Below are positions 1-40,544 of a stretch of 40,544 nucleotides of DNA, one piece after another (within the stretch, counting starts at the first letter, position 1; each line of letters starts with the position of its first letter). This DNA is from Hyphomonadaceae bacterium (lineage in GTDB: Bacteria > Pseudomonadota > Alphaproteobacteria > Caulobacterales > Aquidulcibacteraceae), in contig JALHOC010000017.1 of assembly GCA_022843225.1 (NCBI GenBank), forward strand, positions 1 to 40,544. Direction: 5' to 3'. The notes under the pieces are model-generated. The model did not search any database and was not told the DNA's origin. It saw nothing but the letters and a program-made list of their open reading frames with translations. The position numbers and the translations under genes were made by a program.

Positions 1-304
1 AAGCTCCGCCCCCCTTCTGCGGCACTCCGCTAAGCGACGAAGATTGGTGGATGAAAACGGAAACAGGGGTATTCATTACCTAGCGGCACTTTTTTGGCCT
101 CTGTTCACTTGAAATCTTGAATCGATTTCACCATCTGGGCACCATCTGTCGCGACCACACTCCTTGGCGACAGTGCTCGAACAAATGACCCTCAGTCTTT
201 TTTGAGCGTGATCCTGTCGGCACCTCACTGGTGCAACCTGTCTCTTTTTAGGATCACTTCCGCATTGAACTGGAGAACAGGAAACTCAATGATGAGACAG
301 TTCA
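1..304. other. Noncoding leader upstream of the integrase module
   Basis: I see no convincing gene here. The stretch is AT-richer than the rest of the window. It holds a direct repeat of the 9-mer caccatctg at 129-137 and 140-148 (11-bp period), an inverted repeat ctgtcgc/gcgacag at 146-152 and 167-173, and a small hairpin (gcacc/ggtgc, 220-234) followed by a T-rich tract near 241-248. Repeats of this kind upstream of an integrase could be operator or recombinase arm sites, but that is inference. The window starts inside this region, so a gene lying further left cannot be judged. Confidence 0.5.
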
Positions 305-502
305 ATGAACGATGTAAGCCGTGCGGGCGAAAGGCCCCGCTCGCGTAGAACCAACACTGCCGTGATCCTGCGACAAGCAAAGTCGGCGGGTGCTCAACAG
401 GTCATTCTGCCGGACGGCACAATCATTATCTTGCAAGGTAATGATGTGTCTGACAACGACGCCATGCTTGAACGCCTGAGGAGTGCTCGCCATGCACGCT
501 AA
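305..502 (+). CDS. Small element-associated protein upstream of integrase
   Basis: A 65-residue protein with a basic N-terminus, a short helix (roughly residues 20-30, including AKSAGAQQV) and a beta-hairpin-like segment (VILPDGTIIIL), then an acidic tail. Short proteins of this layout are common directly upstream of integrases in alphaproteobacterial prophages and islands; I recognise the layout, not a named family. The 3' end overlaps the integrase start by 11-20 bp depending on the start used there, so the two are probably translationally coupled. There is only a weak ribosome-binding site before the ATG. The function is unknown; a regulatory or excisionase-like role would be a guess. Confidence 0.55.
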   Translation: MNDVSRAGERPRSRRTNTAVILRQAKSAGAQQVILPDGTIIILQGNDVSDNDAMLERLRSARHAR

Positions 503-1562
503 AATCCCAGGCATAGTGATCCAGTTTAAGACGCTTTCGAGCAGCACGATCCGGGCCTACGCCTATGTTGGTCGAGCATCTGGACGAAGCGTGTGCTTTG
601 CGGATGGGTCGAACAAAAAACAAGCGAGCAAGAATCTGTCGAGAGTGCTGGGCGAACCCAGCACTCTCGCGGAGATTAGCCGCCGCAAATCTGAGGAAGC
701 ACAGGTCAGCACGAAGAGCAAAGAAGACATCAACTGGCTCGTCGCTCGTTTTCGGGCAAGCAACCGCTTCAATGACCTCGCTCCGAAGTCCAAAAAGGAC
801 AAGCTGCGATACCTTGAAGATTTTTCGCGGGAGTTCGGCACTTGGCCCGTCAAAATCTTCGAGAAATACGAGACGGGTAGGGACATTGCTGAGTGGCGAA
901 GCAGACGGGCCGACAAACCACGAACGGCGGACCTAATGGTCATGGCGGTCAGCGGGATGTTTAGCTGGGCCAGAAAAGAACGCCTCACAAAGGCCAACCC
1001 GACCAAAGATTTGAATCAGTTCTACAAGGTTGATCGATCCGGCATTGTATGGACGGACAACGAAGTGGACCGCCTTTTGGCTGCCTGCTCAACGAAAGAG
1101 CTTGCTTGGGCAATCAAACTCGCTTTGGAAACGGCACTGCGTCAGGGCGATCTGATAAAACTCCCCTGGTCGGCAATTCAAGGCGACGCCATTGTCCGAA
1201 AAACAGGCAAGAAGGGTTCGACCGTGGTGCTTCCGGCGAAGCACTTAAGGTCGTTGCTCGACGAAATCGAGAAACGCTCACCTGTGATTTTGACTTCCAG
1301 AAAGGGGCAGCCTTGGACCAGTGATGGCCTTCGGTCGAGCTTCAACAAGGCTCGCAAGCGTGCGGGCATCGAGGGCAAGGATTGGCACGATTTCCGGGGG
1401 ACCGCAGTCACGCGACTGGTGATTGCGGGACTTTCGGACGCAGAGATATGCACTTGGACCGGCTGGTCACTGAAGGACGTTGAGCAAATGAAACTGATCT
1501 ACGTCTCCGCTGAAACCGTGGCCAACCATATGCTCGACAGAATCAATAGCGAACGAGAATAG
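483..1562 (+). CDS. Tyrosine recombinase / integrase
   Basis: Site-specific recombinase of about 359 residues that would integrate and excise the element at the neighbouring tRNA-Lys. The catalytic domain holds the expected residues: Arg220 (in TALRQGD), a Lys in the beta-hairpin (RKTGKKG), His302 and Arg305 (HDFR), and the nucleophile Tyr340 (LIYVS). The usual LGH box is replaced by a TWTGWS segment. The N-terminal half contains a SAM-like core-binding domain at about residues 80-170. The start is either GTG at 483 or ATG at 492; both overlap the upstream small gene. GC content is visibly lower than in genes to the right, fitting acquisition by transfer. All key residues are present, so the enzyme is probably active. 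Confidence 0.9.
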   Translation: MLAMHAKIPGIVIQFKTLSSSTIRAYAYVGRASGRSVCFADGSNKKQASKNLSRVLGEPSTLAEISRRKSEEAQVSTKSKEDINWLVARFRASNRFNDLAPKSKKDKLRYLEDFSREFGTWPVKIFEKYETGRDIAEWRSRRADKPRTADLMVMAVSGMFSWARKERLTKANPTKDLNQFYKVDRSGIVWTDNEVDRLLAACSTKELAWAIKLALETALRQGDLIKLPWSAIQGDAIVRKTGKKGSTVVLPAKHLRSLLDEIEKRSPVILTSRKGQPWTSDGLRSSFNKARKRAGIEGKDWHDFRGTAVTRLVIAGLSDAEICTWTGWSLKDVEQMKLIYVSAETVANHMLDRINSERE

Positions 1563-1581
1563 ACAAACTGACTTACAAACC

Positions 1582-1615
1582 GGGAGCGTTCGACTTAGGA
1601 TGCTCGAACGCTCCC
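1582..1615. terminator. 12-bp perfect hairpin between integrase and tRNA
   Basis: The arms gggagcgttcga (1582-1593) and tcgaacgctccc (1604-1615) pair perfectly around a 10-nt loop. The hairpin lies 19 bp after the integrase stop and 30 bp beyond the 3' end of tRNA-Lys on the other strand. Neither side has a clean T-run; on the minus strand it is followed by GGTTTGT. It may end both converging transcripts. A protein-binding site at the element end is the alternative. Confidence 0.55.
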
Positions 1616-1645
1616 CCGTCAGGGCATTAATTTCATTGGAAAATA

Positions 1646-1721
<76 letters not shown>

Positions 1722-1803
1722 ATCGCCACCGGCGAAGCGCTGCCAATACGGTGTTCGCCCGCCTGCGTCTAGACCCGAGAGCGAACGCTAGAGACAAGAC
1801 CGT

Positions 1804-4800
1804 CTAGAAGCGGAATCGCACAGACGCGTTCAAGCTGTGACGCTCTATCTGGTCACCGAACTCGCCCTCATAAGACAAGCTCAACGTGGAATAGCCGTTC
1901 GTCGTATCAATGCCGAGGCCGACCAATGGGCCGCCTTCGCCATAGCCTTCATCTTGCAGCGTAAACGAAGACCCGCCCGCCAAATAGCGGAACGAGCGCT
2001 CCGCGCTTTCGTCGATGACATTAGCGCGATAGCCCGCGAACAGGCGCGGCGCGATGAAACCGCCGCCACGCATCTCCCAGCGTGCACTCAGCTCAACGCC
2101 GGCATCAGCCCAAAGACGCTGCGAGAACGCGCTGTCAGCTTCATAGTCGATCGCTTCGCCGCTATCCTCTTCATAGGCCTGCTCGGACAGCCCGACATAG
2201 GTCAGCGCCGCTTGCGGCGCCAAGACGAAATGCTCGCCCAAGGCCAACGGCACGGACGCACGCGCGGCGCCGTGAAGCTCATACGCCCACCAATTGGAGT
2301 CGGTCTGCGCGCTGTAACCAGAGCCGATCTGAACCGTGCGTTCCGATTCCAATTTGCCCGCGCCGAGACCCGCGACGAAATCGAGATCGACAACGCCCAT
2401 AGCGGTTCCCAGATAGGCGTTCGCTTGTCCGAACCAAGCCGACAATTGTCCACCTGACCGACCGTCGTCTTCGACCTCGGAGGTAATGAAGGATGCAGAC
2501 AAACCAAACAGCCCGCCGCTATCAAGCGGCCCGTCAATGCCGACCGCTAAACCGAAACCTTGACCGTTGAAAGCTTGGCCATTGTTGGACGCCGGGGTTC
2601 TTTCGAGCCCATAGCCAATCTCCTGTGCCCACACGGAGACCTCATCGAGATCGTGCAGGCGCGTCGCTGCCAAGCGATTTGTAGTGGCGCTCTGCGCTTG
2701 CTGGATCGCCGTCGCGGCAAGCTCAGCTGCACCGGATGCGTAGGTGGGCATGAGGTCGTCATAGGCGTTTTCGAAAGCGCCTTGCGTGGTCAACCCTGAA
2801 AGCGCATTCGACGCGGCGTTGTCGGTGCGCAAGGCGGCCAGTATGCTCGCGAACGCTGCGGCTTCGTTGGTCGAAAAACCGAGCTGGGTTGGCGTCTTGA
2901 TCAAATAGCTCGCCTGCATGGCGGTCGGCGACGCCAAGCCGATGCTCACATCATAGAGATAAGAGCCGCCAGTTACGGGGCCGGTGACATTGGACGCGTC
3001 AACGAAACCGCCTGCGGCCGTCAGAAACGTAATGGCGGCTGTTGTCGGCAGCCCCGTCGGTAACAGTGGAACAATATCGGCATTGGCGCCAAACGTGACT
3101 GTGCCCGTCGCGGCGAGCACCGGCGGCGCCAATGTGTTGGTTCCCAATTGCACGCGCCACAGCGCCGTTCCTGCGCCGCCGCCAAAGGTGGCCGTCGAAA
3201 TGGTGGTCGCCCCACCGGTCAATTCCAGCGTGCCGTTAACGACGTTGAGCGCGAGATTTGAATCACCGTCGCTCAACTCGCCTAGAAAAGTCGCTCCGTT
3301 GTTGATGACGAAGGTGTCGGCGCCCGCGCCAAAGGAAAGGTCGCCCGTTATCGTTCCCGCCAACAAGTTCAAGGTGTCGCTGCCCGAACCGAACAGAATG
3401 TCGCCTACGATTTTGATAGCCGGGACAGCGGTCGCGTTGTCATCGACGGTATCGTCATCGTTGATGTCGGCGAAAACAGGGTTCACGAGCGGATCCGTGA
3501 GCGCAACCTGATTGAGCGTCACGGCATTCGTCGACCCCGAAAGATCGAAAGCGATCGCGTTGCCCGCGACAGGCGGCGGCGGAATCCCATCTGTCAGGTC
3601 GGCATCAGTGGCCGTAAGGATTGCTTCAATCGTGCCCGTATTGGTGATCGACGTCATCGAGTTGGATTGATCGAGAACCGCGACCGCCGACCCGACCTCG
3701 CCTAAGAACTGGGCTCGGATCACGCCAGAATTGAACAAGATCGGCGAGCTGGCGCCAGAGCCGAGCACAAGCGCGCGTGCGGTTTGCGCGCCCTCCCCAA
3801 CCACCGTGCTGGTAAGCTGTCGGCGAACCAAGATGTTCGGCGTAGATGCCCCTGAGCCTAGAAAAAGGCCCGTCGCACTTCCCGTCGGCGCTCCCGACGA
3901 TGAGAAAACCGCGTTCGCGGCGACGCTTCCATCGATGGCCAAGCCGCCTGCGACGGCGACAGTCGAGCCGCCGCCCGTACCGAGGATGCGGATCGCTGTG
4001 GAGTCAATGTTGTCATAGACACCGCTGGCAGTCACCGAGCCGCGAATCTGGAAACCAAACCCTGCCGAGTTAACGCCCAAATTTAGCGCGGAGAGCGCGT
4101 CGGCCTGCACGAGCAGCGCCGGAGAAGATCCGGCTGAGCCAATTGTTGCGCTGGCATCGTCGTTGGTGTCTCCGGCCGCTTCAGTAATGCCGTCCCCATC
4201 GTCATCGACATCATCCTCAACGCCGATACCTTCAATTGTCACACCAGCGCTCACATTGTCCCGGATCGCGATCGCCGCACCTCCAATGAGCAGATCGTCC
4301 GCGTCGAGGTTTGTGATGTTTGCTGGGCGCGTGACGAAGCTATACCCCGTGACAGTCCAATTACCGCCAATCCGCAACCCACCCGTACCAGTGATCGGTG
4401 CATCCACCACCAAACCGGAACTATTGGCGCCTTGAACGAATACCGAGCCACGCAGCGCCACGTCGCCCGCCACGCCGCCATAAAGTCCGAACGCCACCGA
4501 ATCGTCGCCAATGACGCTGACGCTCCCTGAGCTTGTCAGATTGCCGGTAAGCAGAGAATCCAGACGTATCGCACCAGATTGGCCGCCTTCGATCGTGATC
4601 GTCCCAGAATTGGTGATGTTCCCGGTGAAAGTCCCTGGTCCGTTGAGGCGAATGCCGTAGCGAGTGCTGTTCGGCGCTTGCGTAAACGGTCCATCGAGAT
4701 CGCCGTCGCTGCCTGTGTCGGGGCGAACATAGCTTTCGATGAGATTGATCGTGCCGGCGTTTAGGATCGTTCCCGTATTGCCGCCGAGTAGAAGTATGCC

Positions 4801-5082
4801 CGTCGTGTTGTTGGCATCATTTGATGTGATTGAGCCATTGTTGGTTACGCCATTGCTCGAATCGACTGTGATCGCGGTCTGACCCGTCGTCACCGTGATC
4901 GAGCCGCCCGACGCGATCGTGATGTTGCCCGGCGTAACATTGCCTGGTGGTTCGGGTTGTGAAGTCGTGACCGGGGTCGTTGTCGCAGTGGAGATCGTGC
5001 GATCCGTGGCGCTCGCTTCGCCTGCGGCGCCGACGCCGGCCAGGGCAGCCAAACCTACAAGCTGAATTCGGTTGATGCGCAT
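1804..5082 (-). CDS. Large autotransporter (type Va secretion)
   Basis: A surface protein of about 1092 residues. I use the ATG at 5082 rather than the upstream GTG at 5100, because a GGAG motif sits 5-6 nt before it and a clean signal peptide then begins at residue 1 (MRINRIQLVG...EASA, cleavage near residue 25). The passenger (about residues 26-800) is rich in Gly, Ser, Thr, Asn and Ala with repeated short beta-strand patterns, as in beta-helix passengers. Asp-rich stretches near residues 286-307 (DDVDDDGDGI) and around 535-550 resemble calcium-binding loops. The C-terminal ~280 residues form an autotransporter barrel of aromatic-alternating strands ending in VRFRF, with the terminal Phe typical of BAM substrates. 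No catalytic motif was seen in the passenger, so adhesion is the likelier role; this is inference. Confidence 0.88.
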   Translation of the reverse strand: MRINRIQLVGLAALAGVGAAGEASATDRTISTATTTPVTTSQPEPPGNVTPGNITIASGGSITVTTGQTAITVDSSNGVTNNGSITSNDANNTTGILLLGGNTGTILNAGTINLIESYVRPDTGSDGDLDGPFTQAPNSTRYGIRLNGPGTFTGNITNSGTITIEGGQSGAIRLDSLLTGNLTSSGSVSVIGDDSVAFGLYGGVAGDVALRGSVFVQGANSSGLVVDAPITGTGGLRIGGNWTVTGYSFVTRPANITNLDADDLLIGGAAIAIRDNVSAGVTIEGIGVEDDVDDDGDGITEAAGDTNDDASATIGSAGSSPALLVQADALSALNLGVNSAGFGFQIRGSVTASGVYDNIDSTAIRILGTGGGSTVAVAGGLAIDGSVAANAVFSSSGAPTGSATGLFLGSGASTPNILVRRQLTSTVVGEGAQTARALVLGSGASSPILFNSGVIRAQFLGEVGSAVAVLDQSNSMTSITNTGTIEAILTATDADLTDGIPPPPVAGNAIAFDLSGSTNAVTLNQVALTDPLVNPVFADINDDDTVDDNATAVPAIKIVGDILFGSGSDTLNLLAGTITGDLSFGAGADTFVINNGATFLGELSDGDSNLALNVVNGTLELTGGATTISTATFGGGAGTALWRVQLGTNTLAPPVLAATGTVTFGANADIVPLLPTGLPTTAAITFLTAAGGFVDASNVTGPVTGGSYLYDVSIGLASPTAMQASYLIKTPTQLGFSTNEAAAFASILAALRTDNAASNALSGLTTQGAFENAYDDLMPTYASGAAELAATAIQQAQSATTNRLAATRLHDLDEVSVWAQEIGYGLERTPASNNGQAFNGQGFGLAVGIDGPLDSGGLFGLSASFITSEVEDDGRSGGQLSAWFGQANAYLGTAMGVVDLDFVAGLGAGKLESERTVQIGSGYSAQTDSNWWAYELHGAARASVPLALGEHFVLAPQAALTYVGLSEQAYEEDSGEAIDYEADSAFSQRLWADAGVELSARWEMRGGGFIAPRLFAGYRANVIDESAERSFRYLAGGSSFTLQDEGYGEGGPLVGLGIDTTNGYSTLSLSYEGEFGDQIERHSLNASVRFRF

Positions 5083-5149
5083 ACCGGCTCCGATCCCCAC
5101 TCAAATACGGGGTGCAAGCCTAGGGATAAGCGCCTCAAGCCGCTTCCCT

Positions 5150-5183
5150 CTCGCGCCGCTTCGCCAAATGGCTGCGGCGCGAG
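5150..5183. promoter_or_regulatory. GC-rich hairpin upstream of the autotransporter
   Basis: The arms ctcgcgccgc (5150-5159) and gcggcgcgag (5174-5183) are perfectly complementary, and an inner gcc/ggc pair lies within the loop. The hairpin is about 70 bp upstream of the autotransporter start, in its probable leader or promoter. It could be an mRNA leader structure or an operator. No T-run follows on either strand. Confidence 0.4.
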
Positions 5184-5298
5184 CGCCCGACATCCCTGTG
5201 TTTCTCAGAGTTTGGCATGCCGGCTTTGGTGAATTTTGTCCATAGCGCGACGCACGCGCCGAATTCCCCAACCTGGAGGCGTTGACGCACGCGACGGT

Positions 5299-5325
5299 CC
5301 GCTGATTCAGCCGTCTAATCAGCGG
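5299..5325. terminator. 9-bp hairpin after the CHASE4-GGDEF-EAL gene
   Basis: The arms ccgctgatt (5299-5307) and aatcagcgg (5317-5325) pair perfectly around a 9-nt loop. The hairpin lies 22 bp beyond the stop of the minus-strand gene that ends at 5348. No U-tract follows on that strand, so an intrinsic terminator is plausible but not certain. Confidence 0.45.
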
Positions 5326-5347
5326 TTTACCCGAGAGTTTTGTAGCC

Positions 5348-7642
5348 CTATGCTCGTTGCTTGGCGAGCACGGCCTGCACCTCGTCGCGGGCTGCTTCCG
5401 CGCCCCCCTCGAAGGCGGCCAGCAGATCGGCGACGTGGTCGGCGGGCACGGCGCGTGAGAAGTAGAAACCTTGGAGCTCGTTTACGCCCAGAAGGCGCAT
5501 GATCGAGGCCTCAGCCGCACTCTCCACGCCCTCGGCCACCACCCCCATGCCGAGCCCACGCCCGAGCGAGATCACCGACTGGATAATGCTCATCGCGCGC
5601 TTTCGCTCTTGAATGCCGGTAACGAACGAGCGGTCGATTTTGATCTTGTCGAAGCGGAAATCGCAGAGATACCGCAGGCTGGAATAGCCGGTGCCGAAAT
5701 CGTCGAGCGCCACGCGGAAGCCCAAGGCGCGGATTTGGTCGAGCATGGCGCGGTTGCGGTCGGAACTCTCCATCAGCACGCCCTCGGTCACTTCAAGGAC
5801 AATGCGCGCGGGATCAATCGCGTGTTCGGCAAGCAGCCGTTCCAGCAATCCGACCAAATCGACATGGCGGAACTGGACAGGCGAGAGATTGATGGAGACT
5901 TCAAGCTCCGGCCAAAGCTTCGCGTCGGAGAATGCGCGCTCCAGCACGAAGGCGCCCAGCGCCGGCATCAAGCCAGCTTCTTCAGCGATTGGGACAAAGA
6001 CGCCCGGCGAGATGTCGCCACGCACCGGATGACGCCACCGCAACAAGGCCTCGACGCCGACGATCCGACTGTTTGCGCACGCGATCAGCGGTTGATAATG
6101 CAGGGTCAATTCCCGCGACTCGATGGCGGCCAGCAGGTCAAGTTCGATCTCACGGCGGCGCTCAACATCCGCGCCCATCTCGAGACTGAACACCATCGCG
6201 CGGTCGCGACCGGCGTCCTTGGCGCGATAGAGCGCAATATCGGCACTGCGCATCAAATCCTCAGGCGACATGCCGTGCCCAGGCGCGATCGACACCCCAA
6301 TCGAGCAGGTCATGCGCATGGCTTGGCCATGCACTTCGAAGTCCTGATGGAACGCGGACTGAAGGCTTTCGATCAGGTCCGCGGCCTCGTCTTCCGAGGT
6401 CGCGCGGCGCAATACGGCGAATTCATCGCCGCCGAAGCGTGCCAAGAAATCGTTCGGCCCGACGACGGTTTGGAGTTTTTTCGCAACACCCATGATGAGA
6501 GCGTCGCCCGCATGGTGACCCATGGTGTCGTTGACGTCCTTGAAGCGATCGACATCAATGTACGCCACGATAACGCGGTCGTTGCTCCGCGCCTGCACAA
6601 GTGCGTCGACGCCCTCCTGCAGTGATTCCACGAAATTGGGCCGATTTGGCAGCCCTGACAGGGAATCGTGCAGCGCTTGATGGCGAGATTGCTGCTCGCG
6701 CGTCGCGAGATCGACTGACGCTCGCTTCAAGCGCCCTATCATCACGAACGTCAGTACGCCCGCGCCAATCACGCCGAGCACCACGAGAGGCAGAATGAAC
6801 AACAAGAGCGTCTGCCCGGGGCGACGCGGCGTCCAGCTCAGATAACCGACTTTGGCGCCATCGTCGGCCGCGAAAGGCTCCGAGAGCAGATTGCCGCCAA
6901 CGCCTGGCGTCGCGGCCAATCTGAGGTCGGGGATCAACAGCGAAGAGCCAACATCGGCCATGAAGGCGTCGTCGATCTTGACGACGCTGAGCATGAGGTG
7001 CGGCTCGCCCTGCAGCAAGTTGGCGTCGATGTTGGGCACGATCGAGAGCGCGGCGACCACTGCCGGCTCGCCATCGACATTCATGATGTGCCCGGCCCAG
7101 CGCCCGAAACTTGCTCCAAGCAAGGCGCTATAGTTTTCCTGACTTTCCGCGAACGCCGTGTCGCGCTCGCGCAAGCCGTTGCCGGCGCCCGAGCGGGCCT
7201 CGCGCACCAGTGAATCCAAAATCTCACCGTGCATGGCGTACGCCGCAACGGGATTGGTCAGTTGGCCGCCGACGTTGGCGTAGACGGGGCGGTTTTGCGC
7301 GTCGACGATAATGATCTCGTCATGGCCGTATGTCTCATAGAAATAGACGCCGATATTGGTCTCGAGCCATTCGAGGTCGAGGCGGCGCGCCGTTAGAACC
7401 CGAACCGGGTCATCCCACCACGCAATCGCCTTTTGTTGGTCGAGCACCCGGCTGACGCTCTGATCGAGCGCGTTCTGGACGAGCTGACGCTCGCGAACGA
7501 CTGCCGCCTGGTTCGCCGTCCAGCCCGCATAGGCAACGATGCCAACGAGCAAACAACCAAAGAGTGTAAGCGCCGCTCCAATAAGCGCCGTCAGACGACG
7601 GAGGTCGTTCTTGTAGTGAACATGTGTCCGGGCGGAATTCAT
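5348..7642 (-). CDS. Membrane GGDEF-EAL protein with CHASE4-like sensor
   Basis: A 764-residue c-di-GMP turnover protein. A transmembrane helix at about 18-40, a periplasmic region of ~200 residues resembling CHASE4 (including WWDDPVR and the FYETYGHDEIIIVD segment) and a second helix at about 285-310 precede GGDEF and EAL domains. GGDEF (404-408) is intact. The position of the inhibitory RxxD site reads GPND, so product inhibition through that site is probably absent. The EAL domain has EAL at 531-533 and the other signature segments: NLSPVQF, EVTEG, DDFGTGYS, KIDRSF and AEGVES. Both activities are possible; the phosphodiesterase half looks complete. No strong Shine-Dalgarno precedes the ATG. 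The gene is divergent from the GNAT gene across an AT-rich 309-bp gap. Confidence 0.9.
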   Translation of the reverse strand: MNSARTHVHYKNDLRRLTALIGAALTLFGCLLVGIVAYAGWTANQAAVVRERQLVQNALDQSVSRVLDQQKAIAWWDDPVRVLTARRLDLEWLETNIGVYFYETYGHDEIIIVDAQNRPVYANVGGQLTNPVAAYAMHGEILDSLVREARSGAGNGLRERDTAFAESQENYSALLGASFGRWAGHIMNVDGEPAVVAALSIVPNIDANLLQGEPHLMLSVVKIDDAFMADVGSSLLIPDLRLAATPGVGGNLLSEPFAADDGAKVGYLSWTPRRPGQTLLLFILPLVVLGVIGAGVLTFVMIGRLKRASVDLATREQQSRHQALHDSLSGLPNRPNFVESLQEGVDALVQARSNDRVIVAYIDVDRFKDVNDTMGHHAGDALIMGVAKKLQTVVGPNDFLARFGGDEFAVLRRATSEDEAADLIESLQSAFHQDFEVHGQAMRMTCSIGVSIAPGHGMSPEDLMRSADIALYRAKDAGRDRAMVFSLEMGADVERRREIELDLLAAIESRELTLHYQPLIACANSRIVGVEALLRWRHPVRGDISPGVFVPIAEEAGLMPALGAFVLERAFSDAKLWPELEVSINLSPVQFRHVDLVGLLERLLAEHAIDPARIVLEVTEGVLMESSDRNRAMLDQIRALGFRVALDDFGTGYSSLRYLCDFRFDKIKIDRSFVTGIQERKRAMSIIQSVISLGRGLGMGVVAEGVESAAEASIMRLLGVNELQGFYFSRAVPADHVADLLAAFEGGAEAARDEVQAVLAKQRA

Positions 7643-7951
7643 TTACTTGAACCGAGCTTGCGCGAGCGCGACCAGCTTCGAACATTACATTATCAATACA
7701 AATTTTGAGTTACGGCACCCGCATGCTGGCAATCGAATACTTTATTAACCAAGATTTGGAGGCCAATTTAGGGCCTCCGTTAACTAAAAATCGGCATTTC
7801 GTTAACTTTGATAAATACAATTACTCGCTTGCATTGTTTTATTTTACCCTTTATTAGGGAAGCTGCCTCTCGCGAAAGAATGGCTGGAAGAAATCCTAGG
7901 CTTTGCTTTCGCAGACAGCATAATGGTTAACATAAACCTTTTGGTGCCTGC
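7643..7951. promoter_or_regulatory. AT-rich divergent promoter region with GTTAAC repeats
   Basis: This 309-bp gap separates two divergent genes and is far more AT-rich than its surroundings, as expected of a two-way promoter region. It holds three GTTAAC palindromes (7779-7784, 7801-7806, 7926-7931), the first two 22 bp apart (about two helical turns). A TTAACC lies at 7745-7750. An inverted repeat ggaggcc/ggcctcc (7758-7764 and 7772-7778) directly abuts the first GTTAAC. Together these look like operator sites. The TTAA cores recall CtrA half-sites, but no full TTAA-N7-TTAA was seen. Confidence 0.5.
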
Positions 7952-8692
7952 ATGAGCCGGTACGTGCTGAAAACGCGCGCCGATAGCCCTGAGTTGCGCA
8001 AAGCCGCGATGGCGATCGAGCAAGCCGCATGGAACTCACTTGGGTTTCTGAACTACACCCGCGCCCATTTCGCATTCTACCAGCAGTTGCTGGATGAGAA
8101 CGCCGATTGCCAGCTCTGCTTGGTCGATCAGGAGACGGGCTATCCCATCGCCGTGGGCAATTGCGTGCCCTTGGCCTGTGACTTCAACAATCTCCCGCCC
8201 GAGGGCTGGGACTGGATCGTCGAGACAGCCGCCGACAAATCCAAGCCACGGAACGCGCTTGGCGCATTGGCGATTTCCGTTCCCGGCATTCACCGCGGCA
8301 AGGGCGTCGCACGGCACATGATCCAAGGGTTCCGAGACCTAGCGACCAAGAAGGGCCTCGACGGCGTCATCGCTCCTGTGCGCCCCTCCTCTAAATCGCA
8401 GCACCCCTTCATTCCGATCGACGACTACCTCGCTTGGACCGACGAAAAGGGCCGCGCCTACGATCCATGGCTACGCAGCCACCTCGCCTCTGGTGGGCAG
8501 ATCGTAAAGCCCGCCTACCGCTCGATGGTGGTTGAGGAGCCGATCGGCTTCTGGGAGACGTGGACAGGTCGTGAGTTCACCGAAAGCGGCGAGTTCGCCC
8601 TCGATGGCGCGCTGGTCCCCGTCAAAGTGGATCGTGCGCGCGGCATTGGCTCCTACGTTGAGCCCAATGTTTGGTTCGCGTACGCCGCCTGA
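7952..8692 (+). CDS. GNAT-family N-acetyltransferase
   Basis: A 246-residue soluble protein. The acetyl-CoA-binding motif A is visible around residues 106-125: a hydrophobic strand (ALAISV) followed by HRGKGVARHMI, matching R/Q-x-x-G-x-G/A. The region after it (residues 130-150, GVIAPVRPSSK) and a C-terminal extension of about 100 residues are not typical of short GNATs, so the substrate cannot be named. No strong ribosome-binding site precedes the ATG. It lies between two GGDEF-EAL genes and ends 22 bp from the stop of the convergent one. Confidence 0.75.
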   Translation: MSRYVLKTRADSPELRKAAMAIEQAAWNSLGFLNYTRAHFAFYQQLLDENADCQLCLVDQETGYPIAVGNCVPLACDFNNLPPEGWDWIVETAADKSKPRNALGALAISVPGIHRGKGVARHMIQGFRDLATKKGLDGVIAPVRPSSKSQHPFIPIDDYLAWTDEKGRAYDPWLRSHLASGGQIVKPAYRSMVVEEPIGFWETWTGREFTESGEFALDGALVPVKVDRARGIGSYVEPNVWFAYAA

Positions 8693-8714
8693 GGCAGCGC
8701 TTCTTTTCTGCAAA

Positions 8715-10541
8715 CTACACTGCCGCCCGCAGCAATGTAGCGGTCGTCACCGGCTCGGCGACCGCCGCGCCGAACAGATAGCCTTGCGCATACCGACAGC
8801 CCATAACGCGTAGCGCCTCCAGCGTGGCCTCGTCCTCGACGCCTTCAGCCGTGACATCAAGCCCCAGCGCGCTGCCAAGGCCAACCAGGGCACGGACAAT
8901 CGTAGCTGCGCCATGATCTTCGGTGAGGGCGGCCACGAACGAACGATCGATCTTCAATTTGTCGATTGGCAGCTCTCGCAGCAGCAACAACGACGAATAG
9001 CCTGTGCCGAAATCATCAACGGCGATACGAACGCCTTGGTTCTTCAATGACAGCAGCGCGGTTTTCGCGCGGCCCATATCGTCAATCATCGCGGTCTCGG
9101 TGACCTCAACCTCAAGCCTTTGGGCGGGGAAACCCGTCTCACGTAAGGTGCGCAGCACCTTCTCGGGGAACCATTGATCGCGCACCTGACTCGGCGAGAT
9201 ATTGACGGCAAGTACAAAATCGCCCGGCGTGGCGAGCGCCTTGCGGCACGCTTGCGCGAGAAGCGTCCAGAACATGGCGTCGATCAAGCCTGCCTCCTCG
9301 GCGACTTGAATGAACTCAGAGGGCGGGATCAGACCACGTTTGTGGTGAGGCCAGCGCGCGAGCACCTCGAAACCCGCGACGGCCCCAGTCGTCACGTGAA
9401 CCACCGGCTGGAAGTATGGAACGATATCGCCGTTGGGAATCGCGCTGCGCAACTCAGTTTCGAGCTCGGCGCGCCACTTTAAATCGTCATCGATGCTAGA
9501 ATCGAAGAATTTGAAGGCGCCGCGATCTTCCTTGGCGCGCAGCATCGCCGCATCGCCGCGCTGCAACAAGTCGGCGGCGTCGCGGCCATCGCCTGGGCAT
9601 ATAGCTATACCGATCGACGCGCCAACAGTCAGCTTCAAGCCATTCACAAGAATGGGCGCGGAAAGCTCGTTCAGGATTCGCTGAGCGGCGGCGGCCACGC
9701 CGTCGCGCTGACTGGGGCCCTCAAGGACGATGGCGAACTCATCGCCCCCCAATCGCGCGGCAAAGCTATCGTCACGAATGCTGGACAGCAGCCGCGCCGC
9801 GATCTCCTGCAACAATTGATCGCCGACCGCATGGCCGTGCACATCATTGATCGGTTTGAAACGATCGAGGTCGATGAACATCAACGCGAAAGCGTCATCC
9901 TCGGCATTGTCTACATGCGCCAAGCGCCGCTGCAATTCCTCGAGGAAGTGCCGTCGATTGGCGAGGCCAGTGAGCGGATCATGCCGCGCGAGGGTCTGGG
10001 CACGCGCTTCCGCCGCTTCGCGCTCGCAAATTTCAGCGGAAAGCGTTGCGTTGGCGCTGATCAGATCCTGGGTGCGCTCCTGCACCGTCCGCTCGAGATC
10101 GTTGCGAATGGCGTCCAGATCCAGCACCGCTTTGCGCCGGTCGAGCTGCGCTTTGACCCGCGCCGTGAGCACGCGCAGGTCAACCGGTTTGGGGATATAG
10201 TCATTGGCGCCGGCTTCCAGCGCTGCCGACACGACGTCGCCATCATCCAGCGCGGTGACAACAATGACCGGAACGTGCTCGGCATCGAAGCGCGCGCGAA
10301 TGCCCAACAAGGCATCATGCCCCGACCGATCCGGCATGATCCAGTCGAGCAGCACCAATTCGATGTCATCGCGAGCGATGGCGTCTTCGATGCCGACAGC
10401 GCTTTCGCGCAGCACAACCTCATAGCCGCGACGCTCAAGTCGACGCCCCAGCATGTCGCGGTTCTGAGCCTGGTCGTCGACCAGCAGAACACGCCCCAAG
10501 CGTTCTGGCTGTGAAGTCCTGTCGACTTGCGCCGAGGACAT
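8715..10541 (-). CDS. Response regulator with GGDEF and EAL domains
   Basis: A 608-residue cytoplasmic regulator in the order REC (about 15-135), short coiled linker (about 140-190), GGDEF (about 190-355) and EAL (about 365-600). The receiver has the acidic pair DD, phosphoacceptor Asp66 (LLDWIMP) and the Lys of the PKPVD segment. GGDEF (265-269) is intact. The RxxD inhibitory site reads RDDS and is degenerate. The EAL motif is EVL (392-394) with the metal-binding Glu kept, and NISPSQ, EVTET, DDFGTGYS, KIDRSF and AEGVED are present. A GGAGG four bases before the ATG fixes the start. It is transcribed in the same direction as the receiver gene 130 bp upstream, and the two receivers share the near-identical segment RRLERRGYEV. 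Confidence 0.92.
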   Translation of the reverse strand: MSSAQVDRTSQPERLGRVLLVDDQAQNRDMLGRRLERRGYEVVLRESAVGIEDAIARDDIELVLLDWIMPDRSGHDALLGIRARFDAEHVPVIVVTALDDGDVVSAALEAGANDYIPKPVDLRVLTARVKAQLDRRKAVLDLDAIRNDLERTVQERTQDLISANATLSAEICEREAAEARAQTLARHDPLTGLANRRHFLEELQRRLAHVDNAEDDAFALMFIDLDRFKPINDVHGHAVGDQLLQEIAARLLSSIRDDSFAARLGGDEFAIVLEGPSQRDGVAAAAQRILNELSAPILVNGLKLTVGASIGIAICPGDGRDAADLLQRGDAAMLRAKEDRGAFKFFDSSIDDDLKWRAELETELRSAIPNGDIVPYFQPVVHVTTGAVAGFEVLARWPHHKRGLIPPSEFIQVAEEAGLIDAMFWTLLAQACRKALATPGDFVLAVNISPSQVRDQWFPEKVLRTLRETGFPAQRLEVEVTETAMIDDMGRAKTALLSLKNQGVRIAVDDFGTGYSSLLLLRELPIDKLKIDRSFVAALTEDHGAATIVRALVGLGSALGLDVTAEGVEDEATLEALRVMGCRYAQGYLFGAAVAEPVTTATLLRAAV

Positions 10542-10671
10542 TGTCCTCCCCCGCCCGCTTAACCCAAGCTCGGGAAGGTATCAGAAGGAGATTGAAGCCA
10601 CGCTAACATGCGCAGTCTGGTAAGCGAATTTGCATCAACGTGGCGCTAACCATAACGAGGCGTTTACGCCA

Positions 10672-11040
10672 CTAGGCCGCGTAGCGCTCGATCAAGGTGA
10701 TCAAACCCGCGAAATCAACGGGCTTGGTGGCGAAGTCATCGCAGCCAGCCTCCATGCAATCGCGGCGCGCGCTCTCCATAGCGTGCGCGGTCAGCGCGAC
10801 GATCTTGACGTTCTTAACGTTTGGCGTTTGCCGCAGCATGCGCGTGGCCTCTATGCCGGACATGACGGGCATCGAGATGTCCATCAAGATGAGATCGGGC
10901 ACGCAGACCTTAGCCTTCTCCACCGCTTCAGCCCCGTTCTCCGCGACATGGACTTCATACCCGCGCCTTTCGAGGCGGCGGGTCAGCATTTCTCGATTAT
11001 CCGGGTGATCTTCCGCAATCAGAATACGCATGATCGTCAT
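10672..11040 (-). CDS. Single-domain response regulator (DivK/CheY-like)
   Basis: A 122-residue stand-alone receiver. It has the acidic pair in AEDHPDN, phosphoacceptor Asp54 (LMDISMP), the Thr/Ala switch region (ALTAHAM) and the conserved Lys in TKPVD. This pattern matches the DivK-type receivers of alphaproteobacteria. The ATG at 11040 overlaps the TGA of the upstream membrane sensor gene (ATGA), which supports this start and translational coupling, though an internal ATG at residue 4 is possible. It has no output domain, so it probably acts by protein contacts or in a phosphorelay. It is not necessarily DivK itself. Confidence 0.9.
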   Translation of the reverse strand: MTIMRILIAEDHPDNREMLTRRLERRGYEVHVAENGAEAVEKAKVCVPDLILMDISMPVMSGIEATRMLRQTPNVKNVKIVALTAHAMESARRDCMEAGCDDFATKPVDFAGLITLIERYAA

Positions 11041-11936
11041 GCCCTTCGCGCCAGTGTTTCGATCGGCGCTGGTTGTGTTATGCGCGCCAGATCAATGGGG
11101 GCAGCCTCGCGCTCAAGCAGCGCGGCGCCGATAATCTCTCCGTTTTCATCGCGCCAGGCGCGTGCTTCCCAGCCCTCGCGATAGACACGCTCTCCATTGG
11201 CGAGGCTGTCCATCGCTTGACGCCATTGCGCGCGCGGCCAGATCGAATTCAGATCGGCTTGAAAGGTCGCGGAGATGATGTTGCCATCAATATCCGCCAA
11301 CAGAGCGCGGCGGTCGCCAATAATCAGGGCCCTAAGCACATCAGTGTTGCGTTGCGTTGCACGGTGTTGCAGCGCCGCTGTTTGCTCGGCTTGAGCAGTC
11401 CAAAGTGCGCGGACGATCAACACCGCGAGCGCCCCGCCCCCGAGCGTTGCAATGGTCGCCGCATCCCAATCGGCTTGCGCACTTGTCAAGGCGATCAGTG
11501 ACGGCGCGATGAGAATGCACAACGCTGCGGGCGCGGCGCCCGCAGCCGCGAATATCCAGCCGCCCGACAATCCGGCCCCAAATGGTCGAATAACGCCCAC
11601 GAGCCAAAGCGCCAAAGCCGCAGCCGACGCCGCCGGTGCGCCGTCCATCCAAAGCGCCATCGGAAGCGCCACAAACACGCACGCAATGAAAACATTCCAG
11701 CCGATAAGAGCCGCGCTGATGCGCGCACTCGCCGCGCGATCATCGAGACGGCGATAAATAGCCATGTCGGCGATGAGCAGAGCCATGACCACGCAGGCCC
11801 ACGCCACGGCGAGCGCGGACCCAAGCACCGCAGCGGCCATGCCGCCGACCAGCAGCATTAAAGCGATCGAGACGGGCAGGTCGCGTCGACGCGCCTCGGC
11901 CGCGAGGGCTGAGGCTGGGGGGCCATAATCCATCAT
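11037..11936 (-). CDS. Membrane PAS-like sensor lacking a kinase domain
   Basis: A 299-residue inner-membrane protein. About six hydrophobic helices span residues 20-175, followed by a basic linker and a PAS-like region at about 195-280 (DIDGNIIS, then WRDENGEIIGAALLE). The design resembles the input half of membrane histidine kinases. However, the protein ends at residue 299 without a DHp or ATP-binding domain, and the next gene, a lone receiver, begins inside its stop codon. It may be a kinase that lost its catalytic half, or a sensor that works through another kinase. The PAS assignment is by pattern only. The start is the first of two adjacent ATGs; the ribosome-binding site is weak. A TTAACC lies at 11993-11998 upstream. 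Confidence 0.7.
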   Translation of the reverse strand: MMDYGPPASALAAEARRRDLPVSIALMLLVGGMAAAVLGSALAVAWACVVMALLIADMAIYRRLDDRAASARISAALIGWNVFIACVFVALPMALWMDGAPAASAAALALWLVGVIRPFGAGLSGGWIFAAAGAAPAALCILIAPSLIALTSAQADWDAATIATLGGGALAVLIVRALWTAQAEQTAALQHRATQRNTDVLRALIIGDRRALLADIDGNIISATFQADLNSIWPRAQWRQAMDSLANGERVYREGWEARAWRDENGEIIGAALLEREAAPIDLARITQPAPIETLARRA

Positions 11937-12032
11937 TCTGGGGGTCGAGGGCTCCCTGCAAACTGATCAGGACGGTGCCATCTGCAGATGAATTAACCCT
12001 AAATAAAACCGGTGCCGACCCTTGTCGCCCAG

Positions 12033-12392
12033 CTAGAGAGATCGATGCGCGAGGATCACGGCGGTATTGATCAGAAAACACAGCACCGAGAACGCAAAAA
12101 GCCATGGAAAACCCTGCCGCGCATGACCACGCCGCCCGCTGAGCTCCAAAACCCCGCCGACTCCAACCAAAACCGCCGACAAGACCAGAATCCAAAGCTC
12201 ATGCGCATGGAGAAAACCATGAAATTCAGCAAAGGAATCAGAGAACAAGGCGGTTCCAGATGCAGCGCCCGACAGGGCCGCCGCCGCCATCGCCGCAGCC
12301 GGCAAGCCGCAACACAGCGTATGCAAGCCCACCACAGCCGCATGCGCCCAGTGCGCCTGGTTCGCCCGTTTTGTTTTGTTATGTTGTAACAT
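12033..12392 (-). CDS. Small three-helix membrane protein
   Basis: About 119 residues when started at the ATG at 12392, which has a GGCGAG purine tract just upstream; an in-frame start 36 bp further out is possible. Three hydrophobic helices are seen near residues 15-38, 62-82 and 95-115. A HTLCCGLP segment in the first helix pairs two cysteines with a nearby histidine, which recalls small metal-handling membrane proteins. That likeness is weak and I do not assign a function. Additional histidines (EFHGFLHAHEL) line the first loop. It is on the same strand as the sensor and receiver genes, with a 96-bp gap. Confidence 0.65.
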   Translation of the reverse strand: MLQHNKTKRANQAHWAHAAVVGLHTLCCGLPAAAMAAAALSGAASGTALFSDSFAEFHGFLHAHELWILVLSAVLVGVGGVLELSGRRGHARQGFPWLFAFSVLCFLINTAVILAHRSL

Positions 12393-12529
12393 TACTCGCC
12401 AAATTAGGGCGCCAGCGCCGCCAGTCAAGCTCAGCCGACGCCAGTTTCATGGAAAATTGACCAAGTCCGCCTTGTTCTTGCCCGGCGTCGGGCGCACATG
12501 AGGCGAAGCAGGCATTGAGGTAGAGGGCG

Positions 12530-12667
12530 ATGTTGGCTGTACTTGCGACTTTGCGGGATCTTTTGGTTGCCCTGGCTTTGGCCTGGGTGGGCGTCACGCT
12601 TGAGGCGAAGCCGCAGATTGAAGAGCCTTGCGCCAGCGCCTCGTGCCGGAGTGAAGAGGCGCGCTAA
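12530..12667 (+). CDS. Small 45-residue secreted or membrane-anchored protein (candidate)
   Basis: An uninterrupted 45-codon frame begins at an ATG preceded by purine-rich GAGGTAGAGGG. The N-terminus has a hydrophobic segment (residues 1-22, including LLVALALAWVGV) behind one Arg-Asp pair. A short polar tail follows with two Cys (PCASASC), ending in EEAR. It fits a small membrane-anchored or exported protein. It sits alone in the gap between the divergent three-helix membrane protein and the coiled-coil gene. The call rests on the start context and hydrophobic pattern only; I know no homologous family. Confidence 0.4.
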   Translation: MLAVLATLRDLLVALALAWVGVTLEAKPQIEEPCASASCRSEEAR

Positions 12668-12786
12668 TACGCCGTTGAGGCGCGCGATGAAGATGAACCA
12701 ACGCGCGCCTGTGGTTCGCCCTTGATTGGCCCAACTTCTTTCGTTTCCGTTGCACTGCGCATGTGCGCTTTGCCTCAGGACTTCAC

Positions 12787-14412
12787 ATGACCTCCCAAAC
12801 GCCGCCTGCGGAAGCCAACCCGAGACAGCCGGGCGCGCTGATCGGCGTCTTGGCGTTCGCCATCGGCGGCCTTTGGGTGGTGGGCGCGCTGGTCGCGGCG
12901 ATCGCACTCATCGGCCCCGAGCAGTTCGGCGCTCTACGCGCGGTGGAATACGCCGCGTTGGCGGCTGCGGTGGTGTTGCCGGCGGCGATGGTGGGGTTTG
13001 CCGGCATGGCGGCGCGCGACAGCGCCCAAGCGCGCGCGGAAGCACGGCGACTTGCGGACGCCACGGATCGGTTGCTCAATCCCCAGCAGAGCGCGAGCGA
13101 ATCCGCGCGGCGCGTCACGATGAACGTGCGCGGCGAGATCACCGCACTCGATCAGGCGCTTGAGCACACGCTTGCCCGCTTGCAGGAAGTGGAAGGATTG
13201 ATCGCGCGCCAAACCCAAGCCGTCGGTTCGATCGCCGAACAGGCGAAGGCAGGCGCCAACCAGATGATTTCCGGCATGGAGCGCGAGCGCGAGGAATTGC
13301 TGCGCATCTCGCGCGATCTCACCAACCAAGCGCAAACCATCGGCGATTCGATCTCGCGGCACACGACCTCGATCTCGGAAGCCGCGCGCAAGGCCGAAGC
13401 TGAAGTGCGCGCCGCCGATCAGGCGCTTGATCACAGGCTCACCTCTTTCGGCGCGGCAGCCGCACTGATCAACGATCGCACGCACGGTCTCTCCAACGCC
13501 GCGCAGACCAGCGCCGACTCCGCGCTGCGCCTAGAGACCGCGCTATCGAACGCGCTCGACATCCTCACCAAGGCAACAAACCTTACAGATGCAGCGCGGC
13601 AGTCCGCTGAAGCGGCAACGTTGGCCGCCAATTCCACCGCAGGCGCCGTGCGCGACAGCACGTCGCGCGCCGTCGATGACGCCAAGCGCGCCGCCGAGAT
13701 CATCCGCACCGAGGCGGCGAGCGTTGAACGCGAAGCCGCGATCGCCCTGGAGCGTTTGCGCGACGCCGCCGAGGCCGCGCGTGAGGCAGCTCTGGGCGCC
13801 CGCGCGGCTGTTGAGGAGACGACGCCGCGCACACGCAACCGCGTGCAGCGCCAGAGTGAAGACGGCGGCTACGACAATTCCTGGCGCAACGAGCCTGATC
13901 CGCTTGAAACGCCCCCGCCCTCGCGGTCACGCCGTGAACAACCACGCAACGACGCTCCGGCGCCAAACGACTGGACATGGCGCAGTTTGCTATCCTCGGT
14001 GAACGAAGCAAGTAGCGCGCGCCGGGCCTCCCAGCCCCGTGAGACTGACGATCCCGCCGGGCATCTGCGCCGCCGCGAAGCACAGCCAGGGCCGGCTTCG
14101 CCAATCGCCGCTTTGGTCGCGCGGGCCGGCATTGATCTCGAGGCCGCGTTTTCTCCGTCCGCGCTCGAGCGCATCGCGCAACGCGCACGCTCCGGCACAC
14201 AGGCGCGCCGCCGCGCCGTCGTGGATGCAGCCCCGCACGTAACGCAAGCACTCAGCGATCACTTCGCTCGCGATGGCAATGCGAACCAGGACGCGTTGCA
14301 ATTCCTGCGGCACGATGGTCAGCGTATCGCGGAACTCATGGGCCGCGGTCGCGCATCGATGGCGGCGGAGGCCACCAAGGCGTTCCTCTTGATTGATGCA
14401 GCGGTCGGCTGA
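12787..14412 (+). CDS. Two-helix membrane coiled-coil protein
   Basis: A protein of about 541 residues. I choose the ATG at 12787 because AGGA lies 6 nt before it; an in-frame ATG 24 bp upstream has no such site. Two transmembrane helices (about 18-44 and 53-77) are followed by a long Ala/Glu/Arg-rich coiled coil (about 80-345). Next comes a Pro/Arg-rich disordered linker (about 345-440) and a helical C-terminal domain of about 100 residues containing HVTQALSDHF and FLRHDGQRIAELMGRG. The layout recalls polarity factors such as Caulobacter TipN, but I cannot confirm homology. The N-terminal part also looks loosely like a chemoreceptor without its signalling hairpin. Confidence 0.75.
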   Translation: MTSQTPPAEANPRQPGALIGVLAFAIGGLWVVGALVAAIALIGPEQFGALRAVEYAALAAAVVLPAAMVGFAGMAARDSAQARAEARRLADATDRLLNPQQSASESARRVTMNVRGEITALDQALEHTLARLQEVEGLIARQTQAVGSIAEQAKAGANQMISGMEREREELLRISRDLTNQAQTIGDSISRHTTSISEAARKAEAEVRAADQALDHRLTSFGAAAALINDRTHGLSNAAQTSADSALRLETALSNALDILTKATNLTDAARQSAEAATLAANSTAGAVRDSTSRAVDDAKRAAEIIRTEAASVEREAAIALERLRDAAEAAREAALGARAAVEETTPRTRNRVQRQSEDGGYDNSWRNEPDPLETPPPSRSRREQPRNDAPAPNDWTWRSLLSSVNEASSARRASQPRETDDPAGHLRRREAQPGPASPIAALVARAGIDLEAAFSPSALERIAQRARSGTQARRRAVVDAAPHVTQALSDHFARDGNANQDALQFLRHDGQRIAELMGRGRASMAAEATKAFLLIDAAVG

Positions 14413-14417
14413 CTGTT

Positions 14418-16517
14418 CTACGGTTCTATGGCGTCGAGGATGATCTGCTCGGTCAAGACCTGCGGCAGCACACGCGCATCGCCACCATCGACTGGATAGT
14501 AAAGGTAGAGCGGCACACCCGCGCGCCCATAGTCCGCAAGCGCATCCGCGATCGTTTCGTCACGGTTGGTCCAATCGGCAACCAGATACACAACATCGTT
14601 GCGCGCGAAGGCTTGAACAACGCGGGGGCGCATGAGCGATGTGGCTTCGTTGACTTTGCAGGTAACGCACCAGGCGGCGGTGAAATTGACGAACACGCCC
14701 CGCCCCTCCGCACGCAGAGCCTCCACCCGCGCGGGGCTCCATGGCTCGGCGAGGAGCGCCTGTGGGCCTTCAAGCCCCGCCAGCGGACGCCACGCGAACG
14801 CTGTTGTAAGCGCGAGCACAACAACCCCGATCGCCAGCCAGACGCGGCCCCAGCGGCTGACAAACACAGCAAAAGCCAGCGCCGCCGCCAAGCTCAACAA
14901 CGCCAACACACCGGCCGGCCCCGCCTGCTCCGCCAGCACCCAGGCCAACCAAATCGAGGCGGCGAACATTGGAAATGCGAGCACGTTCTTCGTGCGCTCC
15001 ATCCACATTCCAGGCTTCGGAATGAGGCGTTGTAGGCCTGGCGCAAACGACAGCGCCGTCAGAGGCAACGCAAAACCCAAAGCAAGCGCGGCAAACACCA
15101 GCAGCGTCGTCATCGCATTTTGCGTCAGCACCGCGCCGATCGCGCCCGCCATGAACGGCGCCGTGCACGGCGTTGCGGCCACCACCGCGAGCGCGCCGGT
15201 AAAGAAGGCGCCCGCATCGCCGCCCCGCGCGGCAAGGTCAGCGCCCACGTTTTCGGTACCGCCGATGCGGAAGACGCCCAGCAGATTGAGGCCGATGCCG
15301 AAAAACAGCAGCGCAAGCCCGCCCGTCACCCACGAGGCTTGCAATTGGAAGCCCCAGCCCACCGCCTGGCCCGCGCCACGCAACCCAATCAGAAGCGCGG
15401 CGAGCGCAAGAAAAGTCGCCAGCACACCCGCCAAATAAAGCAGGCCGTGCCGACTCGCGACGCCCGCCTGCGCACCGCCCGCGAACGAGAGCGCCTTCAT
15501 CGACAATACGGGCAGCACGCACGGCATGATGTTGAGAATGAGCCCGCCCAGGAATGCGAAGGCGAGCGCCGCCACGAGGGCTACGCCTTCCATGCTGGGC
15601 TCCTCCAACACTGGCGCGTCCTCAAGCTCCGCGAGAGAATAGTCAGGCGATATCTGCGCGGGCCGCGCTGCTGTGTCGGCGAGCGGCTCACCGGGCTGCG
15701 CCAGGATTTCAACCGCGCGGCGCGTCCAGACCGTCCCCTCCTGGATCTCGTACGTCACAACGCCGGCAATATCCGCCGCACCCAGATTCTCTGACGCGCC
15801 TTCAACCAGCGCGAAGCTCAGCCCGCCCGCGCCCACGCGCGGGCGTTGCGGGGCCGACGCACGCATCACATCGCCTTCGAACGGAAAGAAGCGTGGATTG
15901 CGGATGGCTTCGGCGCCAATCAGCGACACGCTTAGAGTGGCCGGCGAACCCCCGCTGATGCGCGCGTCCACGCCGCTCTCGCGTCGGGGCAAAGCGGCGA
16001 CCGCGCCCGCAACGCGCGGCCCCCATTGAGGATCGTCGCGGCCTTGGCGCGCGATCGGCACAGACAGCACCAGCGTCGCCTCCTCGGGAATGCAGATGTC
16101 AGAGCAGACCAGCCATTCCGCGTCGGCGCTCAGCGTCTCGCTTTGGCCGACCCGCGCGGTCGAAGGCGCGATGATCTCGATCAGGAGGAGAACCTCTCCC
16201 GAATAGCCGAAGTTCACCAATGTCCCGAACGGAAGCGCCTCCGGCGCCGGCCATTGGATCGGCCCCGCCGACCAGCCCGACGGCAAACGCCAGCTAAGCC
16301 GCGTGGGCAAGCCGCTATCGCCGGGATTGATCCAATACGTATGCCAGCCTTCGCGGATGTCTTGCCGAAGTACGATGGTGAAGCGCTCGCCCGGCGCGAC
16401 GGCAGCGCGCGCGCTGTGCAACTCGGCCCAGACGTTTGGCCCACTCAGCGGCTGGGCGAATGCAACGCCAGTAAGCGCTGCGAGCGCCGTAACGAGCATC
16501 AACAAGAATTGGCGCAA
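14418..16517 (-). CDS. Thiol:disulfide interchange protein, DsbD/ScsB type
   Basis: An inner-membrane reductase of about 700 residues that passes electrons from cytoplasmic thioredoxin to periplasmic proteins. All three cysteine pairs are seen: Cys138/Cys142 in the periplasmic N-terminal domain (CSDIC), Cys333 (MPCVLPV) and Cys451 (TPCTAPF) in the membrane domain, and Cys617/Cys620 (AWCVTC) in the C-terminal thioredoxin-like domain. The large N-terminal domain makes it longer than E. coli DsbD, as in ScsB relatives. The start is uncertain. The longest frame (from 16586) would translate through a terminator hairpin at 16538-16569, so I prefer TTG at 16517, which has AGGA upstream; ATG at 16499 is the other option. 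Both give a signal peptide ending near VAFA. Confidence 0.9.
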   Translation of the reverse strand: MRQFLLMLVTALAALTGVAFAQPLSGPNVWAELHSARAAVAPGERFTIVLRQDIREGWHTYWINPGDSGLPTRLSWRLPSGWSAGPIQWPAPEALPFGTLVNFGYSGEVLLLIEIIAPSTARVGQSETLSADAEWLVCSDICIPEEATLVLSVPIARQGRDDPQWGPRVAGAVAALPRRESGVDARISGGSPATLSVSLIGAEAIRNPRFFPFEGDVMRASAPQRPRVGAGGLSFALVEGASENLGAADIAGVVTYEIQEGTVWTRRAVEILAQPGEPLADTAARPAQISPDYSLAELEDAPVLEEPSMEGVALVAALAFAFLGGLILNIMPCVLPVLSMKALSFAGGAQAGVASRHGLLYLAGVLATFLALAALLIGLRGAGQAVGWGFQLQASWVTGGLALLFFGIGLNLLGVFRIGGTENVGADLAARGGDAGAFFTGALAVVAATPCTAPFMAGAIGAVLTQNAMTTLLVFAALALGFALPLTALSFAPGLQRLIPKPGMWMERTKNVLAFPMFAASIWLAWVLAEQAGPAGVLALLSLAAALAFAVFVSRWGRVWLAIGVVVLALTTAFAWRPLAGLEGPQALLAEPWSPARVEALRAEGRGVFVNFTAAWCVTCKVNEATSLMRPRVVQAFARNDVVYLVADWTNRDETIADALADYGRAGVPLYLYYPVDGGDARVLPQVLTEQIILDAIEP

Positions 16518-16537
16518 GCAGGTTGTCCTAATACGAA

Positions 16538-16569
16538 ACCGCGCCCCAGGCCGGGGCCTGAAGCGCGGT
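16538..16569 (-). terminator. Terminator of the SapC gene
   Basis: On the minus strand a two-tier hairpin (outer 7-bp accgcgc/gcgcggt, inner aggcc/ggcct) is followed by TTTCG. It lies 46 bp past the SapC stop and just before the DsbD start region, so it probably separates the two transcripts. It also argues against the longest DsbD reading frame. Confidence 0.6.
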
Positions 16570-16614
16570 GTAGCATATTCGATCAAGATTGGGCTTTGGT
16601 TTCACCCAATTCCC

Positions 16615-17421
16615 TTAGCTCAGCGGCGTGGACGCCTGGATGCGCGCGGCACGCGACAGGATCTTCGGCCACAGACCCAGCGACAACAGGTGCGCGTGCA
16701 TCACAGCAGACACGCCCTTATCCCGCAGTTCGAGATAGGTCTCTTTCTGCAGCGCATTGAGCTTCTTCTCGTCGATGCGCAGATACTCGCCGATCTTGAC
16801 CGGCTCGTCCGGCGTGCCATCGGCTTTCGCCCGCGGCAGCGCCAGCGGGGTCAATTCGAACAGATTGTGTTGCTCCATTAGCTTCACGAACTCTTGCGTG
16901 CGACGTCCGAGCACGTCGAACTCGCGGCAGAATTGGATGGCCTCCTGCGTATAGCGTGAAGGCTTGTCGCCTTCGAAGAACGGCAATTCTGGCGAGGACG
17001 ACAGCATCTTCGCGGCGCGATCAATGCAGACGACAACCCGCTCACCCTCGGCGGTTTGCGCTTGCGCCTGCTGCTGGCCAGCCAGCACCGGCAAGAACGG
17101 ATAGCGGCGCGCGAAAGCGGGCAGGTACACTTCAGGGTCGAGCGAGCCATCGGCGCCCAAGAAAACATTCATCCCAGGACGCAAGCCCATCACCGCGAGC
17201 GGCGTCTTGGTCTGGGTGTCGAAAATGATCGGATAGCAAACCGCAGCCAAACCAAACTCATCAACCGTGAGCGGCACAAGATGCGTATCGGCCAAAAACG
17301 AGAACGGGTTGGAGACTTGGCTCACGCCGAGGCTGCGATGCTTCTCCAGGGAGAGCGGCTCAAGTTGGCGATAAAAGAGAATTTGGCCCAGCGTCTGCTG
17401 GCCGCCGCCGGCGGTTGTCAT
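16615..17421 (-). CDS. SapC family protein
   Basis: A 268-residue protein of the SapC family, named after a Campylobacter S-layer-associated protein and common in alphaproteobacteria. Recognisable segments are FYRQLEPLSLEKHR, a VPLTVDEF strand, YPIIF, and a central AFARRYPFLP. The exact biochemical role is not settled. I use the ATG at 17421, preceded by GGAGA at good spacing, rather than a longer frame to 17538 whose extra residues look noncoding. No signal peptide is seen. The gene diverges from the DUF885 lipoprotein gene across a gap of about 146 bp. Confidence 0.88.
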   Translation of the reverse strand: MTTAGGGQQTLGQILFYRQLEPLSLEKHRSLGVSQVSNPFSFLADTHLVPLTVDEFGLAAVCYPIIFDTQTKTPLAVMGLRPGMNVFLGADGSLDPEVYLPAFARRYPFLPVLAGQQQAQAQTAEGERVVVCIDRAAKMLSSSPELPFFEGDKPSRYTQEAIQFCREFDVLGRRTQEFVKLMEQHNLFELTPLALPRAKADGTPDEPVKIGEYLRIDEKKLNALQKETYLELRDKGVSAVMHAHLLSLGLWPKILSRAARIQASTPLS

Positions 17422-17567
17422 GAGTGTCTCCGCGAGTTCTACATCACAGGGGGGCTCTCCAACCACGAATGGGCGCATTCTGCAACAGCCGAGCGCCTTT
17501 CCCGGCGAAGCGAGACGCTTTTCCCCAATCCAATGCATGCTAAGGGCGAGCGGCGAGAGGGATTCTC

Positions 17568-19460
17568 ATGCGGATCATTGGATGGGCGGCGTTAGCACTG
17601 GCGGCGGCCGCCTTGGCCCTGGGCGGGTGCGGGCCGAGGCGGCCTGCCCCCATGAGCGCATTTGAAGGCCGATTGGCCGACTGGACCCAAGAAATACTGC
17701 GCGACGACCCCGAACTCGCTTCACAAGCTGGGGTCGCCGAGGCCGTCGCCGGAGGCCCTTACGCCGCCCGCCTCACCGAGCGCTCGGCGCTCGCCATCGA
17801 GACGCGGCGCAGCGCCGCGCTGCGCCGGTTCGCCGAACTGCGCTCGCTCGATCCCACGCGGCTGAACGAGGACGAACGCTTCACCTATGACATCGTCGCT
17901 ACACAATTCGCGAATGCCGCCGGTGGCGCCGCATTCTCATATGGAGAATTTCGACCGCTGGGCGGGACAACGCCCTATGTGCTCAACCAACTCGACAGCG
18001 CCTTCATCACCTTGCCCGCGTTCCTGTCGGAACGGCACCACATAACGGAGCCGCGAGACGCCGAGACCTATATCGCTCGCCTTGAACTTGTCAGCGATGC
18101 GATCGACGGCGAAACCGAACGCGCGCGCAACGACGCCCAGCTTGGCGTTCGCCCGCCTACATTCATCATCGACGCCACGCTTGCGCAATTGCGACAGGCG
18201 ATGGCGCTGCCGCCTTTGGCGCAACCCTACGTCACGGACTTTCGCGCCAAGCTCGACGCCCTCGCCGCTGGCGAAACGGATGCTGCGCGTCGCGCCGCGC
18301 GCGAGCGCGCCAATCTGGCTTTGATCGCGCGCGCCGAGATCATCGTGCGCGACCGGATCATTCCCGCACACCAGCGCGCGGCTCAGTTCTTGATCGCAGA
18401 CCGACCAAACGCGACAGATTCCGCTGGCGTCGCGCGCCTGCCGCGCGGAGGCGCGTTCTATGCTGCGGCATTGGCCACCGAAACCACCACCGCGCTGACG
18501 CCCGATCAAATTCATCAGATCGGCCTTCAACGCGTCGCTGCGCTTAATCGCGATCTTGACGTCGCGCTGCGCCGTGTCGGGCTCACGGCGGGCACAGTGG
18601 GCGAACGGCTCGGCCAAATGACGGCCGACCCGCGTTACCGCTATCCGGACAGCGACGAAGGCCGCGCGCAATTGATGCGCGATGTTGAAACACGCGTTGC
18701 CCGAGTTATGGAGCGTGCGCCGCAATGGTTTGGGCGCTTGCCTCGCGCCCCGCTTGAGGTGCGACGCGTTCCAGCGTTGCAAGAAGCCGCCCAGCCCGGC
18801 GCCTATTACTCGCCCCCCTCCCTCGATGGTCGACAGCCAGGCATCTACTACATCAATCTGCGCAACCTCGCGGAGATGACCCGCATCGATGTGCCGACGC
18901 AGGATTATCACGAAGCCGCACCGGGGCATCATTTCCAAGTCGCGCTTGCGCAAGAATTAGAGGACGCGCCGCTCCTGCGCCGCTTGATGGCGTTCAATGC
19001 GTATGGCGAAGGCTGGGGGCTCTACGCCGAACAGCTTGCCGATGAAGTGGGTTTCCATGAAGGCGACCCGATCGGCCGCATCGGCTATCTGCGCTGGCAA
19101 TTGTGGCGCGCGGCGCGGCTTGTGGTCGATACTGGCCTGCATGCAAAGAATTGGAGTCGCCAACAGGCGATCGACTATCTGACAGCGACCACAGGCGATG
19201 CGCCCGGCACTATCGCGACCGAGGTGGACCGCTATGTCGTCTGGCCCGGTCAAGCCTGCGGTTACGAACTCGGCCGGCGCGAAATCTGGCGCTTGCGCGA
19301 GGCTGCGCGCAACGAACTTGGCCCCGACTTCGACTTGCGGGGGTTTCATGACACGGTGCTGTTGCATGGTGAGACCCCGCTTCCCGTGTTGGAGCGGCTG
19401 GTGCAAGATTGGATCCCGGAACAAAGGCTGTTGGCCGAGCGCGAGCGGCGGCGGCGCTAA
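17568..19460 (+). CDS. DUF885 lipoprotein, putative zinc metallopeptidase
   Basis: A 630-residue protein with a lipoprotein signal (ALALGGC, modified Cys near residue 21), so it is probably anchored in the cell envelope. It matches the DUF885 family. The hallmark HEAAPGHH (residues 448-455) resembles the zinc-binding HExxH-like site of these putative peptidases, and the downstream segment YGEGWGLYAEQLADE with its Glu residues fits the rest of the metal site. Length is normal for the family. The start has AGAGG eight bases upstream. The substrate is unknown. A small lipoprotein gene follows after 23 bp on the same strand. Confidence 0.9.
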   Translation: MRIIGWAALALAAAALALGGCGPRRPAPMSAFEGRLADWTQEILRDDPELASQAGVAEAVAGGPYAARLTERSALAIETRRSAALRRFAELRSLDPTRLNEDERFTYDIVATQFANAAGGAAFSYGEFRPLGGTTPYVLNQLDSAFITLPAFLSERHHITEPRDAETYIARLELVSDAIDGETERARNDAQLGVRPPTFIIDATLAQLRQAMALPPLAQPYVTDFRAKLDALAAGETDAARRAARERANLALIARAEIIVRDRIIPAHQRAAQFLIADRPNATDSAGVARLPRGGAFYAAALATETTTALTPDQIHQIGLQRVAALNRDLDVALRRVGLTAGTVGERLGQMTADPRYRYPDSDEGRAQLMRDVETRVARVMERAPQWFGRLPRAPLEVRRVPALQEAAQPGAYYSPPSLDGRQPGIYYINLRNLAEMTRIDVPTQDYHEAAPGHHFQVALAQELEDAPLLRRLMAFNAYGEGWGLYAEQLADEVGFHEGDPIGRIGYLRWQLWRAARLVVDTGLHAKNWSRQQAIDYLTATTGDAPGTIATEVDRYVVWPGQACGYELGRREIWRLREAARNELGPDFDLRGFHDTVLLHGETPLPVLERLVQDWIPEQRLLAERERRRR

Positions 19461-19483
19461 CCTCAACACTGGAGCGGCGGATC

Positions 19484-19864
19484 ATGCAGCGTGCGATGCT
19501 TACCAGCTTGATCTTGGTGCTCATGCTGACGGCGTGTGGGCCAAGCTACGCGCCGCCTAACGCGGCTTCGATCCCCTGCCCGCAAATCAGCGCCGCCGCC
19601 TATGACGCCGCCATAGAGGCCGGCGCGGCCAGCGGCAGCGCCCGGATTCACGAGAACGGCATGGTTTCGTTGGAAAATGGGCCGGGCGAGGTGCATTGCG
19701 CGACCTATTCGAGCGCCATGCGCCCATGCCGCCGCCCGAACGACTACGTCATCCGCTACACGCTAGAAAGCGGCGAAGCGCTCCACGTGCGCGTGCCCGC
19801 CGGCGAACAATATCGCTTCAACGTTGGCGCACGCCCCACTACGTGCCAGATCGTCAATCAGTAG
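19484..19864 (+). CDS. Small lipoprotein of unknown function
   Basis: A 126-residue protein starting at ATG 19484, with GGAG about nine bases upstream; a second ATG lies four codons in. The signal peptide ends in a lipobox (LMLTAC). The mature part has several Cys (IPCPQI, VHCATY, RPCRRP, TTCQI) that could form disulfides, and ends in a basic, beta-rich region. I do not recognise the family. It follows the DUF885 lipoprotein closely and may be cotranscribed with it. Its stop lies 8 bp from the stop of the convergent diguanylate cyclase. Confidence 0.8.
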   Translation: MQRAMLTSLILVLMLTACGPSYAPPNAASIPCPQISAAAYDAAIEAGAASGSARIHENGMVSLENGPGEVHCATYSSAMRPCRRPNDYVIRYTLESGEALHVRVPAGEQYRFNVGARPTTCQIVNQ

Positions 19865-19872
19865 TCGCGAGT

Positions 19873-20532
19873 TTAGAGCGCGACGAGGCCGTCTTGCTGC
19901 TGGGCCTTGCGGGCGAACTTCATCGCATACATCGCCTCGTCAGCGCGGGCGATCGCGGTTTCGGGGTCCTCAATGGCGACAATCGGGTGGACCCCGATCG
20001 ATGCGCCTATGCGATGGACGACGCCCGCATAGGTCATCACGCCGGTCGTGATCCGCTCGTTCAACGTCACCGCCTTCGCGCGCGCTTCGTCGGCACTGGC
20101 ATGATTGAGGATCACCCCGAACTCGTCGCCGCCTAGGCGGCCCACGATGTCAGTTTCACGCACACTATCGATCAGCAAGCGCCCCACATGGGAAAGCACG
20201 GCGTCGCCAGCAGCATGCCCATAGCCGTCATTGAGCGCCTTGAAGCCATCGAGATCGATGTAGAGCACGGCGGCGGGCGTCTTGTAGCGCTCAGCCTGCG
20301 CCAGAGTGCGGTGAAGTTCGCGAATGAACGCGCGCCGGTTGAAGGCCGGCGTCAGCACGTCGTGGTCGGCGAGTTGCTCAGCTGCGGCCAGTCGCTCGGC
20401 CAGCGCGTCACGTTCGGCAACCAGGCGCTCCACCGCTTTGAGCCCTGCCCCCGATACATCGCTGCGCGTCAGCCCCAGCCTGTGCAGGAGCTGGTTCGTT
20501 GCGGAGGCGGATTTGACCAAGCCGAACACCAT
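19873..20532 (-). CDS. Stand-alone diguanylate cyclase (GGDEF)
   Basis: A 219-residue cytoplasmic protein. A short helical N-terminus (about 1-55) with a coiled segment (ERLVAERDALAERLAAAEQ) is followed by a full GGDEF domain with intact GGDEF. Unlike the two GGDEF-EAL proteins in this window, it keeps the inhibitory site (RETD, RxxD), so feedback inhibition by c-di-GMP is expected. It has no sensory domain or transmembrane helix, so its input is unclear; the N-terminal coil may control dimerisation. It diverges from purE across a 107-bp gap containing TTAACC (20569-20574). Confidence 0.92.
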   Translation of the reverse strand: MVFGLVKSASATNQLLHRLGLTRSDVSGAGLKAVERLVAERDALAERLAAAEQLADHDVLTPAFNRRAFIRELHRTLAQAERYKTPAAVLYIDLDGFKALNDGYGHAAGDAVLSHVGRLLIDSVRETDIVGRLGGDEFGVILNHASADEARAKAVTLNERITTGVMTYAGVVHRIGASIGVHPIVAIEDPETAIARADEAMYAMKFARKAQQQDGLVAL

Positions 20533-20639
20533 GACCTTGAGTCATGCGCCCTGAGGGTAAAGGCTCGATTAACCGGCGCTCGGACTGGACGGCGCGGGCG
20601 GCTTCCATTACTGGGCCGTTTTTTAGGAGCAGCCGCATC

Positions 20640-21122
20640 ATGGCTTCCCCCGTGGTCGGGCTCATTATGGGCTCGACGTCTGATTGGGACACCCTCTCCA
20701 AATCCGCTGAGATTCTCGACGCCCTGGGCGTGAGCTACGAGGCAAAGGTCGTCTCCGCCCACCGCACGCCGCAAAGGCTCTACGACTACGCCACCAGCGC
20801 CAAGGCGCGAGGGCTCAAGGTGATCATCGCTGGGGCCGGCGGCGCGGCGCACCTGCCTGGTATGGCGGCCTCGATGACCCCGCTGCCGGTACTCGGTGTG
20901 CCGGTGAAGAGCAAGGATTTGAAGGGGCTCGATAGCCTGCTCTCTATCGTGCAGATGCCCAAGGGCGTGCCCGTGGCGACGTTGGCGATCGGGGACGCTG
21001 GCGCGGCGAATGCCGCTATCTTGGCGGCGTCGATCCTGGCGCTCAGCGATGCCGGGCTTGCGGAGCGGCTCGACGCTTATCGCGCGGCGCAGACCAATGC
21101 CGTGCCCGAAGAGCCGCGATGA
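20640..21122 (+). CDS. purE: N5-carboxyaminoimidazole ribonucleotide mutase
   Basis: A 160-residue class I PurE that converts N5-CAIR to CAIR in purine synthesis, using the product of PurK. Visible motifs are MGSTSDW near the N-terminus, SAHRTP with catalytic His41, and the [12 protein letters not shown] loop. Length is normal. The ATG at 20640 has AGGAG ten bases upstream; a longer in-frame extension has no support. purK follows on the same strand, but a 211-bp gap with a repeat pair separates them, whereas these genes usually abut or overlap. Confidence 0.97.
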
Positions 21123-21138
21123 GCATAGCCACGAGACT

Positions 21139-21315
21139 TCCCCCTCCCCTAGATGGGGAGGGGATCAGGGGGTGGGGTGAGGAGCCCCGCATATGCGCTG
21201 CCGTACAACATGGCGCGTTTGAGCGCGCCAACGTTCCAAGCACTTCGACGGCTTCCACCTCCGCCCCTGCTTCTTTCACCCCCACCCCTGCCCCTCCCCC
21301 ATCTAGGGGGAGGGG
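21139..21315. repeat. Inverted pair of C/G-rich palindromes (REPIN-like) between purE and purK
   Basis: Copy one has the perfect palindrome ccccTcccc/ggggAgggg (21141-21149 and 21155-21163) around TAGAT, followed by atcagggggtgggg. Copy two (21291-21300 and 21306-21315) is the same unit in reverse, with loop ATCTA and a flanking cacccccacccctg. The two units are inverted and about 130 bp apart. This matches REP doublets (REPINs), which are nonautonomous repeats thought to be mobilised by RAYT transposases. A related pair lies inside mnmC at 38566-38697. Confidence 0.75.
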
Positions 21316-21333
21316 TGATGGCGCGTTGCGCCG

Positions 21334-22407
21334 ATGAGTTCAGCTCTCCCACCAAACAGCACGATCGGCATTCTTGGCGGCGGACAATTGGGCCGCATGC
21401 TGTCGATAGCGGCGGCGCAGCTTGGCTTTGACGTCTGCATCTTCACTGACGAGCCCGATAGCCCCGCAGCGCGAGTATCGGCGAAGACATTTGTCGCCAG
21501 CTATCATGATCGCGCGGCGCTTGCGGATTTCGCGCGCCGTGTCGCTGTTGTCACTACCGAGTTCGAGAATGTGCCTGCGGAAACGGCTGAAACGCTGATC
21601 GACGCCGGCGCGCGCGTAGCGCCCAACCCGAAAGCGCTTGCCGTCGCGCAGGATCGTTTCGACGAAAAGAGCTTCTTCAACACGCTCGGCATCGCGACGC
21701 CGCCGTTTGCAAGCATCGCCTCGCAAGCCGATCTTGACGCGGCAATCGCAACGATCAGCGCGCCAGCGATCCTGAAGACCCGTCGTCTCGGCTATGACGG
21801 GCGCGGTCAAATCCGGATCAAGACGCTCGATGAGGCGCGCGGCGCGTTCGCAAAACTCGGCGCGCCGGGCATCCTCGAAGGCTTTTGCGCGTTTGAGCGC
21901 GAGGTCTCGATCATCGCTGCGCGGTCAACGAACGGTGATGTCGCGTTTTACGATCTCTGCGAGAACGTCCACGCTGGCGGCATCCTCTCGCGCACCACTC
22001 TGCCGGCGCAGGTAAACGCCGACACCGAAACGCGCGCCCGCGACGCCGCGCGCAGAGTGCTGGAAGCTCTCAATTATATCGGCGTGCTGACGATTGAGTT
22101 TTTCGTGATGCCCAATGCGGCGCTTGTCGCCAACGAGATGGCGCCGCGCGTCCACAATTCCGGGCACTGGACCATTGAAGGCGCGCTGACGTCCCAGTTT
22201 GAACAGCACATCCGCGCCGTCGCCGGCTGGCCGCTTGGGCCAACGACGCGCATCGCCGACATCGAAATGCTTAATCTGATCGGCGGAGACGCCGACGACT
22301 GGCCGACCCTCGCCGCCGACCCCGCTGCGCATCTGCACCTCTACGGCAAGCGCGACGCGCGCTCCGGTCGCAAGATGGGGCATGTCACGAAATTGGTCCG
22401 TCCGTGA
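21334..22407 (+). CDS. purK: N5-carboxyaminoimidazole ribonucleotide synthase
   Basis: A 357-residue ATP-grasp enzyme that makes N5-CAIR from AIR, ATP and bicarbonate, feeding PurE. The N-terminal GILGGGQLGRML loop, ATP-grasp segments (KTRRLGYDGRGQ and EVSIIAAR) and the C-terminal NEMAPRVHNSGHWT signature are all present. The ATG at 21334 lacks a clear Shine-Dalgarno; a small ggcgc/gcgcc hairpin lies directly before it, just after the repeat pair. The insertion may have displaced the original translation signals. Confidence 0.96.
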   Translation: MSSALPPNSTIGILGGGQLGRMLSIAAAQLGFDVCIFTDEPDSPAARVSAKTFVASYHDRAALADFARRVAVVTTEFENVPAETAETLIDAGARVAPNPKALAVAQDRFDEKSFFNTLGIATPPFASIASQADLDAAIATISAPAILKTRRLGYDGRGQIRIKTLDEARGAFAKLGAPGILEGFCAFEREVSIIAARSTNGDVAFYDLCENVHAGGILSRTTLPAQVNADTETRARDAARRVLEALNYIGVLTIEFFVMPNAALVANEMAPRVHNSGHWTIEGALTSQFEQHIRAVAGWPLGPTTRIADIEMLNLIGGDADDWPTLAADPAAHLHLYGKRDARSGRKMGHVTKLVRP

Positions 22408-22523
22408 GCCTCGATCAGCGGCTCGCCCCCTGCCGGCACGCACTTTAACACCTACATTACCTGAACCTTAACCTCATCGCGCCTACGTGTTTTCGCATTG
22501 TCCTGATCGGTTGCGAGGACACG

Positions 22524-23867
22524 GTGGATCTCATGGAAGCGGTTTCATCTCGGGTAACTTTAGACGAAATCCGCGACCACAGCGACCGCGGCCGTTTGGC
22601 TCGCGTAATGCTTTCGGCTGGGTGCTGCGCGATCGGCGCGGCCGCCGTCGATTGGCAGATCATGCTCGGCCTCTTCGCCTTGATCGCCGCATGGGAACTC
22701 GCGGTCGCCCCCGCTTGCGACAAGCTCATCGACCGCTTTCGAGACCGCATCTCAGACGACGCATCGATTCGCTGGACGGCGGCAGCCATCTTTATCGGCA
22801 CGCTGATCTACGCCAGTTTTTCGATGACGCTGATGCTCTCGAACAGCGTGCTGGGCGCCTATCTGTCGATGGCATGGCTGATGGGCACGCTCATGCACGT
22901 TTTTGTCTATTACTCAAAAACGCCCATGCTGCTTTTCCCGCAAGCAGGCGTGCCGGTTTTGCTGCTTTTGGCGCACCCCTTTCTTTTCATCAGCAATCCG
23001 CTTTATGCGGTTCTTGCAGCGGCGGCGCTTACACTCCTGTTGATCGCGCTCACCCAATTCGCGCTCGACCGCAACCTCATGATCGACGCTATGGCGCAAA
23101 AAGAGCGCGAGAAACGCGCCGCTGAGCAGGCGAATGAGGCAAAGTCAAAGTTCTTGGCCAATATGAGCCACGAGCTGCGTACGCCGCTTAATGCGATTAT
23201 CGGCTATTCAGAAATGTTGCGCGAAGGCGCCGAGGAAGACGGTCGCGCGGAAGACGCCGCTGACCACGATCGCGTACTGCGCTCCGCGCAGCATCTGCTA
23301 CGCTTGATCAACGACATTCTTGACCTTTCCAAGATTGATGCAGCGAAAATGGCTGTGCGGATAGAGACGTGCGATACCGACAGCCTCGTCTCCGAGGCAT
23401 GTGAAACGGTTCGTCACCTCGCGTCCGCCAACCGAACCGAAATCGCCTTCGATATCGCGCCCAATGCTCGAGTGGCGCGGACCGATGCAGTCAAACTCAG
23501 TCAGTGTTTACTCAACTTGCTATCGAACGCAGCCAAATTTACGCAAGCCGGCGTCATTTCCGTCAAGGTCCGCCGCGAGGGTTCAGACCTGATTTTTGCC
23601 GTACAAGACACGGGCGCTGGCATCGCCGCCGACAAACTGCCCGGCCTGTTTCAACCCTTCGTTCAAGCCGACGCATCGATCGAACGCCGAGACGGCACGG
23701 GATTGGGCCTCGCCATCACGCGCGGTTTGGCGCGGCTGCTCGGCGGCGATGTGAGCGCTGAAAGCGAACTCGGGCGCGGCTCCACGTTTACGCTCTGTAT
23801 CGCAGCCGATCTCGGTTCGGAGATCGTGATCGCAGGCGCCGCGCCGGACGCACGCGCCGCCGCCTAG
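22524..23867 (+). CDS. Membrane sensor histidine kinase
   Basis: A 447-residue kinase. About six hydrophobic helices lie in residues 30-190, followed by a short coiled segment. The DHp domain has phosphoacceptor His216 (MSHELRTPLN), and the HATPase domain has N box (NLLSNAAKFT), G1 (DTGAGI), F box and G2 (GTGLGLA). No PAS, HAMP or receiver domain is seen, so sensing is probably by the membrane region. The family is the orthodox type whose DHp region often pairs with DivK-like receivers. The GTG start has GAGG five bases upstream. TTAACC lies at 22468-22473. It has no partner regulator next to it. Confidence 0.93.
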   Translation: MDLMEAVSSRVTLDEIRDHSDRGRLARVMLSAGCCAIGAAAVDWQIMLGLFALIAAWELAVAPACDKLIDRFRDRISDDASIRWTAAAIFIGTLIYASFSMTLMLSNSVLGAYLSMAWLMGTLMHVFVYYSKTPMLLFPQAGVPVLLLLAHPFLFISNPLYAVLAAAALTLLLIALTQFALDRNLMIDAMAQKEREKRAAEQANEAKSKFLANMSHELRTPLNAIIGYSEMLREGAEEDGRAEDAADHDRVLRSAQHLLRLINDILDLSKIDAAKMAVRIETCDTDSLVSEACETVRHLASANRTEIAFDIAPNARVARTDAVKLSQCLLNLLSNAAKFTQAGVISVKVRREGSDLIFAVQDTGAGIAADKLPGLFQPFVQADASIERRDGTGLGLAITRGLARLLGGDVSAESELGRGSTFTLCIAADLGSEIVIAGAAPDARAAA

Positions 23868-23871
23868 CACC

Positions 23872-24024
23872 TTAGCGCGAAAGCACGATCAAAACACCGC
23901 CCGCGACCAGCGCGACCACAACCCCGAGGATGAGATGAATCACGCAGAAAGCCGCGATCGCGGCGCTGCGCGGCCGACCCGGTTCGAAGGCGTCTGGACT
24001 GCATGTATTGTGGTGCGTGGTCAT
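23872..24024 (-). CDS. Small 50-residue single-helix membrane protein
   Basis: A 50-codon frame with a strong GGGAG eight bases before the ATG at 24024. The N-terminal half is polar (MTTHHNTCSPDAFEP, then a Pro/Arg turn). The C-terminal half is one hydrophobic helix (about residues 20-48, including VIHLILGVVVALVAGGVLIVL), ending in SR. It fits a small membrane protein with a cytoplasmic His/Cys-containing N-terminus. The stop is 4 bp from the stop of the convergent histidine kinase, and COQ9 on the same strand begins to end 50 bp upstream. The function is unknown. Confidence 0.65.
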   Translation of the reverse strand: MTTHHNTCSPDAFEPGRPRSAAIAAFCVIHLILGVVVALVAGGVLIVLSR

Positions 24025-24073
24025 CGTGGCTCTCCCTGCTTTGAGAGTACGCCACAGAAACCGTTCGGTTACT

Positions 24074-24724
24074 TCAGCGCCCGTAGCGAAAGCGCGCGGC
24101 GATGCCGACAGCGGTTTGCGCGGCTTCGCCCAATGGCTTCAAGCGCGCCTTGAATTTCTCGAACTGCATTACGTTTTCGATACGCGCGTCCAGGAAGGCC
24201 CAGGTCGCCTCGTGGCCTTCGCTGTTATCGCTGAACCAATGCGCATAGGTGCTGGCGAGCACGCCGGAGAGGATTGTGCGTTTGGAATAGAAATTCTCGT
24301 CGGTGCTGGTGTCGCCCAGCGCCTTCCAGATGTGGTCAGCGGTGCGCCACAGAAGCCGCGCCGCTTCCGGCGCGCGATCGGGCCGGGCGAGCGCCCGGGT
24401 CATGGCGCGGGCGGCTTCCTTGTGCGCAACCTGAGCTTCGAGCCGGACCTCAACCGCCGCGCGCACCCGGTCTCGGTAGCGCATTGCGCCTAGATCCAGT
24501 TCCTCCAGCCGCGCCAGCATGGCCTGGTCGGCGCGGGCCGCGAAGGCGTCAAACAGGTCAAACACCCCCTTCGGGCAGGCCAATTGCGCCTCCCCTTCCG
24601 ACAGCCCCGCGTCGGCGACGGCGGCCTTGAAGGCGGCCTCGGTCCAGCCCAGGCGGGCGGCTTGGGGGCCAAAGGCCTCCAGGAGCTTGGTCCGAAACCG
24701 GGCGGAGGGGCTGATATCTGCCAT
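24074..24724 (-). CDS. COQ9 family protein (ubiquinone biosynthesis)
   Basis: A 216-residue, mostly helical protein of the COQ9 family, which in eukaryotes binds quinone precursors and supports the Coq7 hydroxylase. The family signature DTSTDENFYSKRTILSGVLAS and the C-terminal WAFLDARIENV segment are clear. The N-terminus has a TetR-like helix pattern typical of the family (GWTEAAFKAAVADAGLS). No Coq7 gene is in the window. The gene diverges from rplY across 135 bp. Confidence 0.92.
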   Translation of the reverse strand: MADISPSARFRTKLLEAFGPQAARLGWTEAAFKAAVADAGLSEGEAQLACPKGVFDLFDAFAARADQAMLARLEELDLGAMRYRDRVRAAVEVRLEAQVAHKEAARAMTRALARPDRAPEAARLLWRTADHIWKALGDTSTDENFYSKRTILSGVLASTYAHWFSDNSEGHEATWAFLDARIENVMQFEKFKARLKPLGEAAQTAVGIAARFRYGR

Positions 24725-24780
24725 CTGCGCCAGCGTACGCCCCGCCCGGAGCGGCGTCGATGGGCCGTCTCGCCGCGCGC

Positions 24781-24825
24781 TTGCCCTGTCGGCTGCCTTC
24801 CGCTAGAAGCGCCGCTTCCATTTTT
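24781..24825 (+). promoter_or_regulatory. Possible promoter and short leader hairpin before rplY
   Basis: A ttgccc (24781-24786) and tagaag (24804-24809) pair with 17-bp spacing resembles a housekeeping promoter. A 5-bp hairpin gaagc/gcttc (24806-24818) is followed by five T bases (24821-24825), about 35 bp before the rplY ATG. The promoter and hairpin overlap, so at most one reading is right; a leader attenuator is a speculation. Confidence 0.3.
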
Positions 24826-24859
24826 CCGACTTTACGGATTTTCAAAGGGGCCCGGGCCC

Positions 24860-25525
24860 ATGGCCGGCATTGTACTGAACGTTGAGAAGCGCGAACGCAC
24901 TGGCACGGGCGGGGCCCGCGCCACGCGCAATTCCGGCCTGATCCCAGGCGTTCTCTATGGCGGCGCGCGCGGCGCGGTGCCCATCGAGATCAAAGCCAAG
25001 GACGTCGAAATGGCGATTCGCTCGGGCAAATTTCTCTCGCACATGGTGGAACTGAACCACCAAGGCGAGAAGCAGCCCGTGATCCCGCGCGCGATCCAGT
25101 TTCATCCCGTGACGGACCTTCCGATCCATGTCGATCTCTATCGCGTCGAGGAGAATTCCGAGATCGCGATCGATGTCGTGGTGCACTTCAAGAACCACGA
25201 AGCCTCGCCCGGCCTCAAGCGCGGCGGCGCGCTCAACGTCGTGCGCCACACCATCAAGCTGAAGGTGAAGGCCAACGCGATCCCAGAAGAAATCGTTGTC
25301 GATCTTACCGGCCGCGACATTGGTGATTCCGTCCACATTTCTCAAATCACGCTACCGAACGGCGCGCGCCCGGTGATCCGCGATCGCGACTTCACCATCG
25401 CCACCATCGTCGGCCGCAAGGTTGAGGCCGAACCGACGGCGGCTGAAGCCGCGCCGGCTGAAGGCGCTGCAGCCGCCGCTCCCGCCGCGAAGGCCGCCGA
25501 GAAGAAGCCCGCCGATAAGAAGTAA
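24860..25525 (+). CDS. rplY: 50S ribosomal protein L25, general stress type
   Basis: A 221-residue long-form L25 (Ctc-type) that binds 5S rRNA. The N-terminal L25 domain (GTGGARATRNSGLIPGVLYGG) and the C-terminal beta domain are followed by a low-complexity Ala/Lys/Pro tail from about residue 190 (rich in AAPAEGAA). The ATG at 24860 has AGGGG nine bases upstream. A terminator hairpin follows, then pth 77 bp downstream, an arrangement common in proteobacteria. Confidence 0.96.
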   Translation: MAGIVLNVEKRERTGTGGARATRNSGLIPGVLYGGARGAVPIEIKAKDVEMAIRSGKFLSHMVELNHQGEKQPVIPRAIQFHPVTDLPIHVDLYRVEENSEIAIDVVVHFKNHEASPGLKRGGALNVVRHTIKLKVKANAIPEEIVVDLTGRDIGDSVHISQITLPNGARPVIRDRDFTIATIVGRKVEAEPTAAEAAPAEGAAAAAPAAKAAEKKPADKK

Positions 25526-25554
25526 GCGCCGCCGCCCACAAGGTGTCAGAATCC

Positions 25555-25583
25555 GAACCCCCGCCCCTATGGAGCGGGGGTTC
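25555..25583 (+). terminator. Terminator between rplY and pth
   Basis: The perfect 10-bp arms gaacccccgc (25555-25564) and gcgggggttc (25574-25583) with a 9-nt loop are followed by gttgcttt. This looks like an intrinsic terminator or partial attenuator just before pth. Confidence 0.65.
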
Positions 25584-25602
25584 GTTGCTTTAGAACGCCG
25601 CC

Positions 25603-26214
25603 ATGCTTCTCCTTGTCGGCCTTGGCAATCCTGGCGCGAAATATGCGGGCAACCGGCACAATGTCGGCTTCATGGCCGTGGATGCGATCGCACGCGCCTA
25701 TGGGTTCGGCCCGTGGAAGAAGAAATTCCAAGGCGAGCTCGCTGAAGGCCATATCGACAACGAACGCGTGCTGCTCTTGAAGCCGCAAACCTTCATGAAC
25801 GAGAGCGGCCGCAGCGTCGGCGAAGCGGCGGGCTTTCACAAAGTATCGCCCATGCAGGTCGTCGTATTCTACGACGAGATCGATCTGGCGCCCGGTCGCT
25901 TCCGCATGAAAACCGGCGGCGGCGCGGCGGGCCATAATGGCATTCGCTCTATCATCGCCTCGTCCATCGGCGAAGGCTTTCGCCGCGCACGCCTCGGCGT
26001 CGGCCATCCCGGCCACAAGGACTTGGTGCACTCTTACGTGCTCAACGACTTCGCCAAAGCGGACGCGGATTGGGTGCGCAACTTACTCGACGCGGTCACG
26101 CGCGCTGCGCCGCTGCTCGTGCACGGCGAGGACGACAAATATCAGGCCGAAGTGATGCGCCTCGCGCCGGCGGAGAAGGCCGCCGTGCGGGGGAAGCCGG
26201 TGGATGGGGAGTAA
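25603..26214 (+). CDS. pth: Peptidyl-tRNA hydrolase
   Basis: A 203-residue enzyme that releases peptides from peptidyl-tRNA and recycles tRNA. The signature GLGNPG, catalytic His19 (NRHNVG), Asn in KPQTFMN and Asp91 (YDEIDL) are all visible, along with GGGAAGHNG. Length is normal. No clear ribosome-binding site precedes the ATG at 25603, and the rplY terminator ends only 20 bp upstream. Confidence 0.97.
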   Translation: MLLLVGLGNPGAKYAGNRHNVGFMAVDAIARAYGFGPWKKKFQGELAEGHIDNERVLLLKPQTFMNESGRSVGEAAGFHKVSPMQVVVFYDEIDLAPGRFRMKTGGGAAGHNGIRSIIASSIGEGFRRARLGVGHPGHKDLVHSYVLNDFAKADADWVRNLLDAVTRAAPLLVHGEDDKYQAEVMRLAPAEKAAVRGKPVDGE

Positions 26215-26290
26215 GGTCAGCGCCCTGGATGAAGCGAAGAGCCGCTCGCGCTTGGCGCAGACGGCTCCAACTTCCCCTGATCAGCCCCGT

Positions 26291-26413
26291 TCAGCGGAAG
26301 TTGTAGTCGAGCGTGAAGCGCACGCTGTCAATGTTGCTGTCGACATCCATTTGATAGCCATCGACATTGGTCGATGAGGCTTCGCCGAGATCGTAGCGCG
26401 ACTTGTACAAACC
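26291..26413 (-). pseudogene. C-terminal remnant of an outer-membrane porin
   Basis: The last ~40 codons before the stop at 26291 read as a typical beta-barrel end (YKSRYDLGEA, then VDSNIDSVRFTLDYNFR), with the aromatic C-terminus of porins. Upstream the frame runs into sequence that looks noncoding and contains palindromes, with no signal peptide or further strands. I read this as a porin gene destroyed by deletion or insertion. The open frame extends to 26644, but the upstream part has no porin character. Confidence 0.55.
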
Positions 26414-26534
26414 ACGTCTCTGCAACGCATGCCCCCCAGGCGACCGCAGGAACGCCATCGGGCATAAGCCAGTTGTAATAATACGCCGCGCGGGGCGCGC
26501 TTTGAGCGCAACCCCACCGACTAAAGTTTTTGAA

Positions 26535-26593
26535 GCGCTTCGCTCGAAGCGCGCCCCGCTCTCCCGCCTTCGCGACATTGTCGCTTCGGCGGG
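26535..26593. repeat. Pair of palindromes in a decayed intergenic region
   Basis: Two palindromes sit 10 bp apart: gcgcttcg/cgaagcgc (26535-26552), and a nested one with cccgcc/ggcggg outer arms (26563-26593) around gcgaca-t-tgtcgc. They are in the stretch between the porin remnant and ParA, and may mark a repeat insertion that truncated the porin. They differ in sequence from the purE/purK and mnmC repeats. Confidence 0.5.
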
Positions 26594-26615
26594 CAAGCCC
26601 TGGACCCAGCCGAAC

Positions 26616-26639
26616 CCGGAAACGCAATGCGTTGTCCGG
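26616..26639 (-). terminator. Hairpin just downstream of the ParA gene
   Basis: Arms ccgga-aacgc and gcgtt-g-tccgg pair over ten bases with one bulge and a 3-nt loop, 11 bp after the ParA stop on the minus strand. There is no U-tract, so it is terminator-like only. Confidence 0.4.
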
Positions 26640-26650
26640 ACCAAGGCGCG

Positions 26651-27544
26651 TCAAGCCGCGCGCGTCGCGGTCGCGGTTGCCTGTTCGGCGATCTGCATCA
26701 CCTCCGCAGCGAAGCTCGCGAAGATTTCAGCACCCTTCGCGTCGAAGCCCAGTTCGCCATCCATGTCGAGGCCGGAGGCGATCTCATCGATGCGCGGCGA
26801 GCTTGGGATCAAGGTGTGGAACATATTGAACTCGCGGTCCACCCCATCGGCCTCGGTGCGCATTTGCTGCAACATCAATTGATGGTGCTTGGTCTGCTTG
26901 ACCTTGTTGGCGATCACCCAAGGCGCGCGCTTGACCGCATTGGCGATGTCATTGCTGCTCCAACTCACGGTCCGGCAGAACGACAACAGGCCGAGATTCG
27001 ACACATAATCCGGCACAGTCGGCACCATCACGACATGAGAGAGCCGCAACGCCGATTCCGTCAGCGCCGAAATGCCGGGCGCGGTGTCGAAGATGATCAC
27101 ATCATAGGCCGTGCGCAAAGGCTCCAGGTGTTGATCGAGCAGATCGCTGACGACGCGCTCGACCTCCATCAGATTGCGGTGCCGGCGCGACAGATACACG
27201 ATCAGCTCACGCTCGACGATGCGCAGGTGCGGGCTCGACGGCGCGACGAACAAGCGATCGGCATGCGCTTTCGCCGGGCGGATGATGTCCGCCAGGCTGG
27301 CGGCCTTGCCAAAGACGATTCTGTCTTCAAGGAAGCTGTCGATGGTCTTGCCCTGCTCGATTTGGGCGGTCAGCTGGGCTTGGCCGCGCAACCAGAAAGA
27401 GGCGTTGGCCTGAGCGTCGAGGTCGATCAGCAGCACCTTGGCCGGGCGCGGCCCCGCGGCCAGCGCCTGGGCCAGCGCGACGGAGATCGTCGTCTTGCCG
27501 ACGCCGCCCTTCATATTCGCAACGGATACGATCTTCGCCGCCAT
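26651..27544 (-). CDS. ParA-family ATPase (orphan)
   Basis: A 297-residue deviant-Walker ATPase of the type that positions cargo such as chromosomes, plasmids or chemoreceptor arrays. Walker A is KGGVGKTT (12-19), followed by LLIDLDAQANAS and a Walker B-like VIIFDTAPG. No parB or partner gene is adjacent. A chromosomal parAB pair or MipZ would usually have characteristic neighbours, so this is more likely a cargo-positioning orphan. The start has GAGG seven bases upstream. A perfect inverted repeat (27555-27573) abuts this ribosome-binding site. Confidence 0.9.
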   Translation of the reverse strand: MAAKIVSVANMKGGVGKTTISVALAQALAAGPRPAKVLLIDLDAQANASFWLRGQAQLTAQIEQGKTIDSFLEDRIVFGKAASLADIIRPAKAHADRLFVAPSSPHLRIVERELIVYLSRRHRNLMEVERVVSDLLDQHLEPLRTAYDVIIFDTAPGISALTESALRLSHVVMVPTVPDYVSNLGLLSFCRTVSWSSNDIANAVKRAPWVIANKVKQTKHHQLMLQQMRTEADGVDREFNMFHTLIPSSPRIDEIASGLDMDGELGFDAKGAEIFASFAAEVMQIAEQATATATRAA

Positions 27545-27554
27545 GGCCCACCTC

Positions 27555-27573
27555 GAAATCGCGCGCCGATTTC
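27555..27573 (-). promoter_or_regulatory. Inverted repeat abutting the ParA ribosome-binding site
   Basis: The arms gaaatcg (27555-27561) and cgatttc (27567-27573) are perfectly complementary around cgcgc, and end one base from the GAGG used by the ParA gene. It could be an operator for autoregulation or an mRNA hairpin affecting translation. Confidence 0.45.
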
Positions 27574-27646
27574 AGGCGTTACTTATCCACAAGCTGACCG
27601 ATTTGTCATCCAGACGCCTCAGTTCAGGCGAGGTCCGACGCTGCGT

Positions 27647-28039
27647 TTAGCGTGCGCGGCCCTTGATCCGCACGCGCTGCGACCCGCACAGATTGGACAC
27701 CGCCCCCCGCACGCCGGCGCGTTTCATGGCGAGTTCGGCGATCGCCATATCCCAGTGCGGCACGAACAGGACCCGGTCCTCGGCCTTGACGTGCCGCAGA
27801 CGCTTGGCGGCGCGCTCCAGATGCTTGATCGAGCCCGTGCGATCAACCTCAAGCGCCTTTTTGCCGTCGCGCGCCTGTTGCGCGAGCCGCCTGCGCTTGG
27901 CCAGCGCGGCTTCGAAGAAATAAACATTGTCCGGATCGGCGTCGGCCCAATCAGGAGCGTTTCGGGTCCAGCGTGACTGCGCCAATGACGCCTCCGCACA
28001 TGAAATGCACGCTGATTCGGGTACATGTGTTCGCGACAC
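27647..28039 (-). CDS. Hypothetical basic protein
   Basis: A frame of about 130 residues. The C-terminal ~105 residues have the high GC third position and residue balance of real coding sequence, for example EDRVLFVPHWDMAIAELAMKR, and the last part is very basic. The first ~25 residues (from GTG 28039) look less convincing. An adjacent frame opens with an ATG reading MCGGVIGAVTL and stops just where the good part begins, which could mean a frameshift or a wrong start. I do not recognise the family. Confidence 0.5.
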   Translation of the reverse strand: MSRTHVPESACISCAEASLAQSRWTRNAPDWADADPDNVYFFEAALAKRRRLAQQARDGKKALEVDRTGSIKHLERAAKRLRHVKAEDRVLFVPHWDMAIAELAMKRAGVRGAVSNLCGSQRVRIKGRAR

Positions 28040-28213
28040 GCGCCAAGCATGGCACTACAATGACTCGATAACGAAACGTTCTTCGTGTGGGAAACGAGAG
28101 CGTCGCGGGGCGCGTCCTTGGATGACGTTCTCGCATGGCAACGGTGCGCGTGGCGAGTTATGGAGGCACCCGTTTTCCCCCTCCAAGGCGAGGGTTGAGG
28201 TTAGAGGGCTTTC

Positions 28214-29311
28214 ATGGGTTTCAAATGCGGCATCGTGGGTTTGCCCAACGTCGGCAAGTCCACGCTCTTCAATGCCTTGACACGCACCGCTGCGGCGCAA
28301 GCGGCGAATTATCCGTTCTGCACCATTGAGCCCAATGTCGGCGAGGTGGCGATGCCCGAGCCACGCCTAGACGTGCTGGCGAAAATCGCCGGCTCCAAGG
28401 AGATCATCCCGACGCGGATGAATTTCGTCGACATCGCGGGTCTCGTGCGCGGCGCTTCAAAGGGCGAAGGGCTCGGGAACCAATTCCTCGCCACAATCCG
28501 CGAATGTGACGCCATCGCCTATGTGCTGCGCTGCTTCGAGAATGACGACATCACCCATGTCGAAGGCCGCATCGATCCGATCGCCGATCTCGAGACAGTC
28601 GAAACTGAATTGATGCTAGCGGACCTTGAAAGCTTGGAAAAGCGCGTCACCAATCTCGAGAAAAAAGCGAAGGGCGGCGACAAGGAGGCCAAGCTAACGC
28701 TCGATCTTGTGCTGCGCGCCAAGGCGTTGCTGGAAGACGGCAAGCCTGCGCGTCACACCAAGCGTGCGCCGGAGGAGGAAAAAGCCTTCGCCATGCTGCA
28801 ATTGTTGACCGCCCTGCCGGTCTTGTACGTATGCAATGTCAACGAGGACGATGCCGCGAAAGGCAATACGCAATCGCAGCGGGTCGAAGCGCGCGCGAAG
28901 CAAGAGAACGCCGCGTGCGTCATCATCTGCGCACAGATGGAAGCCGAATTCGCCGCATTGAACGACGAGGAGCAAGCCGAGTTCCTCGCCGCCGCGGGCT
29001 TGGAAGAATCCGGTCTCAACCGCCTGATCCACGCGGGCTACGATCTCCTAGGCCTACAAACCTATTTCACCGTCGGCCCCAAGGAAGCGCGCGCCTGGAC
29101 CATCCACAAAGGCGACACCGCCCCGCAAGCGGCGGGCGTGATCCACACCGATTTCGAGAAAGGCTTCATCCGCGCCGAGACCATCGCCTACGACGACTTC
29201 GTGAAGTTCAATGGCGAAACCGGCGCCAAGGAAGCTGGGAAAATGCGCCTCGAAGGCAAGGACTATGTGGTACGCGAAGGCGACGTCATGCACTTCAGAT
29301 TCAGCTCGTGA
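28214..29311 (+). CDS. ychF: Redox-responsive ATPase YchF/OLA1
   Basis: A 365-residue Obg-related P-loop protein that prefers ATP. G1 is GLPNVGKST (9-17), G3 is DIAGLVRGASKGEG, and the usual NKxD is replaced by NVNE, consistent with the NxxE that gives ATP specificity. A coiled-coil insert lies at about 135-180 and a TGS domain at about 280-365. Purine-rich AGAGGG lies before the ATG. The last codon region overlaps the next gene's GTG start (GTGA). It binds ribosomes; its precise role is unsettled. Confidence 0.97.
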   Translation: MGFKCGIVGLPNVGKSTLFNALTRTAAAQAANYPFCTIEPNVGEVAMPEPRLDVLAKIAGSKEIIPTRMNFVDIAGLVRGASKGEGLGNQFLATIRECDAIAYVLRCFENDDITHVEGRIDPIADLETVETELMLADLESLEKRVTNLEKKAKGGDKEAKLTLDLVLRAKALLEDGKPARHTKRAPEEEKAFAMLQLLTALPVLYVCNVNEDDAAKGNTQSQRVEARAKQENAACVIICAQMEAEFAALNDEEQAEFLAAAGLEESGLNRLIHAGYDLLGLQTYFTVGPKEARAWTIHKGDTAPQAAGVIHTDFEKGFIRAETIAYDDFVKFNGETGAKEAGKMRLEGKDYVVREGDVMHFRFSS

Positions 29312-30519
29312 CGGGCCGAACCGGCACGCTCTCTACCGCTGAATTAGTGGCGATGGTCGCTGCACTCTCAGCGCTCAATGCCCTGTCGATCGACATGATG
29401 CTGCCGGCCCTGCCCGATATCGGCGAGGTCTACGCGATCGAGAATGACAACGACCGCCAGCTCGTGATCGCGAGTTACGTCGCTTCATTCGGCATTGCGC
29501 AACTTGTGTACGGGCCACTGTCTGACGCCTTTGGCCGCCGTAGCGTCCTCGTATTCGCGCTCGCGCTCTACGTTGTCGGCGCCATGCTCTGCGTATTGGC
29601 GCCGAGCTTCAGCTTGCTCCTGGCGGCGCGTGCGTTGCAGGGCATCGGCGCTGCCGCAACGCGTGTCGTGTCTACGGCCGTGGTGCGCGACCTCACCGAG
29701 GGGCGACGCATGGCGCAGGTGATGTCCATGGCGATGACGATCTTCATGATCGTGCCGATCGTGGCGCCCGCGCTGGGACAGCTCATTCTGTTCGTGGCGC
29801 CATGGCGTTGGATTTTCGCGGCGCTGACATTGTATGCGCTCATCATCCTCGCGTGGGCGTATTTGCGACTTCCAGAGACGCTCAAGGCCGACGACCGAAC
29901 GCCCTTCAGGCCACACGCCATCGCCAGCGCCTACGCCGCTGTCCTGAGCAACAGGCAAACACTGGGCTACATCATCGCGAGCACCTTCATGTCAGCAGGG
30001 TTGTTCGCCTACATCTCCGCCAGTGAGCAAATCTTCGTCGATGTCTTCCAATTGGGCGCGTGGTTTCCCCTCGCGTTCGCCGCCGTCGCCGTGGCGATCA
30101 CCTGCGCGACCTTTCTCAACTCCCGCATCGTCATGCGCCATGGCATGCGGCGCATTTCGCACACCATGACCCTATGGTTCCTGGGCGCCGCCATCGCGCA
30201 CGCCGTGCTGACAGCGCTTGGCGCGAACAGCGTATGGATGTTCTTGCCCATGCTGGCGCTGACCATTGGCGCGTTCGGCATGATTGGAGGCAACTTCAAC
30301 GCACTCGCGATGGAGCCCATGGGGCGCATCGCTGGCTCGGCTTCAGCGCTCTATGGGGCGATTACTTCGGCTGCCGGCGCCATTCTGGGCGTATTGATCG
30401 CCCGCACCTTCGACGGTACGACCCTGCCCTTTCTGATTGGGCTGGTTCTCGCGGGCGCTGCGACCCTAGCAGCAATTGCGTGGACCGAGCGCGGAAAACT
30501 ATTCCGCGATCCCTTCTAA
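29308..30519 (+). CDS. MFS drug/efflux transporter, Bcr/CflA type
   Basis: A 403-residue protein with about 12 transmembrane helices. The N-terminal motif MMLPALPDIGEVY and the loop GPLSDAFGRRSV match the Bcr/CflA drug-efflux group. I place the start at GTG 29308, which overlaps the ychF stop by 4 bp (GTGA); the frame is open much further upstream but within ychF. The substrate is unknown. Its TAA shares bases with the stop of the convergent gene, which ends at 30516. Confidence 0.88.
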   Translation: MTGRTGTLSTAELVAMVAALSALNALSIDMMLPALPDIGEVYAIENDNDRQLVIASYVASFGIAQLVYGPLSDAFGRRSVLVFALALYVVGAMLCVLAPSFSLLLAARALQGIGAAATRVVSTAVVRDLTEGRRMAQVMSMAMTIFMIVPIVAPALGQLILFVAPWRWIFAALTLYALIILAWAYLRLPETLKADDRTPFRPHAIASAYAAVLSNRQTLGYIIASTFMSAGLFAYISASEQIFVDVFQLGAWFPLAFAAVAVAITCATFLNSRIVMRHGMRRISHTMTLWFLGAAIAHAVLTALGANSVWMFLPMLALTIGAFGMIGGNFNALAMEPMGRIAGSASALYGAITSAAGAILGVLIARTFDGTTLPFLIGLVLAGAATLAAIAWTERGKLFRDPF

Positions 30520-31475
30520 TTCCCAATACGGCTCGCGACGGCCTGGCGCTGACGCAGGCGGAACTGCACGAGCGCACGTCTGTAATCGATGGCGATTTCG
30601 TCGGTCTGTGACAACACATCCATGCCGATTAGTAGAGTTGGCTCTTGCTGCAATTGCCATAGGTTGAATATGTGAAAATCGCCGACAAACGCATTCACGC
30701 GATCGACGTCAATCGGGCCAATGGAGAGACGTGGTATGTGAATGAAATCGTCTAGCATCACAGGCTCGCCAGCCGTGTAGACGAGGCCGCCGTCTGGATT
30801 ACGCCGCGTTCGGCCATTGAGAGCGTCGCGCAGAGCTAGGTTCGCAAGCGACGTATCAGAGCCGGTGTCAATAAGCAGATTGACACTCAAACGGCGAACC
30901 CGGCCCTCTATTACCACAAGGTGCCCAAATCGCATACGTCCGCGAATAGTCGTCCAGCTTGGCGCACGCAGGCGCTGTTCGGCGGAAGAAATCTCGATGC
31001 AATTGCGCCGAAAATCTAATCGAAGCCGGCGACCACTCATGCCATCCACACCCAAGAGGCCATGCTCGCCTGCAAGCACGCCGCCTTCCAACAGCGGAAG
31101 CTCAGCCGCATTGAGCGCGATGCCGCCATAGTTGAGCGAAGCGACTTGTACAATGGGCGCGCTCACCACGCCATGGACGCTATTGACATCCGCGACGCCG
31201 CTGGGCGTCAAACCAAGACGTTGCGACAGCGCCACCGACAAAACAGACCTGTTCGCGCCCGTGTCTACGATAAAACGGAACGGGCCCTGCCCATTGACCG
31301 AAACCGGTGCCACCACGCGCCCTATGCGGTCAGCCGCGAGACGACCAGCTGCATAGTTCAACGGGGCCGCAGTTTGATACGTCGCAAGCTCCGGCGCCGG
31401 CACGCACTCGGCGCGCGCCACAGCGGCGATCGTCGCGAGCACCGCCGCGACCAGGCAAACACGCAAGAGTCTCAT
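30516..31475 (-). CDS. Exported retropepsin-like protein with two DTG sites
   Basis: About 319 residues if started at ATG 31475, which gives a signal peptide (MRLLRVCLVAAVL...ARA) with a clean n-region; longer starts at 31487 and 31502 are possible. The mature part has two aspartyl-protease-like repeats: one with Asp71 (IVDTGANRS) and one with Asp203 (LIDTGSDTS), each followed by hydrophobic-hydrophobic-Gly-type strands (GLLGVDGM and LLIGMDVL). Two catalytic lobes in one chain could make a monomeric, pepsin-like enzyme, unlike single-DTG retropepsins that dimerise. It is predicted to act in the periplasm. No terminator separates it from the convergent transporter gene; the stops overlap. Confidence 0.85.
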   Translation of the reverse strand: MRLLRVCLVAAVLATIAAVARAECVPAPELATYQTAAPLNYAAGRLAADRIGRVVAPVSVNGQGPFRFIVDTGANRSVLSVALSQRLGLTPSGVADVNSVHGVVSAPIVQVASLNYGGIALNAAELPLLEGGVLAGEHGLLGVDGMSGRRLRLDFRRNCIEISSAEQRLRAPSWTTIRGRMRFGHLVVIEGRVRRLSVNLLIDTGSDTSLANLALRDALNGRTRRNPDGGLVYTAGEPVMLDDFIHIPRLSIGPIDVDRVNAFVGDFHIFNLWQLQQEPTLLIGMDVLSQTDEIAIDYRRALVQFRLRQRQAVASRIGN

Positions 31476-31586
31476 CGCCACGACCATGACCAGACGCGTC
31501 ACAAAGCGCTAGTGACAAGCCGCTCAACTTCTCGCGAGGGCGGCCGGGGCTCGACGAAACCCCGTCTCCATGCGACGAGATGGGTC

Positions 31587-32249
31587 ATGCTCGAACGCAT
31601 AGACCTCGTCAGCGACGCCGATGGCTTCGCCTTTGCAGCAGCGCGCGCGCGTCCGAAAGGCCCGCCTTTGGGCGGCGTGGTCGTGCTGCAAGAGATATTC
31701 GGCCTCACCGCGCACATCGAAGAGGTGTGCGAACGGTTCGCCTCGGCGGGCTATGAGGCGATCGCGCCAAGCCTGTTTGACCGCATTGAATCAGGCTTTC
31801 ACGCTGACCACGCCCCCGAGGGCATCCAGAAGGGCATCGCGGCCGTGATGGCCTCGCCCTGGGATCAAGTGGCCGGCGACATCCAAGCCGCCGTTAATGC
31901 GCTTCCGCAACCCCGCTACGTGACGGGCTTCTGCTACGGCGGGGCGGCGACTTGGGTCGCGGCAGCGCGCTGCACTGGCCTCAGCGCGGCATCGTGCTTC
32001 TATGGGCGTTTGATCGCGGACTTGCTGAACGAGACGCCTCGCGTTCCCGTCATGCTGCACTATGGCGCGCGTGACGCTTCGATACCGCCAGAGAATGTCG
32101 AACGCGTGCGCGTTGCGGCGCCGGACTCGCCACTCTATCTCTACGATGCTGGCCACGGCTTCTGCCGCGAGGACAGCTCCGACTTCGACCAGACCGCGCG
32201 CGATCTGGCGATGACACGCACGTTTGACTGGTTCGCGCGCTGGCGCTGA
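31587..32249 (+). CDS. Dienelactone hydrolase family protein
   Basis: A 220-residue alpha/beta hydrolase. The catalytic triad is Cys116 (GFCYGG), Asp163 (ARDASIP) and His190 (DAGHGF), all in the expected order for dienelactone hydrolases. The N-terminal strand and EIFGLT loop also match. The substrate is not defined; many family members act outside chloroaromatic degradation. The start ATG at 31587 has GAGA upstream. It opens a run of co-oriented genes. Confidence 0.92.
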   Translation: MLERIDLVSDADGFAFAAARARPKGPPLGGVVVLQEIFGLTAHIEEVCERFASAGYEAIAPSLFDRIESGFHADHAPEGIQKGIAAVMASPWDQVAGDIQAAVNALPQPRYVTGFCYGGAATWVAAARCTGLSAASCFYGRLIADLLNETPRVPVMLHYGARDASIPPENVERVRVAAPDSPLYLYDAGHGFCREDSSDFDQTARDLAMTRTFDWFARWR

Positions 32250-32260
32250 GGGGATAGCTC

Positions 32261-32659
32261 ATGTCGATCGATCACGTATCTGTTGGCGTCACCAACATGA
32301 AGCGTTCCAAGGCGTTCTACGATTCCGTGCTGGCGCCACTGGGCATGGCCCCCATCATGCCGATTGAGATCGGCGGCCAATTGGTGGGCGTGGGCTACGG
32401 CGCTCGCGGCAAGCCGAGCTTCTGGATTCAATTCCCGGTGAACGGTCAAGCCGCGAGCATGGGCAATGGCGTGCACATTGCGTTCAACGCTGACACGCGG
32501 GAAGCCGTGGACGCGTTTTTCCTCGCGGCGATGGATCAAGGCGGCGTCGAAGACGGGCGCCCCGGCCTACGCAGCGAGTATCATCCCGATTATTACGGCG
32601 CGTTCGTCCGCGATCCCGACGGCAACAAGATCGAGGCGTGTTGCCACACGCATGAGTGA
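32261..32659 (+). CDS. VOC family (glyoxalase/bleomycin-resistance fold) protein
   Basis: A 132-residue VOC protein. His5 (IDHVSVGV), a central His (VHIAFNA) and Glu near the end (KIEACCH) are positioned as metal ligands. The C-terminal FVRDPDGNKIEA segment is typical. GGGG lies before the ATG. Its end overlaps the next gene by 8 bp, so they are probably coupled. The substrate is unknown. Confidence 0.9.
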   Translation: MSIDHVSVGVTNMKRSKAFYDSVLAPLGMAPIMPIEIGGQLVGVGYGARGKPSFWIQFPVNGQAASMGNGVHIAFNADTREAVDAFFLAAMDQGGVEDGRPGLRSEYHPDYYGAFVRDPDGNKIEACCHTHE

Positions 32660-33872
32660 CCCGCCGATAGCGATCATTGGCGCGGGGCCTGCTGGGTTGA
32701 TGGCAGCGGAGATTGTGAGCGCGGCAGGGCGTCGCGTCGTCGTGTATGAGCGCATGCCCAGCGTCGGCCGCAAATTTCTGATGGCTGGGCGCGGCGGCTT
32801 AAACCTCACGCACGCCGAACCGCTCGACGCCTTTCTAGCGCGCTATGGCGCGGCGCGCGCACGGCTAGCGCCGATGATCGACGCTTTCACCCCCGCTGAT
32901 CTGATCGCCTGGTGCGAGGGCTTGGGCCAGGAAACATTCGTCGGCTCAAGCGGACGCATGTTCCCAAAGTCGATGAAAGCCTCACCCTTATTGCGCGCTT
33001 GGCTCGTGCGCTTAAGTGCACAGGGCGTGGAGATCGCCACGCGCGCTACATGGCGTGGATGGAACGACGTTGGCGAACTTGTATTCGATGGTGCGCCACC
33101 TCTCGCGCCAAATGCGACTCTGCTGGCGCTCGGCGGCGCCAGCTGGCCCAAACTCGGCAGCGACGGCGCCTGGCAAACAGCGCTTGCAGCGCGCGGCGTC
33201 GACCTTACGCCGTTTCGCCCCGCGAATGTCGGATTCGAGGTCGCCTGGAGCGAACATTTGCGCGCGCGTTTCGCGGGATCGCCGCTGAAGAACATCGCCT
33301 TGCGTTTCGACGGTCATCACACGCGGGGTGAGCTCATGATCTCACGCCATGGCATTGAAGGCGGCGGCGTGTATGCGCTCGCCGCGCCGATCCGCGATGC
33401 GATCGCGCGCAACGGCCCGTCAACGCTTTACGTCGATCTACGCCCTGATCTCGCGACCGCTGAGATCGTGGCCAAGCTCTCGCGCGCGAAAGCTGGCGAC
33501 ACGCTGGCGTCAACACTGCGCAAGGCGCTTGGGCTCTCGCCGCTGGTAATCAGTTTGCTGCACGAAAACGGCCCGCCGCCGCGCGATCCCCATTCGCTCG
33601 CCGTCCTAATCAAAGCCGCGCCGATCAAGCTCATCGCCGCAAGCGGTCTTGACCGCGCCATCTCGACCGCCGGCGGCGTGAGCTGGAGCGCCGTGGACGA
33701 ACGGCTCGAACTCAAAGCCATGCCCGGCGTGTTTGTGGCGGGCGAAATGCTCGACTGGGAGGCGCCCACGGGCGGCTATCTCTTGCAAGCGTGTTTCGCC
33801 AGCGGGGCCTGGGCCGCGCGAGCGATCTTGAAGCGGGCGTCGGCGCTTGCCGCCTCACCCTCCCCCTGCTAG
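32652..33872 (+). CDS. BaiN/aminoacetone-oxidase-like FAD flavoprotein
   Basis: A 406-residue flavoprotein. An N-terminal Rossmann motif (IIGAGPAGLMAAE) and the signature RKFLMAGRGGLNLTH match the BaiN/HI0933 group, with a late GVFVAGEMLDWEAPTGGYLLQACFASG segment that closes the FAD site. The start ATG lies inside the preceding VOC gene, 8 bp before its stop. The C-terminus ends in Pro/Ser-rich residues. The substrate is not certain. Confidence 0.9.
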   Translation: MSDPPIAIIGAGPAGLMAAEIVSAAGRRVVVYERMPSVGRKFLMAGRGGLNLTHAEPLDAFLARYGAARARLAPMIDAFTPADLIAWCEGLGQETFVGSSGRMFPKSMKASPLLRAWLVRLSAQGVEIATRATWRGWNDVGELVFDGAPPLAPNATLLALGGASWPKLGSDGAWQTALAARGVDLTPFRPANVGFEVAWSEHLRARFAGSPLKNIALRFDGHHTRGELMISRHGIEGGGVYALAAPIRDAIARNGPSTLYVDLRPDLATAEIVAKLSRAKAGDTLASTLRKALGLSPLVISLLHENGPPPRDPHSLAVLIKAAPIKLIAASGLDRAISTAGGVSWSAVDERLELKAMPGVFVAGEMLDWEAPTGGYLLQACFASGAWAARAILKRASALAASPSPC

Positions 33873-33899
33873 CACCCACACCCCCAAGCAAGAACCTGT

Positions 33900-34688
33900 A
33901 TGGCCCAGACCTCTCCCACCCTAACGATCATGATCGCCGCCGCGCGCAAGGCCGCGCGCGCGCTGTCGCGCGACTTCGGCGAGGTGGAAAATCTGCAAGT
34001 GTCGCGCAAGGGGCCAAGCGATTTCGTCAGCTCCGCCGATATCAAGGCCGAGAAAACCTTGTTCGAGGAATTGTCGAAGGCGCGCCCTGGCTACGGATTC
34101 CTGATGGAAGAGCGCGGTGTCGTGGAAGGCAGCGACAAGTCCCATCGTTGGATTGTCGATCCGCTCGACGGCACCACCAATTTCCTGCACGGCATTCCCC
34201 ATTTCGCCATCTCGATCGGGCTTGAGCGCGAGGGCGTTCTGGTGGCGGGCGTGGTGTACAATATCGTGCGCGATGAATTGTTCTGGGCCGAAAAGGGCTC
34301 CGGCGCCTATCTGAACGACCGCCGCTTGCGGGTGGCGGGGCGCACCGACATGCGCGACGGCCTGTTCGCAACCGGGACGCCGTTCAATGGCCGCCCAGGC
34401 CATGAGATTTTTGTCCAGGAAGTGCAGCGCGTCATCGCCCGCACCACAGGCATTCGCCGCATGGGGTCGGCAGCGCTCGATCTGGCGTATGTCGCGGCGG
34501 GCCGCTTCGACGGCTTTTGGGAGCGTGGGCTTTCGCCTTGGGACATCGCCGCGGGCGTCGTGCTTGTGCGCGAAGCCGGCGGCTTCGTGAAGGAAATCGA
34601 CAACGGCGACTTCATGAAGACCGGCGCTATCGTGGCGTCAAACGAGCGCTTGCTGGCGCCCTTGGTGGAAACCCTGCGCGCCAGTTGA
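33900..34688 (+). CDS. Inositol monophosphatase family protein (SuhB-like)
   Basis: A 262-residue Mg-dependent phosphatase. The first-ligand segment MEERG, the motif IVDPLDGTTNF with Asp87 and Asp90, and a late LSPWDIAAG with Asp215 are all present. It may hydrolyse inositol phosphates or act like SuhB in rRNA antitermination; sequence cannot decide. It follows the BaiN-like gene by 27 bp. Confidence 0.93.
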   Translation: MAQTSPTLTIMIAAARKAARALSRDFGEVENLQVSRKGPSDFVSSADIKAEKTLFEELSKARPGYGFLMEERGVVEGSDKSHRWIVDPLDGTTNFLHGIPHFAISIGLEREGVLVAGVVYNIVRDELFWAEKGSGAYLNDRRLRVAGRTDMRDGLFATGTPFNGRPGHEIFVQEVQRVIARTTGIRRMGSAALDLAYVAAGRFDGFWERGLSPWDIAAGVVLVREAGGFVKEIDNGDFMKTGAIVASNERLLAPLVETLRAS

Positions 34689-34763
34689 TTGCGGCGGGAC
34701 CGTCAACCGGCTAGCGATGAGTGCAGGGCGCGCGCCGCCCGCCTGAACAGACGGGACGCCCGC

Positions 34764-36140
34764 ATGAATGGAACCGATGAGGCGCGCTCAGCGAAGGGCT
34801 GGAGGCTTCTCGCCTTCGCGCTGCCGGGCGCGCCCTTGCTGGCCCTATCAGTGCCGCCGATCGTGTTCCTGCCGCGTTATTATGCTGAGTACCTAGAAAT
34901 ACCGGCCGCAACCATTGGCGCGCTCTTCCTGGCCGCGCGTGTTTTCGATCTCATCGTCAACCCAACCATCGGCGCCCTGCAGGATCGCACCCGCCTTGCG
35001 TTCGGTCGTCGGCGGACCTGGTTGGTGGGCGCGACCCCAGTCGTCATGCTTGCTGTGTGGTTCGCCTTCATCGCTGTTCAACCCGGCGTCAGCGCCATCG
35101 TGCTCGGGCTCGCCGTGCTCTCGCTCTATGCGAGCTTCGCCAGCGCCATGATCGCGCATCTCGGCTGGGCAGGAGAAATCCGGCCTGAATATCACGGGCG
35201 CACACGGGTGCTGAGCGCGGTGCAGGCAGCCTCCTCCATTGGCCAGATCTTGGTGATGGCGCTGCCGGCATTGGTGGAGATGTCGGGGCTGGGCGGTTTT
35301 GATGACGGCGTGCGCCTCATGGGGTGGACCATCATCATCGCGCTGCCAATCACGGTGGCGATCGCGGTTTGCGCGGTTCCAGAAAACGCCGCGCCCGCCT
35401 CGGATGGCGAGGACACCAGCCACGGCTTTGCGCAATCGCTGGCGGCATTGCGCGACAACGAAGCGCTGCGGCGCGTGCTCATTCCCGACTTTCTGCTCGG
35501 CGCCACCCAAGGCGTGGCGGGCACGCTGTTCATGTTCTACGCCGTGCAGGTGCACGGGCTTGGCGGCGTCGCCTCGACGCTGCTTCTGCTCTATTTTGTA
35601 GCTGGTCTCGTGGGCGTGCCGTTGTGGCTCTGGCTCGGACGGCGGATGGGCAAGCACCGCGCGCTGCAACTCTCGTGCCTGTGGTGGGGCGCGGCGCTGG
35701 CGTGCGTGCCGCTCTTGCCGCACGGCTCGGCGCTCTTGGTAGGGATCGGCATGTTCATCGCCGGCCTCCCCGCCGTCGCCGGGACGCAATTGCTGCGCTC
35801 AATGATGGCCGACGTCGTCGACGAAGACGAGTTGCGCACCTCCAAACAGCGCTCAGGCCTGTTCTTCGGATTGCTGCTGACGACGGGAAAGATCGGTTTG
35901 GCATTAGGCCCGGCCAGCTTGATCCTGCTTGCCCCCTTTGGTTTCTCGGCAGCGCGTAACGCGGCGAATACGCCGGAGGCGCTGATCGCGCTGACAGTGC
36001 TGTTCGCGGGCGCGCCCGCTGTACTCAACCTGCTCACCGCCTGGTCACTGCAGAACTATCCGCTCGATGAAGAGCGTCAGCACCAATTGCGCGAAGAGAT
36101 CGCGAAACGCCGCGCGAGCGACGGTGGGAGCGCCGCGTGA
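34764..36140 (+). CDS. GPH-type MFS sugar/cation symporter, first of tandem pair
   Basis: A 458-residue, ~12-helix transporter. The N-terminal NPTIGALQDRTR-type loop and the ADVVDEDELRT(S)KQRSGLFFG segment match the glycoside-pentoside-hexuronide (MelB-like) family. The substrate is unknown. It ends in a GTGA overlap with a paralogue. The start ATG at 34764 has only a weak purine tract upstream. Confidence 0.9.
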   Translation: MNGTDEARSAKGWRLLAFALPGAPLLALSVPPIVFLPRYYAEYLEIPAATIGALFLAARVFDLIVNPTIGALQDRTRLAFGRRRTWLVGATPVVMLAVWFAFIAVQPGVSAIVLGLAVLSLYASFASAMIAHLGWAGEIRPEYHGRTRVLSAVQAASSIGQILVMALPALVEMSGLGGFDDGVRLMGWTIIIALPITVAIAVCAVPENAAPASDGEDTSHGFAQSLAALRDNEALRRVLIPDFLLGATQGVAGTLFMFYAVQVHGLGGVASTLLLLYFVAGLVGVPLWLWLGRRMGKHRALQLSCLWWGAALACVPLLPHGSALLVGIGMFIAGLPAVAGTQLLRSMMADVVDEDELRTSKQRSGLFFGLLLTTGKIGLALGPASLILLAPFGFSAARNAANTPEALIALTVLFAGAPAVLNLLTAWSLQNYPLDEERQHQLREEIAKRRASDGGSAA

Positions 36141-37486
36141 CCCCACCGCACAAGAGCCAACACAACCTTTCGATCCTGGACATTATCGGCTTTGCGGCGC
36201 CTGCCGCGCCGCTGCTCGCGCTCGGCCTGCCAACGATCATGTTTCTACCGCAATACTTCATTCGCGACCTAGGTATCGAAGCCGGCGCTGCGATCTTCGC
36301 GCTTGCGCGTATCCTCGACGTGTTCATCGACCCAGCGATCGGCGGCCTGCAGGACCGCTCCCAAAGCAAATGGGGACGCCGACGTTTCTGGCTCGTCGCA
36401 TCGTGCCCCTTTTTGATGTTCTTTGTCTGGTGGGCGTTTCACGGCCTCACGCCGGCTTCTGGCCTGATCGCGGCGATCATCGTGGTGTTCGCGCTCTTTT
36501 CTTCCGTCGCCTCGATGATGATTGCGCATCTGAGCTGGGCGGGTGAACTCATTCCAACCTATCACGGGCGTACGCGTGTCCTCGGCATTGTCCAGTTCGT
36601 AAGCTTGATTGGACAGGTCGGCGTGCTGGGCCTGGCCGCGTACGTCCAGAGCCAGCCAGGCGCAACCGAAGCTGACGTGATCGCGGCGATGGGTTGGTTC
36701 CTGCTGATCGGGCTGCCAATCACCACGCTCATCGCCGTGTTCACGGCGCGCGAAAGTCCAACGCCGCCGCAGGTCCACCTCAACGTGGCGGATTCCCTGC
36801 GCGCGGTGTGGCGCAACCGTTTCGCGCGCCGTGTGCTGCTTGTCGACATCTTGTTCGGCTTTGCGCAGGGCATCGCTGGCACGCTGTTTGTGTTCTACTT
36901 CCAATTCGTGCTCGGGTTCGAAACCACGTCAAACCTGCTGCTCTTCGTCTATTTCGTCTCCGGCCTCTTGGGCGTGCCGCTTTGGATGTGGGTCGGCCGG
37001 CGTTGGGGCAAGCACCGCGGGCTGCAGGGCGCGTTCGTTTACACCGCGATCACAACACTGATGATCGTGATTTTGCCAGCGGGAAATCTCCCGCTCACCG
37101 CGGTCGCCATGGCCATCGCCGGCTTGGCCCAGGGCGGCGGCATCCTACTGACGCGCGCATTGATGGCCGACGTCGTTGACGCCGATGAACTGGAAACCGG
37201 CGCGCGCCGCTCGGGGCTTTATTTCGGCTTGATGCTGACGACATCGAAGCTCGCCATCGTCGCTGGGCCGGTGGCTCTGGTGACGTTGCAACTGATCGGA
37301 TTCGACGCTGGCCTCGGCGGCGAGAACAGCGCATCAATGCTGTTTGCCCTGAGCGCGATGTTCATTGCCGTCCCGGCGTTCTTTGCACTGGTCGCCGCCT
37401 GGATGCTGCAGGGCTATCCGCTCGACGAAACCGCGCAGGCTGAAATTCACCGCGCCATCGAAGCGCGCCACACGGCAAACGTTTAG
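36137..37486 (+). CDS. GPH-type MFS sugar/cation symporter, second of tandem pair
   Basis: A 449-residue paralogue of the preceding gene, with the same layout: an N-terminal DPAIGGLQDRSQ loop, a GELIPTYHGRTRVLG segment and a late MADVVDADELETGARRSGLYFG. The GTG start overlaps the upstream TGA by 4 bp. The two proteins may work separately on different substrates or as a heteromer; the latter is speculation. Its TAG shares bases with the convergent mnmC stop. Confidence 0.9.
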   Translation: MTPPHKSQHNLSILDIIGFAAPAAPLLALGLPTIMFLPQYFIRDLGIEAGAAIFALARILDVFIDPAIGGLQDRSQSKWGRRRFWLVASCPFLMFFVWWAFHGLTPASGLIAAIIVVFALFSSVASMMIAHLSWAGELIPTYHGRTRVLGIVQFVSLIGQVGVLGLAAYVQSQPGATEADVIAAMGWFLLIGLPITTLIAVFTARESPTPPQVHLNVADSLRAVWRNRFARRVLLVDILFGFAQGIAGTLFVFYFQFVLGFETTSNLLLFVYFVSGLLGVPLWMWVGRRWGKHRGLQGAFVYTAITTLMIVILPAGNLPLTAVAMAIAGLAQGGGILLTRALMADVVDADELETGARRSGLYFGLMLTTSKLAIVAGPVALVTLQLIGFDAGLGGENSASMLFALSAMFIAVPAFFALVAAWMLQGYPLDETAQAEIHRAIEARHTANV

Positions 37487-39393
37487 CTGCCCCGCCGCGC
37501 CCTGCGCTTCAAGAAGCGCGCGGGATCGATCGCCCCCGATGCGGGCATCGACAGCACGCTCGGCTCAACAAGCAAAAGCGACGCGACCTCCTCGCCCAAC
37601 AAGGGCGCCAAGGTCAGCCCGCGCGCACCGAGGCCGCCGAGTATGAACATGCCCTCATGCACAGCTGGGTTTTGCAGTGACCAGACCTGGGCGTCTGGCA
37701 AAGCGCCCATGATCGGCGCGCGATCTTGGGTCGTGGCGCGGATCGACGCGCGCGACGACAGTGACGAAACATCAATCCGCGACGCGATCTCTGGCGCCAT
37801 CAGCGCGAGCGCATCGAGATTGCGACCGAGCGAGTTCGCGTCGGCGACTACACCATCATACGCATCGATTTTGTCAAAGGTAGCGCCGAACAGGACGCCT
37901 CTCTCGAATGGCGCAACATAAGCCCCCTGCGCCAGCGCGCGCGCCGGCGCCTCGCCCCGCAACGCGCCCCACTCGATCTGCCCACGCGAGAGCTCGATCG
38001 GGAGAAAGCGCGCCGGAGCGAACTTGGTCAGCGCCGCGCCGCAGGCGAGTACAACAGCGTCAGCCTTCAAGCGCGCGCGGCCATCGGGTGCACGCAGCAC
38101 CCAGCCCGCATCGCCACGCTCGATCGCGCCAATCTCGGCTTCGAGCAAAAGCTCCGCGCCTTTGAGCATATGCTCGATTGCAAGGCGTGGAATCACAAGC
38201 CCCGCGCGCACATGCAGCGCCGCGCCCTCACCCGTCGCCTGAAACCAATCTGCTGGCAGCGGCGGGTCGGCCAACAGATCGGCAAGCGCGGCGGCGTTGC
38301 CAGGGCGCGCGCGTTCCTCGATGCCGCAGGCCTCAAGCACGCCCAGCGCGTGATACTGGCGGATCGCGGCGAGATACGAAGCCAAGAATACTTCGCTCAA
38401 AGCGCCACCGCGATCCAAGCGCGGCATCACTAGCCCAGCGGGATTGCCGCTCGCGCTCGCGCCTAAGGCTGGCGCTTCATCAAGCACGATTGTCTCGATT
38501 CCGCGCTTGACCAGCGCATGCGCGCACGAAGCGCCCGCTATGCCCGCGCCAATGATCGCGACACGAAATCCCCCACCCCCTGGCGGGGCGGGGGTAGGGG
38601 GTGGGGGGCGATCAGGATTGAGCGCAGCGGCGGCGTTTGCGTCATTGCTTGCACGCCCCCCCTCCCTACCCTCCCCCGCAAGGGGGGAGGGATTGTTGTT
38701 GTACGCCTCCAGACGCTCGCGCTTGGTTCCAAAGCCGGGCTTTTTCTCAACACTGAAGCCGGCGTGTTCGAGATTGCGCCGCACATGGCCCGCAACGGTG
38801 AAGGTGGCGAGCCGCGCATCAGGCGCCGACAAACGCGCGATGTGCGCGAAGATCGCCTCACCCCACATCGCTTCGTTACGCGCAGGTGCAAAGCCATCGA
38901 GGAACCACGCATCATAACTTCCGCTCATGCGCGCAAGTTCGGCTTCGGCGTCGCCGATGCGCAGGGTCAGTGCGAAGCCGTCTTCCGGAAACCAGAAACG
39001 CTGCGGCGCGGAAACGCGCGTCGGCCAGCACTCGATTAGCTTGGCTGCCAATTCGCTGACTTCAGGGAACGCACTCAGCGCGCGCGCGGCGTCTTCTCTT
39101 GCAAGGGGGAAGGCCTCGATGCTTGAGATATGCAATAGTGCATGCGGCAAACGTGTGGCTTTCCAGGCACGCCACGTCGCCAAAACATTCAATCCTGTAC
39201 CAAAACCGAGTTCGCACACCGCGAACCGGTCGCGTCCGATCCATGCGTGCGGGAGATCGCAGCCACCGAGAAACACGACATCGGATTCTGCGAGGCCGCC
39301 CTCGCGTGAAAAATACACATCGTCAAAAGCGCGCGCGCGCGGCGCCCCGTCATCGCTCCACTCAAGCTCAGGCAATGGCGGCAGTCGCGGCAT
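37483..39393 (-). CDS. mnmC: Bifunctional tRNA mnm5s2U biosynthesis protein
   Basis: About 636 residues. The N-terminal methyltransferase domain (MnmD part) has a SAM motif ELGFGTGLN (61-69) and WFLDGFAPARN. The C-terminal FAD oxidoreductase domain (MnmC1 part) begins with AIIGAGIAGASCAHAL near residue 280. Together they convert cmnm5s2U to mnm5s2U at the tRNA wobble base. I use ATG 39393 (GGAA upstream) over a TTG further out. Residues about 233-276, between the domains, are encoded by a 132-bp inverted repeat pair and read as low-complexity Pro/Gly/Glu (PSPLAGEGREGG and RPPPPTPAPPGGGG). The reading frame is preserved, so the protein is probably made. Confidence 0.93.
   Translation of the reverse strand: MPRLPPLPELEWSDDGAPRARAFDDVYFSREGGLAESDVVFLGGCDLPHAWIGRDRFAVCELGFGTGLNVLATWRAWKATRLPHALLHISSIEAFPLAREDAARALSAFPEVSELAAKLIECWPTRVSAPQRFWFPEDGFALTLRIGDAEAELARMSGSYDAWFLDGFAPARNEAMWGEAIFAHIARLSAPDARLATFTVAGHVRRNLEHAGFSVEKKPGFGTKRERLEAYNNNPSPLAGEGREGGRASNDANAAAALNPDRPPPPTPAPPGGGGFRVAIIGAGIAGASCAHALVKRGIETIVLDEAPALGASASGNPAGLVMPRLDRGGALSEVFLASYLAAIRQYHALGVLEACGIEERARPGNAAALADLLADPPLPADWFQATGEGAALHVRAGLVIPRLAIEHMLKGAELLLEAEIGAIERGDAGWVLRAPDGRARLKADAVVLACGAALTKFAPARFLPIELSRGQIEWGALRGEAPARALAQGAYVAPFERGVLFGATFDKIDAYDGVVADANSLGRNLDALALMAPEIASRIDVSSLSSRASIRATTQDRAPIMGALPDAQVWSLQNPAVHEGMFILGGLGARGLTLAPLLGEEVASLLLVEPSVLSMPASGAIDPARFLKRRARRGS
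38566..38697. repeat. Inverted palindrome pair (REPIN-like) inside mnmC
   Basis: Left unit: cccccaccccc (38570-38580) pairs with gggggtggggg (38597-38607). Right unit: ccctccccc (38669-38677) pairs with gggggaggg (38683-38691). The right unit read in reverse resembles the left (both run atcccc..., then tgcgggg or tggcgggg, then gggtaggg...gggcg). So the whole is two inverted copies about 40 bp apart, 132 bp in total. This is a multiple of three and keeps the mnmC frame. The unit is related to the one between purE and purK. Confidence 0.75.
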
Positions 39394-39412
39394 GCAGCGT
39401 TCCAAACGCAAA

Positions 39413-39436
39413 CGAGCCGCCCTTTCGGGCGGCTCG
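39413..39436 (-). terminator. Terminator of the small lipoprotein gene
   Basis: The 10-bp perfect hairpin cgagccgccc/gggcggctcg with a TTTC loop lies 27 bp after the small lipoprotein stop. On the minus strand it is followed by TTTGCGTTT, fitting an intrinsic terminator. It lies 20 bp upstream of the mnmC start. Confidence 0.8.
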
Positions 39437-39462
39437 TCGCAAAAACTACGTCCGTAGTTAGA

Positions 39463-39687
39463 TTACGGCGTGGTCGTCGGCGCAGCAGCCGGATCGGCCG
39501 GAGCAGCAGCCGGGTCAGCCGGAGCAGCAGCCGGGTCAGCCGGAGCTTCAGCCGGGGCTTCCGCCGGAGCCGCTTCTTCAACCGCCGCCGGCTCTTCCGT
39601 CGGAGCCGTCGTTTGGCCGCAAGCAGCAACGCCGAAGGCGAGAATGGCCGCAGCCGAAGCCGCCAAGCCCAACTTGAACTTTGTCAT
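39463..39687 (-). CDS. Small lipoprotein with 7-residue repeats
   Basis: A 74-residue protein with a lipoprotein signal (FGVAAC, modified Cys at residue 23). The mature part is almost only Ala, Pro, Glu, Asp and Thr, including three tandem copies of a 7-residue unit (PADPAAA), and ends in PTTTP. It is probably a flexible surface or periplasmic lipoprotein; no function is known. GAGGGG lies ten bases before the ATG. A hairpin lies just upstream of that site and a terminator follows the gene. Confidence 0.8.
   Translation of the reverse strand: MTKFKLGLAASAAAILAFGVAACGQTTAPTEEPAAVEEAAPAEAPAEAPADPAAAPADPAAAPADPAAAPTTTP
39488..39550. repeat. Three tandem 21-bp repeats in the small lipoprotein gene
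   Basis: Three 21-bp units (39488-39508, 39509-39529, 39530-39550), nearly identical, encode the PADPAAA heptads. Copy number could change by slippage without breaking the frame. Confidence 0.85.
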
Positions 39688-39707
39688 AGGTACTACCCCT
39701 CGTCTCA

Positions 39708-39730
39708 GCGTTGAGGTGGGCCCTCAACGC
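39708..39730 (-). promoter_or_regulatory. Leader hairpin before the small lipoprotein gene
   Basis: The arms gcgttgagg (39708-39716) and cctcaacgc (39722-39730) pair perfectly over a 5-nt loop. On the minus strand this lies about ten bases 5' of the GAGGGG ribosome-binding site. It may stabilise the mRNA. A TTAACC lies at 39756-39761, and an 8-bp inverted repeat (tgactcaa/ttgagtca) spans the rest of this 147-bp gap. Confidence 0.45.
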
Positions 39731-39834
39731 AGGAAGGTGACTCAATACAAGCCGATTAACCCTATTGGCAAGCGCCGAGGCGCGCCGAGGGCATCCAAAA
39801 TCGCATAGCTTTGAGTCAGGCAGACAGGCCTCGA

Positions 39835-40544
39835 TCAGCCCTCAGTCGCCGTTGCGAGCGATTCCTCGAGCTGCGCGAAGGTCGGCTGCATGAAGGACGG
39901 CACCGAGCCACGCCCGATCTCAACGGATACCTGGGCGGCGTTGCCATGGAGATGGGCGACCAGAACGTCGCGGATGATTTTGTAGAATTGGGCGTCCTGC
40001 TCGATAACGCCGTTCAGCCGCGTCGCGATCGGGCCGACAATGCCATAGGCTAGGAACACGCCGAGGAAGGTGCCGACCAGCGCCTTGCCGATCATGAGGC
40101 CGAGAACTTCAGGCGGCTCGCTGATCGCGCCCATGGTTTTGACAATACCGAGCACGGCCGCGACGATCCCGAGCGCCGGCAGGCCGTCGGCCATGCCTTG
40201 CAAAGCATGCGCGGGATGCAGCGCCTCGTGGTGGTGCTTCTCGATCTGCTTTTCCATGGCGTCCTCGACCTGGTGGGGGTCGTCGAGGTTCATGGTCATC
40301 ATGCGCAATGTGTCGCAGATGAAATCGACCACGAAGTGGTCCTTGCAGAGCTTGGGGTATTTCTGAAAAATCGTGCTTTCGTGCGGTTTTTCGATGTGCG
40401 CTTCCAGCGCGACCACGCCCTTGGTCTTCATCAGCTTGGTCAGCTGAAACAACAGCGCCAGCAGATCGGCATAATCCTTCTTGTTCCATTTGGGGCCGCT
40501 CATCACCTTGGAGAGCCCGCCCATCACGCCCTGAAGGCCGTGCA
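39835..40544 (-). CDS. motA: Flagellar motor stator protein MotA (C-terminal part)
   Basis: About 236 codons are present; the gene runs past the right edge and lacks the first ~50-60 residues. The cytoplasmic domain (DYADLLALLFQLTKLMKTKG and HESTIFQKYP), the TM3 segment LPALGIVAAVLGIVKTMG with its conserved Pro and the TM4 segment GTFLGVFLAYGIVGPIA match proton-type MotA. The C-terminal tail VEIGRGSVPSFMQPTFAQLEESL is also typical. It would form the stator ring with MotB, which is not in the window. Confidence 0.95.
   Translation of the reverse strand, partial: HGLQGVMGGLSKVMSGPKWNKKDYADLLALLFQLTKLMKTKGVVALEAHIEKPHESTIFQKYPKLCKDHFVVDFICDTLRMMTMNLDDPHQVEDAMEKQIEKHHHEALHPAHALQGMADGLPALGIVAAVLGIVKTMGAISEPPEVLGLMIGKALVGTFLGVFLAYGIVGPIATRLNGVIEQDAQFYKIIRDVLVAHLHGNAAQVSVEIGRGSVPSFMQPTFAQLEESLATATEG

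Follow-up and report, generated by a model that had tools for sequence, protein, structure and literature searches.

A palindromic insert translated within MnmC has the anatomy of paired triplex motifs that also bound DUF559 nuclease genes

In a window of 40,544 nucleotides from a Hyphomonadaceae genome (the whole stretch of DNA analysed here), mnmC carries an in-frame insert of two inverted palindromes, each with the anatomy of a class II intrastrand triplex motif (PIT/BoxC/TMECO), and motifs of this type bound DUF559 genes in the same genome and across several phyla. It is probable, in our judgement, that the insert is a miniature element, in which two inverted class II triplex motifs surround a short spacer, and that it was mobilised by a DUF559 nuclease. 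The anatomical class is already known; its partner gene, the architecture of the element, the co-evolution of ends and gene, and the coding copies of the class look new. The bounding of DUF559 genes suggests how these long-puzzling triplex repeats may spread, offers a possible role for the widespread ‘protein of unknown function DUF559’, and would account for a class of Pro/Gly-rich insertions in conserved enzymes (MnmC, GlyS, UvrC, PriA).

The MnmC insert and other coding copies

The features discussed here, with the evidence for each in brackets, are:

37483–39411, minus strand: mnmC, 642 aa, with the insert between its two domains (open reading frame and Pfam)
38566–38697, no strand assigned: in-frame insert of 132 bp, 44 codons (sequence, open reading frame, alignment of relatives, frame check)
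38570–38608, plus strand: end 1, with Y stem CCCCCACCCCC, loop TGG, R stem CGGGGCGGGGG, spacer TA and third tract GGGGGTGGGGGG (sequence)
38609–38655, no strand assigned: internal spacer of the miniature element (sequence)
38656–38691, minus strand: end 2, with stem CCCTCCCCC, loop CTTGC, stem GGGGGAGGG, spacer TA and third tract GGGAGGGGGGG (sequence and pattern search)
21141–21177, plus strand: end 1 of a related element in the purE–purK gap (motif detector)
21279–21315, minus strand: end 2 of the same related element (motif detector and pattern search)

The original prediction placed an inverted pair of C/G-rich palindromes, 132 bp in all, in the linker between the two MnmC domains, and sequence, reading frame and Pfam matches bear this out: the core unit (38570–38691, 122 bp) consists of two such palindromes in inverted orientation, flanked in the protein by Methyltransf_30 (residues 116–238) and DAO (283–612). 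The length is a multiple of three, the minus-strand mnmC frame runs through without a stop, and the roughly 44 residues added are, as had been predicted, 233–276 when counted from the ATG, or 239–282 from the TTG. The open frame alone is weak evidence, because the 132 bp can be read without a stop in four of six frames; the in-frame state thus mainly means that the length fits and that MnmC stayed whole. Folded as single-stranded DNA, the stretch reaches −47.2 kcal/mol; shuffled sequences average −31.75 (z = −5.18), and none of 200 does as well.

From outside to inside, each end is laid out as a C-rich stem, a loop, a G-rich stem, a spacer and a second G-rich tract, and this second tract mirrors the G-rich stem, as a purine third strand running antiparallel would require. 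Class II intrastrand triplex motifs comprise, in order, a pyrimidine stem, a purine stem and a reverse-Hoogsteen third stem, of 6–15 nt, with loops of 1–6 nt and at most one mismatch. End 2 (detected at 38658–38691 on the minus strand, with 9-nt stems, loop of 5, spacer of 2) falls within these bounds, as does end 1 when its one A·C stem mismatch, identified by eye, is counted; each end therefore has the anatomy of the class. The strict detector used below demands perfect stems of at least 7 and misses degenerate ends, among them end 1 and a degraded copy directly after ycjD. The intact form of end 1, CCCCCGCCCC / GGGGCGGGGG / GGGGGTGGGG, occurs in two copies that flank a DUF559 gene elsewhere in the genome (L017:5416-5452 and 5869-5905). 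A relaxed TMECO-like pattern (third stem GGGNGNGGG, spacer relaxed) occurs at five places in the genome, two of them in the window; the strict third stem of the TMECO-like consensus, CCCTCNCCC..GGGNGAGGG..GGGNGAGGG, is absent from these window copies.

Alignment with close relatives had been proposed as a check on the insertion. Sixty relatives were searched, of which 29 were recovered as loci and aligned (26 from the same genus), and the insert as it stands in this MnmC is absent from all 29, whose linkers otherwise differ in length and sequence. A different triplex-type palindrome occupies the very same linker in three of them (L025, L026 and, as one half, L050) and another palindrome family in L036 and L040, all judged by eye, the remaining relatives having other linkers. 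With several palindrome insertions at one place, the linker is a repeatedly used landing place. As a separate observation, the palindromes of the first three loci and those of the latter two make at least two unrelated families that use the MnmC linker in different genomes of the genus.

The repeat is also translated in other proteins. A search with the MnmC protein as query, which finds only copies read in that frame, yielded 21 places in the genus, 20 of them within a stop-to-stop frame of at least 100 aa and one (L274) outside any open frame; frames were delimited by stops alone, and several inserts are close to the N-terminus, where the protein may in fact begin later than its frame. All ten coding copies that were searched against Pfam could be named: UvrC (three genomes), a class I tRNA synthetase, PriA, methylmalonyl-CoA mutase, an acyltransferase, and two E2-type and one E1-beta-type proteins of 2-oxoacid dehydrogenases. 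The inserts lie between domains in the E2 proteins, E1 beta and PriA, and inside the domain match in UvrC, the tRNA synthetase and the acyltransferase. The three UvrC copies (L257, L263, L268) occupy roughly one position within the RNase H domain match, which reflects either an old insertion or a second hot spot; L258 and L259 resemble these copies by size and position only.

Thus the likeness that had been drawn to the protein-coding palindromic elements of Rickettsia was apt, in that other conserved enzymes of the genus carry such inserts in frame. The Rickettsia elements, which we liken to ours by description, are palindromic repeats, some 150 bp long, that lie in unrelated genes and are translated in their frame (as presented in PMC10969869), and in-frame insertion into unrelated coding genes is likewise found here, in MnmC, in GlyS (see below) and in the ten proteins with Pfam matches. 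In-frame repeats of other families are known from repair genes and from Rickettsia (reported in sections of PMC3733652 and PMC10969869), so that coding insertion as such is not new, and DUF559 is not mentioned in the Rickettsia review (PMC10969869). It had further been suggested that the repeat tolerates or favours coding linkers; a preference is not borne out, as there are copies between genes too, a domain is interrupted by some of the coding ones, and the query reads one frame.

DUF559 genes between inverted ends

A search of the genome for further copies, also suggested at the outset, gave eight blastn matches including the query, with one place counted on both strands: apart from the query, these are an 82% identical unit in glyS and six further matches at five places. 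The glyS copy keeps the frame of the GlyS beta subunit (PF02092), within which it lies. The gap immediately downstream of glyS, before ppdK (a pyruvate-phosphate-dikinase-type gene), holds a DUF559 gene (PF04480, E = 1.1e-22), and the two copies that bound it, those with the intact form given above, are inverted copies of mnmC end 1, 95% alike over 43 bp. The DUF559 reading frame runs through these ends, and its last residues are translated repeat. The related pair that had been reported between purE and purK is present in the window as listed, and the view that the repeat belongs to a mobile-type family finds support in the related copies in the genome together with the absence of the insert from the 29 aligned relatives. 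In several genomes of the genus (L121, L128, L134, L138) two DUF559 genes lie about 3 kb apart, a spacing that resembles the glyS neighbourhood.

In the genus, 27 of 30 genomes have DUF559 matches, a single genome holding as many as 11; in the class, counting weak matches too, 93 of 289 genomes do. We examined three sets of genes for flanking motifs: 72 of the 106 matches in the genus, mostly the higher-scoring ones; 50 among the class matches listed; and, from named genomes, the best 80 of at least 574 confirmed matches, four of which are shared with the class set (L224/L099, L244/L161, L247/L096, L250/L103). L111 and L112, which repeat L078 and L079, were left out of the counts. A strict motif within 260 bp, pointing outside-in, was found on both flanks of 40/72 genus genes and 22/50 class genes (together 62/122) and of 41/80 genes from named genomes; on at least one flank of 65/72, 40/50 and 64/80; and on neither flank of 17/122 and 16/80. 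At control positions of the same geometry, motifs on both sides were found in 0/495, 0/992 and 0/452 cases, and on one side in 14/992 and 10/452. The opposite orientation was seen on both flanks of 15/72, 1/50 and 13/80 DUF559 genes; a possible reason is that the gene often has inverted pairs beside it. The arrangement of the proposed element, a DUF559 gene between two inverted ends of one type, is found in the genome itself and, across the sets, in 62/122 and 41/80 cases, and the both-sided cases span several phyla, including Chloroflexi (L185), Planctomycetota (L178), Spirochaetes (L177), Patescibacteria (L222) and Omnitrophota (L234).

A plain search for inverted repeats of at least 38 bits, a rule that also admits repeats unlike triplex motifs (e.g. 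L190), found them at 76/122 and 50/80 DUF559 loci against 1/214 control positions; either a strict motif or such a repeat was present at 112/122 and 74/80 loci.

We also asked whether stem and third tract keep their mirror relation as sequences diverge, using the 404 flanks of 202 DUF559 genes with ends anchored on G alone, 260 of which gave a match. Across 98 distinct pairs of stem and third tract, an A in the stem faces A in 111 cases, T in 59, G in 5 and C in 7, while a stem C faces T in 12, C in 6, G in 5 and A in 2. The triplex code, by which A goes with A or T and C with T, is obeyed at 182 of 207 A/C positions, whereas random re-pairing of the third tracts gave 73 on average and 94 at most. 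T is the best partner for a C:G pair in this triplex motif. Support is strong for the A rule and, with T in 12 of 25 cases, only suggestive for the C rule. A direct, non-mirror third tract fits less well without being empty (both flanks 34/122 against 62/122 for the mirror), and it fits in part because many third tracts are nearly symmetric. The complement of the mirror, in which the third tract would re-pair with the pyrimidine stem, was found on both flanks of 1/122 and on any flank of 13/122.

The DUF559 profile matches the solved ‘mobile intron protein’ 3r3p (E = 5e-5) and the endonuclease-like protein 3hrl (E = 1e-37), a likeness to the EDxHD and Vsr-type nucleases, and a DUF559 gene has been placed in the EDxHD homing family (in a section of PMC9403480). 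The published examples, in the portions of PMC9403480 and PMC12907096 that treat them, concern inteins and mismatch repair, whereas here the gene is bounded by triplex-motif ends. We also considered a defence-system reading, for which PADLOC gave no support (one weak partial match among three proteins).

In E. coli K-12 MG1655, ycjD (b1289) is a DUF559 gene between sapF and fabI. One strict TMECO (BoxC) copy stands in the ycjD–fabI gap and no strict copy on the sapF side, and HB101, whose ycjD matches PF04480 at E = 1e-49, is alike. Of 5426 E. coli genomes, 3362 have a place that covers at least 80% of the sapF–ycjD–fabI query; two that lack ycjD there (L311, L312) have other genes after sapF, annotated as efflux transporters. 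A DUF559 protein search of a plasmid collection led to E. coli records, and a Pseudomonas DUF559 gene searched as DNA matched nothing in E. coli. In a 14-genome control for PF04480 no E. coli was listed, although the set includes an E. coli of unstated strain.

End types, distribution and signs of mobility

The ends fall into two types by spacer: short (at most 6 nt) and long (10–35 nt, often with an inner hairpin). The inner hairpin of the long-spacer ends flanking L054, GTCATCCCGGACTTGATCCGGGATGAC, recalls what we take to be another REP family, as if repeats were nested. Among 84 two-ended DUF559 genes, 74 have ends of the same type (42 short/short, 32 long/long), seven are mixed and three have an unclassed end. 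We mapped end type onto a FastTree phylogeny of 198 DUF559 domains from the 202 genes (four with stops were left out), 150 of which have a single clear end type. End type changes 17 times among the 150 labelled genes, against at least 40 changes in 300 shuffles. For the genus alone (57 genes) there are three changes, compared with at least 11 in free shuffles and at least six in shuffles within genomes (0/300 as low), and outside the genus there are 13 against at least 17; of these tests, as of the controls and presence statistics, only the within-genome shuffles take relatedness into account. Both end types are present in nine of 25 genomes, so the agreement between type and tree is not simply genome identity. 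End type thus co-evolves with DUF559 phylogeny.

Presence of the motif is likewise associated with presence of the gene. The TMECO-like pattern occurs in 65 of 289 class genomes, and DUF559 is found in 49 of these 65 as opposed to 44 of the 224 others (odds ratio 12.5, p = 2e-16, relatedness ignored). If only strong DUF559 matches (E < 1e-20) are counted, 45 of the 67 genomes that have one bear the motif, as do 20 of the other 222 (odds ratio 20.7). Of the 15 genomes with at least 20 motif copies, 14 have a DUF559 match, one of them weak (G203), and a reversed-pattern control was empty save for one match. The 16 motif-bearing class genomes in which no DUF559 match was found may hold relics or use another route; the clearest exception to the association is G102, with 35 triplex motifs and no DUF559 match.

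Signs of mobility come from one genus of the class, in which a DUF559 gene and a motif pair stand between what we take, from sequence, to be carA and carB in two genomes (G321, G097), with clearly different DUF559 sequences. The junction is clean in two others (G224, G348), and two more (G349, G346) hold an apparent short remnant of the DUF559 3′ end; the seventh genome, G347, was left unjudged, its flanks lying on two contigs. The element is thus both present and absent at one site among relatives, a pattern that gain and loss would produce alike. A 125-bp pair beside the carA–carB DUF559 gene is present dozens of times in three of the seven genomes, with 71 to 93 matches when both strands are counted; the remainder have 2 to 9, flanks included. 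In twelve aligned copies the borders are sharp and coincide with the third tract's outer edge, and the flanks are unrelated except in L292 and L293, which are the same site in two genomes. No target-site duplication is evident at carA–carB or in the 12 copies. The third tracts lie outside in the 125-bp unit, whereas in the MnmC unit they lie inside, as around DUF559.

Known repeats, alternative readings and a possible mechanism

E. coli has been known since the 1990s to carry triplex-forming repeats, to which neither a settled function nor a source of mobility has been assigned (as stated in part of PMC4666352). The ends described here resemble the class II intrastrand triplex motif (Holder et al. 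2015, PMC4666352, in the sections that define it) in tract order, stem and loop sizes, G/C-rich consensus, inverted pairs and wide occurrence. Those sections describe a motif that is always intergenic in E. coli MG1655, with no mobility genes nearby and no transposase or integrase remnants at TMECO sites, whereas here it also lies in frame within enzymes and bounds DUF559 genes; unlike the motif as described there, one end type has longer spacers, often with a second hairpin. The words DUF, Vsr and endonuclease are absent from the main text of PMC4666352, and our literature search, which most subscription journals lay outside, found no published link of DUF559 to these repeats. With the REPIN and the REPtron, as set out in portions of PMC3733652, the elements share inverted palindromes forming a miniature element, one gene bounded by the same ends, and intragenic copies. 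They differ from the REPtron in that the partner is a DUF559 nuclease, not a Y1 transposase, in having a third tract, and in lacking a conserved GTAG tag: the spacer between stem and third tract varies, and GTAG is only one variant in the mnmC copies (by eye). The proposed element is thus like a REPtron but differs from it in enzyme and in the structure of its ends, and there is a real chance that it constitutes a new class.

Several other readings deserve weighing against the one we favour. It is scarcely credible that the MnmC stretch is simply a fast-evolving Pro/Gly-rich linker with palindromes by compositional accident: linker length and sequence do vary freely among relatives, but the unit in glyS, the six further matches at five places in the genome, the fold z score and the match to the triplex-motif pattern all contradict it. 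Ordinary REP/REPIN sequences moved by RAYT tyrosine transposases are a very improbable source. Such repeats would explain the inverted pair of palindromes as a unit, the high copy number and the intragenic copies (as for REPs in the account of PMC3733652, which also notes another REP family, CGTC, without a known transposase), and a Y1 transposase is present in 16 of 30 genus genomes; yet Y1 (PF01797) has no match in the genome that holds the insert, none of the six genus Y1 genes examined, of 34 listed, has the motif within 260 bp, and a third tract is absent from the REP description in that account. We therefore reject RAYT/REPIN membership, and the original wording ‘REPIN-like’ does not hold in its RAYT-driven sense.

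The two remaining readings bear on what DUF559 and the third tract do. DUF559 might be a housekeeping, mismatch-type nuclease that is attracted to, or merely located in, repeat-rich gaps, the repeats spreading in another way (e.g. by replication slippage or an unrelated transposase). The Caulobacter DUF559 protein VsrA, which is linked to a DNA-damage response seen without a cytosine methyltransferase and is proposed to repair T:G mismatches as a mismatch-repair nuclease (in the sections of PMC12907096 on this protein), is in keeping with such a role, as are the 16 of 65 motif-bearing genomes without DUF559. We regard it as unlikely, given that both-sided motifs occur at 0/992 and 0/452 control positions in the same loci and that end type tracks the DUF559 tree even against label shuffles within genomes. 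Rather less doubtful, if still not favoured, is that the third tract matters as a G-quadruplex or protein-binding sequence and not as a triplex strand, with DUF559 still the partner. The tracts are G-rich, and although triplex formation by TMECO was shown in vitro, in vivo footprinting did not support a stable triplex (both in the results quoted from PMC4666352); the mirror relation of purine stem and third tract, however, is kept as the sequence changes, which a quadruplex does not require.

Action of DUF559 on the ends is the most economical reading of these sequence patterns, and under it the following route may be proposed. Fuller relatives of the MnmC insert carry one gene between or beside such ends, that for a DUF559 nuclease, kin to Vsr and EDxHD homing endonucleases. 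When the DNA becomes single-stranded, in replication or repair, each end could fold into a hairpin with the G-rich third tract lying back upon it; DUF559 would recognise the folded end and cut at its border, and repair of the break would copy or move the unit. Copies in genes would persist only where length and frame allow and where the protein tolerates a Pro/Gly/Ser-rich loop, as the MnmC linker appears to.

More broadly, though only as a tentative possibility that we do not yet hold to be the likelier outcome, triplex motifs of the PIT/BoxC/TMECO kind could mark the termini of mobile elements that form a large class across phyla and have as their sole enzyme a DUF559 nuclease that recognises folded hairpin-plus-third-strand DNA. 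If true, transposition or homing would here need no classical transposase and would depend on a DNA triple helix, and the in-frame insertions in proteins would be a side effect. For these repeats, a nuclease gene that they bound in many phyla, and that K-12 has as ycjD with BoxC on one side, is a concrete and testable partner. Elsewhere in the window (39466–39690, minus strand) lies the gene of a small protein with Ala/Pro-rich tandem repeats, encoded by direct repeats in a 9/12-nt register.
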